DNA from: Sagittula marina
Lineage (GTDB): Bacteria; Pseudomonadota; Alphaproteobacteria; Rhodobacterales; Rhodobacteraceae
NCBI RefSeq assembly: GCF_014196795.1
Contig: NZ_JACIEJ010000004.1
Span: forward strand, 186,001-250,000
Direction: 5' to 3'
DNA: 64,000 nt
In this document: one piece after another, positions 1-64,000 of the stretch
Position numbering within the stretch: the stretch's first letter is position 1
Layout of the letters: each line of letters opens with the position of its first letter
The notes under the pieces: model-generated
The model's input: the letters and a program-made list of their open reading frames with translations, nothing else
The model's database searches: none
What the model was told of the DNA's origin: nothing
Made by a program: the position numbers and the translations under genes

Positions 1-296
1 GGCGCATAGTCGTACATGGCACTGTTGGCCAAGATCGTCGCCGGCATATCGAGCTCATCCAGGAGGTCCAGCATGCGCCACGCGCCCACCCGGTTGCCGT
101 AATCGCGCCAGGCATAGTTCAGAACGTCAGGTTGCGGCCCACCCGGAGCAAGTTCTGCCCCCAAGCCTTCGCCGAACGAGAAGTGTTCGAGGTTAAGCCC
201 GATGTAGACCGCAAGCCGTTTTTCTCCCGGCCAGAGGATCTTTGGGCGCCGGGTGATCGGCACGTACTCATATCGGCCATGTCCCGGGAGGCTCAT
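1..296 (-). CDS. Polysaccharide deacetylase family protein, N-terminal part (runs off the window)
   Basis: Reading leftward from the ATG at 294-296, the frame is open to the window edge, giving about 98 residues. It contains stretches such as LAVYIGLNLEHFSFGEG and NYAWRDYGNRVGAWRMLDLLDEL, which resemble the N-terminus of PuuE/allantoinase-type polysaccharide deacetylases that act on C-N bonds of small molecules or acetylated sugars. The metal-binding residues would lie further in, outside the window, so the substrate cannot be judged. The start codon overlaps the stop of the upstream gene as ATGA, suggesting translational coupling. Confidence 0.72.
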   Translation of the reverse strand, partial: MSLPGHGRYEYVPITRRPKILWPGEKRLAVYIGLNLEHFSFGEGLGAELAPGGPQPDVLNYAWRDYGNRVGAWRMLDLLDELDMPATILANSAMYDYA

Positions 297-700
297 GACG
301 AAGCCTCGGCCGGCCTGAACGCATGCGCCAGAACCTCGGCTTTTTCGTTCGAGGCCTGCGTTTCGAGTGTAAGACCATCGCTGAGCTTGAAGATGCCATT
401 ATATCGCTTGATCCCAAACGGCATGTCATCCAGCCACGCCGCGGAGAGATAGCCGGATTTGGAAAACCGCTCCTCATTTGTGCTTGTGTTGATGGCCGCA
501 CCGGTGCGTCGGATTGTTTCCTCTCGCTTGGTCTGGACCGCGGCGCGCCCTTCGCAAGAGGAGAACAACCGCGCACCAGTGAGACCCGTGCCGTAGTCCG
601 TGCGCACATATGGAGACACCGCTTTGGGAACCGGCGTCATCGACAATGCGCAGTTTGGATCGACGGCCTCACTTCTGTGGCTCAATGAATCATGCTGCAT
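293..700 (-). CDS. Hypothetical protein coupled to the deacetylase gene
   Basis: This is a 135-residue frame whose TGA overlaps the ATG of the following deacetylase gene, the best argument that it is real or was once translated. The ATG at 700 has an AAGG eight bases upstream; a second in-frame ATG at 640 is possible but has no visible ribosome binding site. There is no signal peptide or membrane segment, and I recognise no family. The C-terminal half looks more protein-like than the N-terminal half, so it could be the remaining end of a longer, truncated gene. Confidence 0.4.
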   Translation of the reverse strand: MQHDSLSHRSEAVDPNCALSMTPVPKAVSPYVRTDYGTGLTGARLFSSCEGRAAVQTKREETIRRTGAAINTSTNEERFSKSGYLSAAWLDDMPFGIKRYNGIFKLSDGLTLETQASNEKAEVLAHAFRPAEASS

Positions 701-1342
701 TGACGGGACCTTGTCTTAGTATTGGCCAGAAGATGGGCGCCAGACAGCAAGCGTGCGCCGTCAGAGAGCCGGAACACCCGGTCACTGAACCAAGAAAGCC
801 TCCGCCGCATCGTGTTGCGGTGATTAAGCGACAGATTTGCGGTCTTGCAAGCGGCGGCGGTGGTTTATGCTTCGGTCTTTTCTTCTTATCTCAATAAGGT
901 AGCGCCTTATTCGAGAACTTGCTGCATAATGTGGCAGAGCGTCGATGGAGTATAAGATCCCGAACTGCTGGGCCCAGATGTTGGTTTGAAGCAGCGCGGT
1001 TTGCGAACGATCCATTGGCCAGCAGCGCACGGCACAGACCTGTTCCGCGAAGCGACGGGGCGATCCGACGTCGGGGACGCAATCCGGTCCAGCGAGGTCA
1101 GAACGCAAGTCCCTCGCGCCGGGTGGCGTGCAGGGTGTCATTTCGGCCGATCGCAGCGGACAGAGTAAAACCTCTTGTTTGCGGGAGACACTTTTTTCGA
1201 AGTCTCGGCAGTGGGCCAGGGCGTGACTCAAATGAATCACTTCGCAGCCTGATTCGCATCAAACGTAAAAAATCCGTGACAACACCCCGCGCGTAAAACA
1301 CCCTATGGAAAAACCTAAGGCAACCAGAGCAGGACGCCACCC
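701..1342. other. Gene-poor stretch, about 640 bp
   Basis: Several short frames are open on both strands, but none has a convincing ribosome binding site, recognisable motif or natural composition; most are rich in Arg, Ser and Pro as expected for antisense or random frames in high-GC DNA. It must contain promoters for the leftward gene pair and for the Hint gene at 1343. I see no clear terminator or repeat. Confidence 0.4.
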
Positions 1343-1840
1343 ATGAAAAACGAACAAGCTTCGCAGGCTGCGGGGTGCCTGCCCGCGCGCCATCTTACGC
1401 CCGATCAGGCTCTCAACGCACTTCCCTTGGGGACGACAGTCCTTACGCTCGATGGGCTATTGCCTGTCGAATACCTAAGCGCAGGTGACCGTGTGATCAC
1501 GCGCGGTTCCAGCGTTGCTCGTTTGGTGGCCTTGCGCCCGTTTCAGCGTGAGGTCGCAACGGTCGGCATCAAGGCCAGCACGCTTGGCAATCACAAGCCA
1601 GAACGCGATGCCGTGCTTTGCGCGGCGCAGGAAATTCTCGTTCACGACTGGCGGGCCAGTGCGTTGTTCGGTGCCTCCCAGGCATTGGTGCCGGTGGCGC
1701 GCATGATCGATGGCACATTCATCAAGCCGCTCGGGCTAAAGCAACTGCATCTGTTTGAACTGGTGTTTGACGTGCCGCAAATCATCTACGCCGACGGGCT
1801 GGAGCTGGCGGCAAATGCACAGGTTACCGCGCACACCTGA
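1343..1840 (+). CDS. Hint-domain (Hedgehog/intein-like) protein, catalytic residues apparently lost
   Basis: The 165-residue protein carries the core Hint pattern: GTTVLTLDGLLPVEYLSAGD near residues 29-48, followed by RVITRG, matching block A of the Hint_2 family common in Rhodobacteraceae. These domains normally self-cleave using an N-terminal Cys/Ser and a block B His. Here the position just before the GT motif (Cys-Phe-x-x-Gly-Thr in active members) reads Ala-Leu-Pro-Leu-Gly-Thr. The block B stretch, usually S-P-Q-H-R-x-L-V, reads A-A-Q-E-I-L-V, so His is replaced by Glu. The protein ends His-Thr rather than His-Asn. It is free-standing, with no attached repeat or adhesin domain. The start is the only ATG ahead of the domain; its ribosome binding site is weak. 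Confidence 0.7.
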   Translation: MKNEQASQAAGCLPARHLTPDQALNALPLGTTVLTLDGLLPVEYLSAGDRVITRGSSVARLVALRPFQREVATVGIKASTLGNHKPERDAVLCAAQEILVHDWRASALFGASQALVPVARMIDGTFIKPLGLKQLHLFELVFDVPQIIYADGLELAANAQVTAHT

Positions 1841-1874
1841 TAAAGTGGGTGGCGTGAGGGCGACCCCCCTCACG

Positions 1875-2732
1875 TCACAGGCCGATTTGGCGGAAAACTT
1901 GTGGCAGCGCCTCAGGCAAATCTTCTGCGATAAGCCCGGGGCCGAAGCTGCGCGCGGCTTCAACATGCAGCCATGCCCCGACCTCTGCGGCGCGCAACGG
2001 GTCCAACCCGCGCGCCAGAAGGCCCACGATCATCCCGGCCAACACATCCCCTGCCCCGGCCGTCGCCAGCCATGGCGCGGCGCGGTCGCCCTCCGCAGTC
2101 TGTATCGCATGACGCCCATCCGGCGCGGCGATCACTGTTTCTGACCCCTTGAACAACACGACGCTGCCGGCGCGCACTGCGGCTTCTCGCGTGGCGTCCA
2201 GTTTAGAGACCTCTCCAGCCTTGTGACGCTTTGCAATGTCGGGAAAAAGCCGCGCGAATTCACCGGCATGTGGTGTCAGTACAACGTGATCGTGCAACAT
2301 ATCGAACAACGCCTGTGGAGCGCGCTGGAACCGGGACAGCGCATCGGCGTCCAGAATGGTGCCCCGCTTCGCCCGCAGGGTGGTCTTGACCAGTTCCGCC
2401 GTGGCAGGCCCAAGCCCCAGCCCGGGCCCCAGGCACACCGCAGTGATACGCCCGTCTTCCAGCATCTCCGCCAAGCCCGCAGTACCGTCGAGGCCGCGCA
2501 CCATGATTGCGTTCAGCTGAACCGCGTTTTCCGTGACGGCACGCAAAGGACACCCCAGCGTCACCAACCCGGCCCCCACACGCAAAGCCCCGCGCGCCGC
2601 CAGCCGCGCTGCCCCGCCCTGCCCCGGTGGGCCACCGACAATCACTGCGTGGCCATGGTCATATTTGTGCTGCTCTGGGCGCTTGCCGAGGAGCGCCGAC
2701 AAGCCCTCTGGTCGGGTCTCGGGTGTGGACAT
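1875..2732 (-). CDS. nnrD: ADP-dependent NAD(P)H-hydrate dehydratase
   Basis: This ribokinase-like enzyme (285 residues) dehydrates the S epimer of hydrated NAD(P)H in the cytoplasm, repairing damaged cofactor. Visible motifs are HGHAVIVGG at the N-terminus, LGPGLG, LTPHAGEFARLF, and the nucleotide-binding ATAGAGDVLAGM near residues 223-234 with the catalytic-type Asp at about 229. The ATG at 2732 is chosen because AAGGAGG lies ten bases upstream; an ATG 24 bases further out would put that sequence inside the gene. It follows nnrE in the same direction. In many bacteria the two domains are one protein; here they are separate genes. Confidence 0.92.
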   Translation of the reverse strand: MSTPETRPEGLSALLGKRPEQHKYDHGHAVIVGGPPGQGGAARLAARGALRVGAGLVTLGCPLRAVTENAVQLNAIMVRGLDGTAGLAEMLEDGRITAVCLGPGLGLGPATAELVKTTLRAKRGTILDADALSRFQRAPQALFDMLHDHVVLTPHAGEFARLFPDIAKRHKAGEVSKLDATREAAVRAGSVVLFKGSETVIAAPDGRHAIQTAEGDRAAPWLATAGAGDVLAGMIVGLLARGLDPLRAAEVGAWLHVEAARSFGPGLIAEDLPEALPQVFRQIGL

Positions 2733-2787
2733 GAAAACAGCGCCTCCTTGGATCATGGCAGTCTGGAAAAGATGTAGCGGGAAAGCC

Positions 2788-3504
2788 TTACAAACCGATA
2801 TCGACGATCGTCAACGTCGCATCCGCGAGGTTCGGGCTGTCGTGACAGGGCTTACGGGCGTGGAACGTAACGATCAGATCCGCTGGTGCAGGCCGGTCAG
2901 CCAAAGCATCGCCCGTATCCGCGTCATATCCGGTGGGCAAATCGACAGCGACAAAAGACGGCGCACGCCCGGAGACCTGATTGGAAATATACTGAATCAT
3001 CGCGTTGAACGGCGCGAGCGGCTCATCCATCGGGGCACGCTGACCGATGCCAAAGAGCGCATCGACAATCACCACGCGCTCCGCCGCGTCATCGACCGCA
3101 TCGCAGAGCGCTTTACTCGTCATGGGAACCACCGGCGCGTGCCTCGCCCACAAGTCATAATTTGCCTTCGCATCGGGCGGCAATGCACTGATGTCCCCGA
3201 AATTGGACACAAAAACCCGCCACCGTTTCTCCGCCAGCAACCGCGCAATGACATAGCCGTCACCGCCGTTGTTGCCGGGACCGCAGAGAACTATGGCATC
3301 TATCGGGGTGCTTTCGGCATTAAGAGGAGCGCCTGCCGCTGGCACACGCGCCGCCGCGCCCTGCAGATGCGGCCAACGGTCAGAAATCGCCCGCACCACG
3401 CCCGCGCCTGCCCGCTCCATCAGTGCGCGCCCGGATACCCGCCCCGATTGCATCGCAGCCTGCTCGACTGCTTTCATCTGCGCTGCTGTCACTGTCTCAG
3501 ACAT
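2788..3504 (-). CDS. nnrE: NAD(P)H-hydrate epimerase
   Basis: This YjeF_N-type epimerase (238 residues) interconverts R and S hydrates of NAD(P)H so that the dehydratase encoded next can act on both. Key features are the N-terminal TAAQMKAVEQAAM helix, the LCGPGNNGGDGYVIARLL dinucleotide-binding motif, VVIVDALFGIG, and AVDLPTGYDADTG. The ATG at 3504 is preceded by AGGGGG. The protein ends in IVDIGL, where fused Nnr proteins continue into the dehydratase domain; 55 bases separate its stop from the nnrD start. Both halves look intact. Confidence 0.92.
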   Translation of the reverse strand: MSETVTAAQMKAVEQAAMQSGRVSGRALMERAGAGVVRAISDRWPHLQGAAARVPAAGAPLNAESTPIDAIVLCGPGNNGGDGYVIARLLAEKRWRVFVSNFGDISALPPDAKANYDLWARHAPVVPMTSKALCDAVDDAAERVVIVDALFGIGQRAPMDEPLAPFNAMIQYISNQVSGRAPSFVAVDLPTGYDADTGDALADRPAPADLIVTFHARKPCHDSPNLADATLTIVDIGL

Positions 3505-3631
3505 TGTCGCCCCCTTTAGACAGAACCGCGATTCATTTTCGCCCATTTTTTACGCAAACAGATGAAAAAATAGAACCCGCCTGCTAATTCATCATTGCGA
3601 CTCCCATCGCGCTGACCCTACCTGATTGTGA

Positions 3632-4027
<396 letters not shown>

Positions 4028-4097
4028 GCCGACCTGCACGGGGGGCCGCCCCTCGTGCCAAGAATACTGAATTTCTGATAGAGAAGGACTGTATAGA

Positions 4098-5507
4098 ATG
4101 ACAACCAACGCAGACGTTCTGAAGCTGATCAAGGACGAGGACGCAGCCTACGTCGACATCCGTTTCACGGACCCCCGCGGCAAGCTGCAGCACGTGACCG
4201 TGGTGTCCGATCTTGTTGACGAAGACTTCCTCGAAGAAGGCTTTATGTTCGACGGCTCCTCCATCGCGGGCTGGAAGTCCATTGAAGCCTCCGACATGAA
4301 GCTGATGCCCGATCCGTCTTCCGTCTACGTCGATCCCTTCTACGCGGAAAAGACCATCTGCATTCACTGCTCCGTGGTCGAACCCGATACCGGCGAATCC
4401 TACGAGCGTGACCCGCGTGGCACCGCCGAGAAGGCCGAAGCTTATCTGAAGTCCTCCGGCGTGGGCGATGTGTCCTACTGGGGTCCGGAAGCTGAATTCT
4501 TCCTGTTCGACGATGTGCGCTTCTCGAACTCGATCAACAAGGTTTCCTATGAAGTCGACGCGCTCGACGCGTCGTGGAACACCGACACCGAATACGAGAT
4601 GGGCAACACCGGCCACCGTCCGGGGATCAAGGGCGGCTACTTCCCGGTCAACCCGATCGACGATGGTCAGGACATTCGCTCCGAGATGCTGTCCACCATG
4701 AAGCGCCTCGGCATGAAGGTCGACAAGCACCACCACGAAGTGGCGTCCTGCCAGCACGAGCTGGGCCTGATCTTCGGCACGCTGACCAAGCAGGCTGACG
4801 AACTGCAAAAGTACAAGTACGTCATCCACAACGTCGCACAGGCGTATGGCAAGACCGCAACCTTCATGCCCAAGCCGATCTACGGCGACAACGGCACAGG
4901 CATGCACTGCAACATGTCCATCTGGAAGGACGGCAAGCCGCTCTTCGCAGGCGACAAATACGCGGATCTCTCCGACGAAGCCCTGTTCTTCATCGGTGGG
5001 ATCCTGAAGCATGCGAAATCGCTGAACGCCTTCACCAACCCGTCGACGAACTCCTACAAGCGTTTGATCCCCGGGTTCGAAGCACCTGTTCTGCGCGCCT
5101 ACTCCGCGTCCAACCGCTCTGGCTGTGTGCGTATTCCATGGACCCAGTCCCCGAAAGCCAAGCGCGTCGAAGCACGCTTCCCCGACCCGTCGGCGAACCC
5201 CTACCTGTGCTTCTCGGCCCTGCTGATGGCCGGCCTCGACGGGATCAAGAACAAGATCCACCCCGGCGAAGCCATGGACAAGAACCTCTACGATCTGCCG
5301 CCGGAAGAGCTGGAAGGCATTCCGACCGTTTGCGGATCGCTGCGTGAGGCCATGAGCGAGCTGGAGGCAGACCACGAGTACCTGCTGGCAGGCGACGTGT
5401 TCACCAAGGACCAGATTGACGGCTACATCGCTCTGAAGATGGAAGAAATCGAACTGTACGAGCACACGCCGCACCCGGTCGAGTTCGGCATGTACTACTC
5501 CTGCTGA
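4098..5507 (+). CDS. glnA: Glutamine synthetase, type I
   Basis: The 469-residue enzyme forms dodecamers and makes glutamine from glutamate, ammonia and ATP. Visible motifs are [16 protein letters not shown] near the N-terminus, the active-site [25 protein letters not shown], and the ATP-binding [18 protein letters not shown]. Tyr398 lies in NLYDLPPEE, the adenylylation site used by GlnE, so the enzyme should be both PII- and adenylylation-controlled. Length matches type I-beta enzymes. It is followed by a strong terminator hairpin at 5533-5560. Confidence 0.98.
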
Positions 5508-5532
5508 TCGCGACAAGTCTTGGACAATTACG

Positions 5533-5560
5533 AGGGGCGCCTTTCGAGGTGCCCCTTTTC
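5533..5560 (+). terminator. Rho-independent terminator of glnBA
   Basis: The arms GGGGCGCC (5534-5541) and GGTGCCCC (5548-5555) pair around a TTTCGA loop and are followed by TTTTC. It starts 27 bases after the glnA stop. Confidence 0.9.
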
Positions 5561-5812
5561 TCATGCGGCGGAGCGGGTTTCGTTTTGATGGTCTAAGTGC
5601 AAGACCTGCCCGCAAAATGCCGACATTTCAGCCCCGCTGACGTTTGCAGAATATCCAAGACATAAGACTGTATCCCTCAGCAGCATGGCGAAGACGCCCA
5701 GGCCATGCCTCAGAGCTTCCAAATCAGCTGCACTCAGCGGCCCAGATCCGAAACTCGTTCTGATGTCTTGAAGTTTGAGGCAGAAGTTGGCCAGCCACCG
5801 GATGCGCTGGTG
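5561..5812 (-). other. Open frame without a start codon, possible gene remnant
   Basis: Between a TAG at 5813-5815 and a TGA at 5561-5563 the minus strand stays open for 83 codons and reads in a protein-like way, with pieces such as RIRWLANFCLKLQDI and LEALRHGLGVFAMLLRD. There is no ATG or GTG near its beginning and no ribosome binding site. I do not recognise it. It is either chance or the decayed C-terminus of a lost gene. The rest of the gap up to 6124 shows nothing I can name. Confidence 0.2.
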
Positions 5813-6124
5813 CTAGTCCCGCCCGCTCTGCGGACTACTGGACCCGCCACCACGTCACAGCCAAGCGATATTTAAGCGTGCGCGCCATTTTGGCCCGGAA
5901 CAGTCTGTTCACGACCTGGGACAAGGATGTCTAAATCCCGCCTCAGACTTCGCGTTCCAGACATTCTCGACACATTCACTGGCAACTACGGCCGTATCGC
6001 ACCGATTGCGGCCAATTTCGCCGCAGGTGTCAAAGTCAGTACATATTTGGCCAACTTTCTTCCCAAGTCAGATGGCACTGTGAGCCTTAGCAAACATGCA
6101 TCGCCTGCCAGGGAAGTTCAGACC

Positions 6125-6859
6125 ATGACAGCATCCGTACAGTTCGTTTTCGAGGACCAGCAGGCAGTCGCCCTGCCGCGACTGTTGGACATTGTACGGC
6201 ACAGTCTGCGCAGCCCGGATGTGGAGGCCGGTCAGATCATAGATGCGTCCCTGTCCTCCCTGAGGTTTGAGGCACCGGGTCTCCAACTCGATCTTTCGCT
6301 GTCGCGCCCGGGCGACGAGATCGTCGTAACATTGTCTCTGTCATTGCCTGACGTTTCGGACACCGCCGCCGAGGCCTTGCGGCTTGCCCCAGTGGCCTTT
6401 GCCATGCTGAGGGACACCGAAGCCCAATTCGTTATCTGGAACGGGACGAAGGCGCGCATTCCGAGGGAGGCCTTTCTTGCCGGTCTTGCGGCGCAATTCG
6501 GAACGGCTTCGAAAGGTGCGCGGTCCGGAACCGCCATCTCACCGCGCCGCGTCACCCGCAGCACACCCTCGCTGACACCGCGCCGTCCGTCCCGTCAGGA
6601 GGCGCCGACCGCACGGCCGCGCGCCACGGATCGATATTTCGACGCTCATGTTCAGACTTTTGAGACCTTCATGAAGACGGAACTTCGCCGCGCGCCCAAT
6701 AAAGCAGAAATTGCTCAGATGCGGGAGGATATGCAGGAAAAGCGTCCGCGGCTCGAGGCGGGCTCCGCTGGGCCGAACAGCGCGGAATTGCGTGCGGCGT
6801 CACTGGTGACCACGATTACCGCCCTGGTGATAGGCAGCGGCGCGCTCCAGATCACCTGA
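6125..6859 (+). CDS. Conserved-looking hypothetical protein
   Basis: The 244-residue frame from the ATG at 6125 begins TASVQFVFEDQQAVALPRLL, resembling a natural domain start. The first half (about residues 1-120) is a mixed alpha/beta stretch; residues 130-170 are basic and Ser/Pro/Thr-rich like a linker; the C-terminal part has a charged helix (FMKTELRRAPNKAEIAQMRED). The final 25 residues are hydrophobic and could form one membrane segment. An in-frame ATG at 5927 would add 66 residues; neither start has a strong ribosome binding site, so the start is uncertain. Function unknown. Confidence 0.6.
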   Translation: MTASVQFVFEDQQAVALPRLLDIVRHSLRSPDVEAGQIIDASLSSLRFEAPGLQLDLSLSRPGDEIVVTLSLSLPDVSDTAAEALRLAPVAFAMLRDTEAQFVIWNGTKARIPREAFLAGLAAQFGTASKGARSGTAISPRRVTRSTPSLTPRRPSRQEAPTARPRATDRYFDAHVQTFETFMKTELRRAPNKAEIAQMREDMQEKRPRLEAGSAGPNSAELRAASLVTTITALVIGSGALQIT

Positions 6860-6953
6860 CTCCTGCCCTTGCGGAAAGCACGCACACCCCTTGGCGGCGT
6901 GATGGTCGGGCGCTACTCTTCGGTTAATGAAGCTTTCACAGCCGGAGTCCTTG

Positions 6954-7769
6954 ATGCGCCGTTTCGCCTTATCAATCTGTACCAGCCTACTAATGGCCAC
7001 CCCCGTGTTGGCCGCCAATTGCATCACAAGCAAGGACGCCTTCGGCTCCTACAAAAGCAACTTCGCTCAACAGGCGCAGCGCGCAGGCGTCGGCCAACGC
7101 GGTCTTCAGGCGCTGCAGAACGCAAGCCTGTCCTCTATCACTTGGCGTTTTGAATCGCAGCCCTCCTCGCAGACAGGTGTGTCCTACAGCGACGCCTCCA
7201 CGTTTTTGGCAAAACGCACTGGAGGCTCCGCCCAGGCCTTTGTGAACTCCGCGCGGTCACGGCGAGATCGCAACGCGCAGCTCTTTAATTCCATTGAGCA
7301 ACGCTACGGCGTTCCGGGATCGGTACTGGCCGTGATCTGGGGTCTGGAAACGTCTTGGGGCGGCTACCTCGGCAAAACCAGCATCGTCGATGGGGCCATG
7401 ACGCTGTCCTCCTACTGCCGCCGTCATCCGCGTTTTGAGCCACACGCAGAAGCCGCGCTGATGCTGGTCGACAAAGGCCTGATCACGGCCAACACGCAAG
7501 GTGGCCCGTCCGGCGAGTTGGGCCATATGCAGTTTCTGGCAGGCAACTGGATGCGTTACGGCGTGGATGCCAACGGCGATGGTCGGGCCGATCCGTACAA
7601 TGCCGCAGATGCACTTGCCTCTGCCGCAAATCTTTTGCGGCAAAACGGGTGGCAAGCGGGGCAGCCCTTCGGTGAGGGCACAGCTAATTTCCGTGCGCTG
7701 TCTGCATGGAACGACAGCGGCAACTACCAGCGCGCGATTTCGTACGCGGCGCAACAAGTCGGCGGCTGA
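6954..7769 (+). CDS. Lytic murein transglycosylase, MltB-like
   Basis: The 271-residue exported enzyme cleaves peptidoglycan to leave 1,6-anhydromuramic ends. A signal peptide (MRRFALSICTSLLMATPVLA) is followed by an SLT_2-type fold. The catalytic Glu is E132 in WGLETSWGG, and GELGHMQFLAGNWMRYGVDANGDG matches the substrate cleft of MltB relatives. The ATG at 6954 has GGAG seven bases upstream and gives a proper signal peptide; an upstream in-frame ATG at 6927 would bury it. The C-terminal peptidoglycan-binding domain of larger MltB proteins is absent. Confidence 0.9.
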   Translation: MRRFALSICTSLLMATPVLAANCITSKDAFGSYKSNFAQQAQRAGVGQRGLQALQNASLSSITWRFESQPSSQTGVSYSDASTFLAKRTGGSAQAFVNSARSRRDRNAQLFNSIEQRYGVPGSVLAVIWGLETSWGGYLGKTSIVDGAMTLSSYCRRHPRFEPHAEAALMLVDKGLITANTQGGPSGELGHMQFLAGNWMRYGVDANGDGRADPYNAADALASAANLLRQNGWQAGQPFGEGTANFRALSAWNDSGNYQRAISYAAQQVGG

Positions 7770-7777
7770 CAGGTTTT

Positions 7778-7799
7778 GACCGGAGCCTAGCCTCCGGTC
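7778..7799 (+). terminator. Hairpin after the transglycosylase gene
   Basis: GACCGGAG (7778-7785) pairs with CTCCGGTC (7792-7799) nine bases after the stop. The downstream bases are not a clean T run, so termination is likely but may be weak. Confidence 0.6.
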
Positions 7800-7936
7800 A
7801 TTCCCCTTGGGCGGCCATTTTTCGGCTTCATCTGTGTAGAAAATGCGCGCAAATTTGCACAGTTTTGTCTAAATCGAACCATTTTTGTGAGGCACTCTTT
7901 GGCTAACGCGGGCTTCAACCGCCGTGAGGAGTTCCC

Positions 7937-8722
7937 ATGCAGCCCATCGAGTACCCTTATGCCGGTTTGATTTTGCCAGACGCCACAGATCTCGACCCTG
8001 TTCCGTATCTGGACACCGCCGCAAAGGTGCTTGATCAACTGGATGCTGTGCCGGGTGCAGCCGTTCATCGCTTAGCCCATGGAAACAGAGCGTTTGGCCG
8101 TCGCTTTGGTATCATTGTCACTCCCGAAGAAGACAGCGATTACGGCCCCCGTGTTCTGATCGAGATCATTACCAGGAACGGCGCCATTCCCGAAGACGAG
8201 CGTGCCGCCAATATCCTATCGGACGTGGTGCTGGCCTGCCTCGCTCATTGCGACGCCGACATCATAGAATGGTACTCACCTGATGTTCTGCTGGACCGCG
8301 ATGATTTCATCCGCCTGCGGTCCTATGTGTCCCCCCGCCGCTTGCAGGAGGTGGACGAGGAGATGGCAGACGATCTGTTCGATAACGAGCAAATGACGGC
8401 TAAGATGCTTGAGTCGCTTTATGGCGCGCCCAAGCCGCTCCCTGTCAATGAGCGGCCAAAAATGACTGACCGCTTGGCGCAGTATCGGATCAATCTATTG
8501 GCGCGGGAACCAGTAGACCAGCGCCGGAATGTGACGGGCCACTTGGTCACCGGGATTATCGGCGTGATCTATTTCACATTGGCCGCGTTCATCTACATTG
8601 TTTCATTTGGACGCGACATGAATCTGCGCCTCGTTAGTCAGGCTCTTGCAATCACGGCACTTTTTACCGCCCTTTACAATGCTGATCGGCTGGGTGGCGT
8701 GCTGAACCAGATCATTCATTAA
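7937..8722 (+). CDS. Hypothetical protein with two C-terminal membrane segments
   Basis: The 261-residue protein has a soluble acidic N-terminal domain (about residues 1-190) and two hydrophobic helices near the C-terminus (VTGIIGVIYFTLAAFIYIV and LVSQALAITALFTALY), so it is probably an inner-membrane protein with a cytoplasmic domain. A GAGG lies nine bases before the ATG. I recognise no domain. Its last 11 bases overlap the convergent demethylase-family gene. Confidence 0.75.
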   Translation: MQPIEYPYAGLILPDATDLDPVPYLDTAAKVLDQLDAVPGAAVHRLAHGNRAFGRRFGIIVTPEEDSDYGPRVLIEIITRNGAIPEDERAANILSDVVLACLAHCDADIIEWYSPDVLLDRDDFIRLRSYVSPRRLQEVDEEMADDLFDNEQMTAKMLESLYGAPKPLPVNERPKMTDRLAQYRINLLAREPVDQRRNVTGHLVTGIIGVIYFTLAAFIYIVSFGRDMNLRLVSQALAITALFTALYNADRLGGVLNQIIH

Positions 8723-9443
8723 CTTGGCTGCGTGTCACATAGGTGTGGATTGAAAATATCACCGCGTCCGTGTCGGGCAATCGCAGAAGACACTGACGTT
8801 CACTGCGTATGAACGGCGCCGCTTCAGGATGATCTCCGTCGCGCGGGTCCGCCTCAAGTCGCGGTTGATGCAAGGCTGGGTCAGCATAGCGCAATACATT
8901 ATGTCGCCAAAGCGGTTTGCCCGGCTGCACCCCGTCAAATAAGCGTTGCACCCGTTTGGCCAACGCAGAGTCATATGACGCAACGGGCGCGTGGATACGG
9001 GTCAGCGGCCGCATGTATTTCTCGGCAAGTGTCCAGCTCGCCGGAAAGCACAGGACCGCGCCAGTGAGCACGTGCTCTGCCCCGCCACGCTTTTCCAGAA
9101 TGCAGATGTCTTCCTGAACGATCTGGCACAGGGTGCCAAGCGGATCCTCCCAGTTCAGCGCGACGTGGCGCCCATCTGGACAGCGCACCCACCCGACGTT
9201 TTGAGCGAATCCCATCGGAAGATGCGCCAGGACCATGCGCAACGCCTCTACGGCCGCTGGCCGCGCGGTATCATCCAGTCGCAGGACACGGTCGCGGGAG
9301 GTGCGCAGCAGGCGCAACCGCTCGTCCATCTGCGCCGCATATGCCTCATCCACATGCAACCAGTTTGCCATGTCAAAAGGTGCAACGCCCGGAAGTCGAG
9401 CCAAGGTCGAAACATCATAGGGGATGGTGTCTTGCAGGATCAT
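8712..9443 (-). CDS. DUF3445 family protein (heme-dependent oxidative N-demethylase-like)
   Basis: The 243-residue protein contains hallmarks of the DUF3445 family: AHLPMGFAQNVGWVRCPDG, VQEDICILEK, VLTGAVLCFPASWTLAEKYMRPLTRIHAPV, and RSERQCLLRLPDTDAVIFSIHTYV. Members bind heme and some demethylate amines, but the substrate here is unknown. The ATG at 9441-9443 is chosen because upstream sequence of this frame runs through a terminator and the tRNA-Leu gene, which excludes the longer frame. Its 3' end overlaps the convergent gene by 11 bases. Confidence 0.85.
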   Translation of the reverse strand: MILQDTIPYDVSTLARLPGVAPFDMANWLHVDEAYAAQMDERLRLLRTSRDRVLRLDDTARPAAVEALRMVLAHLPMGFAQNVGWVRCPDGRHVALNWEDPLGTLCQIVQEDICILEKRGGAEHVLTGAVLCFPASWTLAEKYMRPLTRIHAPVASYDSALAKRVQRLFDGVQPGKPLWRHNVLRYADPALHQPRLEADPRDGDHPEAAPFIRSERQCLLRLPDTDAVIFSIHTYVTRSQVNE

Positions 9444-9493
9444 AAGGTCACGCTGACCGATCCGCACGGCAGGAGCAAGCACTAGATCTAAAA

Positions 9494-9523
9494 CAAAAAA
9501 TCGCCCCCGAAGGAGCGATTTTT
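9494..9523 (-). terminator. Terminator of tRNA-Leu
   Basis: On the minus strand TCGCTCC, TTCG, GGGGCGA form a stem capped by a stable UUCG tetraloop and followed by a T run, directly downstream of the tRNA. Confidence 0.85.
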
Positions 9524-9526
9524 GAA

Positions 9527-9613
9527 TGGTGCGGTCGAGAAGACTCGAACTTCCACGGGAGTTACCCCACAGCGACCTCAACGCTGCGCGTCTACCAATT
9601 CCGCCACGACCGC
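9527..9613 (-). tRNA. tRNA-Leu (anticodon GAG)
   Basis: On the minus strand the acceptor stem GCGGTCG pairs with CGACCGC, followed by discriminator A and an encoded CCA. The anticodon stem-loop is CAGCG-TTGAGGT-CGCTG, giving anticodon GAG, which reads CUC/CUU leucine codons. A long variable arm (GTGGGGTAACTCCCGT) and a GTTCGAGTC T-arm fit a class II leucine tRNA of 87 nt. Confidence 0.97.
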
Positions 9614-9819
9614 ACTCTGTCCCAGCTTGGGTAGGCGGCGTATAGAACAGCAATTCGGTGATGTGAAGAGAAAAAATCGCCCCGCGGAGAAGATTTCTCC
9701 AAATCCCGTATCGGCTTACTGTTAGCGTCATTTCAGGGGCCGGTTGCGCTTGTGCCGTCGGCTCAGTAGATCTGACGACACCACGCATCGGTACATCGTC
9801 TACGAGAGGCTGCTATCCC

Positions 9820-10479
9820 ATGGAATGGAAGATTTCCGACGGGCTTACCCCCTATCCTGAGGCGCTCGCGTTTATGGAAGCGCGGGCCGATGCCATCGCA
9901 CGAAGCGAGGCCGACGAGTGCATCTGGCTGCTGGAACATCCTCCGTTATATACTGCGGGCACCTCTGCCAAGGCCGAGGATCTGCGGGACCCGGATCGGT
10001 TTCCCGTCTACGCCACCCGGCGAGGCGGGCAGTACACCTACCATGGGCCGGGTCAGCGCGTCGTCTACGTGATGCTAGACCTCAATCGGCATGGCAAGGA
10101 TGTCCGACGCTTCGTTCAGGAGTTGGAAGGTTGGGTGATCGACACCCTGGGTCAATTTGGACTGACCGGACACATTCGCGAGGGGCGCGTCGGCGTCTGG
10201 ATCGAACGCCCAGATCGCCCAAGGACGGTGACCGGAAAAACGGCTGAGGACAAGATCGCGGCCATCGGCATACGCCTCCGGAAGTGGGTGAGCTTCCACG
10301 GCATTTCCATAAACGTTGAACCAGATCTTAGCCACTTCGACGGTATCGTGCCATGCGGCATCACCGAATTCGGCGTGACGAGCCTAGTGGATATGGGGCT
10401 GCCTGTGAATATGGATGACCTTGACGTGGCGCTGCGTCAGACCTTCGATGAACGGTTCGGACGTTCCGACCAAATGTGA
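9820..10479 (+). CDS. lipB: Lipoyl(octanoyl) transferase
   Basis: The 219-residue enzyme moves octanoyl groups from acyl carrier protein to lipoyl domains, the first step of lipoate synthesis. Motifs are [38 protein letters not shown] with the conserved Lys, and FDGIVPCGI with the acyl-enzyme Cys179. It is complete at the usual length and stands alone between the tRNA and a DUF1127 gene. Confidence 0.97.
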
Positions 10480-10518
10480 AAATCTGCTGGTGACGCAGTT
10501 CCACATGCCGACTGAGCA

Positions 10519-10737
10519 TCAGTGTCGCGCAGAGCGACCGGAAAAGACGTGGCTTAGGATATCGCTGCGCTTCAGACCCATGGCCGCGAGGTCGGCATCT
10601 GTCTTGGAGCGCAGAGACGCGACGGCATCCGCGCGCTCTCGGTAGCGGCGGTCAAATGGCGTCTCCAGCAGCCGCGCCAAGCGATCCCTTAGGCCGCTTC
10701 CAAAGACGTTATCCGCAACATGTTCAACATATGCCAT
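10519..10737 (-). CDS. DUF1127 family small protein
   Basis: The 72-residue protein ends with the DUF1127 pattern RYRERADAVASLRSKTDADLAAMGLKRSDI (seen as shorter pieces such as LAAMGLKRSDI), an Arg-rich helical module found in small alphaproteobacterial proteins linked to stress and phosphate or RNA metabolism. A strong GGGGGGAGG precedes the ATG at 10737. The N-terminal 40 residues are less typical. Confidence 0.8.
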   Translation of the reverse strand: MAYVEHVADNVFGSGLRDRLARLLETPFDRRYRERADAVASLRSKTDADLAAMGLKRSDILSHVFSGRSARH

Positions 10738-11151
10738 ATCGGCCTCCCCCCTAGGGATGATATTGTGCTCTTCTCCTGACCTTACGGCACGTCAGGCAAT
10801 CCAAGACAGTCTGGAAAGCCTGACCTCCGGCGCCATCGCAAGATGTTGGCGCTCAGGACGTTAACAAGATATAAACGCCGCAACAAAACCGTGGTTCCAT
10901 GGGAATTGATGGCAGCCCCTTTCGGATCAACGACACCCTTTGGCGCCTTCACCTGTGTTGACGCAGCCTGTGACCCTGACACGTCCGCCCATCGACGCGC
11001 GTTTTGATGCCCGCACGCCACGGCATGTTTCTGCCGCGACACAGTGTGTTTCTACCGCCGATTTCCAGCCTGTTGTCCAAGCATCGTGACATCGAGACCA
11101 CCGGCCTGCCCCGAACTGCGCAGAAAATAAATAAAAACCGTCTGTTCAGAA

Positions 11152-11166
11152 CACCTTAAGAAGGTG
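11152..11166. promoter_or_regulatory. Perfect inverted repeat upstream of ctaD
   Basis: CACCTT (11152-11157) and AAGGTG (11161-11166) flank AAG. It sits 11 bases before the FNR-type site and could be an operator; no regulator can be named. Confidence 0.4.
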
Positions 11167-11177
11167 CGACAAAATGT

Positions 11178-11191
11178 TTGATCCAGATCAA
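11178..11191. promoter_or_regulatory. FNR/FnrL-type binding site upstream of ctaD
   Basis: TTGAT-CCAG-ATCAA is an exact match to the TTGAT-N4-ATCAA consensus of FNR-family oxygen sensors. It lies 112 bases before the ctaD start, a sensible place for oxygen-dependent control of a terminal oxidase. Confidence 0.65.
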
Positions 11192-11303
11192 TTCGACGCA
11201 TGGACGCGCGCTTCGACACATTCTAAAACGTGAGTTGATCGCCGGACGCCCGGCAAGATTCTTTCCACGCGTCCACGTCTTGAAATCTTTAGGGAGGCAG
11301 ACA

Positions 11304-12977
11304 ATGGCAGACGCCGCCATTCATGGCCACGAGCATGAAGACAACCGGGGCTTCTTTACCCGTTGGTTCATGTCGACCAACCACAAGGACATCGGGCTCC
11401 TTTATCTGATCGTGTCGGCGATCGCCGGCCTGATTTCCGTTACCTTCACCGTCTACATGCGCATGGAGCTCATGGAGCCCGGTGTGCAATTCATGTGTAT
11501 GGAAGGCGCGCGCTTGTTGCCCGCCGCCGTCGAAGACTGTACGCCCAACGGGCACCTCTGGAACGTGCTGATCACCGGCCACGGCATCCTTATGATGTTC
11601 TTCGTCGTGATTCCCGCGCTGTTCGGCGGCTTTGGCAACTATTTCATGCCGCTGCAGATCGGTGCACCGGACATGGCGTTTCCGCGCATGAACAACCTGT
11701 CGTTCTGGCTGTATGTCGCAGGCACCACCCTTGCGGTGGCCTCCGTTATATCGCCCGGCGGCAACGGCCAGCTCGGGTCCGGCGTGGGTTGGGTTCTGTA
11801 CCCGCCACTTTCGGTCAACGAAGGCGGCTACTCCATGGACCTCGCCATTTTCGCGGTACACGTCTCCGGCGCGTCCTCGATCCTTGGTGCGATCAACATG
11901 ATCACCACCTTCCTGAACATGCGTGCCCCCGGCATGACCCTGTTCAAGGTGCCGCTGTTCGCATGGTCGATCTTCGTCACATCCTGGCTGATCCTGCTGT
12001 CCCTGCCCGTTCTGGCCGGCGCAATCACCATGCTGCTGACGGACCGGAACTTCGGGACGACCTTCTTCGATCCCGCAGGCGGTGGCGACCCGATCCTCTA
12101 CCAGCACATTCTGTGGTTCTTCGGTCACCCCGAGGTCTACATCGTGATCGTGCCTGGCTTTGGTATCATCTCCCACGTGATCTCCACCTTCTCGCGCAAG
12201 CCGATCTTTGGCTATCTGCCGATGGTCTGGGCGATCATCGCCATTGGCGCGCTTGGCTTCGTCGTGTGGGCACACCACATGTACACCGTCGGCATGTCGC
12301 TGCGACAGCAGTCCTACTTCATGATGGCCACGATGGTCATTGCGGTGCCAACCGGGGTAAAGATCTTCTCCTGGATTGCCACCATGTGGGGCGGCTCGAT
12401 TGACCTGAAGGTGCCTATGCTCTGGGCGTTTGGCTTCCTGTTCCTCTTCACCGTTGGCGGCGTGACCGGCGTGGTGCTGAGCCAGGCGGGCGTCGACCGT
12501 GCTTACCACGACACCTACTATGTGGTTGCCCACTTCCACTACGTGATGAGCCTCGGGGCCGTGTTTACCATCTTCGCGGGGATCTACTTCTACTTCCCGA
12601 AGATGACCGGTCGCATGATCAATGAGCGTCTGGGCCAGATCCACTTCTGGAGCATGTTCATCGGTGCAAACCTGACCTTCTTCCCGCAGCACTTCCTGGG
12701 TCGCCAGGGTATGCCGCGCCGCTACATTGACTATCCGGAGGCCTTCGCCACCTGGAACTATGTCTCGTCGATCGGCGCGTTCATCTCCTTCGCCTCGTTC
12801 CTGCTGTTCTTCGGCATCGTGATCTACACGCTGATGAAGGGCAAAGTTTCGAACGTAGCGAACCCTTGGAACGAATACGCGGACACGCTGGAATGGACCC
12901 TGCCCTCCCCGCCGCCGGAGCACACCTTCGAGCAGCTGCCAAAGCAGGAAGACTGGGACAAGAGCCACGCGCACTAA
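11304..12977 (+). CDS. ctaD: Cytochrome c oxidase subunit I (aa3 type)
   Basis: The 557-residue membrane protein is the catalytic subunit of the aa3 oxidase, reducing O2 and pumping protons. [13 protein letters not shown] opens the first helix; [22 protein letters not shown] contains the CuB His and cross-linked Tyr; [10 protein letters not shown] gives the two further CuB His residues; and [12 protein letters not shown] holds the heme a3 and heme a ligands. The ATG at 11304 is preceded by AGGGAGG. It is not next to ctaC/ctaE, as in many Rhodobacteraceae where subunit I is encoded alone. A terminator follows. Confidence 0.98.
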
Positions 12978-13000
12978 GCCCGGCCTGACAGCCAACCCGA

Positions 13001-13027
13001 AGGCCCCGCTTGATGCGGGGCCTTTTC
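13001..13027 (+). terminator. Terminator of ctaD
   Basis: GGCCCCGC and GCGGGGCC pair around TTGAT and are followed by TTTTC, 24 bases after the ctaD stop. Confidence 0.92.
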
Positions 13028-13105
13028 ATATAGCTCATGGGGTCTCCCCCAAAGGCGCGCTGCACTTTTAGAGGCGGACCGTGCCCGTGAATCCGGACAT
13101 AGCCC

Positions 13106-13612
13106 TTGGACAGTCTGATATTTGCCGCCGTTGTGGCGTTGCCCTTCGTGGCTTTTGCCCGCGGCGTGCGTTGGACACTGACTTTTCTTTTGCTCGTGCC
13201 AACGTCCTGGGCGCTTTACGCGCTGTGGGTGTCGGTTACACAAGGGATCGGGGCCGAAGCGCAAAGCAGCATGTTCACACTCCCCCGGGGACAGCTTTTG
13301 ACCCGCGTCGCGCTCACATTCTGCATCTTTCCGGCGGTATTCTTCGGTCTGCGTACGATCCGGGCACTGCGGCTGGGGCGCAACATGGCGCTTTGTGTGA
13401 TGACCGAGCACCTCGTCTTTGCCGCCCATGAAATCGAAGTCCGCCATTTGCTCGGCGGCGCGGCTGACTTCGAAAATACCGTGTATTGGTCGTCGGGTGT
13501 GGAACAGGCCATTGCCGTCATATCCGGTTTGGCGTTGCTGGGCTTTGCAGTGCTGACGATCATCCAGTTGAGCCTGCGCGTGCTGCGCGGCCCCGCAAGC
13601 CATGCACGCTGA
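13106..13612 (+). CDS. Hypothetical membrane protein, about four helices
   Basis: The 168-residue protein has hydrophobic segments near residues 4-22, 25-47, 68-85 and 135-158 and a short basic C-terminal tail. An in-frame stop lies just upstream and the first plausible start is TTG at 13106, so the start is uncertain. No family recognised. It precedes the DUF2244 and glycosyltransferase-like genes in the same direction. Confidence 0.6.
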   Translation: MDSLIFAAVVALPFVAFARGVRWTLTFLLLVPTSWALYALWVSVTQGIGAEAQSSMFTLPRGQLLTRVALTFCIFPAVFFGLRTIRALRLGRNMALCVMTEHLVFAAHEIEVRHLLGGAADFENTVYWSSGVEQAIAVISGLALLGFAVLTIIQLSLRVLRGPASHAR

Positions 13613-13708
13613 CCCAATCCGCCTGCCAATCATGCCTGAGGCGATGTTGCGTCCGGCTTCATGCACTCCGGCATTGCGCGTCAAAGTGTTGGCGCTGTAG
13701 AAAAAGTC

Positions 13709-14203
13709 ATGCCTTACCAGTGGACAACACCTCCGCGCGCGCCTCGGCAAGAGCTAAAGCTCTGGCCCCATAATGCGCTGTCGCCAGAGGGGTTCGCCAT
13801 TATGATTCTGGGTTTCTTTCTCGCGGCATTGATTCCGCTGATGGGTGTCTTGGGCACCTTGCTTCTCTGGGGGCTTCTTCCCTTCCTGCTGGCGGCGACG
13901 GCCGGGCTGTATTATGCCTTGCGACGCAACAATCGTGACCGCCAGATCACTGAGCTTCTCAGCATCACATCCGAACAGACACGATTGCAGCGCACCAATC
14001 CTGATGGCATGACGCAGGAATGGGAGTCGAACACCTATTGGGTCACCGTCTCCCTGCACGAGACCACCGGTCCTGTGCCTAATTATGTGACTCTCAAAGG
14101 CGCAGGCCGCGAGGTCGAGATCGGCTCGTTCCTTTCGGAGGATGAGCGCAAGGTGCTATACACCGATCTCACCAACGCCCTGCGTCGCGTAAAGGACAAG
14201 TGA
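13709..14203 (+). CDS. DUF2244 domain-containing membrane protein
   Basis: The 164-residue protein resembles the DUF2244 family: PHNALSPEGFAIMILGFF near residues 21-38, two adjacent membrane helices (to about residue 75), then a cytoplasmic part with EWESNTYWVTVSLHE and GAGREVEIGSFLSEDER. Members often occur near cytochrome oxidase genes, which fits ctaD nearby, but their function is unknown. The ATG at 13709 is chosen by family length. Its stop overlaps the next start as TGATG. Confidence 0.85.
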   Translation: MPYQWTTPPRAPRQELKLWPHNALSPEGFAIMILGFFLAALIPLMGVLGTLLLWGLLPFLLAATAGLYYALRRNNRDRQITELLSITSEQTRLQRTNPDGMTQEWESNTYWVTVSLHETTGPVPNYVTLKGAGREVEIGSFLSEDERKVLYTDLTNALRRVKDK

Positions 14204-15147
14204 TGGTTCAGGCTGCTGCCACCGCGAAATGGCGCCGCGCCGCCCTGCTGATGACCGCGCGCCTCGGCTTGACGGATCTGACCGAGCGCCTGCATCCCGT
14301 AGCGTCCGAGCGCGCCGCGCTGGACCTGCGCGGGGCGTTGGACGGTCGGGTGCCTCCCCTTCGCAAGCAGGTGGTGTTCCTCATTCCCTTGGTTGGACCC
14401 GATCAGGTGGGAGACTGGAAAGCCGTGAGTGACCGGCTGAAGGCGACGCTTCACTGCATGCGGGCCCAGAATGACCCGCACTGGCAGGCGATCATCTGCT
14501 GTCAGCAAAAGCCGGACCTGCCGGATGATCGTCGTATCCACTTTCTCCCCTTCGCGGATCCGACGCCCGGCAATGACAAATGGCGCAAGCTGAGCGCGCT
14601 ATATGAACAGCTCGACCGGCTCGATACTGGTCCGTGCTACGTCATGTCTTTCGATGCCGATGACCTCATGCGACAAGGGCTGGTCAAAGAAATGCTGCGC
14701 CGTCAGGCTCCGGGCGGCTACCTTGTTCAGCAAGGTCTGGTGATGGATGATTCCACCGGCGTCATTGCACTGGCCGATCAACCAACGATGAAAGAGCTGG
14801 GCCAAAAACCATTCTGGAAGCTCTGCGGCTCCTGCGCGTCGCTGGCCCATGACCCTGACATTCCGGAGTCGGCCCTGTTTCTCAGGGAAATGACCCAACA
14901 CGAACACCGGATGTTCCCCTACCTCGCACGATTGGCCCAGCGTACATTGTCACCGATTTCCTTTGCGTCGGTGTTGTATGTGCTGAACCACGGCGAGAAC
15001 TTTGGCGCCCGGCGTGGTCGTGTTGGCTTCAAGACGCGCTTCGTCGAACGTTTCAAGATCGAGGATCCAGAGGAGCTGGCGCGTATCGCCGCAGGCTTCC
15101 CCTTGCCCGAGGAGCCGGACCAGAGAGAATCCATCAAAGCCGGGTAG
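14203..15147 (+). CDS. Glycosyltransferase-like protein
   Basis: The 314-residue protein has a GT-A-like layout: a beta strand VVFLIPLVG at about residues 57-65, a helix, WQAIICCQQ, and YVMSFDADDLM, in which the DADD stretch could bind a metal-nucleotide sugar. There is no membrane segment. The assignment to family 2-like transferases is by pattern only; donor and acceptor are unknown. It is coupled to the DUF2244 gene (TGATG) and followed by a hairpin terminator. Confidence 0.6.
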   Translation: MVQAAATAKWRRAALLMTARLGLTDLTERLHPVASERAALDLRGALDGRVPPLRKQVVFLIPLVGPDQVGDWKAVSDRLKATLHCMRAQNDPHWQAIICCQQKPDLPDDRRIHFLPFADPTPGNDKWRKLSALYEQLDRLDTGPCYVMSFDADDLMRQGLVKEMLRRQAPGGYLVQQGLVMDDSTGVIALADQPTMKELGQKPFWKLCGSCASLAHDPDIPESALFLREMTQHEHRMFPYLARLAQRTLSPISFASVLYVLNHGENFGARRGRVGFKTRFVERFKIEDPEELARIAAGFPLPEEPDQRESIKAG

Positions 15148-15199
15148 TACGCGCTGTAAAGTCGGCCTCCCCTGCGCATGCCTTCTGAAGTCAGCACGA

Positions 15200-15236
15200 A
15201 AAAGCCCGCAAACCGTGGTTCGCGGGCTTTTATTTT
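15200..15236. terminator. Bidirectional terminator between convergent genes
   Basis: AAAAGCCCGC (15200-15209) and GCGGGCTTTT (15222-15231) form a stem with A and T runs on both sides, serving the glycosyltransferase-like gene and, on the other strand, yqeY. Confidence 0.9.
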
Positions 15237-15251
15237 AGGTACGGTCGAGCG

Positions 15252-15713
15252 TCACGCCGAAAGGCGATCCTTCACCAGTGGCCCCACGGCACCAAAATCC
15301 ATCTGACCAGTATATTTGGTCTTCAGAACGCCCATAACCCGCCCCATGTCCCGGATCGAGCTCGCGCCCACTTCGGCCACGGCAGAGTCCACAGCGGCGG
15401 ACACTTCGTCCTGGTTCAAGGCGCGCGGCAGGAACTCTTCGATCACAACGATCTCGTTTGCCTCCCGTTCAGCCAAATCCAGCCGCCCGCCTTCTTCGTA
15501 GGTCTTCATGCTTTCGCGGCGTTGCTTGACCATACGGCCGAGGATCGCCAGCACTTCCGGCTCTCCGACACCATTGTCATTGCCGTCGGCCCGTGCAGCA
15601 ATGTCGCGGTCCTTGATGGCGGCGTTGATCAAACGCAAAGTCGACAAACGTGCCGAATCCTTGTCTCTCATCGCCTGCTTTACGGCCGCATTGACCCTAT
15701 CTCGCAGTTCCAT
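15252..15713 (-). CDS. GatB/YqeY domain protein
   Basis: The 153-residue helical protein matches stand-alone YqeY proteins: LRDRVNAAVKQAMRDKD at the N-terminus, STLRLINAAIKDRDIAAR, and a C-terminal SIRDMGRVMGVLKTKYTGQMDFG that resembles the tRNA-binding tail domain of GatB. Its precise role is not established; a link to tRNA-dependent amidation is inferred from homology. It is divergent from carA, a conserved alphaproteobacterial arrangement. Confidence 0.92.
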   Translation of the reverse strand: MELRDRVNAAVKQAMRDKDSARLSTLRLINAAIKDRDIAARADGNDNGVGEPEVLAILGRMVKQRRESMKTYEEGGRLDLAEREANEIVVIEEFLPRALNQDEVSAAVDSAVAEVGASSIRDMGRVMGVLKTKYTGQMDFGAVGPLVKDRLSA

Positions 15714-15901
15714 GCGCCCTAATCTCCGGTATGACTTTCATAAGCTGGTAACATACCGGAGGCCAATGGTCGGCGCAAGCCAAGGCGGATCACAACAACC
15801 CATTGGAATTAAACGAATTTACAAAAGGCACAGCGCCTCTTGACCGCCCACTGTGCGCGGCTTAGGTTCCGCGCGATTTGCCCCTGCCACCGGAGTCGCC
15901 C

Positions 15902-17050
15902 ATGTCTGCTGCATCCAAACCCGCGCCAACCGCCTGCCTCGCCCTTGCCGATGGCACCTTGTTTTACGGACAAGGCTTCGGCGCCACGGGTCAGGTCACA
16001 GCGGAGTTGTGCTTCAACACCGCGATGACAGGCTACCAAGAAATCATGACTGACCCGTCCTATGCCGGTCAGGTCGTGACATTCACCTTCCCGCATGTGG
16101 GCAACGTGGGCGTGAATCCTGAGGACGATGAAACCGGCGACCCCGTCGCGGCGGGCATGGTGGTGAAATGGATGCCGACAACGCCGTCCAACTGGCGCTC
16201 TGTGCAGGGACTTTCAGACTGGTTGTCGGCAAGGGGACGCATCGCCATCGGTGGGATCGACACCCGCCGGCTGACGCGCGCGATCCGCCAGTCGGGCGCA
16301 CCGCACGTGGCGTTGGCACATAACCCGGACGGCAACTTTGATATCGAAGCGCTGGTGGCAGCCGCGCGAGCCTTTTCCGGTCTCGAAGGCTTGGATCTGG
16401 CCAAGGACGTCACCTGCGCGCAGAGCTATCGCTGGGACGAGATGCGGTGGGCATGGCCGGAGGGCCACGTCCGCCAAAAGGACGCCAAGCACAAGGTCGT
16501 TGCAATCGACTACGGTGCCAAGCGCAACATCCTGCGGTGCCTCGCCTCCGCCGGTTGTGACGTGACGGTACTGCCCGCCTCTGCGACCTATGAGGATGTG
16601 ATGGCCCACAGCCCGGATGGCATTTTCCTGTCCAATGGCCCCGGCGATCCGGCGGCCACGGGAAAGTACGCGGTGCCAATGATCCAAGGCTTGCTGGAAA
16701 AGTCCGATCTGCCCATCTTCGGGATTTGCCTTGGCCATCAAATGCTGGCGCTGGCGCTTGGCGGACGTACTATCAAGATGAACCACGGCCACCATGGCGC
16801 CAACCATCCGGTCAAGGATGTCGAAAGCGGGAAGGTGGAGATCACCTCCATGAACCACGGGTTCGCCGTGGACAGCCAGTCCCTTCCGGCCGGTGTTATG
16901 GAGACCCATGTGTCCCTCTTTGACGGGTCGAACTGCGGCATCCGCATGAATGATCGGCCCGTGTTTTCGGTCCAGCACCACCCGGAGGCAAGCCCCGGCC
17001 CGCAGGACAGCTTCTACCTGTTTGAACGCTTCGCAGCCTCCATGGCATAA
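15902..17050 (+). CDS. carA: Carbamoyl-phosphate synthase small subunit
   Basis: The 382-residue glutaminase subunit supplies ammonia to CarB for arginine and pyrimidine synthesis. LALADGTLFYGQGFGATG opens the N-terminal domain; the class I amidotransferase domain has LSNGPGDP, IFGICLGHQML with nucleophile Cys276, and VQHHPEASPGP with the catalytic His/Glu. The ATG at 15902 has GGAG seven bases upstream; an in-frame ATG at 15878 has none. carB is not in this window. Confidence 0.97.
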   Translation: MSAASKPAPTACLALADGTLFYGQGFGATGQVTAELCFNTAMTGYQEIMTDPSYAGQVVTFTFPHVGNVGVNPEDDETGDPVAAGMVVKWMPTTPSNWRSVQGLSDWLSARGRIAIGGIDTRRLTRAIRQSGAPHVALAHNPDGNFDIEALVAAARAFSGLEGLDLAKDVTCAQSYRWDEMRWAWPEGHVRQKDAKHKVVAIDYGAKRNILRCLASAGCDVTVLPASATYEDVMAHSPDGIFLSNGPGDPAATGKYAVPMIQGLLEKSDLPIFGICLGHQMLALALGGRTIKMNHGHHGANHPVKDVESGKVEITSMNHGFAVDSQSLPAGVMETHVSLFDGSNCGIRMNDRPVFSVQHHPEASPGPQDSFYLFERFAASMA

Positions 17051-17057
17051 GGTATTC

Positions 17058-17094
17058 CGCCCCTGCCGCACTCTGGGAAGTGGCAGGGGCGTTT
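17058..17094 (+). terminator. Terminator of carA
   Basis: CGCCCCTGCC (17058-17067) and GGCAGGGGCG (17082-17091) form a ten-pair stem followed by TTTA. Confidence 0.85.
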
Positions 17095-17307
17095 AGATTG
17101 TCTTTACCGAGTCGCGGGTAGCTTCTTTCGGAAATTAAGCTGCGCCAAAACTCACCTTAAAGGCGATTAAACCAGGTTAGAACAGGTATAGGATGTAAAC
17201 GTTCTTGTATTGTATCCGTTAAGCTTTGTTAAAAGCCCGACGCCTCGTTAGCGTTCAATTAACGCATTGAAATATACAGGGTTGTTCTCCTTCCGTTTCA
17301 AAACACG

Positions 17308-17322
17308 TTAAGGTGTTTTTAA
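17308..17322. promoter_or_regulatory. CtrA-type site upstream of the glycan synthase gene
   Basis: TTAA-GGTGTTT-TTAA matches the full CtrA consensus TTAA-N7-TTAA, 41 bases before the start of the GT2 gene. The upstream region from 17092 is AT-rich with further TTAA pairs at six-base spacing (around 17157 and 17219). No gene lies in this 270 bp gap. Confidence 0.6.
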
Positions 17323-17363
17323 GCGGATGGTCGCCACCATGAAGGTTCAAACCGGGACCTCTC

Positions 17364-19256
17364 ATGACCCATCCAGTCCATCCTCTTCCATACACGTTAC
17401 TGGCTCAAGCTGGTGACCCACGCGGGCAGCCGGTCAGCCGGATATTGCTCGACAACCATACCAGCACCCCGCGTGTGATGCTGGGGGCCATGGCAGAGGC
17501 CGCACGTATCGGACAACCTATCGCGCGTGTCATGACGGCAGAGGCCCTCGCCACACGACAACAGGTGCTGGAGGCACAGGCGCGCCACTACGGCGCGCTG
17601 ATCATGGACAAGACAACGACGCCAGCCGATGGGACATTGGCGGGTCTACTCCCGGGAGATTTTTGCCTGCTGCACGGGGTACTGCCTTGGGTCAGGCTGG
17701 GTGAAACCCTGGTCTTGGCCACCTCCCGCCCTGACGAGTTCGATGCGATGCTGGCCGACCTGCCCCCGGATCTGGGTCCGGTCATGATGGCGCTGGCGCT
17801 TGAAGCAGATATCCATGACGAAATCGGACGTCGCCACGGGGATGCGCTTGCGAAAGCGGCCGAAAATTGGGTGCCGGCCGAGGACAGCTGTCGGGACCTG
17901 AACAAGGCCGGTCCGCTGGCCAGCGGGATCGCTCTGGTTGCGATCATTGTGGCGCTTGGGCTGCTGGCAACCGTTCCACAGCTTTTCTTTGGCGCCGCTC
18001 TGATCATGGCGCTCGGATCGCTGCTCGTCAGTCAGATCTTGAAGGTGTCCGCGCTGATAGCCGCGCCACGACGAGAGCCTGCGCCCCTGGTTCATTTGCC
18101 GCGCACCCCGCCCGTCGTCACGATCATCGTCCCATTGTTTCACGAACAGGAAATCGCCTCGACGCTGATCAAACGCCTGTCGCGGCTGACTTACCCCAAA
18201 GCGCTGCTTGACGTGGTACTAGTTTTGGAAGCTGAGGACGCGGTCACATGCCAGACCCTGAACCGCACGACCTTGCCGCCATGGATGCGGCGCATCACGG
18301 TGCCACCAGGCGAGATCCAGACCAAACCCCGCGCGCTCAATTATGCCTTGCGCTTCACCCGAGGCGAGATCGTGGGGATCTATGATGCCGAGGACGCGCC
18401 TGCGCCTGATCAGATCGAGCACGTGGTGTCGCATTTTTCAAAGGCCTCGCACGACGTCGGCTGCGTTCAGGGCATTCTCGACTACTACAACCCGCGCGCG
18501 AATTGGCTGTCGCGCTGTTTTACCATCGAATATGCAAGCTGGTTCCGCATTGTTTTGCCCGGCTTGGCGCGCATGGGCTTCGCCGTGCCACTGGGCGGGA
18601 CGACCGTCTTTTTCCGCCGCGAAGCGTTGGAGAAAGTGCGCGGATGGGATGCGCACAACGTGACCGAGGACGCCGATCTGGGGATGCGGCTGGCCCGCCA
18701 TGGCTGGCAGACAGAACTGATCCGCTCCGTCACACGCGAAGAAGCCAACAATCGCTTTTGGCCGTGGATCAAACAGCGGTCCCGTTGGCTCAAGGGATAT
18801 GGCATCACGTGGTGGGTGCACAGTCGACGCCCAAAGAGGCTTTGGCAAGACCTTGGGGCGAAGCGGTTTTTTGGACTTCAGGCCCTTCTGCTCGGCACCT
18901 TGCTGCAATTTGCATTGGCGCCGGTGCTATGGTCGTTTTGGCTTATCGTCGTAGGGCTGCCGCATCCGATGGATGGCTACATGGCGCGTGAAGGCATCCT
19001 GGCGTTGACCGGACTTTTCCTTGCGGCGGAGGCGATTTCCTTTGTCATAGGAATCGCGGCTCTCGCCCGGAGCCCACATGCGCAGCTCTACCATTGGGTT
19101 CCGACGATGTTCGCATATTTCCCGATGGGCACCGCCGCCGTTTACAAGGCCTTGTGGGAGACAGCGTTCAGCCCGTTTTACTGGGACAAGACGCAGCACG
19201 GCCATTCCGACCCAGACCATCAGGGCGCGGACATTCCGCCCGACACCCATGTCTGA
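17364..19256 (+). CDS. Membrane GT2 glycosyltransferase with GspE/MshEN-like N-terminus
   Basis: The 630-residue protein combines two parts. Residues 1-175 resemble the GspE/MshEN N-terminal fold (IARVMTAEALATRQQVLEAQARHYG, then LLPGDFCLLHGVLPWVRLGETLVLATSRP), a module that in some proteins binds cyclic di-GMP. After a membrane pair at about 188-235 comes a processive GT2 domain with VTIIVPLFHEQEIASTLI, DAEDAP, TEDADLGMRL and QRSRWLKGY, the D, D, D, QxxRW set of cellulose-synthase-like enzymes. Further C-terminal helices would form the export channel. It probably makes and exports a surface polysaccharide; the polymer is unknown. A CtrA-type site lies just upstream. Confidence 0.88.
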   Translation: MTHPVHPLPYTLLAQAGDPRGQPVSRILLDNHTSTPRVMLGAMAEAARIGQPIARVMTAEALATRQQVLEAQARHYGALIMDKTTTPADGTLAGLLPGDFCLLHGVLPWVRLGETLVLATSRPDEFDAMLADLPPDLGPVMMALALEADIHDEIGRRHGDALAKAAENWVPAEDSCRDLNKAGPLASGIALVAIIVALGLLATVPQLFFGAALIMALGSLLVSQILKVSALIAAPRREPAPLVHLPRTPPVVTIIVPLFHEQEIASTLIKRLSRLTYPKALLDVVLVLEAEDAVTCQTLNRTTLPPWMRRITVPPGEIQTKPRALNYALRFTRGEIVGIYDAEDAPAPDQIEHVVSHFSKASHDVGCVQGILDYYNPRANWLSRCFTIEYASWFRIVLPGLARMGFAVPLGGTTVFFRREALEKVRGWDAHNVTEDADLGMRLARHGWQTELIRSVTREEANNRFWPWIKQRSRWLKGYGITWWVHSRRPKRLWQDLGAKRFFGLQALLLGTLLQFALAPVLWSFWLIVVGLPHPMDGYMAREGILALTGLFLAAEAISFVIGIAALARSPHAQLYHWVPTMFAYFPMGTAAVYKALWETAFSPFYWDKTQHGHSDPDHQGADIPPDTHV

Positions 19257-19264
19257 GTGTCAGA

Positions 19265-19909
19265 TCAGAGCCCCTCGCTGGATTCCAGCTTCAACCGCGT
19301 GACGAAGGCCACCGATATATGATCGCGCAACGCTTTATAAGCGGCGGCCTCGTCACGTTTGGCGATGGCTTCGACGATTGCGCTGTGCTCGGCCATGGCG
19401 ATTTCACCTCTGCCCTGCGCCGCAAGCGAGGTCGTGGCCATCAGAGCCATGGAGCGGTGCACAAGGTCAAGCTGCTGCACCAGGAAGCGGTTGTGCGACG
19501 CAAGGTGAATCATCTTGTGAAACCGCCGATTGGCCCGGGCCAAGGCGGCCGGATCGGCCATCAAGGCGCGGTCCTCCTCCACCATATCCTTGAGCACACG
19601 GACCTCTTCGGCAGTTGCATGCCGTGCGGCCAACCGTGCGGCCAGTCCTTCCAGCTCCGTGCGCACCGCATAAAGCTCCGCCATCTGGTTATGATCGAGC
19701 GAGGCTACAATCAGCGAGCGCCCGTCGCGGGCCAGCAGGCTTTGGGTTTCCAGCCGTTGCAGCGCCTCGCGGATAGGGGTGCGTGAGACGCCAAATCTCT
19801 CTGCCAGTTCGCTTTCAACCAGCCTGTCGCCGGGACGGTATGTTCCTGAGTCGATCGCGTCGAGGATCAGCGTGTACGCATCCTTCTGAGTGGGCTTCGG
19901 CTGGGCCAT
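19265..19909 (-). CDS. GntR family transcriptional regulator (FCD type)
   Basis: The 214-residue regulator has an N-terminal winged helix (YTLILDAIDSGTYRPGDRL, then ELAERFGVSRTPIREALQRLE) and a helical FCD ligand domain from about residue 75 on, with the metal-ligand type His in NRRFHKMIHLASHN and EHSAIVEAIAKRD. Such proteins usually respond to organic acids. The neighbours do not reveal the ligand. It is convergent with the GT2 gene and divergent from the HAD gene. Confidence 0.9.
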   Translation of the reverse strand: MAQPKPTQKDAYTLILDAIDSGTYRPGDRLVESELAERFGVSRTPIREALQRLETQSLLARDGRSLIVASLDHNQMAELYAVRTELEGLAARLAARHATAEEVRVLKDMVEEDRALMADPAALARANRRFHKMIHLASHNRFLVQQLDLVHRSMALMATTSLAAQGRGEIAMAEHSAIVEAIAKRDEAAAYKALRDHISVAFVTRLKLESSEGL

Positions 19910-20010
19910 GGGGTCTCCTAAAATGTTCGGCGTAAACTAGCCTTTTGCCGCAGGCACAAACAAGCGCCATGAATTGCCTCATTGACGCATTTCGACCTAT
20001 ATCTCTGGAT

Positions 20011-20664
20011 ATGAAACGATTTGAACGCTTACGCGCCTGGGTCTTTGACCTCGATAATACGCTCTACCCGCCACATATGCGGCTGTTTGACCAGATAGAG
20101 GTCAAAATGAACAGCTTTGTCATGAACACGCTGGGCATCGGTCATGCCGAAGCGGATGAAATGCGGTCGCTCTATTGGCGTGAGCACGGCACGACGCTGG
20201 CGGGATTGATGCAAAACCACGGCGTTGACCCTGTCGCCTATATGGATGAGGTGCACGACATCTCCTTTGATGCGCTGGAGCCGGATCCGCATCTGGCAGA
20301 GCTGATCGCCGCCCTGCCCGGTCGGCGCATCGTTTATACCAACGGCAGCGCGCCTTATGCCGCGCGGGTGCTGAAGGCGCGCGGGCTTTCAGACGCTTTT
20401 GACGCGATCTACGGGGTTGAGCACGCCGATTATCTGCCCAAACCGCACGCCTCCGCCTTTGATCGGATTTTTGCACTCGACGGACTGCACCCCGCAGAGG
20501 CCGTGATGTTCGAAGATGATTCCAGGAACCTCGAAGTGCCACACGCGCTTGGCATGACGACCGTCCATGTCGCGCCAGAGCCGGCCCCGGCCGAACACAT
20601 TCACCACCATACCGACAATCTCACGGCATTTCTGAAAAAGGTGTCGAAATACACGGGCGGCTGA
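20011..20664 (+). CDS. HAD-family pyrimidine 5'-nucleotidase-like phosphatase
   Basis: The 217-residue protein has HAD motif I in WVFDLDNTLYPP (Asp13 and Asp15), motif II in IVYTNGSAPYA, the motif III Lys in YLPKPHASAF, and motif IV in VMFEDDSRNL. This layout matches the SDT1/pyrimidine 5'-nucleotidase subgroup, probably hydrolysing nucleoside monophosphates. The ATG at 20011 puts motif I at the usual distance; earlier in-frame starts (19945 TTG, 19969 ATG) are possible but have no better ribosome site. Confidence 0.87.
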   Translation: MKRFERLRAWVFDLDNTLYPPHMRLFDQIEVKMNSFVMNTLGIGHAEADEMRSLYWREHGTTLAGLMQNHGVDPVAYMDEVHDISFDALEPDPHLAELIAALPGRRIVYTNGSAPYAARVLKARGLSDAFDAIYGVEHADYLPKPHASAFDRIFALDGLHPAEAVMFEDDSRNLEVPHALGMTTVHVAPEPAPAEHIHHHTDNLTAFLKKVSKYTGG

Positions 20665-20795
20665 CGGCCAAGGCTCAGGCAGATTGTCGCAGATTGCCCC
20701 CAAAGGCAGGGGTTCTGGCGCTATGCGACATTTCGCACGTACCTTTGATGCAGCGAATGCATATGTCTCCGGCACAGCCACACAGGAGACACGCA

Positions 20796-20996
20796 ATGAG
20801 CAGCATTGAGACCTTCTCGGAAAACGCCGCGCCCGCAGCGAAAGTCGAACACAACATACTTTGGACCGTGTTGGTCTTTCTCGAGATCGTTGCGCTGGCC
20901 ACATATTTCTGGGGACTGCCCGCGCTCGCCATGATCGCTCTGACCTGCGTGCCGGTGATGTTCGTCGTTCTTTTGCTGATCACCGTGGGAAAATAG
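20796..20996 (+). CDS. Small membrane protein, 66 residues
   Basis: After the ATG at 20796, preceded by AGGAG, the protein has about 20 polar residues and two hydrophobic helices (ILWTVLVFLEIVALATYFWG and LAMIALTCVPVMFVVLLLITVG). The first helix style resembles cytochrome-oxidase-associated small subunits, but I cannot assign it. It lies between the HAD and UbiH-like genes in the same direction. Confidence 0.7.
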   Translation: MSSIETFSENAAPAAKVEHNILWTVLVFLEIVALATYFWGLPALAMIALTCVPVMFVVLLLITVGK

Positions 20997-21067
20997 GCAA
21001 AGCCGCAAACCGGTCGCATGGTCCCTCCCCCTTGTGCGTACTAGATATCGTCGCAAGGAGAATGACC

Positions 21068-22261
21068 ATGGATTATGACATCACCATCTCGGGCGGCGGC
21101 ATCGCGGGTCTGACCGCCGCGGCCGCCTTTGCGCAGGCCGGGTTTTCCACTTTGGTGGTGGACCCGACACCGCCTGTGACAGACCGCGAGGCCGATGGCT
21201 CGGATCTGCGCACAACAGCCTTTTTGCAGCCCGCGCAGATGTTTCTCGACGAGGTGGGTCTATGGCCGCGTCTTGCAGAATACGCCATGCCATTGACGAC
21301 CATGCGCATCGTCGATGCCGGTGGCGAGGTGGCAGAGCCTCGGGTGATCAAGGATTTCAAGTCCGGTGATATCTCTGACAAACCTTTCGGGTGGAACCTG
21401 CCGAACTGGTTGCTGCGGCGCGAGATGACAGCCCGTTTGGCGGAGTTGGCGCATGTCGATTTCCGCCCCGGCACGGCCACTACCGGCCTGTTCACCCGAG
21501 AAGGCGAAGCGCGTGTCTCCCTGTCCGACGGATCGCGGATCAGGACACGACTGGTGATCGCCGCCGATGGTCGCTCCTCCCCCATGCGGCAGGCGGCTGG
21601 CATTGGTGTCAAAACCACACGGTTCGGGCAAAAGGCGCTGGCCTTTGCGGTGACCCATCCGATCCCGCACGACAACGTCTCGACCGAGATCCACCGCACA
21701 GGCGGCCCGTTCACGCTTGTGCCCCTGCCCGATCACGACGGCCGCCCATCCTCTGCCATCGTGTGGATGGACAGTGGCCCGGAGTGCGCGCGGCGTATGG
21801 CATTGTCCCCCGAGGCCTTGGAAGCGGAGATGTCGGAACGTTCCTGCCACCTCTTTGGGCCGCTGTCTCTGGCCTCGCGTCGGACCGTCTGGCCGATCAT
21901 CGCACAAGAGGCCGACCGTCTGTCAGGTCAGCGCATCGCCTTGGTGGCCGAGGCCGCACACGTGGTGCCCCCGATTGGCGCGCAAGGTCTGAATATGAGC
22001 TTGAAGGACATCATCGCGCTGAGGGATCTGGCTGTCGCCGCACCGGATCGGCTGGGTGATGCTCAGATGCTGGATGCCTACCACAATCGCCGGGCGGCTG
22101 ATGTGCGCGCGCGCGTCACCGGAATAACTGCTTTGAACCGCATAAGCCAAATGTCTTCCCAACCCTTGCGCGACCTGCGGGCTAAGGGACTTGACGCGCT
22201 CTACAGCATGAAGCCGGTGCGGACGTCACTGATGAAGGTCGGTTTAGGCGCTTCTGGTTGA
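21068..22261 (+). CDS. UbiH/UbiF/COQ6 family FAD-dependent hydroxylase
   Basis: The 397-residue monooxygenase has an N-terminal FAD-binding ISGGGIAGLTAAAAF motif, a middle VIAADGRSSPMRQAAGI (the DG motif), and a C-terminal GQRIALVAEAAHVVPPIGAQGLNMSLKD, the GD-type motif with Asp replaced by Glu-Ala. Relatives hydroxylate the ubiquinone ring; which position is not evident. The ATG at 21068 sits seven bases after AAGGAG; the ATG at 21062 is too close to it. Confidence 0.88.
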   Translation: MDYDITISGGGIAGLTAAAAFAQAGFSTLVVDPTPPVTDREADGSDLRTTAFLQPAQMFLDEVGLWPRLAEYAMPLTTMRIVDAGGEVAEPRVIKDFKSGDISDKPFGWNLPNWLLRREMTARLAELAHVDFRPGTATTGLFTREGEARVSLSDGSRIRTRLVIAADGRSSPMRQAAGIGVKTTRFGQKALAFAVTHPIPHDNVSTEIHRTGGPFTLVPLPDHDGRPSSAIVWMDSGPECARRMALSPEALEAEMSERSCHLFGPLSLASRRTVWPIIAQEADRLSGQRIALVAEAAHVVPPIGAQGLNMSLKDIIALRDLAVAAPDRLGDAQMLDAYHNRRAADVRARVTGITALNRISQMSSQPLRDLRAKGLDALYSMKPVRTSLMKVGLGASG

Positions 22262-22475
22262 CCCAGGCGATTCCTTTTGGAGACACGGGAATCCAACCAG
22301 CAGAACTCGCCTGAGGTATTCCAAGGTTGAAAAAGCAGCTCCCCACATCTGGTGAGTTGTTTTTCGAGAACGCTATGGCAACAGACGTCATGCGAACGGA
22401 TTCGTTTACCTGCTTTTAAGGCGTCCAAGCAACAAAGATCATACAAACCAAAACGCCAAAATCAAAGGTAACCCC

Positions 22476-23078
22476 ATGCGAATTAACACTATTCTGGGTG
22501 CCGCCTGTGCGTGCGCCATGGCTCTTCCTTTGTCTGCCGGTGCCGAAGTCGTCCGCGCGGTGTCGGAAATGCGTGCAAGTCACGCTGTTTCTGCACACTG
22601 GGGCTCTAGCGTCCCGGCACAGGGCGCGGCGTCGCTGACATACGACCGCGACACCGGCACGATTATCGAGTTGGTGATGACCATAGACGGCACGTCGACC
22701 GACGATCTGGCACCCGCAGGACCCGGCGGCATGCTCGGCTCGATCCATATCCACAACTATCCACAAGGGGGTCCCAACTTTTTCATCCAACAGTTGCCGG
22801 GCGAATTTGAAGAGACAGACAGCGGCTTTGTGTTTCGCGTCAGCAATTGGAAGGTCGAAGATCCGATTGTCGGGCCGGAGGGCGGTGCCGATTTTGTGCT
22901 GAGCGAAGTGGAACGGGGCAATGCGTATTTCGGATTGCACACCAACCACGCTCTGTGTCCGGGAAACACGAAAGACGGTGTTGCGGGCACTTGCGCTGCG
23001 CCGGGCACAGCTCTGTCTGGGCATATTACCGTGCTGCCAGCGCCTCACCCGGATGTGGTGGCCATGTTCAGCCAATGA
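22476..23078 (+). CDS. Secreted CHRD domain protein
   Basis: The 200-residue protein has a signal peptide (MRINTILGAACACAMALPLSAGA) and a CHRD-like beta domain: a repetitive TYDRDTGTIIELVMTIDG segment, GSIHIHNYPQGGPNFFIQ, and GNAYFGLHTNH, the His-containing pieces typical of these exported domains of unknown function. Two Cys residues late in the protein (ALCPGN and GTCAAPG) could form a disulfide. A terminator follows. Confidence 0.8.
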   Translation: MRINTILGAACACAMALPLSAGAEVVRAVSEMRASHAVSAHWGSSVPAQGAASLTYDRDTGTIIELVMTIDGTSTDDLAPAGPGGMLGSIHIHNYPQGGPNFFIQQLPGEFEETDSGFVFRVSNWKVEDPIVGPEGGADFVLSEVERGNAYFGLHTNHALCPGNTKDGVAGTCAAPGTALSGHITVLPAPHPDVVAMFSQ

Positions 23079-23110
23079 TCCCAAGGGCGTTTCTACTTTG
23101 GTCGTTCGCG

Positions 23111-23137
23111 GCCGCGCCGAGTTTATATCGGCGCGGC
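23111..23137. terminator. Terminator between convergent CHRD and aminotransferase genes
   Basis: GCCGCGCCGA and TCGGCGCGGC form a perfect ten-pair stem around GTTTATA. T runs are short, so the hairpin may serve both directions imperfectly. Confidence 0.7.
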
Positions 23138-23157
23138 AAAGATCTTCCTCTGCTGCG

Positions 23158-24285
23158 TTAAAGAACCTGATCCACCACGGCGCGCAGGCGTCCGATGGTG
23201 CCGTCAACGTCGTAAAGCTTGTCCAACCCGAACAGACCGATACGGAAGGTCGAAAAGCCGTCGGGCTCATCCACTGCCAGTGGCACACCGGCTGCAATTT
23301 GCATGCCCTTCTCGGCAAAGGCCTTGCCCGACTTGATCGCCGGATCGTCTGTGTAGCAGACCACGACGCCGGGCGCGGCATAGCCCTCTGCCGCCACGCT
23401 TTTCACGCCCTTTTCAGCGAACACCTGACGCACTCCGTTGCCCAGTGCCCATTGTGCCTCTTTCAGGCGGGTAAAGCCGTAGTCCTTCGTCTCTGCCATG
23501 GCGTCACGAAAGCTGCGCAGGCCATCCGTCGGCATGGTCGCATGATAGGCGTGGCCACCGTCTTCGTAAGCCTTCATGATCTGGTGCCACTTTTTCAGGT
23601 CCACGGCAAAACTGTCCGAGGTCGTCTCCTCCATCCGAGCCATTGCACGCTCTGACAACATGACAAGGCCTGCACAGGGTGTGGCGGACCATCCCTTCTG
23701 CGGGGCTGAGATCAACACGTCCACACCGGTTTCCGCCATGTCCACCCAAACACAGCCCGAGGCAATGCAGTCCAGCACCATAAGCGCGCCGACCTCATGC
23801 GCTGCAGCTGCAAGCCGTTTGATATAGTCGTCTGGCAGGATCATGCCCGCCGACGTTTCCACATGCGGGGCAAAAACCAGCGCCGGCTTTACTTCGGCTA
23901 TTTTAGCCTCGACCTCTTCGATCGGCGCAGGGACAAACGGCGCGTCCACCGCGTTGCCGGTTTGACGTGCCTTCATCACAGTCGTCTCGCCGCCGAATTG
24001 ACCAGCGTCAAAAATCTGCGACCAACGGTAGGAGAACCAACCGTTGCGGACCACCAACACGTCTGCCTGTTGACCGAACTGACGGGCGACGGCCTCCATT
24101 CCAAAAGTTCCCCCACCCGGCACCACGGCCACGGCGTGAGCGTTGTAGACGTCTTTCAACATGCCCGAAATATCGGTCATAACCGTCTGAAACGCGCCGG
24201 ACATGTGGTTAAGCGATCGGTCTGTGAAAACCACCGAGAATTCTTCGAGCCCTTCCGGGTCAATCGTGTCGAGCAATGCGGCCAT
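23158..24285 (-). CDS. Class V aminotransferase (alanine/serine-glyoxylate type)
   Basis: The 375-residue PLP enzyme has VVPGGGTFGMEAVARQF (cofactor phosphate site), VFAPHVETSAGMILPDDYI, MVLDCIASGCVWVDM with the PLP-contacting Asp, and LISAPQKGWSATPCAGLVML with the Schiff-base Lys. It would transfer an amino group to glyoxylate or a related acceptor; donor specificity cannot be read. The ATG at 24285 has GGAG seven bases upstream; an ATG 12 bases earlier is possible. Confidence 0.9.
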   Translation of the reverse strand: MAALLDTIDPEGLEEFSVVFTDRSLNHMSGAFQTVMTDISGMLKDVYNAHAVAVVPGGGTFGMEAVARQFGQQADVLVVRNGWFSYRWSQIFDAGQFGGETTVMKARQTGNAVDAPFVPAPIEEVEAKIAEVKPALVFAPHVETSAGMILPDDYIKRLAAAAHEVGALMVLDCIASGCVWVDMAETGVDVLISAPQKGWSATPCAGLVMLSERAMARMEETTSDSFAVDLKKWHQIMKAYEDGGHAYHATMPTDGLRSFRDAMAETKDYGFTRLKEAQWALGNGVRQVFAEKGVKSVAAEGYAAPGVVVCYTDDPAIKSGKAFAEKGMQIAAGVPLAVDEPDGFSTFRIGLFGLDKLYDVDGTIGRLRAVVDQVL

Positions 24286-24781
24286 CGTTTTCTCCATTGT
24301 TTTCTCTGACCTAGCGCAGTGCGCCTTGTGGCAAAAGAGAAACCATTGGCGCAATTGCGCGACATCCCAAGCGCGGAAGACCGGCATGGCCTCATTCGGG
24401 AAGCTTGGAGCTTTGGCGCCAACCGGCGCATTACAAACATTTGTGCAGTCAATCTGGCGTGGACGACAATAAGGGCGATACCGTGAGGAGCGAGACAGAC
24501 CTGACGTTTTTTGATTACCCTCAGCGTTTTAGACGTTCCCACGACACCTAACAGCAACAAGGTCGGGGACCTCGACAAAGGAGGTTTGATCCTAGGTGGA
24601 GTTGGTCTGGGAGGAAAATGACGTCATCTTCATGATTGCAACCGACCCCAACGCCTATTGCGTCCCCGCATTTGACAGACGAGGCACATGAATCAGTCGG
24701 CGCAGAGTTGCGTGACGAAATCGTTTCGTTTCTTCCAGAGTTGGACGCCCTGCATCCCTCATCCGATTTGGCGCTAGACGC
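24286..24781. other. Gene-free stretch, about 500 bp
   Basis: It lies between two leftward genes. Open frames here have no ribosome binding site or natural-looking sequence. It should hold the promoter of the aminotransferase gene. No repeat or clear terminator seen. Confidence 0.4.
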
Positions 24782-25570
24782 TCAAGCGTTATGGGGCCAG
24801 TGCTCCGCGGCTGTCGGCCTTATGGGACATAGCACCTCAGATGAAAGCGGACAGGTGTGGTCAGGCATGCGCGGCTCCCAAGACAGGGCCACACGGTCGC
24901 GCCCGCATCTTTTCGCTTGGTAAAGCGCATCGTCTGCCGCCCGGATGGCCATATCAATGGTCTCTTCCTGAGCTTTCATCGCGGCACCGACAGAAATTGT
25001 TACGCGCAGTTTCTGACCGTCGAAGTCCGTGTAGGCATCTTTCACCGAGGCGCGCAGACGTTCCGCGACGTCCTTCCCATGTGCCTCGTCGCTTCCTGGC
25101 AGGAAGATCAAAAACTCCTCGCCCCCAAAACGGCAGACGATATCTTCCGTACGGCACTGAACACGCAGCGCGTTGGCTACTGTGCGAATGACTTGATCTC
25201 CAGCCATGTGGCCATGCGTATCATTCATCCGCTTGAAGTGGTCGATGTCTACCATCAGAACAATTCCGCTGACCCGCGGGCATCGCGACAGACGTTCGAA
25301 CAGGAAATCGCGCGTGGAGACGTCGGTCAGCCGGTCACGAAACACGCGGCGGCGCAGTTCCTCGGCAGTGCGTGCGCTGCTTTGTGCCTGTCGGATCAGC
25401 GATCCCGCAAACAGCACCGTGAGTCCGCCAGAAAATGCAAGGCTCGCCAGCAGCCGCAAGCCCTGCGGTATCGACACGCCCATCATCATGACCGTATTGG
25501 CAACCAACAGGTTGCTAAACGAGGTCACCAGCAGAATAGCGACCAACAAATATCCTTTGTGCCATGCCAT
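24782..25570 (-). CDS. Membrane-bound diguanylate cyclase (GGDEF)
   Basis: The 262-residue protein has two N-terminal membrane helices (about residues 6-25 and 35-60), a short linker and a GGDEF domain. VDIDHFKRMNDTHGHMAGDQ binds metal and nucleotide, CRFGGEEF is the active-site GG(D/E)EF, and RTED five residues before it is the inhibitory I-site, so the enzyme should make cyclic di-GMP with product feedback. AGGAA precedes the ATG at 25570. There is no periplasmic sensor domain of any size. Confidence 0.93.
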   Translation of the reverse strand: MAWHKGYLLVAILLVTSFSNLLVANTVMMMGVSIPQGLRLLASLAFSGGLTVLFAGSLIRQAQSSARTAEELRRRVFRDRLTDVSTRDFLFERLSRCPRVSGIVLMVDIDHFKRMNDTHGHMAGDQVIRTVANALRVQCRTEDIVCRFGGEEFLIFLPGSDEAHGKDVAERLRASVKDAYTDFDGQKLRVTISVGAAMKAQEETIDMAIRAADDALYQAKRCGRDRVALSWEPRMPDHTCPLSSEVLCPIRPTAAEHWPHNA

Positions 25571-25784
25571 TTGACGTTCCTGCTCGGCCCTGTTGGCGAC
25601 CCTTCGGGTCGATGCTCCAGCCGGTTTCTCCAAGCCGTTCCAATACACGGATCGACGACAAGGCAACGCCTATCGCCGGCGACAGCCCTTGCCAGAAGAG
25701 GCGCTAGCCGCCCTGTGTGTATGGCACAAATGGCATGGGAAATCTTTAAACGATACTAACCGAATAGATTGGATTTTCTGTAAA

Positions 25785-26249
25785 TCAGATCAGATCGAGC
25801 GGCCCGGCGCGGCGTTCCTCGGACAACAGGACATTGGCCTCCAGATTGCCCACCCCCGGCAATGTCATGATCCGCCGCCGCAAAACCCGTTCGAAATCAG
25901 GGATGTCGCGTGCGACGACACGCAGACGGTAATCAAACAGACCAAGAACATGCTCCACGATCTGCACCTCGGGAATTGCGGAAACCGCTCGCTCAAAATC
26001 CTCAAGGCTCACCCGCCCCTTCGTCGCGAGCTTAACCCCTAAAAACACCGTCACGCCAAAGCCCAACGCCTCGGTATCCACGTCCAACCTCGATTCGCGG
26101 AAGACATTCGCTTCGCGCAGCCGTTTTATGCGCCGCCAGCACGCCGGTTGCGACAGCCCAAGCGCGCGCCCCAACGCTCCCGCCGTTTGCGTGGCATCCT
26201 CTGCCAACGCCCGGATCAAGGCCCGGTCCGTATCGTCAAGCGAGATCAT
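25785..26249 (-). CDS. Lrp/AsnC family regulator (second of a pair)
   Basis: The 154-residue protein has an N-terminal HTH (DRALIRALAEDATQTAGALGRALGLS, in pieces ALGRALGLSQPACWRRIKRL) and a C-terminal RAM-type ligand domain (EVQIVEHVLGLFDYRLRVVARDI). Its ATG overlaps the stop of the preceding Lrp gene as ATGA, so the two are co-translated and could form hetero-oligomers. The pair is divergent from ilvC, suggesting branched-chain amino acid sensing. Confidence 0.93.
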   Translation of the reverse strand: MISLDDTDRALIRALAEDATQTAGALGRALGLSQPACWRRIKRLREANVFRESRLDVDTEALGFGVTVFLGVKLATKGRVSLEDFERAVSAIPEVQIVEHVLGLFDYRLRVVARDIPDFERVLRRRIMTLPGVGNLEANVLLSEERRAGPLDLI

Positions 26250-26701
26250 AGCGGCAGCGCCTCCGTATCCTTGACGCGTGCCACATGCATCAGTGCTTCG
26301 ATATCGTTGATATGCGGCAGGGTCAGAAGGCGCTTGCGATAAAGCTGCTGATAATGCGCCATATCCCGAGCGATCACGGCGAGGCGCACATCCGTCTGAC
26401 CGAGGAAGGTCTGGATCTCCATCACCTCTGACACCTCACGAGCGGCGGCGATAAATTCGTCAAATGCGCGTGGTTGCGTTTTGTCCAGCGTGACACGCAA
26501 TGACACCTCCACCTCCCAACCCAAAGCCTGCCAATTTATTACACCACACAGCCCCCGCAGGATGCCTTTGTCCCGTAGTCGCTCCAATCGTCGTGTCAGC
26601 GTAGATGGCGTCACCCCTGCCCGCTCGGCAAGATCCGATGCCGCGATGTCCGGCTCCGCCTGATAGTGTCGCAGAATGCGTCGATCAGTGTCATCAAGCA
26701 T
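26246..26701 (-). CDS. Lrp/AsnC family regulator (first of a pair)
   Basis: The 151-residue protein has the same layout: HTH in DIAASDLAERAGVTPSTLTRRLERL and a ligand domain with VMEIQTFLGQTDVRLAVIARDM. It is clearly a paralogue of the downstream gene, not a recent duplicate. It starts 141 bases from ilvC in the opposite direction; that shared region is where it probably acts. Confidence 0.93.
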   Translation of the reverse strand: MLDDTDRRILRHYQAEPDIAASDLAERAGVTPSTLTRRLERLRDKGILRGLCGVINWQALGWEVEVSLRVTLDKTQPRAFDEFIAAAREVSEVMEIQTFLGQTDVRLAVIARDMAHYQQLYRKRLLTLPHINDIEALMHVARVKDTEALPL

Positions 26702-26815
26702 GATTTCTCCGATAATTTAGGAAATGACGAATACTTGTATTTCTGAACTTTGAAAACACTCAAAAAACGCAACCGCTCTCGCATCGCAACGGCGTAAGTT
26801 CCGCTCAATCCATAA

Positions 26816-27865
<1,050 letters not shown>

Positions 27866-27891
27866 TCTCGCTTACCGAGACGACAGAAAAT

Positions 27892-27921
27892 GAGGCGGCA
27901 TCGAATGCGGTGCCGCCTTTA
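27892..27921 (+). terminator. Terminator of ilvC
   Basis: AGGCGGCA (27893-27900) pairs with TGCCGCCT (27911-27918), followed by TTA. Confidence 0.85.
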
Positions 27922-27935
27922 GCTTCAGGGCGGAA

Positions 27936-28106
27936 TTACACGTCCGCTGGCTTCCCGGTCGAAGACTTGTCTTCGGCCAGCGTAGATTTCGTGGCGGCAG
28001 GATCATGGCGGCGGTCTTCGATCTTTTTCTTGCTGACAAGAGCAAAGACCAATACTGCTCCAAGCGTGACGAGAAAGAGAATTACAACGATCTCTGTAGC
28101 ACCCAT
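27936..28106 (-). CDS. Small single-pass membrane protein, 56 residues
   Basis: Reading leftward from the ATG at 28104-28106, the protein has one hydrophobic helix (IVVILFLVTLGAVLVFALV, about residues 6-24) followed by KKKIEDRR and a polar C-terminal tail ending PADV. A near-perfect ribosome binding site AAGGAGG lies seven bases upstream of the ATG, which makes this a strong small-gene call despite its length. Positive charges after the helix predict N-out, C-in topology. Function unknown. Confidence 0.75.
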   Translation of the reverse strand: MGATEIVVILFLVTLGAVLVFALVSKKKIEDRRHDPAATKSTLAEDKSSTGKPADV

Positions 28107-28221
28107 TCCAGTTCCTCCTTGTAATTAATGAACTGAACACGCGTGGCCCGCCTGACGTTCCCGCGGCGCGACATACTGCCGCGCCTTTGGTCCTCCGGCC
28201 ACCAAACAGGACCACCAAACG

Positions 28222-29124
28222 ATGCCCGAAATCACTGCGCGAAGCTGGATCATGGTTCTGGCGCTTGGCCTCGTCTGGGGCGCAACCTTTCTGTTGATGG
28301 AAATCGCCTTGCGCGGCATGACACCGTTTTGGCTGGCGGCGTATCGCATTGGCTTTGCCGCTGCACTGACCGTGGTCATCTGGCGCGTCCTTGGCGGGCG
28401 GCTTTGGCTGACGGACACCCGTGCATGGCTGTCGCTTGTCACTGTCGGACTGCTGTCGACCGCCGTGCCCTTCATGCTGCTCAGTTGGGGGCTGCAGTAT
28501 GTGACCTCCGGGTTTGCGGGCGTCAGCATGGCCGCCGTCGCGCTGATTGTCTTGCCGCTGGCGCATGTGTTCTTACCCGGAGAGCGCATGACCCTACGGC
28601 GGTTTATCGGCTTTCTGATCGGCTTTGTCGGGGTGGTTGTGTTGATTGGACCAGAGGCGCTGGCCTCCACCGGTGAAGCGATGGAGCCGTTTGGTCGCCT
28701 CGCGTGCCTTTGCGCCGCCGGGTGTTACGCAGTCAGCACCGTCACCATGCGCCGGATGCCGCCCGTCGATCCCATCGGGCTGGCCGCCGTGCCGTTGGTG
28801 ATTGGCTCTGCCTTGGTCATTCCCGTGGCGCTGCTGCGTGAGGGGATGCCGGTCATGCCCGATACGCAGACGCTTTTGGTCGTGGCTGTGCTAGGGTTGG
28901 TGCCCACTGCCGGGGCCAATCTTTTGCGGGTGTTGGTGGTGCGCTCTGCCGGACCGGTGTTCATGAGCCTGACGAACTATCAGGTGCCGCTGTGGTCTGT
29001 CGTTTTGGGCGTTCTGGTGCTGGGTGAGCAACTGCACCCCTCACTGCTGCTGGCAATGGCCTTGATCCTCGCCGGAGTATTTCTGAGCCAGTGGGGCGCG
29101 CTGAAACGGCTGTTCGGTAAATGA
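28222..29124 (+). CDS. EamA/DMT family transporter
   Basis: The 300-residue protein has ten predicted membrane helices in two EamA repeats. The first opens with LALGLVWGATFLLMEIALRGMTP and the second with LACLCAAGCYAVSTVTMRR; Pro/Gly-rich helix ends such as PFMLLSWGLQYVTSGFAG and FMSLTNYQVPLWSVVLGVLVLGE are family-typical. It probably exports metabolites such as amino acids; the substrate is not evident. Confidence 0.92.
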   Translation: MPEITARSWIMVLALGLVWGATFLLMEIALRGMTPFWLAAYRIGFAAALTVVIWRVLGGRLWLTDTRAWLSLVTVGLLSTAVPFMLLSWGLQYVTSGFAGVSMAAVALIVLPLAHVFLPGERMTLRRFIGFLIGFVGVVVLIGPEALASTGEAMEPFGRLACLCAAGCYAVSTVTMRRMPPVDPIGLAAVPLVIGSALVIPVALLREGMPVMPDTQTLLVVAVLGLVPTAGANLLRVLVVRSAGPVFMSLTNYQVPLWSVVLGVLVLGEQLHPSLLLAMALILAGVFLSQWGALKRLFGK

Positions 29125-29125
29125 A

Positions 29126-29150
29126 AAGGCCCCGCACGCGGCAGGGCCTT
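29126..29150. terminator. Terminator between EamA and protease genes
   Basis: AAGGCCC (29126-29132) pairs with GGGCCTT (29144-29150) between convergent genes. Confidence 0.7.
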
Positions 29151-29176
29151 CACGGGGTCTGTCCAGTGCGGATCGC

Positions 29177-31036
29177 TTACCAGCAGCTTACCAGGACAGT
29201 CATATCAGTGGCCTGCGCCGTCAGATCTTCTGGTGCCAGCGTCCCGACGCTGCTCTGCACCGTGGACTGCACACCGTTCGCCCGAAGGAAGTCCACGATC
29301 AACTCCCCCTTGGCGGCAAAGCTTACCTGATCGGGCAGGACGCGCCCGCCGTCCGTGTCACGCGGCAGCAGCATGCCCATCACCTGACCGCCCGCATCAA
29401 AGACCGGGCCGCCCGCATCGCCGGGCATGACGTTCATGGCCAGACGTTTGACTGTCTCCTCGCCAGCCAAGCCTTGCGTGTCTTCCAGCGTGCCATACGT
29501 CAGGGTCGGCGCGGTCAGCACCCCCCCAAAACTGAAGCCGGCGACGGCAACTTCGGACTGCAAACGTTGCGTTTCAACCGTGAACTGCGCGACGCCACGC
29601 GGCGACAGGGTGTCCACAGGACGCAGGAGTGACACGCCGAGCTGTGTATCGGTGGCCATGACCTCCGCATCATAGCTTCCGTTGATCGTCACACGGTCGC
29701 ACTGACCGACAGTCGTGGACGAGGCCAGAACAGTGCCTCGATCATCAATGAAGAAGCCCGAGCCATTGCCCTTTGGCGTGCGCACGCGCAGGCCGGACAC
29801 AAGGTCTACCGATTGGCCGTCATCGGTCACGGCCGCCGGGTCCAGAACACCATCGACGCGCTGGTAGCTGTCCTGCATCAGCGCCAGTACGCGCGTACGC
29901 CGCTCTTCGTCCCCTGCGGGCCAGATCAGGGTAAAGCCCTTGATCTCGCCGTTTTGCAGGCCGACTTCGGTATGGGAGACGATGCGGTCGTTCGCACCGG
30001 TCAGACGGAAGCCACGCTGGTCACGGCTGCGTTCTCCCTCGGTCGGAACGATTTCCAGCGTCTGCATGATCTCATACAGGCCGTTGAGCGTGCGCGAGTC
30101 TCCGGGCTGAGAAATCAGCAGCACCCGCGCCTGCAAGTCCCCTGTCGGTTCAAAGAGCGCGAACGGCGCTTCGTATCGATCAAAAGACACGACACCCATC
30201 GGCATCTGCATCACGATGCCCGCCCGGTTGTCGAGGTAGTCGCGCATTCCCAAACCATCAAGCACGGCGTTGTACTGGCGCAGCAGCTCTTCGCGCTGAA
30301 GCGTTGTCAAAACGCCTGTGGCCTCCAGACCATTGGCGTCTTGCCAAGCGGCCATGGAACGGCGCGTGCCGCCACCGAAGGCGCCATCAATGCGACCGTC
30401 GTAGAAGCCGGCCCATTGCAACGCGATCTGCAGCGCGTCCCGCTCATCCCTGTTTAGCAGCCGTTCGGAATTGCGCGCCTCGCGCGGGGTTTCCTCGTCG
30501 ACATCCACAGGGCGCACCGATGGGGTCTGCGACTCAACAACTGCCTCATCTGTCACCGGTGCCGGTTCTTCGGCATCCTGGACAATCGCTTCGCGCGTGC
30601 GTTCGGTCAGATCCGTCGCGTCCTCGGCCAATTGCTGGCGCAGTTCCGAGACATCAGCCGCTGACTCTTCGGTCGCCGCATCCTGAGTGACTTGAGCCCC
30701 GACGGGCCAGAACTGGCGGCCATAGACGTTGCTGCTTTCGATGTAGCTGTCCGGCGGAATATCTCCGTTCACCATCATCTGGCCCAGAAACGCCTCTGCC
30801 TCGTCGCGGTCGGCGAAGGGGCCAACGGCCACGCCGTACCATCCACCGCCCAGGGAAAAGCCGTTCACATTTCCGAGAGTTCGCGAAAACCGCCGCACCG
30901 AGGACTGCGCGCCCGTCAAAGACGTGCGTGCCTCGACCTGAATATAAAACTGCTCCGCATCCGGCGCTGTCTGGCCAAACGCGGTTTGCCCTGCGAGGGC
31001 CAGCGCAAAAACGAGGTATTTCAAATGGCTCGGCAT
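29177..31036 (-). CDS. Secreted SPOR / peptidoglycan-binding / trypsin-like protease protein
   Basis: The 619-residue protein has a signal peptide ending near TAFGQ, a SPOR-like domain at about residues 28-110 ([32 protein letters not shown]), an acidic linker, a peptidoglycan-binding helical domain at about 195-255 ([31 protein letters not shown]), and a C-terminal trypsin-like domain ([25 protein letters not shown]). The usual catalytic His position is not obvious, while [22 protein letters not shown] has Asp-Ala-Gly in place of Gly-Asp-Ser-Gly, so protease activity is doubtful. It probably acts in the periplasm at division-site peptidoglycan. The ATG at 31036 is chosen; a GTG nine bases earlier is possible. 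Confidence 0.82.
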
Positions 31037-31185
31037 ATGTGTCACGGACCCTAGCTACAATTCGACAATCAACAGGTTACTTACCAGATCAGGCAGGCTG
31101 TGCACGCGAAAATCAAGCCCCGTTCAGATTGACCCCGCGCCTGTTGCCGCCTAATCAGGCCGCAACCGCCGCAAGGGAGCCCGAA

Positions 31186-32139
31186 ATGCCCGAGACCCAA
31201 TCCACATCGCTGCCCAAACCGACCTCTTTCCAAGAGATCATTCTGCGTTTGCAGACCTATTGGGCGGGCAAGGGCTGCGCCGTGTTGCAACCCTACGACA
31301 TGGAAGTTGGCGCGGGCACGTTTCACCCGGCCACCACGCTGCGGGCACTGGGATCGAAGGCCTGGGCCGCTGCTTATGTTCAGCCCTCGCGCCGTCCCAC
31401 CGATGGGCGGTATGGCGAGAACCCCAACCGTTTGCAGCACTACTACCAGTATCAGGTGATCATCAAACCCTCGCCGCCGGACCTTCAAGCGCTGTACCTC
31501 GGCTCGCTCGAAGCCATCGGCATCGACATGTCCAAACACGACGTGCGCTTTGTCGAGGACGATTGGGAAAGCCCGACCCTCGGCGCATGGGGCTTGGGCT
31601 GGGAAGTCTGGTGCGACGGTATGGAAGTCTCGCAGTTCACCTACTTTCAACAGGTTGGCGGTCACGACTGCCATCCAGTGTCCGGTGAATTGACCTATGG
31701 ATTGGAGCGTTTGGCCATGTACGTGCTCGGCGTCGATCATGTGATGGACATGCCGTTCAACGATCCGCAGTCGCCGATCGCCCTCAAATACGGTGATGTC
31801 TTTCGCCAGACCGAGGAAGAGTATTCGCGCCACAACTTCGATGTGGCCAACACCGAGAAACTCTTCGAAGACTTCATCAAGGCAGAGGCCGAATGTGCTT
31901 CGATCCTGGCGGCAGACCATACGGACCCGAAGACCGGCAAGCGTATCATCATGGCACATCCGGCCTATGACCAGTGCATCAAGGCGAGCCACCTCTTCAA
32001 CCTGCTCGACGCGCGCGGCGTGATCTCCGTCACCGAACGCCAAGCCTATATAGGCCGCGTCCGGGCGCTGGCAAAAATGTGTGCCGATGCCTTTGTCCAG
32101 ACCGAAGCCGGTGGGTTCGAGCCCGGAGAAGCAGCGTGA
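31186..32139 (+). CDS. glyQ: Glycyl-tRNA synthetase alpha subunit
   Basis: The 317-residue catalytic subunit of the heterotetrameric bacterial enzyme charges tRNA-Gly. [56 protein letters not shown] and [14 protein letters not shown] are family signatures. AAGGGAG precedes the ATG. glyS lies 1.7 kb downstream, separated by two membrane protein genes, a typical Rhodobacteraceae layout. Confidence 0.98.
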
Positions 32140-32651
32140 CCGGAAAGATATTTGCGGCGGCCATCGTGATCGTGGCGCTCGTTTTCGGTGCCGTGGTCTA
32201 CTACACACAGGTGTACTACTACTACGAACCGGTGCAGGCCAATGGCAGCACCGACGTCATGTTGTTGAACACGGCCACGGGCGAACGCGAACCGATCCTT
32301 TACGAGAACTTCGAGGCCATCGACGCCAACAGCTCTCCCATTCGGTATCGCGCGTGCTTTACCACACCGATGTCGATCCCGATGCTGACAGAAACATACG
32401 AGATCTACGAGGGCGCTGAACCGCGCGTTGCGCCGGGCTGGTTCGACTGTTTCGACGCCGAGGCCATCGGTGGTGAAATCGAAGCCGACACTGCGGTGGT
32501 CTTTGTTGACGAACGCAACCGCGAATTCGGCATCGACCGCGTTGTGGCAATCACAGACGACGGACGCGGCTACGTTTGGCACGAGGTCAACGATTGCGGC
32601 GACAAGGCTTACGACGGCACGCCACTGGGCGACGAGTGCCCCGAGCGCTGA
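32136..32651 (+). CDS. Membrane-anchored hypothetical protein (DUF6446-like)
   Basis: The 171-residue protein starts at a GTG overlapping the glyQ stop (GTGA), with GGAG upstream inside glyQ. It has one N-terminal helix ([19 protein letters not shown]) acting as an anchor, then a periplasmic domain with [23 protein letters not shown] and Cys residues (CFTT, WFDCFDA, NDCGDKA, DECPER). The position between glyQ and glyS matches the family I recall as DUF6446. Function unknown. Confidence 0.78.
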
Positions 32652-32908
32652 TTTGAGCCGGCACGCAGGATCGACAGCCGGAACGCGGCAGTTCGGCCTG
32701 CGGAGACAATGCTTTTCTGCCAAAAGGGTTTTGGACCGCCGCCTCGATTTACTGCTGTGTGAAAAGTAGCCGAGATAAGGTCATCGGGCGGGGCGGAATT
32801 GCCCCGTCTCCGACGCGACTGATGGCCCGAAGTTGGCGAAATCTTGCCCACCTCGGAACCTTTCCCCTCCTCATGCGCTGTCCCTACAAGCAACAGGAGG
32901 AAGCCCAA

Positions 32909-33772
32909 ATGTCCGATAAAGCCCCAGCGTGGGTCCCACCCGTCATGCGCGCAGGGTATTATGCCCGCGCCGCTGTCTACACAATTGTCGGGGTGCTGGC
33001 CTTCCTCGCTGCCGTTCGCGGAGGGCAGGCCCAGGGCACAACCAACGCACTCGCCGACCTGCGCTCTGCGCCTTTGGGCGTCTTTGCCCTCTGGGTTATC
33101 TCCATAGGTTTGTTTGCCTACATGGTCTGGAGACTCGTCGACGCCGCACTCGACCTTGACGACTATGGCAGCGATGCCAAAGGCATGTTTGCGCGGATCG
33201 GTCTGGCAGTCACCGGTTTGATCCACGGTGCCATCGGTGTGTCGGTTGCGGCCACCGCAATGGGCGGCGGCAATGGCTCCGATGGAGGGGGTGCCCAAAG
33301 CGCGACGCAGAAACTGATGTCCATGCCTTATGGACCGTGGCTGGTGGGTATTGTCGGCGTCATCACCATCGGCGCCGGTATTTACTACATGCGCAAAGGT
33401 TGGGGCGAGAAGTACAAAAAACACATCCGCGTCACTCCGACCACACAGAAACTCGACCCGGCCATGAAGTTCGGCTGCATTGCCGAAGGTGTCGTCGTTG
33501 GCTTGATCGGTATTTCTATCCTCATTGCTGCCATCAACACCGATCCAAGCCAAGCTGGCGGCGTCGGCGAAGCGCTTGGTCAACTGCGCTCCATGTCGTT
33601 TGGCCGCATCCTGTTGGGCGCTGTTGGTCTCGGCCTTATCGGCTTTGCCATCGAAAACGCCGTTGAAGGCACCTATCGCATCCTGCCGCGTTACGCTGGA
33701 CCTGACGTCATGACAATGGCGAGACAGGCCAAGCTGAAAGCCGAAGGCAAGCTGCACGAAGCCACTGCCTGA
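32909..33772 (+). CDS. DUF1206 domain-containing membrane protein
   Basis: The 287-residue protein has three repeats of a two-helix DUF1206 unit, each starting with an amphipathic Arg/Gly-containing stretch (MRAGYYARAAVYTIVGVLAF; IGLAVTGLIHGAIGVSVA; FGCIAEGVVVGLIGISIL) and ending with an FxxYxxWR-like or related motif (GLFAYMVWRLVDAAL). Six membrane helices are predicted. CAGGAGG precedes the ATG. Function unknown. Confidence 0.9.
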   Translation: MSDKAPAWVPPVMRAGYYARAAVYTIVGVLAFLAAVRGGQAQGTTNALADLRSAPLGVFALWVISIGLFAYMVWRLVDAALDLDDYGSDAKGMFARIGLAVTGLIHGAIGVSVAATAMGGGNGSDGGGAQSATQKLMSMPYGPWLVGIVGVITIGAGIYYMRKGWGEKYKKHIRVTPTTQKLDPAMKFGCIAEGVVVGLIGISILIAAINTDPSQAGGVGEALGQLRSMSFGRILLGAVGLGLIGFAIENAVEGTYRILPRYAGPDVMTMARQAKLKAEGKLHEATA

Positions 33773-33880
33773 GGCCATTTCCCCTAGGGGCGCTTGCGAC
33801 CCCGCGCCGGGGCCGCTAGACACCAGCCACAACGAGACACGCCCGCGCCAGATTGGTGCGGGCAAAGCTGTGGTGATACG

Positions 33881-36157
33881 ATGCCGGACCTTCTGATCGA
33901 ACTCTTTTCCGAGGAAATCCCCGCGCGGATGCAGGCCAAAGCCGCCGCCGACCTTCAGAAGCTGGTGACCGATGGTTTGGTCGAAGCAGGACTGACCTAC
34001 GCTTCGGCAGCGGCGTTTCACACCCCGCGCCGTTTGGCATTGACGGTCGGCGGCCTAACCGCGGAATCCCCCACCCTGCAAGAAGAGCGTCGCGGCCCGA
34101 AAGTCGGCGCACCGGACAAAGCGCTTGAAGGGTTCATGCGCGGCGCCGGCGTGACCCGCGAACAGCTGGAAGAGCGCGAGGAAAAGAAGGGGAGCTTCTA
34201 CTTCGCCACTGTCACCACTCCGGGCCGAAAGGCCGATGCGATCATCGCAGATGTGCTGGAAAAGACGGTGCGCGGCTTTCCCTGGCCAAAATCCATGCGC
34301 TGGGGCTCGGGCACACTGCGCTGGGTCCGCCCCCTGCATCGCATTACGTGCATCCTGACAACGGAGGAAGGCGCGCAGGTCGTCGATCTGGACATCGACG
34401 GGATCAAGGCGGGCAACACGACCGAAGGTCATCGCTTCATGGGCGGCAAACCTTTCGATGTGACGTCTTTCGATGATTACGATGCGAAATTGAAGCAGGC
34501 GAAGGTCATTCTTCAGGCATCTGAGCGCGAACAGCATATCTGGAACGACGCAACCAACATGGCATTCGCCCAAGGCTTGGAAGTCGTGGAGGACAATGGG
34601 CTGCTGGCAGAGGTTGCAGGCCTGGTAGAATGGCCGGTTGTTCTGATGGGCGACATTGCCGAGGATTTCCTAGGTCTGCCGCCAGAAGTGCTGCAAACCT
34701 CCATGAAAGAACATCAGAAGTTCTTTTCGGTTAAGAACCCCGAGACCGGACGGATCGAGAAATTCGTCACGGTTGCCAACATCGAGACCAGCGACAACGG
34801 CGCAACCATCCTTGCAGGCAACCAGAAGGTTCTGGCCGCACGGCTGTCGGATGCGAAGTTCTTCTGGGAAAACGACCTGCGCGTGGCGACCACTGACGGG
34901 CTGACCGCCTGGACGGATCGTCTGTCAAACGTAACCTTCCACAACAAACTCGGATCGCAGCAGGGGCGCATCCAGCGCATCGCCGCGTTGGCCGAGGCAT
35001 TGGCCCCGCAGGTCGGATCCGATGCTGCATTGGCCCGTCAGGCTGCTGAAGTCGCCAAGGCCGACCTGTCGTCGGAAATGGTTTACGAATTCCCGGAATT
35101 GCAGGGGCTGATGGGCCGCTACTACGCCGAAGCAGCGGGCCTGCCCCCTGAGGTCGCCAACGCCTGCGAAACACACTACTCCCCGCTAGGTCCGTCCGAT
35201 GATGTCCCGTCTGAGCCCGTGGCCGTCACCGTGGCACTGGCGGACAAGCTCGACACGCTGACCGGCTTCTGGGCCATCGACGAGAAGCCGACCGGGTCCA
35301 AGGACCCCTTCGCCCTGCGCCGCGCTGCGTTGGGAGTGATCCGGCTGGTACTGGTGAATGATTTACGGATGTCGCTAAAAGACGCGTTTTCCTCGCAACT
35401 TTCAAAATTAGCAGCTGAATTGAATTGGCAAACTTACATTAAGCAAGCTGATGAAATCCGTGAAAAGGGTCGCGCACTTGGTTTTGATGGCGGTGAAATC
35501 GAGAAAGCTGCAGCAAAGTTGGCTACAGAAGCTGCTGAACATGGGCTGATCGTCTCGAACTATGAACCAATCGCCACCGATGATGGCCGACAACTGATCT
35601 CCCGCGACGGATTCGATGAGGCCGCCCTTACGAGCGAACTTCTGTCGTTTTTCCATGACCGCCTGAAGGTGCACCTGCGCGCTGAAGGCATCCGTCACGA
35701 TGTGATCGACGCTTGTCTAGCGATGGATGGCGCGGATGACCTCGTGCTGCTGGTCAAGCGCGCAGAGGCGTTGCAAGAGCTGCTCAGTTCCGAGGATGGC
35801 GAAAACCTCGTCCAGGGCTTCAAGCGCGCCAACAACATTCTTTCTCAGGCCGAAGAAAAGGACGGCGTCGAGTACTCTTTCGGCGCGGATGTGAAGTACG
35901 CCGAGACCGACGCGGAGAAAGCACTGTTCGAGGCTCTCGATGCGGCCGAGGAAAAGATCACCCCGGCCATGCAGTCCGAAGATTTCGCCGCTGCAATGGA
36001 GGCGATGGCCGCTCTGCGCGCGCCGATCGACACGTTCTTTGATGCGGTTCAGGTCAATTCCGACAACAGTATCATCCGACGCAACCGCCTGAACCTGCTG
36101 TCACGGATCCGGACCATCTGTCTTCAGGTTGCGGATCTGACCCGTCTGGACGGCTGA
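33881..36157 (+). CDS. glyS: Glycyl-tRNA synthetase beta subunit
   Basis: The 758-residue subunit binds tRNA-Gly. LLIELFSEEIPARMQAKAA at the N-terminus, WPKSMRWGSGTLRWVRPLH, DKLDTLTGFWAIDEKPTGSKDPFALRRAALG, and the C-terminal DFAAAMEAMAALRAPIDTFFDAVQV are family motifs. It is longer than the E. coli protein (689), partly because of an extra stretch around residues 495-560 whose DNA (35360-35560) is clearly more AT-rich than its surroundings. The ATG at 33881 is set by the conserved N-terminus. Confidence 0.97.
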   Translation: MPDLLIELFSEEIPARMQAKAAADLQKLVTDGLVEAGLTYASAAAFHTPRRLALTVGGLTAESPTLQEERRGPKVGAPDKALEGFMRGAGVTREQLEEREEKKGSFYFATVTTPGRKADAIIADVLEKTVRGFPWPKSMRWGSGTLRWVRPLHRITCILTTEEGAQVVDLDIDGIKAGNTTEGHRFMGGKPFDVTSFDDYDAKLKQAKVILQASEREQHIWNDATNMAFAQGLEVVEDNGLLAEVAGLVEWPVVLMGDIAEDFLGLPPEVLQTSMKEHQKFFSVKNPETGRIEKFVTVANIETSDNGATILAGNQKVLAARLSDAKFFWENDLRVATTDGLTAWTDRLSNVTFHNKLGSQQGRIQRIAALAEALAPQVGSDAALARQAAEVAKADLSSEMVYEFPELQGLMGRYYAEAAGLPPEVANACETHYSPLGPSDDVPSEPVAVTVALADKLDTLTGFWAIDEKPTGSKDPFALRRAALGVIRLVLVNDLRMSLKDAFSSQLSKLAAELNWQTYIKQADEIREKGRALGFDGGEIEKAAAKLATEAAEHGLIVSNYEPIATDDGRQLISRDGFDEAALTSELLSFFHDRLKVHLRAEGIRHDVIDACLAMDGADDLVLLVKRAEALQELLSSEDGENLVQGFKRANNILSQAEEKDGVEYSFGADVKYAETDAEKALFEALDAAEEKITPAMQSEDFAAAMEAMAALRAPIDTFFDAVQVNSDNSIIRRNRLNLLSRIRTICLQVADLTRLDG

Positions 36158-36353
36158 TCACAAAACGATCGTTTCACGACGACCATGGTCCGGGGGAAAG
36201 CCCCCGGTCCATAGAGGTCCTTCCAAAGCAAATGAACAAAGCGGTCCGTATACGGGCAGCACACAGTCTTCACCGCTTGGGACCGCGACCATTCCACATC
36301 TTGTCACATGATTTTCTCTGCGTATTCTGCGCGCGAACAAGACAGGTGCTGCA

Positions 36354-38921
36354 GTGCAGAAAGCCCTCCCGGATCACCGTGACGTGACGCTCATCACGCC
36401 CTCTGCGCCCATGGCGACGCCGACCCATGGCGGTCGCGCAAAATGTTTGCAACGCTTGGTGCGCCTCGATCTGCCAGTGCCTTGCACCGTGGCATTGTCC
36501 TTTGACGAGGTGCATCGGATCGCTGCCGGGACCTTGCCGGATATGAGAGGCCTGCTTGCGTCTTTCGACAGCGATGCCCTGCTCTGTGTCCGACCGTCGT
36601 CCGAAGATCCCGATTGGGGCGGGCCGAGCGCGATTTTGAACATCGGCATGAACGATGCACGGTATAAGGCCCTGTCCGATGAGATCGGGACGCAGGCGGC
36701 AGCAGCGCTATACCTTCGGTTTGTTCAGTCCTACGCCGTGCATGTGGCGCGGCTCGACCCTGATGAATTCGACGAGAGCGACGACAGTGGCACAGCCGGC
36801 CTGTCCGATGCATTGGCGGCCTATGAGGCAGAGGCTGAGGAGCCCTTCCCGCAGGATCCGGCTGTACAGTTGCGTGAGGTTCTGCGGTCCATGGCGCGCG
36901 CCTGGGAAGGCACAACCGCGCGCCTTTTGCGCCAGGCAAAAGGCGCGCCTGTGGATGCGGGGCTGGGCCTTGTGGTGCAGGAGATGGCACTGGGTCTGGG
37001 ACACGGTGAATGCGGTTCAGGCGTCTTGCAACTGGTCGAAAGCGACACCGGGCTGCCCCAACTCACCGGGCGCTATCTCAGCCAGAGCCAAGGCCGGGAT
37101 GCGCTGCGCAAACGCCATTGCAGCCTGTATCTCGAACGCGATCCGCGTGGACCGTCATTGCAGGACCTCGCGCCAGAGGCCTTTGCCAAGCTGAACGATT
37201 TCGCCCAGCTCGTGCGCCGCAGGTTGCGTGAGGAAATGCAGATCGAGTTCACGATCCGGGGTGGCGAGGTGCATATTCTGGATGGCGTCCGCGTGGCGCG
37301 CACGGCCCGCGCGGCGGTGCGGATCGCTGTGCGTCTGGCGCAAGATGGCATCATATCCGAGCAGGAAGCCGTCATGCGGATAGAACCGAGGGCCCTTTCA
37401 GAGTTACTGCACCGACAGATCGCCCCAGGCGCTGAACGCGATGTGATCGGGCGCGGCATCGCCGCCTCCCCCGGTGCGGCGACGGGGCGCGTGGTGTTCA
37501 CATCAGCAGACGCGCAGGCCAGTGCTGCGCGTGGCGAGGCCTGTATTCTGGTGCGACGTGAAACCTCGCCCGAAGATATACGCGGGATGCACGCGGCCGT
37601 CGGCGTTTTGACGGAGCGTGGCGGCATCACCAGCCACGCGGCGGTGATCGGGCGCGGACTTGGTCTGCCCTGTGTGGTCGGCGCGGCGCGGATGCAGTTC
37701 CAGTTGCACCGCAAAATGCTGATCGGTGAACGTGGGCGCAGTTTCAAGGAAGGCGACGTCATCACGCTGGATGGCACTTCGGGCGAGGTGTTGCTGGGCA
37801 GCCCGGAAACGGTAGAGGCCGCGCTCGATGACGCGTTTCAGACGCTCATGGGCTGGGCGGACGAGGTTCGTGACATCGGCATTCGTGCCAATGCCGATAC
37901 CCCCGCTGATGCAACCACTGCCCGGCGGTTTGCGGCGCAGGGAATCGGTCTGTGCCGGACGGAACATATGTTTTTTGACGCCGAGCGCATCACGCCCATG
38001 CGCGAGATGATCTTTGCAGATACGCCGGAAGACCGGCAGGCTGCGCTTGCTGTCTTGTTGCCCATGCAGCGCGCCGACTTCACCGAGCTGTTCCGCATCA
38101 TGGAGGGGTTGCCGGTCTGCATTCGTCTGTTTGACCCACCGCTGCACGAGTTCCTGCCGAAAGACCGCGCCGGGCTGCGCGATCTGGCGGAGGCGTTGGA
38201 CATGCCTATCTCTGACGTGACGCGTCGGGTGGAATCCTTGGCGGAATACAATCCAATGTTGGGACTGCGCGGCGTGCGCCTTGGCATCACGGTGCCGGAA
38301 ATCTACGACATGCAGGCGCGCGCGATCTTTGAGGCGACACTGGATGCCTCTCGTGAAGGCGCACCCGTTGTGCCCGAGATCATGCTGCCCTTGGTTAGCG
38401 CTAAACGTGAGGTCGAGATTTTGCGCGCCCGTATCGACGCGGTCGCCGCCGAGGTGCGCGCCGAACGTGGACGCTATTTCACCTTCCGCCTTGGAGTCAT
38501 GGCAGAGACGCCCCGCGCCTGCCTGCGTGCGGACGATATCGCGCCGCATTGCCAGTTCCTGTCTTTCGGGACCAACGACCTGACACAGATGACCTATGGC
38601 CTTTCACGCGACGATGCCGGGCGTTTCATGTCAGATTACGTGCAGCAGGGCGTATTTGACGAGGACCCGTTTCACCGTCTGGACATAGAGGGCGTGGGAG
38701 AGTTGATCGCCGCCGGGGTGCAGCGCGCCCGTGCCACGAACAAAGATGTGATGCTGTCCATTTGTGGTGAGCATGGCGGCAACCCCGAATCTATTGCCTT
38801 CTGCCGCGAAGTGGGCATGGATTATGTCAGTTGCTCCCCCTTCCGGGTGCCTGTTGCCCGGTTGGCAGCGGCGCAGCTGTCACTTCGTGAGACGGGTGTT
38901 GCCCGACCGACACGGCGCTAA
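36354..38921 (+). CDS. ppdK: Pyruvate, phosphate dikinase
   Basis: The 855-residue enzyme interconverts pyruvate + ATP + Pi and PEP + AMP + PPi. Residues 20-340 form the nucleotide-binding domain; the swivelling domain has TERGGITSHAAVIGRGLG with phospho-His428; the PEP/pyruvate barrel has GIGLCRTEHMFF, NPMLGLRGVRLG, FLSFGTNDLTQMTYG and SICGEHGG with Cys804. The start is a GTG at 36354; an ATG at 36411 is possible. The N-terminal region is shorter and more divergent than in plant or clostridial enzymes. It follows glyS, as in related genomes. Confidence 0.95.
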   Translation: MQKALPDHRDVTLITPSAPMATPTHGGRAKCLQRLVRLDLPVPCTVALSFDEVHRIAAGTLPDMRGLLASFDSDALLCVRPSSEDPDWGGPSAILNIGMNDARYKALSDEIGTQAAAALYLRFVQSYAVHVARLDPDEFDESDDSGTAGLSDALAAYEAEAEEPFPQDPAVQLREVLRSMARAWEGTTARLLRQAKGAPVDAGLGLVVQEMALGLGHGECGSGVLQLVESDTGLPQLTGRYLSQSQGRDALRKRHCSLYLERDPRGPSLQDLAPEAFAKLNDFAQLVRRRLREEMQIEFTIRGGEVHILDGVRVARTARAAVRIAVRLAQDGIISEQEAVMRIEPRALSELLHRQIAPGAERDVIGRGIAASPGAATGRVVFTSADAQASAARGEACILVRRETSPEDIRGMHAAVGVLTERGGITSHAAVIGRGLGLPCVVGAARMQFQLHRKMLIGERGRSFKEGDVITLDGTSGEVLLGSPETVEAALDDAFQTLMGWADEVRDIGIRANADTPADATTARRFAAQGIGLCRTEHMFFDAERITPMREMIFADTPEDRQAALAVLLPMQRADFTELFRIMEGLPVCIRLFDPPLHEFLPKDRAGLRDLAEALDMPISDVTRRVESLAEYNPMLGLRGVRLGITVPEIYDMQARAIFEATLDASREGAPVVPEIMLPLVSAKREVEILRARIDAVAAEVRAERGRYFTFRLGVMAETPRACLRADDIAPHCQFLSFGTNDLTQMTYGLSRDDAGRFMSDYVQQGVFDEDPFHRLDIEGVGELIAAGVQRARATNKDVMLSICGEHGGNPESIAFCREVGMDYVSCSPFRVPVARLAAAQLSLRETGVARPTRR

Positions 38922-39103
38922 GTCGCCGCGATACAAGGGATTCCTATGCGGACGTTGACCCTTGGGCACCTTCACGCCCATTGGGACACGCCCTGCGCGG
39001 TCCTGTCGCTTTACGCAACTGTTTAATTTCGGTAGGTAACGCCCCGTTCCGACTGGCAAATGCCCGGATTGAGACAATTGATTTCATATTCAGAGAGCGC
39101 CCC

Positions 39104-39742
39104 ATGATCCAAGCCTTGACCCGCGCCCTTTGCCTTTTAGCGGCGGTCACCACCACAGCCCTGCCGGCAATGGCCGATCAAGTGCGCAGGGCGCAGACCC
39201 TCGTCGCTTTGGAAACGCGCGCGCTATCGCGCACGCAGTCCAGCCATCTCAAAAGCTTGGTCACGCCGATCCCGGCCTCTGCCATCATGGGAGCCGGCCG
39301 AATTAGGTACGATCGTGCGTGGTTGACCACACAGCCGATTGCCAGAGGCGGTGCCGAATGGGAATGCCTCGCAGAAGCGCTGTATTTCGAAGCCCGCGGA
39401 GAAACCGTCAAGGGTCTGTTCGCTGTGGCCGAAGTCATCATGAACCGCGTGTCGTCGCCGCGTTTTCCCAGCTCCGTCTGCGGCGTGGTGAACCAAGGTA
39501 CGGGACGTAAATATGCCTGCCAGTTCACGTATACCTGCGACGGCCACCCAGAGAACATTCACGAACCCGCAAGCTGGGCGCGCGTGGGCAAGGTTGCCAA
39601 AGTGATGTTGTCCGGTGCGCCGCGGCCGCTTACCAAAGGCGCAACCTACTATCATACCAATGCCGTGCGCCCGAAATGGTCATCGGCCTTTATCCGCACC
39701 GCAAGCATTGGCGACCATTTGTTTTACCACAACCCCCGGTAA
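39104..39742 (+). CDS. Secreted cell wall hydrolase (SleB/CwlJ type)
   Basis: The 212-residue protein has a signal peptide (about residues 1-24) and a Hydrolase_2 domain: WECLAEALYFEARGETVKG with the proposed catalytic Glu, AVAEVIMNRVSSPRFPSSVCGVV, CQFTYTCDG, and GATYYHTNAVRPKW. It probably cleaves peptidoglycan in the periplasm. Spore germination is not implied; such proteins are common in non-sporulating alphaproteobacteria. Confidence 0.9.
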   Translation: MIQALTRALCLLAAVTTTALPAMADQVRRAQTLVALETRALSRTQSSHLKSLVTPIPASAIMGAGRIRYDRAWLTTQPIARGGAEWECLAEALYFEARGETVKGLFAVAEVIMNRVSSPRFPSSVCGVVNQGTGRKYACQFTYTCDGHPENIHEPASWARVGKVAKVMLSGAPRPLTKGATYYHTNAVRPKWSSAFIRTASIGDHLFYHNPR

Positions 39743-39841
39743 ATCGACCGTTTTTTGGTTGTGATGCGCCGTTTTGGCCCTGCCATTCCGGCGACGCATG
39801 TTTATTGTGGCGCGAACAATCCTACCGGCAAGGAGCCCGCC

Positions 39842-40780
39842 ATGGCCTCTGAAATCCGCCTCGCCTTTGCGCATCCGTCCGAACGGGCCATCGCTACAGC
39901 TGGCGACGCCCCGCGCGACCGTATTTCGCTGCGCGACCATGTGGTCGAGGTCGAGATCGGCGCGTTTCAGGCAGAGCGCGGCACAAAGCAGCGCATTCAG
40001 TTCAATGTCGTGGTGGAGGTCGCGCCTTTTACCGGTGATCTTGATGACGACGTCGACCGCATCCTGTCCTATGACCGTGTCACAGAGGCCATTGCGCATG
40101 AGCTGGCTGCCGAACGCCTCAACCTTTTGGAAACTTTGGCAGAACGCATAGCAGAGCGGATCTTGCTGGAGCCTCAGGCGCTGCGGGCCTTTGTCCGCAT
40201 TGAAAAGCTTGATCGTGGGCCTGGCGCCCTGGGCGTCGAAATCGTGCGTGCCCGCAGCGATGTGGCGGCACATCTTAATGCCTTGGCCGATGAAACCGCG
40301 TCAGAGCGTCCGCATCCCCGAGTTGTCCATCTGTCGAACGACGCCATGGATCACCCTGATCTGGGGCGCTGGGTGGACACCCTTGTGGCGCGTCGCGCTC
40401 CGGTGGTGTTGTGCTGCGGCCTGCCACCAGAGACACCGCTGAGCACGAGCCACCACATGACGCAACGCCGCGTGGATCTACTGGCCATCGAGCAAAATGG
40501 ATGGCGGCTTGCGGCACGCGACCTGCGGTGCAAGGTCGTTGCCACGCGAACGGAACTCGATTGGGCGATGAAGAACGGTCAGACCTGTGTCTGGGCGCCG
40601 TCCAAGATCGTGCTCGATGCCATCGAAGGGCCGAGCGTAGAACCTCAGGATGCCACGGCGCTGAGCGCTTGGTTTGCGCAAGAGATGGAAGCCTGCGAAT
40701 TGCTGATCATCGGCGAAGATCTGCCAGACAGCACGCACGTCCCTGCCCGCGCCATCGCAGTGGGCGACCCGCTTTTCTGA
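39842..40780 (+). CDS. folB: Dihydroneopterin aldolase with C-terminal extension
   Basis: The first about 125 residues form the FolB fold: DRISLRDHVVEVEIGAFQAERGTKQRIQFNVVVEV, DRILSYDRVTEAIAHEL and LLETLAERIAERIL, which includes the catalytic Lys region at KLDRGPGALG. The remaining about 185 residues are an extra domain (RVVHLSNDAMDHPDLGRWVDTLV, TCVWAPSKIVLDAIEG) seen in related proteins of this family group but not in short FolB enzymes; its role is unknown. AAGGAG precedes the ATG. folP follows 43 bases downstream. Confidence 0.88.
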   Translation: MASEIRLAFAHPSERAIATAGDAPRDRISLRDHVVEVEIGAFQAERGTKQRIQFNVVVEVAPFTGDLDDDVDRILSYDRVTEAIAHELAAERLNLLETLAERIAERILLEPQALRAFVRIEKLDRGPGALGVEIVRARSDVAAHLNALADETASERPHPRVVHLSNDAMDHPDLGRWVDTLVARRAPVVLCCGLPPETPLSTSHHMTQRRVDLLAIEQNGWRLAARDLRCKVVATRTELDWAMKNGQTCVWAPSKIVLDAIEGPSVEPQDATALSAWFAQEMEACELLIIGEDLPDSTHVPARAIAVGDPLF

Positions 40781-40823
40781 AACCACACTTGAAGAACCGA
40801 GGCGAATGGGTCAGGGAAACGGT

Positions 40824-41834
40824 ATGATGACATACTACAGGCCCCTTGTCCGCTTTGACCTGCCCCGTCCCGACGATGCCCTGACGCTGGCCGGTGGGGC
40901 GGGATGGTTCACGCAGGTGGTGGCTCATGTTCGCGGTCAGACACCGCGCACATTGGGCGTAGAAGCGCTGCCAGAAGTCTGGCGGATGCGCCTGACCGGG
41001 TCCCGCCCTCCCATCGCCGGAGTGGAGATGAACCGCACCCGCGTTATGGGCATTCTGAATGTCACACCCGACAGCTTCTCGGACGGCGGGCGCTATCAAT
41101 CCGCAAGCATCGCCTTACGATTGGCGCAGGACATGGTCTCCGCCGGGGCGGACATCATCGACGTGGGTGGCGAGAGCACCCGCCCCGGCGCTCATACCGT
41201 CCCCGTCGAAGCGGAGATCGCCCGCGTCGAGCCGGTGATCCGCGCCATCGCGTCAGAGCTTTCCATGCCGATCTCCATCGACACGCGCAAATCTGCCGTG
41301 GCCGAGGCCGCCGTGCAGGTTGGGGCCAGACTGGTCAACGATGTCTCCGGCTTCACCTATGATCCGATGCTTGCGGCCTACTGCGCGCGCAATGGGGTGC
41401 CTGTTTGCGTGATGCACACCCTTGGTGAGCCTGAGACGATGCAAGCCAATCCGCAATATGATGACGTGCTTCTGGACGTCTACGATTTTCTTGAACGGCA
41501 AGTGCAAGCGCTGGAGGCTGCTGGCCTGACCCGTGGCCAGATCCTCGTCGATCCGGGCATCGGATTTGGCAAACGGGTGACGCATAACCTGGCACTGCTG
41601 CGGCATGTGGCGTTGTTTCATGGCCTGGGCTGCCCAGTGCTGGTCGGTGCCTCTCGCAAAGGCTTCATCGGCAAGATCACCGGCGCCAGTCCTGCGGACG
41701 CGCGCATGCCAGGATCGGTGGCAGTGGCTCAGGCCATGGCCGCGCAAGGCGTACAAGTTGTGCGTGTCCATGATGTCGCTGAAACCGCGCAGGCACTCGC
41801 CATGGAACGGGCTATTTCAACAGGAGTATTTTGA
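40824..41834 (+). CDS. folP: Dihydropteroate synthase
   Basis: The 336-residue enzyme joins dihydropterin pyrophosphate and p-aminobenzoate. The core starts near residue 70 with [45 protein letters not shown], and [19 protein letters not shown] follow. About 65 extra residues precede the TIM barrel, as in other Rhodobacteraceae enzymes. The stop overlaps the glmM start (TGATG), so folB, folP and glmM form one unit. Confidence 0.95.
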
Positions 41835-43189
41835 TGAACCGCAAACTATTTGGCACAGATGGGGTGCGCGGCACCGCCAATGTCCACCCGATGACAGTAG
41901 ACATGGCCGTGTCGTTGGGCGCTGCGGTGGGACGCTATTTCCGCAATGAACATGGCGGCGTGCACCGCGTTGTGATCGGCAAGGACACCCGCTTGTCGGG
42001 CTACATGTTCGAAAACGCGTTGACCGCAGGTCTGACGTCGACCGGTATGAACGTGCTGCTTCTTGGACCGGTCCCGACCCCGGCGGTCGGGCTGCTGACG
42101 GCGTCGATGCGCGCGGATCTGGGTATCATGATCTCGGCGAGCCATAATCCGGCGGATGACAACGGGATCAAACTTTTCGGGCCGGACGGGTACAAGCTTT
42201 CCGATGCCGTTGAGACAGAGATCGAGACGATGGTTGCGGAAGGTGTCAAACCCGCCAAGCCACGCAACATCGGTCGTGCGAAGCGTATCGAAGACGGGCG
42301 GTTCCGCTATCAGGAGCGGGTCAAGGGCACCCTACCGGCTGGCCTGCGGCTTGACGGGATCAAGGTGGTCGTCGACTGCGCCAACGGGGCGGCCTACCGA
42401 ACCGCACCGGAAGTCCTGTGGGAACTCGGTGCCGATGTGATTGCCATAGGCACGTCGCCCGATGGTCTGAACATCAACAAGGACTGTGGCTCTACACACC
42501 CAAAGATGGCTGCCGAAGCTGTCCTTGAGCACGGAGCCGACGTCGGCATCTGTCTTGATGGTGACGCCGACCGCATCCTTCTGATCGACGAAATGGGCCA
42601 AATTGCTGACGGCGACCAGATCATGGCGCTGCTGGCCGCACGCATGGCTGAACAGCAGACGCTCAAAGGCGGCGCGCTGGTGGCCACAGTGATGTCGAAC
42701 CTCGGGCTTGAACGTTTCATGACCGACAAGGGATTGCGACTGGAACGCACGAAGGTGGGCGATCGCTATGTGGTCGAACACATGCGCGCTGGCGGCTTCA
42801 ACCTTGGCGGGGAGCAATCGGGCCACATCGTCATGACGGATGTCGCAACCACGGGTGATGGTCTGATGGCCGGCCTGCAGTTTCTGGCAGAAATGGTGCG
42901 CTCGGGGCGTTCCGCCTCCGAGTTGACCCATGTCTTCGATCCGGTACCGCAAATGCTGAAAAACGTGCGCTACGGAGCTGGCCAGACCCCGCTGGAGGAC
43001 GCCGCCGTCAAAGCCGCAATCCGCGATGCAGAAGCCAAGCTGGACGGCCATGGTCGTTTGCTGATCCGGCGCTCCGGCACCGAGCCGCTGATCCGGGTCA
43101 TGGCAGAATGCGAAGACGATGAGCTGCTGGCCCAAGTGGTCGATGGCATTGTCGCAGAGGTGGAAAAGGTCGCGACCACCGCTGCCTGA
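41834..43189 (+). CDS. glmM: Phosphoglucosamine mutase
   Basis: The 451-residue enzyme converts glucosamine-6-P to glucosamine-1-P for cell wall synthesis. [12 protein letters not shown] at the N-terminus, [17 protein letters not shown] with the active Ser103, [15 protein letters not shown] (metal site), GGEQSGHIV and the phosphate-binding [12 protein letters not shown] are all present. An AGGAG lies inside the folP end. Confidence 0.98.
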
Positions 43190-43193
43190 GATC

Positions 43194-43709
43194 TCAAACT
43201 CTGCGGCGTCTGATCGGGCGTCGCAGAGTCAGTACAAGCCGCCGCAGAAAGCCGAAGATGAGCGTCAAACCCAACCATCCGGCGACAAACCCGGTCCCGG
43301 CAAAGGTCGCGCCCTCAAATGTGGCTGGAACAGCGGGCTTATAAGTTTCACGCGCCCGGGCCCAGATCTGCGCATCGCCCAAGTGGGTGGCCAGTTTGGC
43401 CCGCATGAACGGCCCCGCGCCCTGCAATGCCCCTAGATCTGCTGCCAACTGCTCATAACGGGCCATGTCTGAAATCATGTTCTGTGCCTGAGTTCGGGCG
43501 AGCGGCCCCTCTTTGGCCAGCCGATCAAGATAATCCGGTAAGGTCATGCCCACCTCTGCGGCATCGGCCGCGTAACGGGTAATCTGGCGGTCCAGTTCAT
43601 CCACGGCACCGCCGAGCCGCTGCATGTATTGCTGCGAGAACTCCGGAAATTGAGACGCCCCGATAGCCCCCATCATCCCGGCCCCCACCGCCAGTGCGCG
43701 CAGGATCAT
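43194..43709 (-). CDS. DUF2937 family protein
   Basis: The 171-residue protein begins with a hydrophobic segment and the family-like QFPEFSQQYMQRLGGAVDELDRQI, has a helical middle, and a C-terminal membrane helix (FVAGWLGLTLIFGFLRRLVL) with a very basic tail. GAGAGG precedes the ATG. It ends four bases from the convergent glmM stop. Function unknown. Confidence 0.82.
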   Translation of the reverse strand: MILRALAVGAGMMGAIGASQFPEFSQQYMQRLGGAVDELDRQITRYAADAAEVGMTLPDYLDRLAKEGPLARTQAQNMISDMARYEQLAADLGALQGAGPFMRAKLATHLGDAQIWARARETYKPAVPATFEGATFAGTGFVAGWLGLTLIFGFLRRLVLTLRRPIRRRRV

Positions 43710-43798
43710 GCCCTTTTCCTCTCGTGCCTCGGGTCGGCCTCTCTTGAGGCTCTGTTATAGGAGGGCAAAGGCCCTCGCCACAGTCTAGTCAAAACGAA

Positions 43799-43830
43799 AC
43801 CGCCGCCAAGCCCAAGGCTCGACGGCGGCA
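43799..43830 (-). terminator. Probable terminator of proS
   Basis: On the minus strand GCCGCC and GGCGGC arms with additional inner pairing are followed by TTTCGTTTTG, starting about 22 bases after the proS stop. Confidence 0.7.
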
Positions 43831-43851
43831 AATCAACGCTGAGAGGCGGGA

Positions 43852-45201
43852 TCACTCCTGCGCTTGCGCGACACCGTAAATCTCGGCGATACGGGCCACC
43901 GCCTGCTCTGGCGGCAGCTCTTCGCTTTCTCCCGTGCGACGAGAGGTCAGTTCCACCACGCCGTTTTTCAGCCCGCGCGGGCCGACCGTAATGCGCCAAG
44001 GCAGACCGATCAGGTCCATGGTGGCGAACTTGCCGCCTGCCCGCTCGTTGCGATCATCATAGAGTGGTTCCAGACCCAGCGCGGTGAGCGTGGCATAGAG
44101 CGCCTCGCAGGCTGCATCGGCCTCATCATCGCCCTGCTTTAGGTTGACGATACCGCAATGGAAGGGCGTGACGCCTTCGGGCCAGATGATGCCCTTGTCG
44201 TCATGCGACGCCTCGATGATCGCGCCGAGCAGACGCGACACGCCGATCCCGTGCGAGCCCATGTGCACCGGCACCTGTGCACCTGTCTGATCCTGAACCA
44301 CAGCATTCAACGCCTCGGAATACTTGGTGCCGAAGTAGAATATCTGACCCACTTCGATACCACGCGCCGTGCGCTGACGGTCCGCAGGCACATCGGCCCA
44401 GACCGCCTCGTCGTGCGTTTCATCGGTGCGCGCGTAGCGAGAGGTGAACTCTTCCAGCACGGCTTGGCACTGGTCGACGTTGTCAAAATCGATCTCGCGC
44501 TCGCCAAATTTCAGATCGGTGATTTCGCTGTCATAGAAGACCTCGGATTCGCCGGTGTCCGCCAGCACAAGGAATTCATGCGTGTAGTCGCCGCCAATGG
44601 GACCACCATCCGCGCGCATGGGGATCGCCTGCAAGCCCATGCGTTCGTAGGTGCGCAGGTAGCTGACGAGGTGGCGGTTGTAAGCGTGCAGCGCGTCTTC
44701 TTTTGTCAGATCGAAGTTGTAGCCGTCCTTCATGTAAAACTCGCGGCCCCGCATCACACCAAAGCGCGGGCGGATCTCGTCGCGGAATTTCCACTGGATC
44801 TGGTACAGCGTCAGCGGCAGATCCTTGTAGGAGCGCACATAAGAGCGGAAGATGTCGGTGACCAGTTCTTCGGCCGTGGGGGTAAACAGCATGTCGCGGT
44901 CATGGCGATCGGTGATGCGCAGCATCTCTTGGCCATAAGCGTCGTAGCGTCCGGATTCACGCCACAAATCGGCAGACTGGATGGTCGGCATCTGGATCGG
45001 AATGTGACCGGCGCGGGCCTGTTCTTCGTGGATGATATCCTCGATCTTGCGCAGCACCTTGAAGCCCAGCGGCAGCCAGGAATAGATCCCGGCGCTGGCC
45101 TGTTTGATCATGCCAGCACGCAGCATGTAGCGATGAGAGACGATCTGCGCCTCGGCAGGCGTCTCCTTGAGAACGGGCAGGAAATAGCGGGACAGGCGCA
45201 T
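43852..45201 (-). CDS. proS: Prolyl-tRNA synthetase (short form without editing domain)
   Basis: The 449-residue class II synthetase has motif 1 in [24 protein letters not shown], motif 2 in [24 protein letters not shown], and motif 3 in [16 protein letters not shown]. The about 180-residue YbaK-like editing insertion found in E. coli ProRS between motifs 2 and 3 is absent, as in the alphaproteobacterial short class. The anticodon-binding domain follows motif 3. It is divergent from the pentapeptide-repeat gene. Confidence 0.97.
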
Positions 45202-45337
45202 ATGGACCCCTCATGAATACGGTTTGAGAGGCGTTGTGGGGGATGCAGCCAAGCTTGGCAAGCCTCCTCCCCTTCCCCCGGCTGTGCAGACACGCCATGG
45301 TGGCGGCGCATACATAGAGATTCAACGTGGAACCGCG

Positions 45338-47185
45338 ATGGCCGACCATACCGAACCCCTTCCACTTCCCTTCGGCCAGGAACCGCCAAGGGTGCCCCAT
45401 ATAACCGTTGGTGAAAACATCGCGCAGCTTCTTGACCTTGCCTCCGCCCCAGTCCTCCTCACCCTGCTCATAGCGGCTCTGCTCACTGGCGTATCGGTAC
45501 CGCTCTACCGATCCTACCGCGACCGGGCGCAAAAGATGGCCGAACCGGAGCCGGAAACCCTCTCCGGGCTGCGCGTACTGGCATGGATACTGGCCTTGGT
45601 GGGCATACCGCTCTTTGCCTTCATCCTCACCGCCGTCATCGCCATCATAGCAACCTTCGATCCAGTATCTCTTGGCAAGGAACTGCGCTGGCACGTGCTC
45701 GCCTTCGTCGGCCTGATCACATCGCTGGGTGCCCTCATCTCCGCCCCCCTCGCCCTGATCCGCGTCTGGACCACCGAACGCCAGACCCGCATTTCCGAAC
45801 AAGGCCACATGACCGACCGCATTTCCAAAGCGGTGGAGCACCTCGGGGCGGAAAAAACGGTCAAGCGCGACGGTGTCGAAGAATCCCGCCCCAACATCGA
45901 AGTCCGAATCGGCGGCCTCCTCTCTCTCGAACGCATCGCACAGGACAGCACCGCCTATGACAAAGGCCGCGACCATGTCCGCGTGATGGAGATCATCTGC
46001 GCCTACGTCCGCGAAAACGCGCCTGCACGCGACGCGCATGACTTTCCCGAACCGGATTGGAAACCACTGAAGGATGATGCGACGGAAGAGGAAAGAACTG
46101 CGCATCTTGAAGCACGCGAGATACGCTTTGGAGGAACCGTGAAAAACTTCTTCGCCAAAGCTTCGATCTGGGCCCAAACCCTCCCCAAACCTCGCGAAGA
46201 TATCGCCCTCGCCGTCCACATTATTGGCCGCCGCACGCCCGTGCAAAAACGCATCGAAGCCCGCTGGGGGCCAAAAGCGGCAGCCGATGCGGAGTGCGTC
46301 TTTGATACACCGTGCCCGGAATTGCCCGAGCTAACAGAAGAAGAAGCGCCGCTCGGTAACACAGTGATCCACGCTTTCAACACCGATCTGACGACATGGA
46401 AAAAAGCCTTGGCAACCTTCAAAGGCTATCGACCGGACCTGACCAACACCAGCCTGCAACGCCTCGACCTCTCGTCTCACGACCTCTCCGGATGTCTTTT
46501 GGCACGGGCGAGGCTGGAGGGAGCGGACCTTAAGGAGACGCGGTTGCAGGGGGCAAACCTCCAAGAGGCGCTGCTGGATGCGGCGGACCTCACAGGGGCG
46601 CGATTGGAAGCGGCAGACCTAAGGCAGACGCGGTTGGAGGCCGCATATCTAGCAAAGGCGCGGATGCAGGGAGCGGACCTCGAAAAGGCACGATTGGACG
46701 GAGCGTCCCTTCTCGCGGCACTGTTGCAGGGCGCGGACTTAACGTCGGCTCGGCTGGAGGCGGCGTGCCTCGTAGGCACACGTTTGGAGGGGGCAGACCT
46801 CTCAGGGGCACGGTTGCAAGGAGCTTCCCACACAGGGGCGCGGTTAGAGGGGGCGGTCCTCAAAGAAGTAAGGTTGGAGGGCGCGTCCTTCACAGGGGCA
46901 TGTTTGGAGAGGGCAGACCTCAGGGGAGCCCGGCTGGAAGGTGCCAGTTTTATAAATGTCGATAGTATCCAAGGTGCGGCGTTGAAGCAGATGTCACTTT
47001 TCAAAGGCTCGCTGTCTGAAAAGCAGGTCACCACAACATTCGGGGATGCCAGCGTGACCAACCTTCCCGGCAACATGCCTCGTCCTGCCCACTGGCCCAG
47101 CAACGAACTCGACAAGTACGATTTCTACAACGAATGGGCCAAGTGGCTGGCTGATCCCGACAACTACACGCCGCCCATGGGCTGA
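45338..47185 (+). CDS. Membrane-anchored pentapeptide-repeat protein
   Basis: The 615-residue protein has three N-terminal hydrophobic segments (about residues 35-52, 73-100, 110-135), a soluble middle (about 140-365) and a pentapeptide-repeat region at about residues 370-545. That repeat runs as ten-residue units of the form A-x-L-E-G-A-D-L-x-x-A-R, for example ARLEGADLKETRLQGANLQE, which would fold as a right-handed quadrilateral beta-helix. The DNA shows the same 30-base periodicity from about 46450 to 46960. The C-terminal tail ends in WAKWLADPDNY. Function unknown; the fold suggests a protein-binding surface. Confidence 0.87.
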   Translation: MADHTEPLPLPFGQEPPRVPHITVGENIAQLLDLASAPVLLTLLIAALLTGVSVPLYRSYRDRAQKMAEPEPETLSGLRVLAWILALVGIPLFAFILTAVIAIIATFDPVSLGKELRWHVLAFVGLITSLGALISAPLALIRVWTTERQTRISEQGHMTDRISKAVEHLGAEKTVKRDGVEESRPNIEVRIGGLLSLERIAQDSTAYDKGRDHVRVMEIICAYVRENAPARDAHDFPEPDWKPLKDDATEEERTAHLEAREIRFGGTVKNFFAKASIWAQTLPKPREDIALAVHIIGRRTPVQKRIEARWGPKAAADAECVFDTPCPELPELTEEEAPLGNTVIHAFNTDLTTWKKALATFKGYRPDLTNTSLQRLDLSSHDLSGCLLARARLEGADLKETRLQGANLQEALLDAADLTGARLEAADLRQTRLEAAYLAKARMQGADLEKARLDGASLLAALLQGADLTSARLEAACLVGTRLEGADLSGARLQGASHTGARLEGAVLKEVRLEGASFTGACLERADLRGARLEGASFINVDSIQGAALKQMSLFKGSLSEKQVTTTFGDASVTNLPGNMPRPAHWPSNELDKYDFYNEWAKWLADPDNYTPPMG

Positions 47186-47291
47186 CCCCGAAGCGGCGCA
47201 CAGCGTAGCGTCGTCACTCGGACGTATCGCGTCTCCCCCCTTGCCTTACCATGCTGCACGGGCGAAAAAGGAAGCGAACAGGAGAACGCGC

Positions 47292-48368
47292 ATGGCTCTG
47301 CCGGTACGGCAACAACTCAAGTACTGGGGGATCGCCTTTGCGATCTTCGCGGTCGTTTTGTGGTTCCTAGGCGACGTGCTGCTGCCCTTCGTGCTGGGCA
47401 GCGCCATCGCCTATGCGCTCGACCCGGTGGCTGACAGGCTGGAAAAATGGGGATTCAGCCGCGCCGCCGCGACGGCCACCATTACAATAGCCTGTATCGT
47501 GCTTTTCATCGTGGTGCTGCTGCCGGCCGCGCGTATGCTGGTGGACCAGCTGACACAGCTTTTCTCCATCGCGCCAGAGCTGTTCCTTGATCTGCGCGCC
47601 TTCCTGACAGAGAAATTCCCAACCCTGATGAGCGAAGGCGGCGCGCTGCATTCGGCGCTGGCCTCCATCGGCGACACCATCAAGCAAAAGGGCGGCACCG
47701 TGGTGGAGACCGCGCTGACCTCGGTCGGATCGTTGCTCAATATCCTGATGTTGTTTCTGATCGTCCCTGTGGTCACCGTCTACATGCTGCTCGACTGGGA
47801 CAGGATGACGGCCAAGGTCGACGACCTTGTTCCGCTGGATCACAAGGAGACCATCCGTCATCTCGCCCGCGAGATAGACGGCGTGCTGGCGGGGTTCATC
47901 CGTGGAATGGGGTCGGTGATGGTCATCTTGGGCACCTATTATGCCGTGCTCTTGTGGCTTGTGGGTCTGCAATTCGGCCTGGTGGTCGGGGTCGCGGCGG
48001 GCATGCTGACTTTTATCCCATACGTCGGCGCGATCGTAGGCGGGGGACTGGCGATCGGCCTGGCGCTGTTCCAGTTCTGGGGCGAATGGTGGTGGATCGT
48101 GGCCGTATGGGCGATTTTCCAATCTGGTCAATTCCTTGAGGGCAACGTCATCACGCCGCGGCTCGTGGGCGATTCCGTTGGACTGCATCCTGTCTGGCTG
48201 CTGCTGGCCCTGTCGGTGTTTGGCGCGCTGTTCGGGTTTATCGGCCTGCTGGTGGCCGTGCCGCTGGCGGCGGCGCTGGGGGTGATCGTGCGTTTCCTCG
48301 GGCAGCAATACAAAGGCTCGAAACTCTATCTTGGATATTCCGCTGAACGGGACGGCGTAGAGAAATGA
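47292..48368 (+). CDS. AI-2E family membrane protein
   Basis: The 358-residue protein has about eight membrane helices in the AI-2E (PerM) pattern: FLGDVLLPFVLGSAIAYALDPV near the start, IVPVVTVYMLLDWDRM in the middle, FIRGMGSVMVILGTYYAVLLW, and the C-terminal signature FLEGNVITPRLVGDSVGLHPV. The name reflects the family; autoinducer export is not shown for most members. CAGGAG precedes the ATG. Its TGA overlaps the hda start as ATGA. Confidence 0.92.
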   Translation: MALPVRQQLKYWGIAFAIFAVVLWFLGDVLLPFVLGSAIAYALDPVADRLEKWGFSRAAATATITIACIVLFIVVLLPAARMLVDQLTQLFSIAPELFLDLRAFLTEKFPTLMSEGGALHSALASIGDTIKQKGGTVVETALTSVGSLLNILMLFLIVPVVTVYMLLDWDRMTAKVDDLVPLDHKETIRHLAREIDGVLAGFIRGMGSVMVILGTYYAVLLWLVGLQFGLVVGVAAGMLTFIPYVGAIVGGGLAIGLALFQFWGEWWWIVAVWAIFQSGQFLEGNVITPRLVGDSVGLHPVWLLLALSVFGALFGFIGLLVAVPLAAALGVIVRFLGQQYKGSKLYLGYSAERDGVEK

Positions 48369-49060
48369 ACACGCCAGAGCAATTGCCCCTGCCCCTGCCC
48401 GCCCGTGAGGCGCTGGGGCGGGAAGAATTTTTTGTGAGCGAGGCCAATGCCATGGCCGTTGCCCTGGTCGAAGGGTGGCAGGACTGGCCTACGCGAAAGA
48501 TGGTGCTGTGTGGACCGTCCGGTGCAGGCAAAACGCACCTGGCTCACGTCTGGGCACGATTGGCCAAGGCGCAGATCGTGTCCGCCGGGGCGATCACCGA
48601 GGGCGTCGTGCCTGCTTTGGCGCGGTCCCCTGTTTGTGTCGAAGACATCGAAGCGGTCGCAGGACAGCGTGACGCTGAAGCAGCCCTGTTCCACTTGCAC
48701 AACCTCGTTCTGGCGCAGGGGCATTCACTGCTGTTCACCGCAACCCGAGAGCCGACGCACTGGCCGCTGATCCTCCCTGATCTGAAAAGCCGCATGATGG
48801 GCGCTCAGGTGGCCCGCCTTGGCGCACCGGACGACGCGCTGCTAAGCGCCATGCTCATGAAGCTCTTCGCCGACCGCCAGCAGATGCCCGCGCCGGAGGT
48901 GTTGACCTATCTGACCCGTCACATGCCCCGCAGCCACGCCGCCGCGCGAGAGATTGTCACCGCCCTAGACGAGGCAAGCCTGGCTCATAAGCGGAAAGTG
49001 ACGCGGAATATGGCATCCGAGGTGCTGACGCGTTGGTTGGCGGCCCGCAACGGTCGATGA
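48365..49060 (+). CDS. hdaA: DnaA-like regulatory ATPase (Hda/HdaA)
   Basis: The 231-residue protein is a AAA+ relative of DnaA without the DNA-binding domain. QLPLPL at residues 6-11 is a sliding-clamp binding motif, as in Hda; Walker A is GPSGAGKT at 50-57; a Walker B-like segment is PVCVEDIEAV; and DLKSRMMGAQVARL matches the sensor region. With the clamp it would stimulate DnaA-ATP hydrolysis and limit replication initiation. The pairing with ppk1 downstream is common in the family. Confidence 0.9.
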   Translation: MNTPEQLPLPLPAREALGREEFFVSEANAMAVALVEGWQDWPTRKMVLCGPSGAGKTHLAHVWARLAKAQIVSAGAITEGVVPALARSPVCVEDIEAVAGQRDAEAALFHLHNLVLAQGHSLLFTATREPTHWPLILPDLKSRMMGAQVARLGAPDDALLSAMLMKLFADRQQMPAPEVLTYLTRHMPRSHAAAREIVTALDEASLAHKRKVTRNMASEVLTRWLAARNGR

Positions 49061-49160
49061 CACCTGCCCAAATCGTAGCTTTTTCCAAGCGGACGCTATA
49101 TCACGGTGGGTGACATGAATTGTCATAAATGTTTTGCAAACCCATAGGCATAAGCCGCTC

Positions 49161-51380
49161 ATGACCATCGCAGATTTCCTCAAAAGCCCGCTGTCGCCCG
49201 CCACCGAATTTCCGGATCTGAACCTGACCGGGCCGGGGCGCTTCTATAACCGTGAGCTCAGCTGGCTGGGCTTCAACTGGCGTGTGCTGGAGGAAGCCGA
49301 AAACCTCCGTGTGCCGCTCCTTGAACGGGTGCGCTTTCTGTCGATTTCTGCGGCGAACCTCGACGAGTTCTATACAGTCCGCGTGGCGGGTCTTCGGGAG
49401 CTTGCCCACAATGGCAACACCACACCGGCTGCCGATGGGCTGACCCCTGCAGAACAGCTGGTGCTGATCGACGAAGATGCACGCCGCCTGATGTCGGAAC
49501 AGCAGCGCGTTCTGGGCGTGCTGAAATCACGCATGGCGGAAACAGGCATTCACGTGGTCACGCGAGACGATCTCACGGAAGCGGACCGTGCGCATCTGAA
49601 CGAGGCATTCCTGAATCAGGTGTTCCCGGTTCTCTCGCCCTTGGCAATCGACCCGGCGCACCCCTTCCCCTTTATCGCGAACATGGGCTACTGCCTTGCC
49701 TTGCAGTTGGAGCGCAACCGCGACAAACGCCCGCTTCAGGCGCTGCTGCCGATCCCGGCGCAGATCGACCGCTTTATGCGGTTGCCCTCCGAGGAAGGGA
49801 CACACCGTCTGATCCTGCTCGAAGACGTGGTGCTTTTGCACATCAACTCGCTGTTTCCCGGCTATAAATCCAAGGATCATTTTGGCTTTCGCGTTCTGCG
49901 CGACAGCGATTTGGAAGTCGAGGAAGAGGCCGAAGATCTCGTGCGCGAATTTGAGGTCGCCCTGAAACGTCGTCGCCGTGGCGAAGTCGTCCGTCTCACC
50001 GTCTCTGCCGGGGCGCCCAAAAGCCTTCGCGATATCGTCATGCGTGAACTTCATGTTGACGCCGACGAAGTCATCGAACTCGAAGGGATGATCGGCGCCG
50101 CGGACACCAAGGAGCTGGTGATTGACGCGCGCCCTGATTTGATGTGGCCGGTCTTTACTCCGCGTGTGCCGGAGCGCGTACAAGACCACGACGGCAACAT
50201 GTTCGACGCGATCAAGCAAAAGGACATGCTGCTGCATCACCCCTACGAGACCTTTGACATGGTGGTGCGCTTCCTTAATCAGGCGGCTTTGGACCCCAAC
50301 GTGGTCGCGATCAAACAGACGCTGTATCGTACGTCCAAGAACTCCCCGATTGTCGAGGCATTGTGTGAAGCCGCCGAAGAAGGCAAATCCGTCACCGCAT
50401 TGGTGGAGCTGAAAGCGCGGTTTGATGAGGCAGCCAACATCCGCCAGTCACGGCGGCTGGAACGGTCCGGTGCGCATGTGGTCTACGGCTTTCTAGACTG
50501 GAAAACCCACGCCAAGATCAGTCAGGTGGTGCGCCGCGAGGGCGACAAGCTGGTGACCTACACCCATTGGGGCACCGGCAATTACCACCCGATCACGGCA
50601 AAGATCTACACCGACCTGTCCTTCTTTACATGTGATGCCGCGCTGGGGCGCGACGCGGCGAAGATCTTTAACTATCTCAGCGGCTACGCCATGCCAGAGG
50701 GGTTGGAGAACCTCTATATTTCGCCTCACTCCCTGAAGTCCGGCATGATCGAGATGATCGACAAGGAGATCGCCCACGCCAAGGCTGGCAAACCCGCGCA
50801 TATCTGGATCAAGATGAATTCTCTGATCGAGCCGGACATGATCGATGCGCTGTATCGCGCCAGCCAGGGCGGCGTGAAGGTCGACTGTGTCATTCGTGGC
50901 ATCTGTGGCCTGCGGCCGGGCATCAAGGGGCTTTCCGAGAACATACGCGTCAAGAGCATCATCGGCCGCTTTCTGGAACATTCGCGCATTGCCTGTTTTG
51001 GCAATGGTCACGGACTGCCGCATGGCAAGGCACGGGTCTTCATCTCCTCCGCAGACTGGATGGGGCGCAACCTGAACCGGCGCATCGAAACCGGTGTCGA
51101 AATCATGAATGCGACGGTCAAGGCCCAGATCGTCAGTCAGGTCATGGCCGCGAATCTGGCGGACACGGCACAAAGCTGGGTCATGGAACCCTCGGGCCAA
51201 TTCATGCGTCACCCGGTGCCGGAGGGCGAATTCGCCTTCAACTGCCACCGTTTCTTCATGGAGAACCCGTCTTTGTCGGGGCGCGGGTCGGCAGGTGCAA
51301 AAGATGTGCCGAAACTGACCCACACAAACGAGGAAATCCCTGTACCGACAAGCCGGGAAGAGCCGCAGACACGCGGCTGA
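49161..51380 (+). CDS. ppk1: Polyphosphate kinase 1
   Basis: The 739-residue enzyme makes polyphosphate from ATP. RFYNRELSWLGFNWRVLEEA opens the N domain, FPVLSPLAIDPAHPFPFI follows, and the catalytic core has IKQTLYRTSKNSPIVEAL, FDEAANIRQSRRLERSGAHV, and WKTHAKISQVVRREG with phospho-His450. SSADWMGRNLNRRIE belongs to the second PLD-like domain. The ATG at 49161 is chosen because the conserved N-terminus begins soon after it. A strong terminator follows, and then a flagellin array rather than ppx. Confidence 0.97.
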   Translation: MTIADFLKSPLSPATEFPDLNLTGPGRFYNRELSWLGFNWRVLEEAENLRVPLLERVRFLSISAANLDEFYTVRVAGLRELAHNGNTTPAADGLTPAEQLVLIDEDARRLMSEQQRVLGVLKSRMAETGIHVVTRDDLTEADRAHLNEAFLNQVFPVLSPLAIDPAHPFPFIANMGYCLALQLERNRDKRPLQALLPIPAQIDRFMRLPSEEGTHRLILLEDVVLLHINSLFPGYKSKDHFGFRVLRDSDLEVEEEAEDLVREFEVALKRRRRGEVVRLTVSAGAPKSLRDIVMRELHVDADEVIELEGMIGAADTKELVIDARPDLMWPVFTPRVPERVQDHDGNMFDAIKQKDMLLHHPYETFDMVVRFLNQAALDPNVVAIKQTLYRTSKNSPIVEALCEAAEEGKSVTALVELKARFDEAANIRQSRRLERSGAHVVYGFLDWKTHAKISQVVRREGDKLVTYTHWGTGNYHPITAKIYTDLSFFTCDAALGRDAAKIFNYLSGYAMPEGLENLYISPHSLKSGMIEMIDKEIAHAKAGKPAHIWIKMNSLIEPDMIDALYRASQGGVKVDCVIRGICGLRPGIKGLSENIRVKSIIGRFLEHSRIACFGNGHGLPHGKARVFISSADWMGRNLNRRIETGVEIMNATVKAQIVSQVMAANLADTAQSWVMEPSGQFMRHPVPEGEFAFNCHRFFMENPSLSGRGSAGAKDVPKLTHTNEEIPVPTSREEPQTRG

Positions 51381-51404
51381 TCCTTAATAAAATCACTTTA
51401 TAAC

Positions 51405-51437
51405 AAGGCGGTAACTTGAAACGTTACCGCCTTTTTC
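51405..51437 (+). terminator. Terminator of ppk1
   Basis: AGGCGGTAAC (51406-51415) pairs perfectly with GTTACCGCCT (51423-51432) and is followed by a T run. It closes the ppk1 transcript before the flagellin array. Confidence 0.95.
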
Positions 51438-51508
51438 ATGGTTTGGGCGCGGCTGTGGCAGCCTGCCCAATTCGTGCCGTGAAATGACCCCTTGAGGGCC
51501 GCAAAGTG

Positions 51509-51523
51509 TTAAACGCAGGTTAA
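51509..51523. promoter_or_regulatory. CtrA-type site upstream of the flagellin array
   Basis: TTAA-ACGCAGG-TTAA exactly matches TTAA-N7-TTAA. It lies 153 bases before the first flagellin ATG, leaving room for a promoter and the structured leader. CtrA controls flagellar genes in many alphaproteobacteria. Confidence 0.65.
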
Positions 51524-51595
51524 GCGCATAAGTGCAGTTTGCATCGTGCACAGACCAGTGGCGCGGACGGGTTCGAATGGAACGCGGTCCGTAAC

Positions 51596-51676
51596 GTCAG
51601 AAAGACGGTTCGAAAGTCGGGCGATCAGCCCGGCACACTCCGGCGCAAATGCGCCAAGAACCGAAAGGCGAAACTC
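51596..51676 (+). promoter_or_regulatory. Structured leader of flagellin gene 1
   Basis: The elements in order are: GTCAG (51596-51600), a hairpin CGGGC-GATCA-GCCCG (51618-51632), a nine-base spacer, and a hairpin GGCGCA-AA-TGCGCC (51642-51655) ending 21 bases before the ATG. The order and spacing match the leaders of flagellins 2 and 3 although many bases differ. The ribosome binding site is weak (AAAGG). Confidence 0.5.
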
Positions 51677-52918
51677 ATGTCGAGTATTCTTACCAACAAC
51701 GGCGCAACAGCTGCGCTTCAAACGCTCAAGAACATCAACAAGTCCATGGGCAACGTCCAAGAGCAGATTTCCACCGGCAAGCGTGTGAACTCCTCCAAGG
51801 ACAACGCCGCCGTATGGGCCATTTCCACCGCGATGGAATCCGACGTCGCAGGTTTCAAGAAAGTCTCCGAGTCGCTTTCTCTCGGTCAGGCCACCGTGTC
51901 CGTCGCCCGTCAGGGTGCTGAAACCGTTGCGGACCTGCTCACCCAAGTGAAGGAAAAGGTGGTCTCCGCTCAGGAAGAGAACGTTGACCGGGCCAAGATC
52001 CAGACGGACATTGCTGCTCTGCGCGATCAGATCACTGCCGTTGTTGGCGCCTCTCAGTTCAACGGCCAGTACATGCTCGAGAACACCGGCACCGCCGAAG
52101 ATTCCGGTGGTATCAACGTTCTGGCCTCCCTCGACCGTTCGTTCTCCGGCGTGTCCTCCTCCGACATTCGCGTGTCCAAGGAAGATCTGAGCCAAGGCGC
52201 AGCCACTGCAGGCTCCGTCTCGGTGGACGCATCGCTGGGCAACACGGTGGTCGCGGGCGAGTCCAACGACGTGGCGACCTTCGTCGAAGACACTGCAGGC
52301 GGCCTGACAACTGGCAATACCTACCAGTTCACATCTGGCGGCAACCTGGCCCTGAGCGAGGATGTGGCCTATGTGGCACGCGAAGGTGACACTCTGGAAG
52401 ACGTCACCAACGGCCTGGTAATGAAGCTGAACGAACAAGCGGCTGCCGATGGGTTGGACGTGACCTTCTCGCAAAGCGATACCGGCGTTGGTACGATCTC
52501 CATGACCAACAACACAGACGCCGACATTGCCGTGGCCGCCGGTGAATTCCAGCAAGCCGCGCTTGATGGGTCCGAAGACGACGGCGGCATTGGCGGTCGC
52601 CTCGAAGTGCTGGCATCCATGGACGTTTCGACACAGGCGGGTACAGACTCTGCTCTGGCAGTGATCGACGGTCTGATCGAAGTTGCCATCGACTCGGCAG
52701 CCGCCTTCGGCTCTTCCGAGATGCGCCTCGAAACTCAAGCCGACTTTGTGTCCGGCCTGACCGACGCTTTGAAATCCGGCATCGGCACTCTTGTCGACGC
52801 CGATATGGAAGAAACCTCCGCACGTCTGCAAGCGCTGCAGGTCCAGCAGCAGCTGGGCATTCAGGCGATGTCCATCGCCAATAGCGCGCCGCAGTCCCTG
52901 CTGGGTCTCTTCCGCTAA
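51677..52918 (+). CDS. Flagellin (copy 1)
   Basis: The 413-residue filament protein has the D0/D1 N-terminal region SSILTNNGATAALQTL ... ISTGKRVNSSKDNAAVWAIS, ending with AQEENVDRAKIQTDI, and the matching C-terminal D1/D0 helix DADMEETSARLQALQVQQQL ... SLLGLFR. The middle domain (about 150-320) is acidic, Gly/Thr/Ser-rich and Cys-free. An ATG at 51677 starts the conserved SSILTN; an upstream in-frame ATG is in the leader and would ruin the export N-terminus. No flaF, flbT or hook genes are nearby. Confidence 0.96.
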   Translation: MSSILTNNGATAALQTLKNINKSMGNVQEQISTGKRVNSSKDNAAVWAISTAMESDVAGFKKVSESLSLGQATVSVARQGAETVADLLTQVKEKVVSAQEENVDRAKIQTDIAALRDQITAVVGASQFNGQYMLENTGTAEDSGGINVLASLDRSFSGVSSSDIRVSKEDLSQGAATAGSVSVDASLGNTVVAGESNDVATFVEDTAGGLTTGNTYQFTSGGNLALSEDVAYVAREGDTLEDVTNGLVMKLNEQAAADGLDVTFSQSDTGVGTISMTNNTDADIAVAAGEFQQAALDGSEDDGGIGGRLEVLASMDVSTQAGTDSALAVIDGLIEVAIDSAAAFGSSEMRLETQADFVSGLTDALKSGIGTLVDADMEETSARLQALQVQQQLGIQAMSIANSAPQSLLGLFR

Positions 52919-52926
52919 CCCAATGA

Positions 52927-52992
52927 GGCGCCCCCGGGCGGCGTCTCCCTTGCGAGAAAAATTCCGCAAGATTGATGAACCCCGGGGGCGCC
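52927..52992 (+). repeat. Nested inverted repeats after flagellin 1
   Basis: GGCGCCCCCGGG (52927-52938) is perfectly complementary to CCCGGGGGCGCC (52981-52992). Inside, CTTGCG (52949-52954) pairs with CGCAAG (52965-52970). It begins eight bases after the stop. No T run follows the outer stem, so it may protect the 3' end or pause transcription rather than be a classical terminator. Confidence 0.65.
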
Positions 52993-53047
52993 CCTCTGCC
53001 CCACCCGATGTGGGACGGAGGAAACGGATCCTCTCGCGAACGCGGGC

Positions 53048-53153
53048 GGTTCGCAGGCCGATGAAGGACCTGCACGTGTCAGAACGACGCTTTCGAAGCC
53101 GTGTATGCGGCACTCACCCGGCGTAAAAACGCCAAACTAAGAAAGCGACCAAA
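53048..53153 (+). promoter_or_regulatory. Structured leader of flagellin gene 2
   Basis: Elements in order: GGTTCGCAGGCC (53048-53059); GCAGG/CCTGC arms (53053-53057 and 53069-53073); a 28-base block identical to leader 3 (53067-53094); hairpin GCTT-TCG-AAGC (53089-53099); hairpin GCCG/CGGC (53098-53101 and 53108-53111), which shares two bases with the previous stem so the two exclude each other; hairpin GGCGT-AAAA-ACGCC (53120-53133), ending 20 bases before the ATG. No classic ribosome binding site is seen (AAGAAAGCGACCAAA). Confidence 0.6.
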
Positions 53154-54407
53154 ATGTCCAGTATTCTTACAAATCCGGGCGCAACATCTGCGCTGCAAAC
53201 CTTGAAGATGGTCAATCGTGACTTGGGCAGCACCCAGAACATGATTTCGACAGGTAAAAAGGTCGACAACGCAAAGAGCAACGCCGCTGTCTGGGCGATT
53301 TCCACTGCCATGGAATCAGATGTGGCCGGTTTCAAGAAGATCTCTGAATCTCTTTCTCTCGGTCAGGCAACTATCGACGTGGCACGAAAAGGTGCAGAGA
53401 CAGTCACCGACCTTCTCACCCAGGTAAAAGAAAAGGTTGTCGCGGCTCAGGAAGAGAACGTCGACCGCGCCAAGATCCAGACGGACATCGTCGCACTCCG
53501 CGATCAGGTGTCTGCCGTTGTCAACGCATCGCAGTTCAACGGCCAGTATATGCTGGACCACACCAGCTCGACAGATAACTCCGGCTCAATCAACGTACTG
53601 GCGTCCATTGACCGTGCGTCGAACGGCATCGTGACCTCCACCGACATCAACGTGTCCAAGGAAGACCTCGGAACCGGCACATCCGCTGCGGGTACAGTCT
53701 CCGTCGACCGTGGTACCGCTGGCTCCGTGGCCGCAGGCGCAACGGCAACCGTTGTGACCTTCGCAAACAACACTTCTGGGGATGACACAGGTGCAATTGG
53801 CGCTGGCCAGACGTACCAGTTCACCACAGGTGGTGCGTCCGGGCTTACGGCGGATGTTGCATACGTAGCGCGCGAAGGCGACGATCTGGGAGATATCACC
53901 GCCGGTCTGGTCATCAAGCTGAATAAACAAGCCAGCGAAGACGGTTTGACCATCAGCTTCTCGCAAGGCACGACCGCTGGTACGATCGACATGACAAACG
54001 ATGGCACTGCAGCCATTGCTGTTGTCGCAGGTGACTTCCAGCAGTCCGCGCTCGACTCGACCGAGAACAACGGCACCATCGGTGGCCGCCTCGAAGAGCT
54101 CGCAAATCTCGATGTGACCACCCAATCCGGTGCGGACTCCGCGCTGGCAGTCATCGACGGTCTGATCGACATTGCAATCGACTCCGCAGCGGCATTTGGC
54201 TCATCTCAGATGCGTATCGAAAGCCAATCCGACTTTGTGTCCGGTCTGACCGACGCGCTGAAGTCAGGCATCGGTACCCTTGTGGATGCGGACATGGAAG
54301 AGACATCGGCCAAGCTGCAGGCACTTCAGGTTCAACAGCAGTTGGCGGTTCAGGCCCTGTCCATCGCGAACCAGGCGCCGCAGTCTCTGCTCTCGCTCTT
54401 CCGCTAA
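53154..54407 (+). CDS. Flagellin (copy 2)
   Basis: The 417-residue paralogue has SSILTNPGATSALQTLKMV, ISTGKKVDNAKSNAAVWAIS and the C-terminal DADMEETSAKLQALQVQQQL ... SLLSLFR. The N-terminal 150 and last 75 residues are nearly the same as copy 3; the middle (for example GTGTSAAGTVSVDRGTAGS and TYQFTTGGASGLTADVAYV) differs from copies 1 and 3. Its ATG follows the shared leader. It would be exported by the flagellar apparatus and form part of the filament. Confidence 0.96.
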   Translation: MSSILTNPGATSALQTLKMVNRDLGSTQNMISTGKKVDNAKSNAAVWAISTAMESDVAGFKKISESLSLGQATIDVARKGAETVTDLLTQVKEKVVAAQEENVDRAKIQTDIVALRDQVSAVVNASQFNGQYMLDHTSSTDNSGSINVLASIDRASNGIVTSTDINVSKEDLGTGTSAAGTVSVDRGTAGSVAAGATATVVTFANNTSGDDTGAIGAGQTYQFTTGGASGLTADVAYVAREGDDLGDITAGLVIKLNKQASEDGLTISFSQGTTAGTIDMTNDGTAAIAVVAGDFQQSALDSTENNGTIGGRLEELANLDVTTQSGADSALAVIDGLIDIAIDSAAAFGSSQMRIESQSDFVSGLTDALKSGIGTLVDADMEETSAKLQALQVQQQLAVQALSIANQAPQSLLSLFR

Positions 54408-54420
54408 TATTCTGAAGCAA

Positions 54421-54477
54421 CCTTCGGACCGGGCATTACTGAATGAGGAACTCATTCGATGTGACCACGACCGAAGG
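54421..54477 (+). repeat. Nested inverted repeats after flagellin 2
   Basis: CCTTCGG (54421-54427) pairs with CCGAAGG (54471-54477), and inside it GAATGAG (54441-54447) pairs with CTCATTC (54451-54457). The outer-plus-inner layout copies that after flagellin 1, with unrelated sequence. Confidence 0.55.
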
Positions 54478-54531
54478 CTCCTCCTCGCCTCGAATGAGGC
54501 GGGGATCCCCATCCGGCCCGTAAGGGCGGTT

Positions 54532-54641
54532 GGTTCGCAGGCCAATGCGCGACCTGCACGTGTCAGAACGACGCTTTCCGAAGCCGCAATTGCGGCGTGA
54601 ACCCCCGGCGTAAAAACGCCAAAGCATAGAAAGCGACCAAA
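54532..54641 (+). promoter_or_regulatory. Structured leader of flagellin gene 3
   Basis: Same order as leader 2: GGTTCGCAGGCC (54532-54543); GCAGG/CCTGC arms with the same 11-base loop; the identical 28-base block (54551-54578); hairpin GCTT-TCCG-AAGC (54573-54584); palindrome GCCGCAATTGCGGC (54583-54596) overlapping it by two bases; hairpin GGCGT-AAAA-ACGCC (54607-54620), ending 21 bases before the ATG. The palindrome keeps pairing although its bases differ from leader 2. Confidence 0.6.
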
Positions 54642-55883
54642 ATGTCCAGCATTCTCACCAACACCGGCGCAATGACCGCACTCCAGTCCCTGAAAATGGT
54701 CAACCGTGACCTTGGCAGCACTCAGAACATGATCTCCACCGGAAAACGCGTGGACAATGCCAAGAGCAACGCTGCTGTCTGGGCGATTTCGACCGCCATG
54801 GAATCTGATGTCGCCGGTTTCAAGAAGATTTCTGAATCTCTGTCTCTTGGTCAGGCAACCATCGACGTGGCCCGCAAAGGGGCGGAAACGGTCACCGACC
54901 TGCTCACGCAAGTCAAAGAAAAGGTCATCGCAGCGCAGGAAGAGAACGTCGACCGCGCCAAGATCCAGACGGACATCGTCGCACTCCGTGATCAGGTGTC
55001 TGCCGTTGTCAACGCATCGCAATTCAACGGCCAGTATATGCTGGACCATCAGGACACCACAGCAGACTCTGGTTCCATCAATATTCTGGCCTCGATCGAC
55101 CGCTCGTCCAACGGCATCGTGACCTCCACCGACATCAACGTATCCAAGCAGGATCTTAGCACCAAGGCCTTGACTGCCGGGTCAGTCTCTGTCGATTCAA
55201 CAACAACAGGGGGCGTGGCAGATGGTGCGACGTCAACCGTCGCGGCCTTTGTCGAGGACACCGCAGGCGGCTTGACGGCAGGCAATACGTATCAGTTCAC
55301 CAGCGGCGGCGGCATCGCGCTTACAGAAGACGTGGCCTACGTTGCTCGCGAAGGCGACACGCTGGAAGATGTGACTGCCGGCCTTGTTCTGAAAATGAAC
55401 GCGCAAGCGGCTGAGGATGGCATCGATGTTTCCTTCGCTCAAACCAGCACAGCTGGCGAAATCCAGATGACCAACAACACCGGTGCAACGATCACTGTTG
55501 CTGCTGCCGAATTCCAACAGGCGGCCTTGGACGGATCTGAGGACGATGGTGATGTCGGTGGACGCTTGGACTACCTGAACGATATCGACGTGACTTCGCA
55601 AGCTGGTGCAGATGCCGCGCTGGCCGCCATTGATGGCCTGATCGATATCGCCATTGACTCGGCTGCCGCCTTTGGTTCCTCCCAGATGCGACTGGAAACA
55701 CAGTCTGACTTCGTATCAGGCCTGACAGACGCGCTGAAATCCGGGATCGGCACACTTGTGGACGCCGATATGGAAGAAACCTCCGCCAAATTGCAGGCCC
55801 TTCAGGTCCAGCAGCAGCTTGCAGTTCAGGCACTTTCCATCGCGAACCAGGCGCCGCAGTCGCTGCTGTCGCTCTTCCGCTAA
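54642..55883 (+). CDS. Flagellin (copy 3, mosaic)
   Basis: The 413-residue flagellin matches copy 2 at its N-terminus (LKMVNRDLGSTQNMISTG, VDNAKSNAAVWAIS) and over its last 75 residues (DADMEETSAKLQALQVQQQL, SIANQAPQSLLSLFR). Its middle instead follows copy 1: FVEDTAGGLTAGNTYQFTSG and EFQQAALDGSEDDGDVGGRL are close to the copy 1 versions and unlike copy 2. This suggests gene conversion within the array. Confidence 0.96.
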   Translation: MSSILTNTGAMTALQSLKMVNRDLGSTQNMISTGKRVDNAKSNAAVWAISTAMESDVAGFKKISESLSLGQATIDVARKGAETVTDLLTQVKEKVIAAQEENVDRAKIQTDIVALRDQVSAVVNASQFNGQYMLDHQDTTADSGSINILASIDRSSNGIVTSTDINVSKQDLSTKALTAGSVSVDSTTTGGVADGATSTVAAFVEDTAGGLTAGNTYQFTSGGGIALTEDVAYVAREGDTLEDVTAGLVLKMNAQAAEDGIDVSFAQTSTAGEIQMTNNTGATITVAAAEFQQAALDGSEDDGDVGGRLDYLNDIDVTSQAGADAALAAIDGLIDIAIDSAAAFGSSQMRLETQSDFVSGLTDALKSGIGTLVDADMEETSAKLQALQVQQQLAVQALSIANQAPQSLLSLFR

Positions 55884-55933
55884 CGCAGAGGGGACGCCCC
55901 TGAGGGACGTCCAGTTTATTACGCAAAACCAAA

Positions 55934-55962
55934 GTGGCCCGCATCCTCAGCGGGCCATTTTT
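55934..55962 (+). terminator. Terminator after flagellin 3
   Basis: TGGCCCGC (55935-55942) pairs with GCGGGCCA (55950-55957), followed by five T. It separates the first three flagellins from the fourth. Confidence 0.9.
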
Positions 55963-56142
55963 AATGAGTAAGTACCTCACTTGGTTACAAACCTTAGCGT
56001 CAGGTTTACCTCTATCCTCTATCGTGACGAGGCACTTACCCGAAGTGGCGCGAGACGGCCGTCAGCCAACCCGCATAAGCAGAAGCCCCCCACGGCCAAA
56101 AGCCAGTGAGACGGGTGTCCGACAACAAGGGTTTGTGTGCAT

Positions 56143-57444
56143 ATGTCCAGCATTCTAACAAATTCCGGCGCGATGACAGCGCTGCGCACCTTGAAGGCAA
56201 TCAATCGGCAGCTGTCCGACACGAGGGAGATGATCTCCACCGGGAAACGCATCAACTCTGCGAAACACAACCCTGCCGTCTGGGCAATCGCCAAGACGAT
56301 GGAATCTGACGTGGCTGGGTTCGCACGTATCAGGGACAGCCTGAATCTTGGTCAGTCCACTGTTGCCGTGGCCCGGAAGGGTGCAGAGACTGTGACCGAC
56401 CTTCTCACGCAAATGAAGGAGAAAATCATTGCGGCGCAGGAGGAAAATGTTGATCGCGCCAAAATCCAGACCGACATCGAGGCGCTCAAGCAGCAGCTCC
56501 GCAGTACTGTGGGCGCGTCTCAGTTCAACGGCTTAAATCTTTTAAACAATCGGGAGCGCCCCGCCGGCAGCGGAGATATCAGCATTCTCGCCTCTCTCGA
56601 CCGTTCGTCGAACGGCAGGGTACGTGCATCTGACATTGATGTCTGGAAACAAGATCTGAGCATGGAGATCTCGCAGATCGGTGGGGGCCTGTCGGCAGAA
56701 GCGATCGCCACGAACGACATTGCGGGCAATGGCGACGGCACGACCTTCGCCATAGGTGGGGCGGCAACGCCAAACACCGCCACAACGGCTTTCGGCACCG
56801 GCTCAAGTGACCGGCTCGCGGCGGGAGACGCATTCGCCATACAGATTTCCGCCACATCGGGAGATGCGCCCGCAAACACCACAGCCGCGCGTGAAATTCG
56901 CTACGTCGCACGCGACGGCGACACCATGGCGGATGTAACGCGCGGTTTGGCACTGTCCTTCAACCAATATGTCGTCGGCAATATGGGGCAGACCGCCGCC
57001 GGGTCGATCCAGGCATCCTTCAGCGGAAACGAACTGACCATCACGGGAGCCACGGGCGCGGGAAATGATTTTTCCATCCAGATCGACAAATTTGCCGCTG
57101 ATGCCACGACCACCATCGGTGGAGGACTGGAATATGTGGACAGTATCGACGTCACAACACAAAAGGGCGGCGATGCTGCGCTGGCCGCCATCGACGGACT
57201 GCTGAGCACTTCAATCGACGCGGCTGCGGCTTTTGGTTCCGCGGAGATGCGTCTGGAAACACAGCACGATTTCATCTCCAGCCTCAGCAGTTCCCTGAAA
57301 TCGGGGATCGGCACTCTGATCGATGCAAACATGGAGGAAGCTGCGGCCCAGCTTCAGGCGCTACAGGTGCAGCAGCAGCTCTCCGTTATTTCCTTGTCGA
57401 TCGCGAACCAAGCCCCGCAATACTTGCTCCGGCTGTTCCAGTAA
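56143..57444 (+). CDS. Flagellin (copy 4, divergent)
   Basis: The 433-residue protein keeps the terminal regions (SSILTNSGAMTALRTLKAIN, ISTGKRINSAKHNPAVWAIA, ENVDRAKIQTDIEALKQQL; C-terminal EAAAQLQALQVQQQLSVISL) but is the most divergent copy. KHNPAVW replaces KxNAAVW, the middle is longer (about 150-360) and different, and it ends LFQ instead of LFR. It lacks the structured leader and GGCG hairpin of copies 1-3 and has its own upstream region behind a terminator, so it is probably expressed separately. The ATG at 56143 starts the conserved SSILTN. Confidence 0.94.
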   Translation: MSSILTNSGAMTALRTLKAINRQLSDTREMISTGKRINSAKHNPAVWAIAKTMESDVAGFARIRDSLNLGQSTVAVARKGAETVTDLLTQMKEKIIAAQEENVDRAKIQTDIEALKQQLRSTVGASQFNGLNLLNNRERPAGSGDISILASLDRSSNGRVRASDIDVWKQDLSMEISQIGGGLSAEAIATNDIAGNGDGTTFAIGGAATPNTATTAFGTGSSDRLAAGDAFAIQISATSGDAPANTTAAREIRYVARDGDTMADVTRGLALSFNQYVVGNMGQTAAGSIQASFSGNELTITGATGAGNDFSIQIDKFAADATTTIGGGLEYVDSIDVTTQKGGDAALAAIDGLLSTSIDAAAAFGSAEMRLETQHDFISSLSSSLKSGIGTLIDANMEEAAAQLQALQVQQQLSVISLSIANQAPQYLLRLFQ

Positions 57445-57541
57445 ATTCCCCGGCACGAAAGTTAACGCTTTGGTAGGGGCGGACATTTCTTGACCGCCCT
57501 GCCCCACCCACATAGGAGAGCGGTAACGGGGAGTGCGCGAC

Positions 57542-59080
57542 ATGAACAGTCACGACGACAGCCATGGTCATTGGGATGCGTTTGGGCGTCCATTGTTCGA
57601 CGATCCGCAGGCGCGCGCGCTGAGCCGCGTCGGTGTGGTGGACATGGGGTCCAACTCGGTCCGCATGGTCGTCTTCGACGGCGCGGCCCGCAGTCCGGCG
57701 TATTTCTTTAACGAAAAGATCATGTGCGGCCTCGGCGAAGGGATGAACCAGACAGGGCGACTGAACCCCGAGGGACGGGAACGCGCCATGGTCGCCATGC
57801 GCCGGTTCAAACTGCTGGCCGAAGGCATGGAATTGTCGGACCTCTCGGTTGTGGCCACCGCCGCCATGCGCGACGCTGAAGATGGTCGAGAATTCCGCGC
57901 CAGTGTGGAGGCCGAGACCGGCCTGAAAATCCATGTCATCGACGGCGCCGAGGAGGCACGACTGTCGGCCCAGGGTGTGCTTTTGGGCTGGCCTGGCTCT
58001 TACGGTCTCGTCTGCGATATTGGTGGATCGTCTATGGAGCTGGCCGAGATTGGAGAAGGTCAGGTTGGCCGTCGTATGACCTCGGCGCTTGGTCCCTATA
58101 AGCTGATGGATATTTCCGGCGGGCGCAAAGCGCGCGAGAAGCACATCAAGCACGAGCTGAAAGCCCTTGCGGGGTATATGGGCACCCAGCGCGATCGACT
58201 GTTCCTTGTGGGCGGCAGTTGGCGCGCCATTGCCCGGATTGACATGCTGCGCCGGGACTACCCGCTGCATGTGCTGCATGAATATCGGATGAACGCCGAG
58301 AACGTTCGTGAGACGATCGAATTTCTCGAAAACGAAGATCACGATGCGGTGCGAAAAGCAGCAGGTGTATCCTCCACCCGGATGGCGCTGGTCCCGTTCG
58401 CAGCCGAAGTTCTGGAAGGCGTGGTAAACTGTTTCGAGCCCTCCGATATTGCAATTTCCAGCTATGGCATCCGTGAAGGGTTGCTTTATGAACAGATGCC
58501 TCAAATGCTGCGGGATCGTGATCCTCTGATCGAGGCATGCCGCTTTGCCGAAGCAAAGGATGCCCGCCTGCCGGGCTTTGGTCGCCAGCTTTATCATTTC
58601 GTTTTGCCACTGTTTCCCGATGCATCGGACGCGCGGAGACGGCTGATCCACGCAGCCTGCCGGCTGCATGATGTGTCTTGGCGCGCGCACCCGGATTACC
58701 GGGCAGAGACCTGTTTCGACAATGCCACCCGTGCCAACCTGGGCGGGCTAAAGCACTGGGAGCGCGTCTATCTTGGACTGGCACTGTTGCACCGCTACAA
58801 AAACAAGCGTGAAGGCACCCGGTTCGAGGACATGTACTCCCTGCTCGACGACGCCCATCAGCAAGAGGCGGAGGTGCTGGGAAAGGCCATGCGCTTTGGC
58901 GCAATGCTCTGGACACTGGAAGCGAGCGCCGGACATGCGCGATTGTCCTGGGACGGCACACGGCTTGCGCTGACCTTGGACCCGGACATGATGGACCTTT
59001 ACGGCGAGGTCGCCAGATCCCGATTCAAGTCGTTGGCGCAGGCGCTGGGGGCCGAAGATTTTGGCGTCGAGGCAGGCTGA
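57542..59080 (+). CDS. ppx: Exopolyphosphatase (Ppx/GppA family)
   Basis: The 512-residue ASKHA-fold phosphatase has VGVVDMGSNSVRMVVFDG (phosphate 1 loop), VVATAAMRDAEDGREF, GLVCDIGGSSMELAEIG (phosphate 2) and LVGGSWRAIARIDM, followed by a helical C-terminal HD-like domain (AACRLHDVSWRAHPDYR). It hydrolyses polyphosphate or (p)ppGpp. GGGGAG lies eight bases before the ATG at 57542. In related genomes as I recall them, ppx usually follows ppk1 directly; here four flagellin genes lie between. Confidence 0.95.
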   Translation: MNSHDDSHGHWDAFGRPLFDDPQARALSRVGVVDMGSNSVRMVVFDGAARSPAYFFNEKIMCGLGEGMNQTGRLNPEGRERAMVAMRRFKLLAEGMELSDLSVVATAAMRDAEDGREFRASVEAETGLKIHVIDGAEEARLSAQGVLLGWPGSYGLVCDIGGSSMELAEIGEGQVGRRMTSALGPYKLMDISGGRKAREKHIKHELKALAGYMGTQRDRLFLVGGSWRAIARIDMLRRDYPLHVLHEYRMNAENVRETIEFLENEDHDAVRKAAGVSSTRMALVPFAAEVLEGVVNCFEPSDIAISSYGIREGLLYEQMPQMLRDRDPLIEACRFAEAKDARLPGFGRQLYHFVLPLFPDASDARRRLIHAACRLHDVSWRAHPDYRAETCFDNATRANLGGLKHWERVYLGLALLHRYKNKREGTRFEDMYSLLDDAHQQEAEVLGKAMRFGAMLWTLEASAGHARLSWDGTRLALTLDPDMMDLYGEVARSRFKSLAQALGAEDFGVEAG

Positions 59081-59101
59081 TCCAGATATTGGCCGCCAAG
59101 C

Positions 59102-59461
59102 TTACAGCTCGATTTCCTCGGGCGCAGCGTCTTCGGCATCCGGCTCAAGAGGTTCTTTGCGACGGATGATGATGTCGCCATTCTCCAGCATTTCCGGTGC
59201 CTCATAGACGGCCCAATCGTCCACCTTTTCGAGGATGCCTTTGAGAGTTGGACCCATTTCCACCAGAAAATCCTGCATCTGAGGACCAACTTCGCGCATG
59301 GTGCGCTGCAACTCTTCCAACGTCGGCTCCACCTCTGTCATGAGGCCCTCAAAGAACTGACGCGCGCCTTCTTCCATCAGGTTGAATCCATCCTCCTCCT
59401 CTTGCGCCGCAACAGGCAGAGCGAGAAGTATGAGCGCTAGAAAGGCTGCGAAACGTGTCAT
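59102..59461 (-). CDS. Small secreted acidic protein
   Basis: The 119-residue protein has a signal peptide (MTRFAAFLALILLALPVAAQ) followed by an acidic, helical mature part (QFFEGLMTEVEPTLEELQRTM, VGPQMQDFLVEMGPTLKGIL) and a very acidic tail. This matches a small periplasmic family common in Rhodobacteraceae with no known role. The ATG at 59461 gives a proper signal peptide; an earlier in-frame ATG at 59491 would not. Confidence 0.8.
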   Translation of the reverse strand: MTRFAAFLALILLALPVAAQEEEDGFNLMEEGARQFFEGLMTEVEPTLEELQRTMREVGPQMQDFLVEMGPTLKGILEKVDDWAVYEAPEMLENGDIIIRRKEPLEPDAEDAAPEEIEL

Positions 59462-59619
59462 GCTTGTAGGATATGCATGCCCTGCGTCCATGCCAAGGCG
59501 TTCTTCCAGATACTGACAAAAAGAAGCTCATCACTCCACGAAAGTGGAAGGCCAAGATAGTGCGAGACCAAAGCGCCCTCCAGCGGCCGCTGAAGTCGGC
59601 TGAGCATGTAATTGCGCTA

Positions 59620-60303
59620 TCAGGCAGTTTCGCGGGCAGAGATTTCTTCCCACGCTTGATTGATGTCAGCCATGCGACGTTCTGCGAGCCGCACCCCTTC
59701 CTCGGGCAATCCGCGCGCCATCATCACATCTGGATGGCTATCGCGCACAAGCTGCCGCCAATGACGCCGAATCTCTGGCAAGGGCATGTCAGGCTCCACG
59801 CCGAGAACCCCATATGGATCAGGCTGCGCATCGGGAACGAAGCGCGCGCGCAAGGCGCGGAACCGCTTTTCCTCCATCCCGAATAGCTCAGAAACCCGCT
59901 CGAGAAACGCATCTTCCGCCGGATGATAATCCCCATCAGCCAAAGCGATGTGGAACAGCCCTTCCATCAGATCACACAGGGTCCCCATGTCAGAGGAAAA
60001 CATCGTGCGAATGCGACGCGCATATTCTTCGAATCCAGCCACATCCTGCCGTGCGAGGTTAAAGACGCGCGCAGCGTCTTTCTCATCCTCCGGCGCGATG
60101 ACAAAGACCTCGCGGAAAGCTGTAACCTCATCCCGTGTGACCAAGCCATCGGCCTTCGCCATCTTGGCGGACAACGCGATTACGGCGATGGTAAAGCCCA
60201 CAGACCGCTCAGGCGGCGTGCGCATCCGTTCGAAGAGCTGATTCAGCCCTTCGCCAGAGGTCAGCGCTGACAGCGCCTGCGTTATGCGGGACCAAATCGA
60301 CAT
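59620..60303 (-). CDS. TerB plus J-domain protein (DjlA-like co-chaperone)
   Basis: The 227-residue protein has a helical TerB-like domain at about residues 45-150 (VGFTIAVIALSAKMAKADGLVTRDEV, GLFHIALADGDYHPAEDAFL) and a C-terminal J domain at about 165-227 (DPYGVLGVEPDMPLPEIRRHWR with HPD at about 190-192). It should stimulate a DnaK partner. There is no N-terminal membrane helix, unlike E. coli DjlA. Confidence 0.92.
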   Translation of the reverse strand: MSIWSRITQALSALTSGEGLNQLFERMRTPPERSVGFTIAVIALSAKMAKADGLVTRDEVTAFREVFVIAPEDEKDAARVFNLARQDVAGFEEYARRIRTMFSSDMGTLCDLMEGLFHIALADGDYHPAEDAFLERVSELFGMEEKRFRALRARFVPDAQPDPYGVLGVEPDMPLPEIRRHWRQLVRDSHPDVMMARGLPEEGVRLAERRMADINQAWEEISARETA

Positions 60304-60751
60304 CTTTCCAATATACCGCACTGCAGAAAACCTGTCAGGTAAATCGAAACGCATTCACGGTAATTTTTGCACAAACACCAGATCCGTGCAGCGCACGACC
60401 TTGCTCCCAAGTGAAGAAGCTGGATCTGTGCCAGAAACGATCCCCTCATCATGTGTACACCACCGTGAGAGTCACCACTGCGGACTACAGCGTGCGTCAA
60501 CGGCTTTGCCTGACAAACTCTGGCGCGACCTGGCCCGGGCTTTCATAGTTCGGGCGCAGCTAAGAGCTCGCTGTAGGCGGAAAATTCAGCAAATGGCGAT
60601 GCGCCTCTGAAACTTAAAAATTACGACACCGAAAGCAGGGTCACGAACAGACCGCCTCGACCTTCCGCTCAAAGGTTCAAATGACAGAGCCTCAGTTACC
60701 GATCGCATCCCAGATGGCGTGGTGTGTTGCACACCGCAAGAAAGCACAGGA
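60304..60751. other. Gene-free stretch, about 450 bp
   Basis: Between two leftward genes. Open frames are short, without ribosome binding sites or recognisable motifs. It should contain the promoter of the DjlA-like gene. Nothing else seen. Confidence 0.4.
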
Positions 60752-61369
60752 TCAGGACAGCAGAATGTCCTGTTCCGCATGTCGGATTCGCGCGACCAGA
60801 CCCGCTGCGCCAGGATTGAAAGAAACCAAAGCATCGTCCAGATAAGGCGCCAAGATCGTCTGAAGTAATTCGGCCTCGGGATGCGACACCGTCAGCGACA
60901 ACAGCTCGGCATCATCAGCGGTCAAGGCTTTCCCGGGCGGTACAGGCACATGCCATTGAATCAACGCAGGAAAAAGCCCATCGAAAGGAAGCAATCCGTC
61001 TTTCGGCACTGCCATGGTCCAGCTTAAACTACCCCGTGTGAGCTGAACAGGTTGACCCGCCATAGGCAGCGCCGCAACCGCCGCTTCAATATCGTCTACG
61101 GTACACACCCATTTGTCCAGGCGCGGCGCCCCCTTGAAGTGGTCCAATCCAAACCAACGCGCGTCCGGGAGAGCCGGCGCAGAGGGGGCAACTGCAATAG
61201 CTTCGATATAAAGATCGGGATTCAGCCCGATCAAATGGTTGTGGGTCCCAAAGCGTTCATGCGAACCGCCCGGCTCCATCGGTCTGGCCAAGGCAGCCTC
61301 TACATGGCCCACAGCTTCTGCCAGCGTTTCGGCAAGAACGGCAATATGATCGAGGGCAAGCTTTACCAT
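60752..61369 (-). CDS. VOC (glyoxalase-like) family protein
   Basis: The 205-residue protein begins LALDHIAVLAETLAEAVGHVE, the first beta-alpha unit of a VOC fold with a metal-type His, continues with RFGTHNHLIGLNPDLYIEAIAV (HN and Glu positions) and a second half starting at KWVCTVDDIEAAVAAL. This layout is typical of the Glyoxalase_3/lactoylglutathione lyase-like group of unknown substrate. The ATG at 61369 is set by the conserved start. Confidence 0.85.
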   Translation of the reverse strand: MVKLALDHIAVLAETLAEAVGHVEAALARPMEPGGSHERFGTHNHLIGLNPDLYIEAIAVAPSAPALPDARWFGLDHFKGAPRLDKWVCTVDDIEAAVAALPMAGQPVQLTRGSLSWTMAVPKDGLLPFDGLFPALIQWHVPVPPGKALTADDAELLSLTVSHPEAELLQTILAPYLDDALVSFNPGAAGLVARIRHAEQDILLS

Positions 61370-61625
61370 TTTCCAACTTTCGTAGGGTCGCAAGACGTTA
61401 AGCCGCGCACCGAATACTGCAAAGGTGAAAAACCGCAGATCAGGACGAAAAAATTCATCACGTTGCAGAGACTTTCATCTGCACGTCCAGCGCATGAAAT
61501 CTCAAACCCGCTGGCCAACGACCAAAGCCGAGACACTCGGTACAAAATTGTTTTGAATTGAAAAAAGCTTAGTTGGGCTATCTCGCGGGTTAACGGCCCG
61601 ACCTTTTTTCATGCTCGCAAGGGTC

Positions 61626-62042
61626 TCAGATACTGGGTAAGTCAATTTTGCGCGCGCCGTCATCCTTCATGCTCTTTTCGAGCAAGCACAACTCCAGCGT
61701 CGATTCCGCAATGGCTTGCTGTAGAAAGCTGGCGTTGCGGCGCAGTTTCTTCATCTCTTCGACGGACGGGTATCTCCTACCAAACGGCGGCACGGCCCAG
61801 CACTTCTGCCCTCGCCTCGCACCCCACTCAAGACACTGCGGATTTTTTACTCAGTGGAAAATCGCACACCTCATGTTCTCAACGATCTTCTCGGCAGGAC
61901 GCTTCGTTGTTTTTCCCACCGCCCACGGCTCAACGGGTGTAATGAGCCAGAAACACACATGTATAAAATTGGCCAATATGGACCGATGGGCTACTGACGC
62001 CGGCCCCGCAGAGACGTTCGGACAATGTGGTGCGATAATCCA
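61626..62042 (-). pseudogene. Decayed reading frame with an internal stop
   Basis: The minus strand stays in one protein-like frame for 139 codons, interrupted by a single TGA at 61851-61853. Pieces before the stop include ITPVEPWAVGKTTKRPAEKI; after it, GRRYPSVEEMKKLRRNASFL and QQAIAESTLELCLLEKSM, a heptad-rich helix somewhat like the end of IS3-type OrfA proteins. There is no start codon at the 5' end, only an ATG close to the internal stop. It is probably a remnant; identity not established. The rest of the gap 61370-62202 shows no gene. Confidence 0.35.
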
Positions 62043-62202
62043 CTAAATTCTCTGCGCATACAGCGTCTTAGGGCATATATAGCCTTCGACAACTTCGCCA
62101 CGAGCCCCTGCTTTGCCGACATGCGCTGCGCAGCACCACGCAATGCATGGTGCTGCGGCTATGATGGCCAGTGTTACTAGCCAACTATCAGGCGTCCCCC
62201 CA

Positions 62203-64000
62203 TCAGGACCGTGCGGAGCGGATCAATTTCAGAATATCCTGGGCTGCTTCAGGGATATTCGTTCCCGGGCCAAAAATCGCCTTCACCCCTGCATTATGGA
62301 GGAACTCGTAGTCCTGATGCGGGATTACACCGCCGCAAATGACAAGGATGTCTTCCGCGCCCTGATCTTTCAGCGCTTGCACCAGTTGCGGAGCGAGCGT
62401 CTTGTGACCCGCAGCCTGGGACGAGATCCCGATGACATGCACGTCATTGTCGATCGCGTCTTGCGCCGCCTCATCCGGCGTTTGGAACAAAGGACCCACG
62501 TCCACGTCAAAACCGATGTCCGCAAAGGCGGTGGCGATCACTTTCGCCCCGCGGTCGTGACCGTCTTGACCCATCTTCACCACCAGCAAGCGCGGCCGCC
62601 GGCCCTCTTCCTCGGCGAAATCTTCGATGGATTTCTGAATTGCGGCAAAGCCTTCGTCCCCTTCGTAGGCGGCACCATAGACCCCCGCAAGCGTCTTGAC
62701 CTCAGCGCGGTGACGGCCAAATTCCTTTTCCATAGCCATGCTGATCTCTCCAACCGTTGCGCGGGCGCGGGCGGCCTCGACGGCCGCTTCCAGCAAATTG
62801 CCACCCTCTTTGGACCGACGGGACAGTTCCTCCAACGCTGCGGTGCAGGCTGGTTCGTCGCGCGTGGCACGGATTTTTTCCAATCGCGCGACTTGGCTTT
62901 CGCGGACTTTGGCATTGTCGATGTCGAGGATGTCCAGGTCCTCTTCCTGCTCCAGGCGGTATTTGTTCACGCCGACGATCACATCGGTGCCACGGTCGAT
63001 GTCGGCCTGACGCTTGGCGGCGGCCTCTTCGATGCGCAGCTTGGGCATACCGGACTCAACGGCCTTGGTCATGCCGCCCATCTCGTCCACTTCCTCGATC
63101 AGCTTCCACGCCTCTTCTGCCAGCTGGGCGGTAAGGCTTTCGACGTAATACGACCCCGCGAGCGGATCGACCACGTTGGTCACGCCGGTTTCCTCTTGCA
63201 GTACCAGCTGCGTGTTGCGTGCGATGCGGGCCGAGAATTCGGTCGGAAGGGCAATCGCCTCATCCAGCGCATTGGTGTGCAGCGATTGCGTGCCGCCCAG
63301 CACCGCCGACATCGCCTCGTAAGCCGTTCGGATCACGTTGTTATACGGGTCCTGCTCGGCCAGGGAGACGCCGGACGTCTGGCAGTGCGTCCGCAACATC
63401 TTGGAGCGCGGGTTCTGCGCCCCCAACTCCGTCATGATACGGTGCCACAGCAGCCGTGCGGCGCGAAGTTTGGCAATCTCCATGAAGAAGTTCTTGCCAA
63501 TGGCAAAGAAGAACGACAGCCGCCCGGCGAACTTGTCGATGTCCATCCCTGCGTCCATGGCGGTCTTCACATACTCCTTACCGTCTGCCAACGTGAACGC
63601 CAGCTCCTGGACGAGGTTCGCGCCCGCTTCCTGCATGTGATAGCCGGAAATGGAAATGGAGTTGAATTTCGGCATCTCGTTCGAAGTATATTCGATGATG
63701 TCCGAAATGATCCGCATCGAGGGAGCCGGCGGATAGATGTAGGTGTTGCGGACCATGAACTCCTTCAGAATGTCGTTCTGGATGGTCCCGGACAGCACGG
63801 ACTTGTCGTGGCCCTGCTCTTCACCCGTAACGATGAAGGAGGCCAGAACAGGGATCACAGCGCCGTTCATGGTCATCGAAACCGAGACCTGATCCAGGGG
63901 AATGCCGTCAAAGAGCAGCTTCATGTCCTCGACGGAGTCGATTGCCACGCCAGCCTTGCCCACATCGCCCACAACGCGGGGGTGATCGGAATCGTAGCCA
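62203..64000 (-). CDS. scpA: Methylmalonyl-CoA mutase, C-terminal part (runs off the window)
   Basis: About 599 residues are visible; the frame stays open through the right edge, so the N-terminus is missing. The substrate barrel part has [35 protein letters not shown], and [11 protein letters not shown]; the C-terminal cobalamin domain has [16 protein letters not shown] with the DxHxxG cobalt-ligand motif, then [15 protein letters not shown] and [11 protein letters not shown]. It converts methylmalonyl-CoA to succinyl-CoA in propionate use or the ethylmalonyl-CoA pathway. It is the single-chain form. Confidence 0.97.

Follow-up and report, generated by a model that had tools for sequence, protein, structure and literature searches.

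Covarying RNA hairpins at the flagellin starts of Rhodobacteraceae, a probable docking site for a protein that holds back flagellin

Flagellin starts in Sagittula marina and related Rhodobacteraceae are marked by a family of RNA hairpins (P0, the AGAA hairpin, P2, and P3) that is kept by covariation and is absent from Rfam. This hairpin leader is probably a docking site for a protein that represses flagellin production as long as the flagellum is not ready for it. The window, a stretch of 64,000 nucleotides (positions 186,001 to 250,000 of contig NZ_JACIEJ010000004.1), carries the same structured leader at three of its four flagellin genes. The strong evidence for leader structure is comparative, and does not come from the folding of single sequences.

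Leaders in the window and in related genomes

All features described here lie on the forward (+) strand. The leaders precede flagellin genes 1 (51677-52918), 2 (53154-54407), and 3 (54642-55883), with ATGs at 51677, 53154, and 54642, and every element that the initial annotation had named in them was found in its place. The motif GTCAG starts at 51596, 53078, and 54562, and is followed by a middle hairpin, P2 (51616-51634, 53098-53111, and 54583-54596, the last being GCCGCAATTGCGGC), and by P3, which reads GGCGCAAATGCGCC in leader 1 (51642-51655) and GGCGTAAAAACGCC, with the same letters, in leaders 2 (53120-53133) and 3 (54607-54620). The end of P3 lies 21, 20, and 21 nt before the respective ATGs, as had been claimed.

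Three further elements can be added. GTCAG opens a hairpin of the form GTC-AGAAN-GAC, found as CGTC-AGAAA-GACG in leader 1 (51594-51607) and as GTC-AGAAC-GAC in leaders 2 (53078-53088) and 3 (54562-54572). Upstream of it lies P0, at 51563-51592 in leader 1 (GCGGAC...GTCCGT, after TGGCGC) and at 53053-53073 and 54537-54557 in the other two. Finally, a closing helix, P1, pairs the stretch after GTCAG with the stretch before the ATG: CGGTTC (51606-51611) with GAACCG (51658-51663) in leader 1, and CGCTTTC with GAAAGCG in leaders 2 (53088-53094 with 53141-53147) and 3 (54572-54578 with 54629-54635), with predicted pair probabilities of 0.66, 0.99, and 0.65. The fourth flagellin gene (56143-57444), 55% identical to gene 2, gave no leader match at its ATG (56143) in the covariance-model search.

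A TTAA-N7-TTAA motif at 51509-51523, 168 nt before the ATG of gene 1, which matches the CtrA consensus and is a putative CtrA-type site, suggests that the promoter may lie upstream of all hairpins; the same motif, sought also upstream of other leaders, was present at 4 of 92. Scans for sigma-70 promoters and terminators over 51380-56200 gave no excess over shuffled sequences.

Selection on RNA shape, as proposed in the initial annotation, is strongly supported both by two-sided pair changes and by pairing in held-out leaders. In an alignment of 67 leaders (A5), 89.9% of cells are paired, compared with at most 52.2% in slid controls; two-sided changes occur at 12 of the 14 pairs, and the covariation score was reached by none of 500 shuffles. 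Among 61 leaders outside the seed of the first model, the paired cells amount to 81.1% for the AGAA stem, 91.5% for P2, and 84.2% for P3. P0 recurs in relatives, with at least four Watson-Crick pairs in 57 of 70 segments (shuffled mean 15). The covariance model that the annotation had called for was built and searched in relatives, where it recovered the family with its pairing kept, and a lack of conserved pairing in related genomes, named beforehand as counter-evidence, was not borne out in the genomes searched. When the window and six loci were searched against Rfam release 15, no family reached the gathering threshold, and none of the matches below threshold fell on a leader.

Model matches are concentrated at flagellin genes. 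The S. marina genome contains four strong matches, all of them flagellin leaders, and a search of 1.07 Mb gave 81 matches, of which 79 are flagellin leaders and two are not at flagellin. In a sample of the order, matches occur in 149 of 244 genomes, and a leader was found in 135 of the 211 genomes that bear flagellin. Among the 150 matches listed, 84 adjoin a listed flagellin and two more do so on reading (86 in total); 45 are followed on their own strand by flbT at a distance of 1.3-2.0 kb, 13 sit on scars that deletions have left in the flagellin locus, and six (in G138, G050, G204, G036, G132, and G202) were placed in no class. Three matches of the first model (G107:C1, G135:C2, and G210:C1; E 3e-4 to 7e-4) have no flagellin after them, and genome G237 has a first-model match yet no flagellin match.

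Altogether, 15 genomes without a flagellin match retain a leader. In genomes that have lost the flagellar cluster, the breaks recur at the same places and the leader remains. A trans-acting role for the leaders of flagellin-less genomes was considered and is unneeded given the signs of recent loss: at nine scars joining the leader to motB, what is left of motB still reads as an uninterrupted N-terminal frame. These deletions therefore seem to be young, and the leader can have persisted at such scars without being selected for.

The AGAA hairpin and its candidate partner

The best-conserved part of the leader is GTC-AGAAN-GAC. In the 61 held-out leaders, the four loop positions are A in 60, G in 60, A in 56 (with 5 gaps), and A in 61, while the closing pair is C in 60 and G in 61. 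Leaders were taken from tblastn rows, dropping those that started after residue 4, lay less than 100 nt from the locus end, or were duplicates, which kept 93 of 104. The AGAA hairpin is present in 57 of these 93 Rhodobacteraceae leaders (shuffled mean 1.8) and in 24 of 68 leaders drawn from 26 further families of Alphaproteobacteria, 15 of which have it (shuffled mean 1.5); in both sets AGAA ranks first of 256 loops. The loop is missing from the interval -98 to -55 in 9 of the 93 leaders. The hairpin is found in 25 of 520 control upstream regions of ORFs of at least 250 aa, which were called mechanically and are not curated genes, and before 2 of 25 flagellins from FlbT-less genomes. It was found before none of 10 enterobacterial-like flagellins of the same order, five of which derive from genomes that also bear FlbT. 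Its placement differs: in other families it often stands at the ribosome-binding position, and in the window's family it is remote from the ribosome-binding site, about 76 nt upstream of the ATG.

The hairpins alone might set mRNA stability or form a ribosome standby platform, protecting an abundant messenger with no dedicated regulator. The region before the ATG is indeed filled by stacked hairpins (P0, AGAA, P2, and P3), and P2 and P3 are conserved by shape. Such a role has no need of an invariant loop, however, whereas the AGAA loop is nearly invariant together with its closing pair, and the hairpin recurs in other families. We therefore regard this explanation as unlikely.

As a partner for the leader, the initial annotation had raised the Caulobacter protein FlbT. 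Its action on the leader is plausible on genomic grounds, with flbT beside leader-bearing flagellin and the AGAA hairpin marking this flagellin type across the class, but the correlation counted by genome is weak and has exceptions. In S. marina, flbT follows a leader-bearing flagellin by about 450 nt on contig C1, and contig C9 holds a second flbT together with a flagellin preceded by an eight-pair AGAAA hairpin, one pair being G-U. The leader and flbT thus share the S. marina genome, as they do in the genomes of the 45 listed matches with flbT downstream; exceptions are G038, which has leaders and no FlbT match, and the scar genomes. Outside the window's family, the hairpin is found in 23 of 73 leaders from FlbT-bearing and 5 of 35 from FlbT-less genomes (p 0.04, kinship ignored); FlbT and the leader-type flagellin are inherited together, so that this correlation is confounded by descent. 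In the class set, the hairpin is present in three of the five leaders that come from FlbT-less genomes, and its strict form is missing from 42 of the 63 that come from FlbT-bearing genomes, including all eight read from G305.

The leader might instead be read by a small RNA, Hfq, or a protein other than FlbT. The leaders of G038 speak for such a partner, as does the enrichment of AAAA loops (the P3 type), which occur in 23 of 93 and 20 of 68 leaders compared with 14 of 520 and 1 of 25 controls. Against it, AGAA loops are frequent before FlbT-type flagellins and absent from the ten enterobacterial-like ones, and the literature, as far as it was consulted, names FlbT as the flagellin-leader binder of this class, which together make another partner quite unlikely.

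In the accounts of Caulobacter consulted, FlbT acts on flagellin 5' untranslated regions (PMC4347634, PMC3930126), an action credited since a paper of 2000 (PMC4347634). The FlbT entry in a table of the same 2015 review gives the mechanism as "Unresolved" and has "/" in the field that for other entries contains a recognised sequence (PMC4347634). A Phaeobacter inhibens flbT mutant is described as remaining motile (PMC11974857), which fits FlbT as a repressor without bearing on an effect at the leader; for Brucella, activation by FlbT is reported (PMC4347634, PMC8781033).

Structure searches with FlbT gave no convincing match to an RNA-binding fold, and Foldseek with the FlbT models returned nothing at E 0.001 or better. 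Further comparison listed NiSOD (Z up to 8.7) and a FliS complex (7.0) for the helical part and TRAP (Z 3.4) for the N-terminal part, all with scores in the range of common arrangements, and CsrA was not among the matches listed. The N-terminal models are five-stranded, with a strand order that resembles that of CsrA; the model used is uncertain because it is the best of five, with a mean pLDDT of 89.2 compared with 69.5, 64.2, 54.0, and 49.4 for the others. Kinship of FlbT with CsrA gained no support from profile comparison, hhalign giving a probability of 0.3% and the N-terminal profile scoring 11.2 against a median of 9.7 and a maximum of 13.2 for 30 column shuffles.

Folding predictions and the translation start

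Folded singly, leader 1 is more stable than its dinucleotide shuffles (z -3.0; 0 of 200 as good), as is leader 2 (z -2.5; 2 of 200), and leader 3 only weakly so (z -1.8; 11 of 200). The absence of a good ribosome-binding site, noted in the initial annotation, holds for leaders 2 and 3 but not for leader 1, where AAAGG is present. Within the last 22 nt, AAGGA occurs in 55 of the 93 leaders, and AGGA, GGAG, AAGGG, or AAAGG in 83. In leader 2, the P1 helix overlies the ribosome-binding position. P1 as a general feature was rejected, at least six Watson-Crick pairs being found in 7 of 84 leaders compared with a shuffled mean of 5.85; by this count the three leaders of the window have it, as does one from Sagittula salina, with a second S. 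salina leader showing it only when read by eye with a G-U pair. P1 is tentatively assigned as clade-specific.

A two-state switch, with a GCTT...AAGC hairpin and P2 as mutually exclusive forms, had also been proposed. The alternative hairpin can be drawn in leaders 2 and 3, but leader 1 lacks it, its predicted pair probability is 0.00 in both leaders, and it is calculated to be 7.2 and 5.4 kcal/mol worse, respectively, than the form with P1, so that the two structures are not of comparable predicted stability and a switch is very improbable. That the inverted repeats function as DNA, as operators for a transcription factor, can practically be dismissed, since G-U substitutes for Watson-Crick pairs in all three helices of the 67-leader alignment and loop conservation is strand-specific, even though some arms are palindromic and a CtrA-type site lies near leader 1.

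Proposed mechanism and known systems

The structured RNA appears to lie directly before the flagellin start codon, and we propose that it acts in cis, in the 5' untranslated part of the flagellin mRNA. On balance, we favor a model in which this leader would let a protein, most likely FlbT, withhold flagellin until the basal body and hook are ready for export. The AGAA loop would be the part that FlbT recognizes. In families with the hairpin at the ribosome-binding position, FlbT, once bound, would itself obstruct initiation. For the window's family, the distance to the ATG implies that repression would involve the P2/P3 leader or mRNA decay, and not coverage of the ribosome-binding site; in the window's genus, the extra P1 helix, which covers or abuts that site, would strengthen repression. 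A flagellin that lacks the leader, as gene 4 does, could evade this control and act as a co-repressor, like FljJ in Caulobacter.

More tentatively, and with about as much against it as for it, the AGAA-loop hairpin may be the FlbT recognition element throughout Alphaproteobacteria, a counterpart of the GGA loop of CsrA, which was missing in 15 of 16 sampled alphaproteobacteria. Its placement would have evolved, from the ribosome-binding site in many families to about 50 nt upstream, within a four-hairpin leader, in the window's family, giving one regulator two mechanical routes. The near-invariant loop, class-wide and rare elsewhere, offers a concrete site for mutation, and the covariance model serves as a finder of flagellin leaders.

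Three known systems invite comparison. The flg-Rhizobiales RNA motif, which precedes basal-body rod genes, is likewise an alphaproteobacterial leader of flagellar genes, but no Rfam family reached threshold on the sequences searched here. In the CsrA system, the GGA motifs lie in hairpin loops and repression is released on export. Control by CsrA, described as repressing flagellin mRNA through GGA motifs in Campylobacter and Bacillus (PMC4894983), is alike in outline, with a protein repressing through a leader motif. It differs in that the conserved loop here is AGAA and not GGA, and FlbT has no profile similarity to CsrA; CsrA (PF02599) was not found in the S. marina genome, and the leaders are not of the CsrA-type GGA-loop kind. 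In Caulobacter crescentus, flagellin control is described as post-transcriptional and coupled to assembly (PMC3930126, PMC4347634), and the flagellins as RpoN-dependent (PMC3930126). Its FlbT-bound flagellin 5' untranslated region shares with the present case an alphaproteobacterial flagellin leader and the presence of flbT; set beside that system by description only, the leaders analyzed here are distinguished by a specific, defined hairpin family.

Flagellin genes and their structured leaders

The window holds four consecutive flagellin genes (genes 1–4, with start codons at 51677, 53154, 54642 and 56143), flanked by two genes that, judging from their translations, we take to be ppk (49134–51380) and ppx (57533–59080). 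A flagellin array is likewise found between ppk and ppx in S. salina (locus L012, 1761–9832), and in both Sagittula genomes this array (window 49134–59080; L012 1761–9832) lies on a different contig from the flagellin adjacent to flbT. The S. marina genome (5.04 Mb, 45 contigs) contains more flagellins: contig C1 carries one (15903), and contig C9 carries a distant one that is split into two pieces, one at each contig end. A second flbT adjoins the far end of C9, so that flbT would follow the distant flagellin if the replicon were circular. The distant gene (L006, L007, L094) has a GTG start and carries the hairpin TTTTCGTC-AGAAA-GACGAAAG, which includes one G-U pair and whose loop starts 41 nt upstream. 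Between genes 1 and 2, a long GC-rich inverted repeat with 28-nt arms that are 75% complementary is present at 52927–52992, with no T run after it.

The initial annotation described a repeated series of ordered elements ahead of genes 1–3 (51596–54641), the last hairpin being at a fixed distance from the ATG, and the positions and spacing of these elements are all correct. Folding predicts a three-way junction, in which the helix P1 encloses the hairpins P2 and P3, as the minimum-energy form of leaders 1 and 2 and the centroid form of leader 3, preceded by a small hairpin with a loop of AGAA plus one base. No fold of this kind was predicted for the leader of gene 4 (z 0.46). In leaders 2 and 3, the ribosome-binding region is predicted to be paired within the Sagittula P1, with probabilities of 0.99 and 0.65, respectively.

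Conservation and specificity in Rhodobacteraceae

A scan of named genomes of relatives yielded 79 distinct loci, with flagellins 46–66% identical to that of gene 2. The leaders cut from these and from the S. marina loci form a set of 93 distinct leaders, with AGAA located 55–98 nt upstream of the start codon in 84. A first covariance model, built from 18 leaders, was used to search both strands of 82 sources (1,067,912 bases). Accepting E values up to 1, this search returned 81 matches, 79 of them at flagellin starts; 87.4% of their cells are paired, compared with 73.9% after shuffling and 28–48% after sliding. The earlier suggestion that the stems are kept while the bases change is borne out by covariation in a refined alignment of 67 leaders, where 89.9% of cells are paired, 12 of 14 pairs have changed on both sides, cells with two-sided changes number 109 versus 30 in shuffles, and the covariation score of 0.378 (shuffled, 0.145) was reached by none of 500 shuffles. 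Because the structure itself shaped the alignment, a separate count was made on the 61 leaders outside the seed, giving paired cells of 81.1% for the AGAA stem, 91.5% for P2, and 84.2% for P3. In an alignment-free count, 44 of 84 P2 regions contain a stem of 5 or more pairs (mean of shuffles 9.5), as do 44 of 84 P3 regions (9.2). P0, the most upstream hairpin, is also conserved, with at least 4 pairs in 57 of 70 segments against a shuffled mean of 15.

Within S. marina, four matches were obtained at E <1e-5, every one a flagellin leader, together with two weak ones (E 0.06 and 0.94). We also searched an order sample of 244 genomes with completeness of 90% or more, every one carrying the Rhodobacteraceae label; flagellin was found in 211 of them and FlbT in 205. 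The first model matched 107 genomes (E 0.001) and a second model 149 (E 0.01), including 135 of the 211 with flagellin. Among the 150 second-model matches listed, 84 abut a listed flagellin and 2 more abut one on reading, 45 have flbT 1.3–2.0 kb downstream on the same strand, 13 come from genomes with no flagellin match, where they sit on deletion scars, and 6 are without assignment. One genome (G038, locus L256) has four leader matches and six flagellins with no FlbT match, reflecting either an assembly gap or use of the leader without FlbT.

Fifteen genomes of the order sample without a flagellin match retain the leader on scars left by deletion of the flagellar cluster (L095–L106, L253–L255). 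In nine (G002, G074, G090, G102, G111, G123, G170, G215, G222), the leader continues up to approximately the ATG and then meets motB head-on at ...HHGGAWKVA, codon ~30. In five (G055, G068, G136, G151, G176), inverted flgE is fused to flagellin at codon 46, the junction lying in a short TCTG-containing segment that is similar in the two genes, and in G131 the sequence continues from the leader into a frame that we presume to be FliP-like. The corresponding interval in the intact G037 spans ~26–28 kb. The leader-motB and flagellin-flgE junctions each occur in several genera, which looks like the result of either a hot spot for deletion or an empty allele that is spreading. Sporadic independent losses of the flagellar cluster were reported in 2025 (PMC11974857, section 6); the parts of that study consulted do not describe the scar junctions.

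The AGAA hairpin across Alphaproteobacteria

A class-wide search of 192 genomes gave matches in 48, with flagellins from many families, and 68 flagellin leaders from 26 families outside Rhodobacteraceae served as a comparison set. When loops were tallied by their first four letters (256 possible), with 3 or more closing Watson-Crick pairs required, AGAA ranked first in Rhodobacteraceae (57 of 93 leaders; shuffled mean 1.8, highest count of any loop across 100 shuffles 11) and also in the other families (24 of 68, in 15 of the 26; shuffled mean 1.5, best 9). AAAA, the P3 loop, ranked second in both sets (23 and 20 leaders, respectively). In 11 of the 24 strict AGAA hairpins from other families (9 families), the loop lies 13–25 nt before the ATG, which puts the 3' arm on the ribosome-binding position, as in TCC-AGAAT-GGAG; the remaining 13 lie elsewhere. 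As controls, the hairpin was found in 2 of 25 flagellins of FlbT-less genomes, in none of 10 enterobacterial-like flagellins of the order sample, and in 25 of 520 regions upstream of mechanically called reading frames of at least 250 aa in the named loci.

FlbT and known regulatory leaders

In Caulobacter, the 5' untranslated region of flagellin mRNA is the reported target of FlbT, whose mode of action is described as not known (PMC3930126, PMC4347634). Given this activity, the best explanation is that the leader is a putative FlbT-binding RNA with the AGAA loop as the contact. A simple FlbT story is, however, opposed by the 68-leader set, in which the strict hairpin is missing from 42 of 63 leaders of FlbT-bearing genomes and present in 3 of 5 leaders of FlbT-less ones. 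It is likewise opposed by the comparison across all sets outside Rhodobacteraceae, where the hairpin occurs in 23 of 73 leaders of FlbT-bearing versus 5 of 35 of FlbT-less genomes. Since the AGAA loop is far from the start codon in Rhodobacteraceae, any blocking by FlbT via the leader would there have to be indirect. FlbT is modelled as a helical bundle preceded by an N-terminal part of five strands, the latter with a pLDDT below the mean of 83.7, and fold comparison of this model returned no telling match.

In Caulobacter, the flagellin FljJ joins FlbT as co-repressor, and secretion of FljJ relieves repression (PMC7591256). Gene 4 (56143–57444) and, in S. salina, the third array flagellin (L210, around 3519) each come last in their array, lack this leader, and are candidate FljJ-like co-repressors.

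Several non-Rhodobacteraceae leaders, among them L143, L172, L174, and L190, have A-rich loops (e.g., GC-AAAA-CGC) in one or two hairpins that precede the AGAA element; these hairpins resemble P3 of the window, but the order of elements differs. Rfam gave no family at threshold on the window or on six relatives' loci, with nothing on the leaders in the lower-scoring lists, and the accessible portions of the open-licence literature on flagellin RNA motifs, structured leaders, and FlbT with UTR, stem-loop, or CsrA describe no such element. We place the leader within a known kind, the regulatory flagellin leaders; its hairpin is newly defined and recurs across the class.
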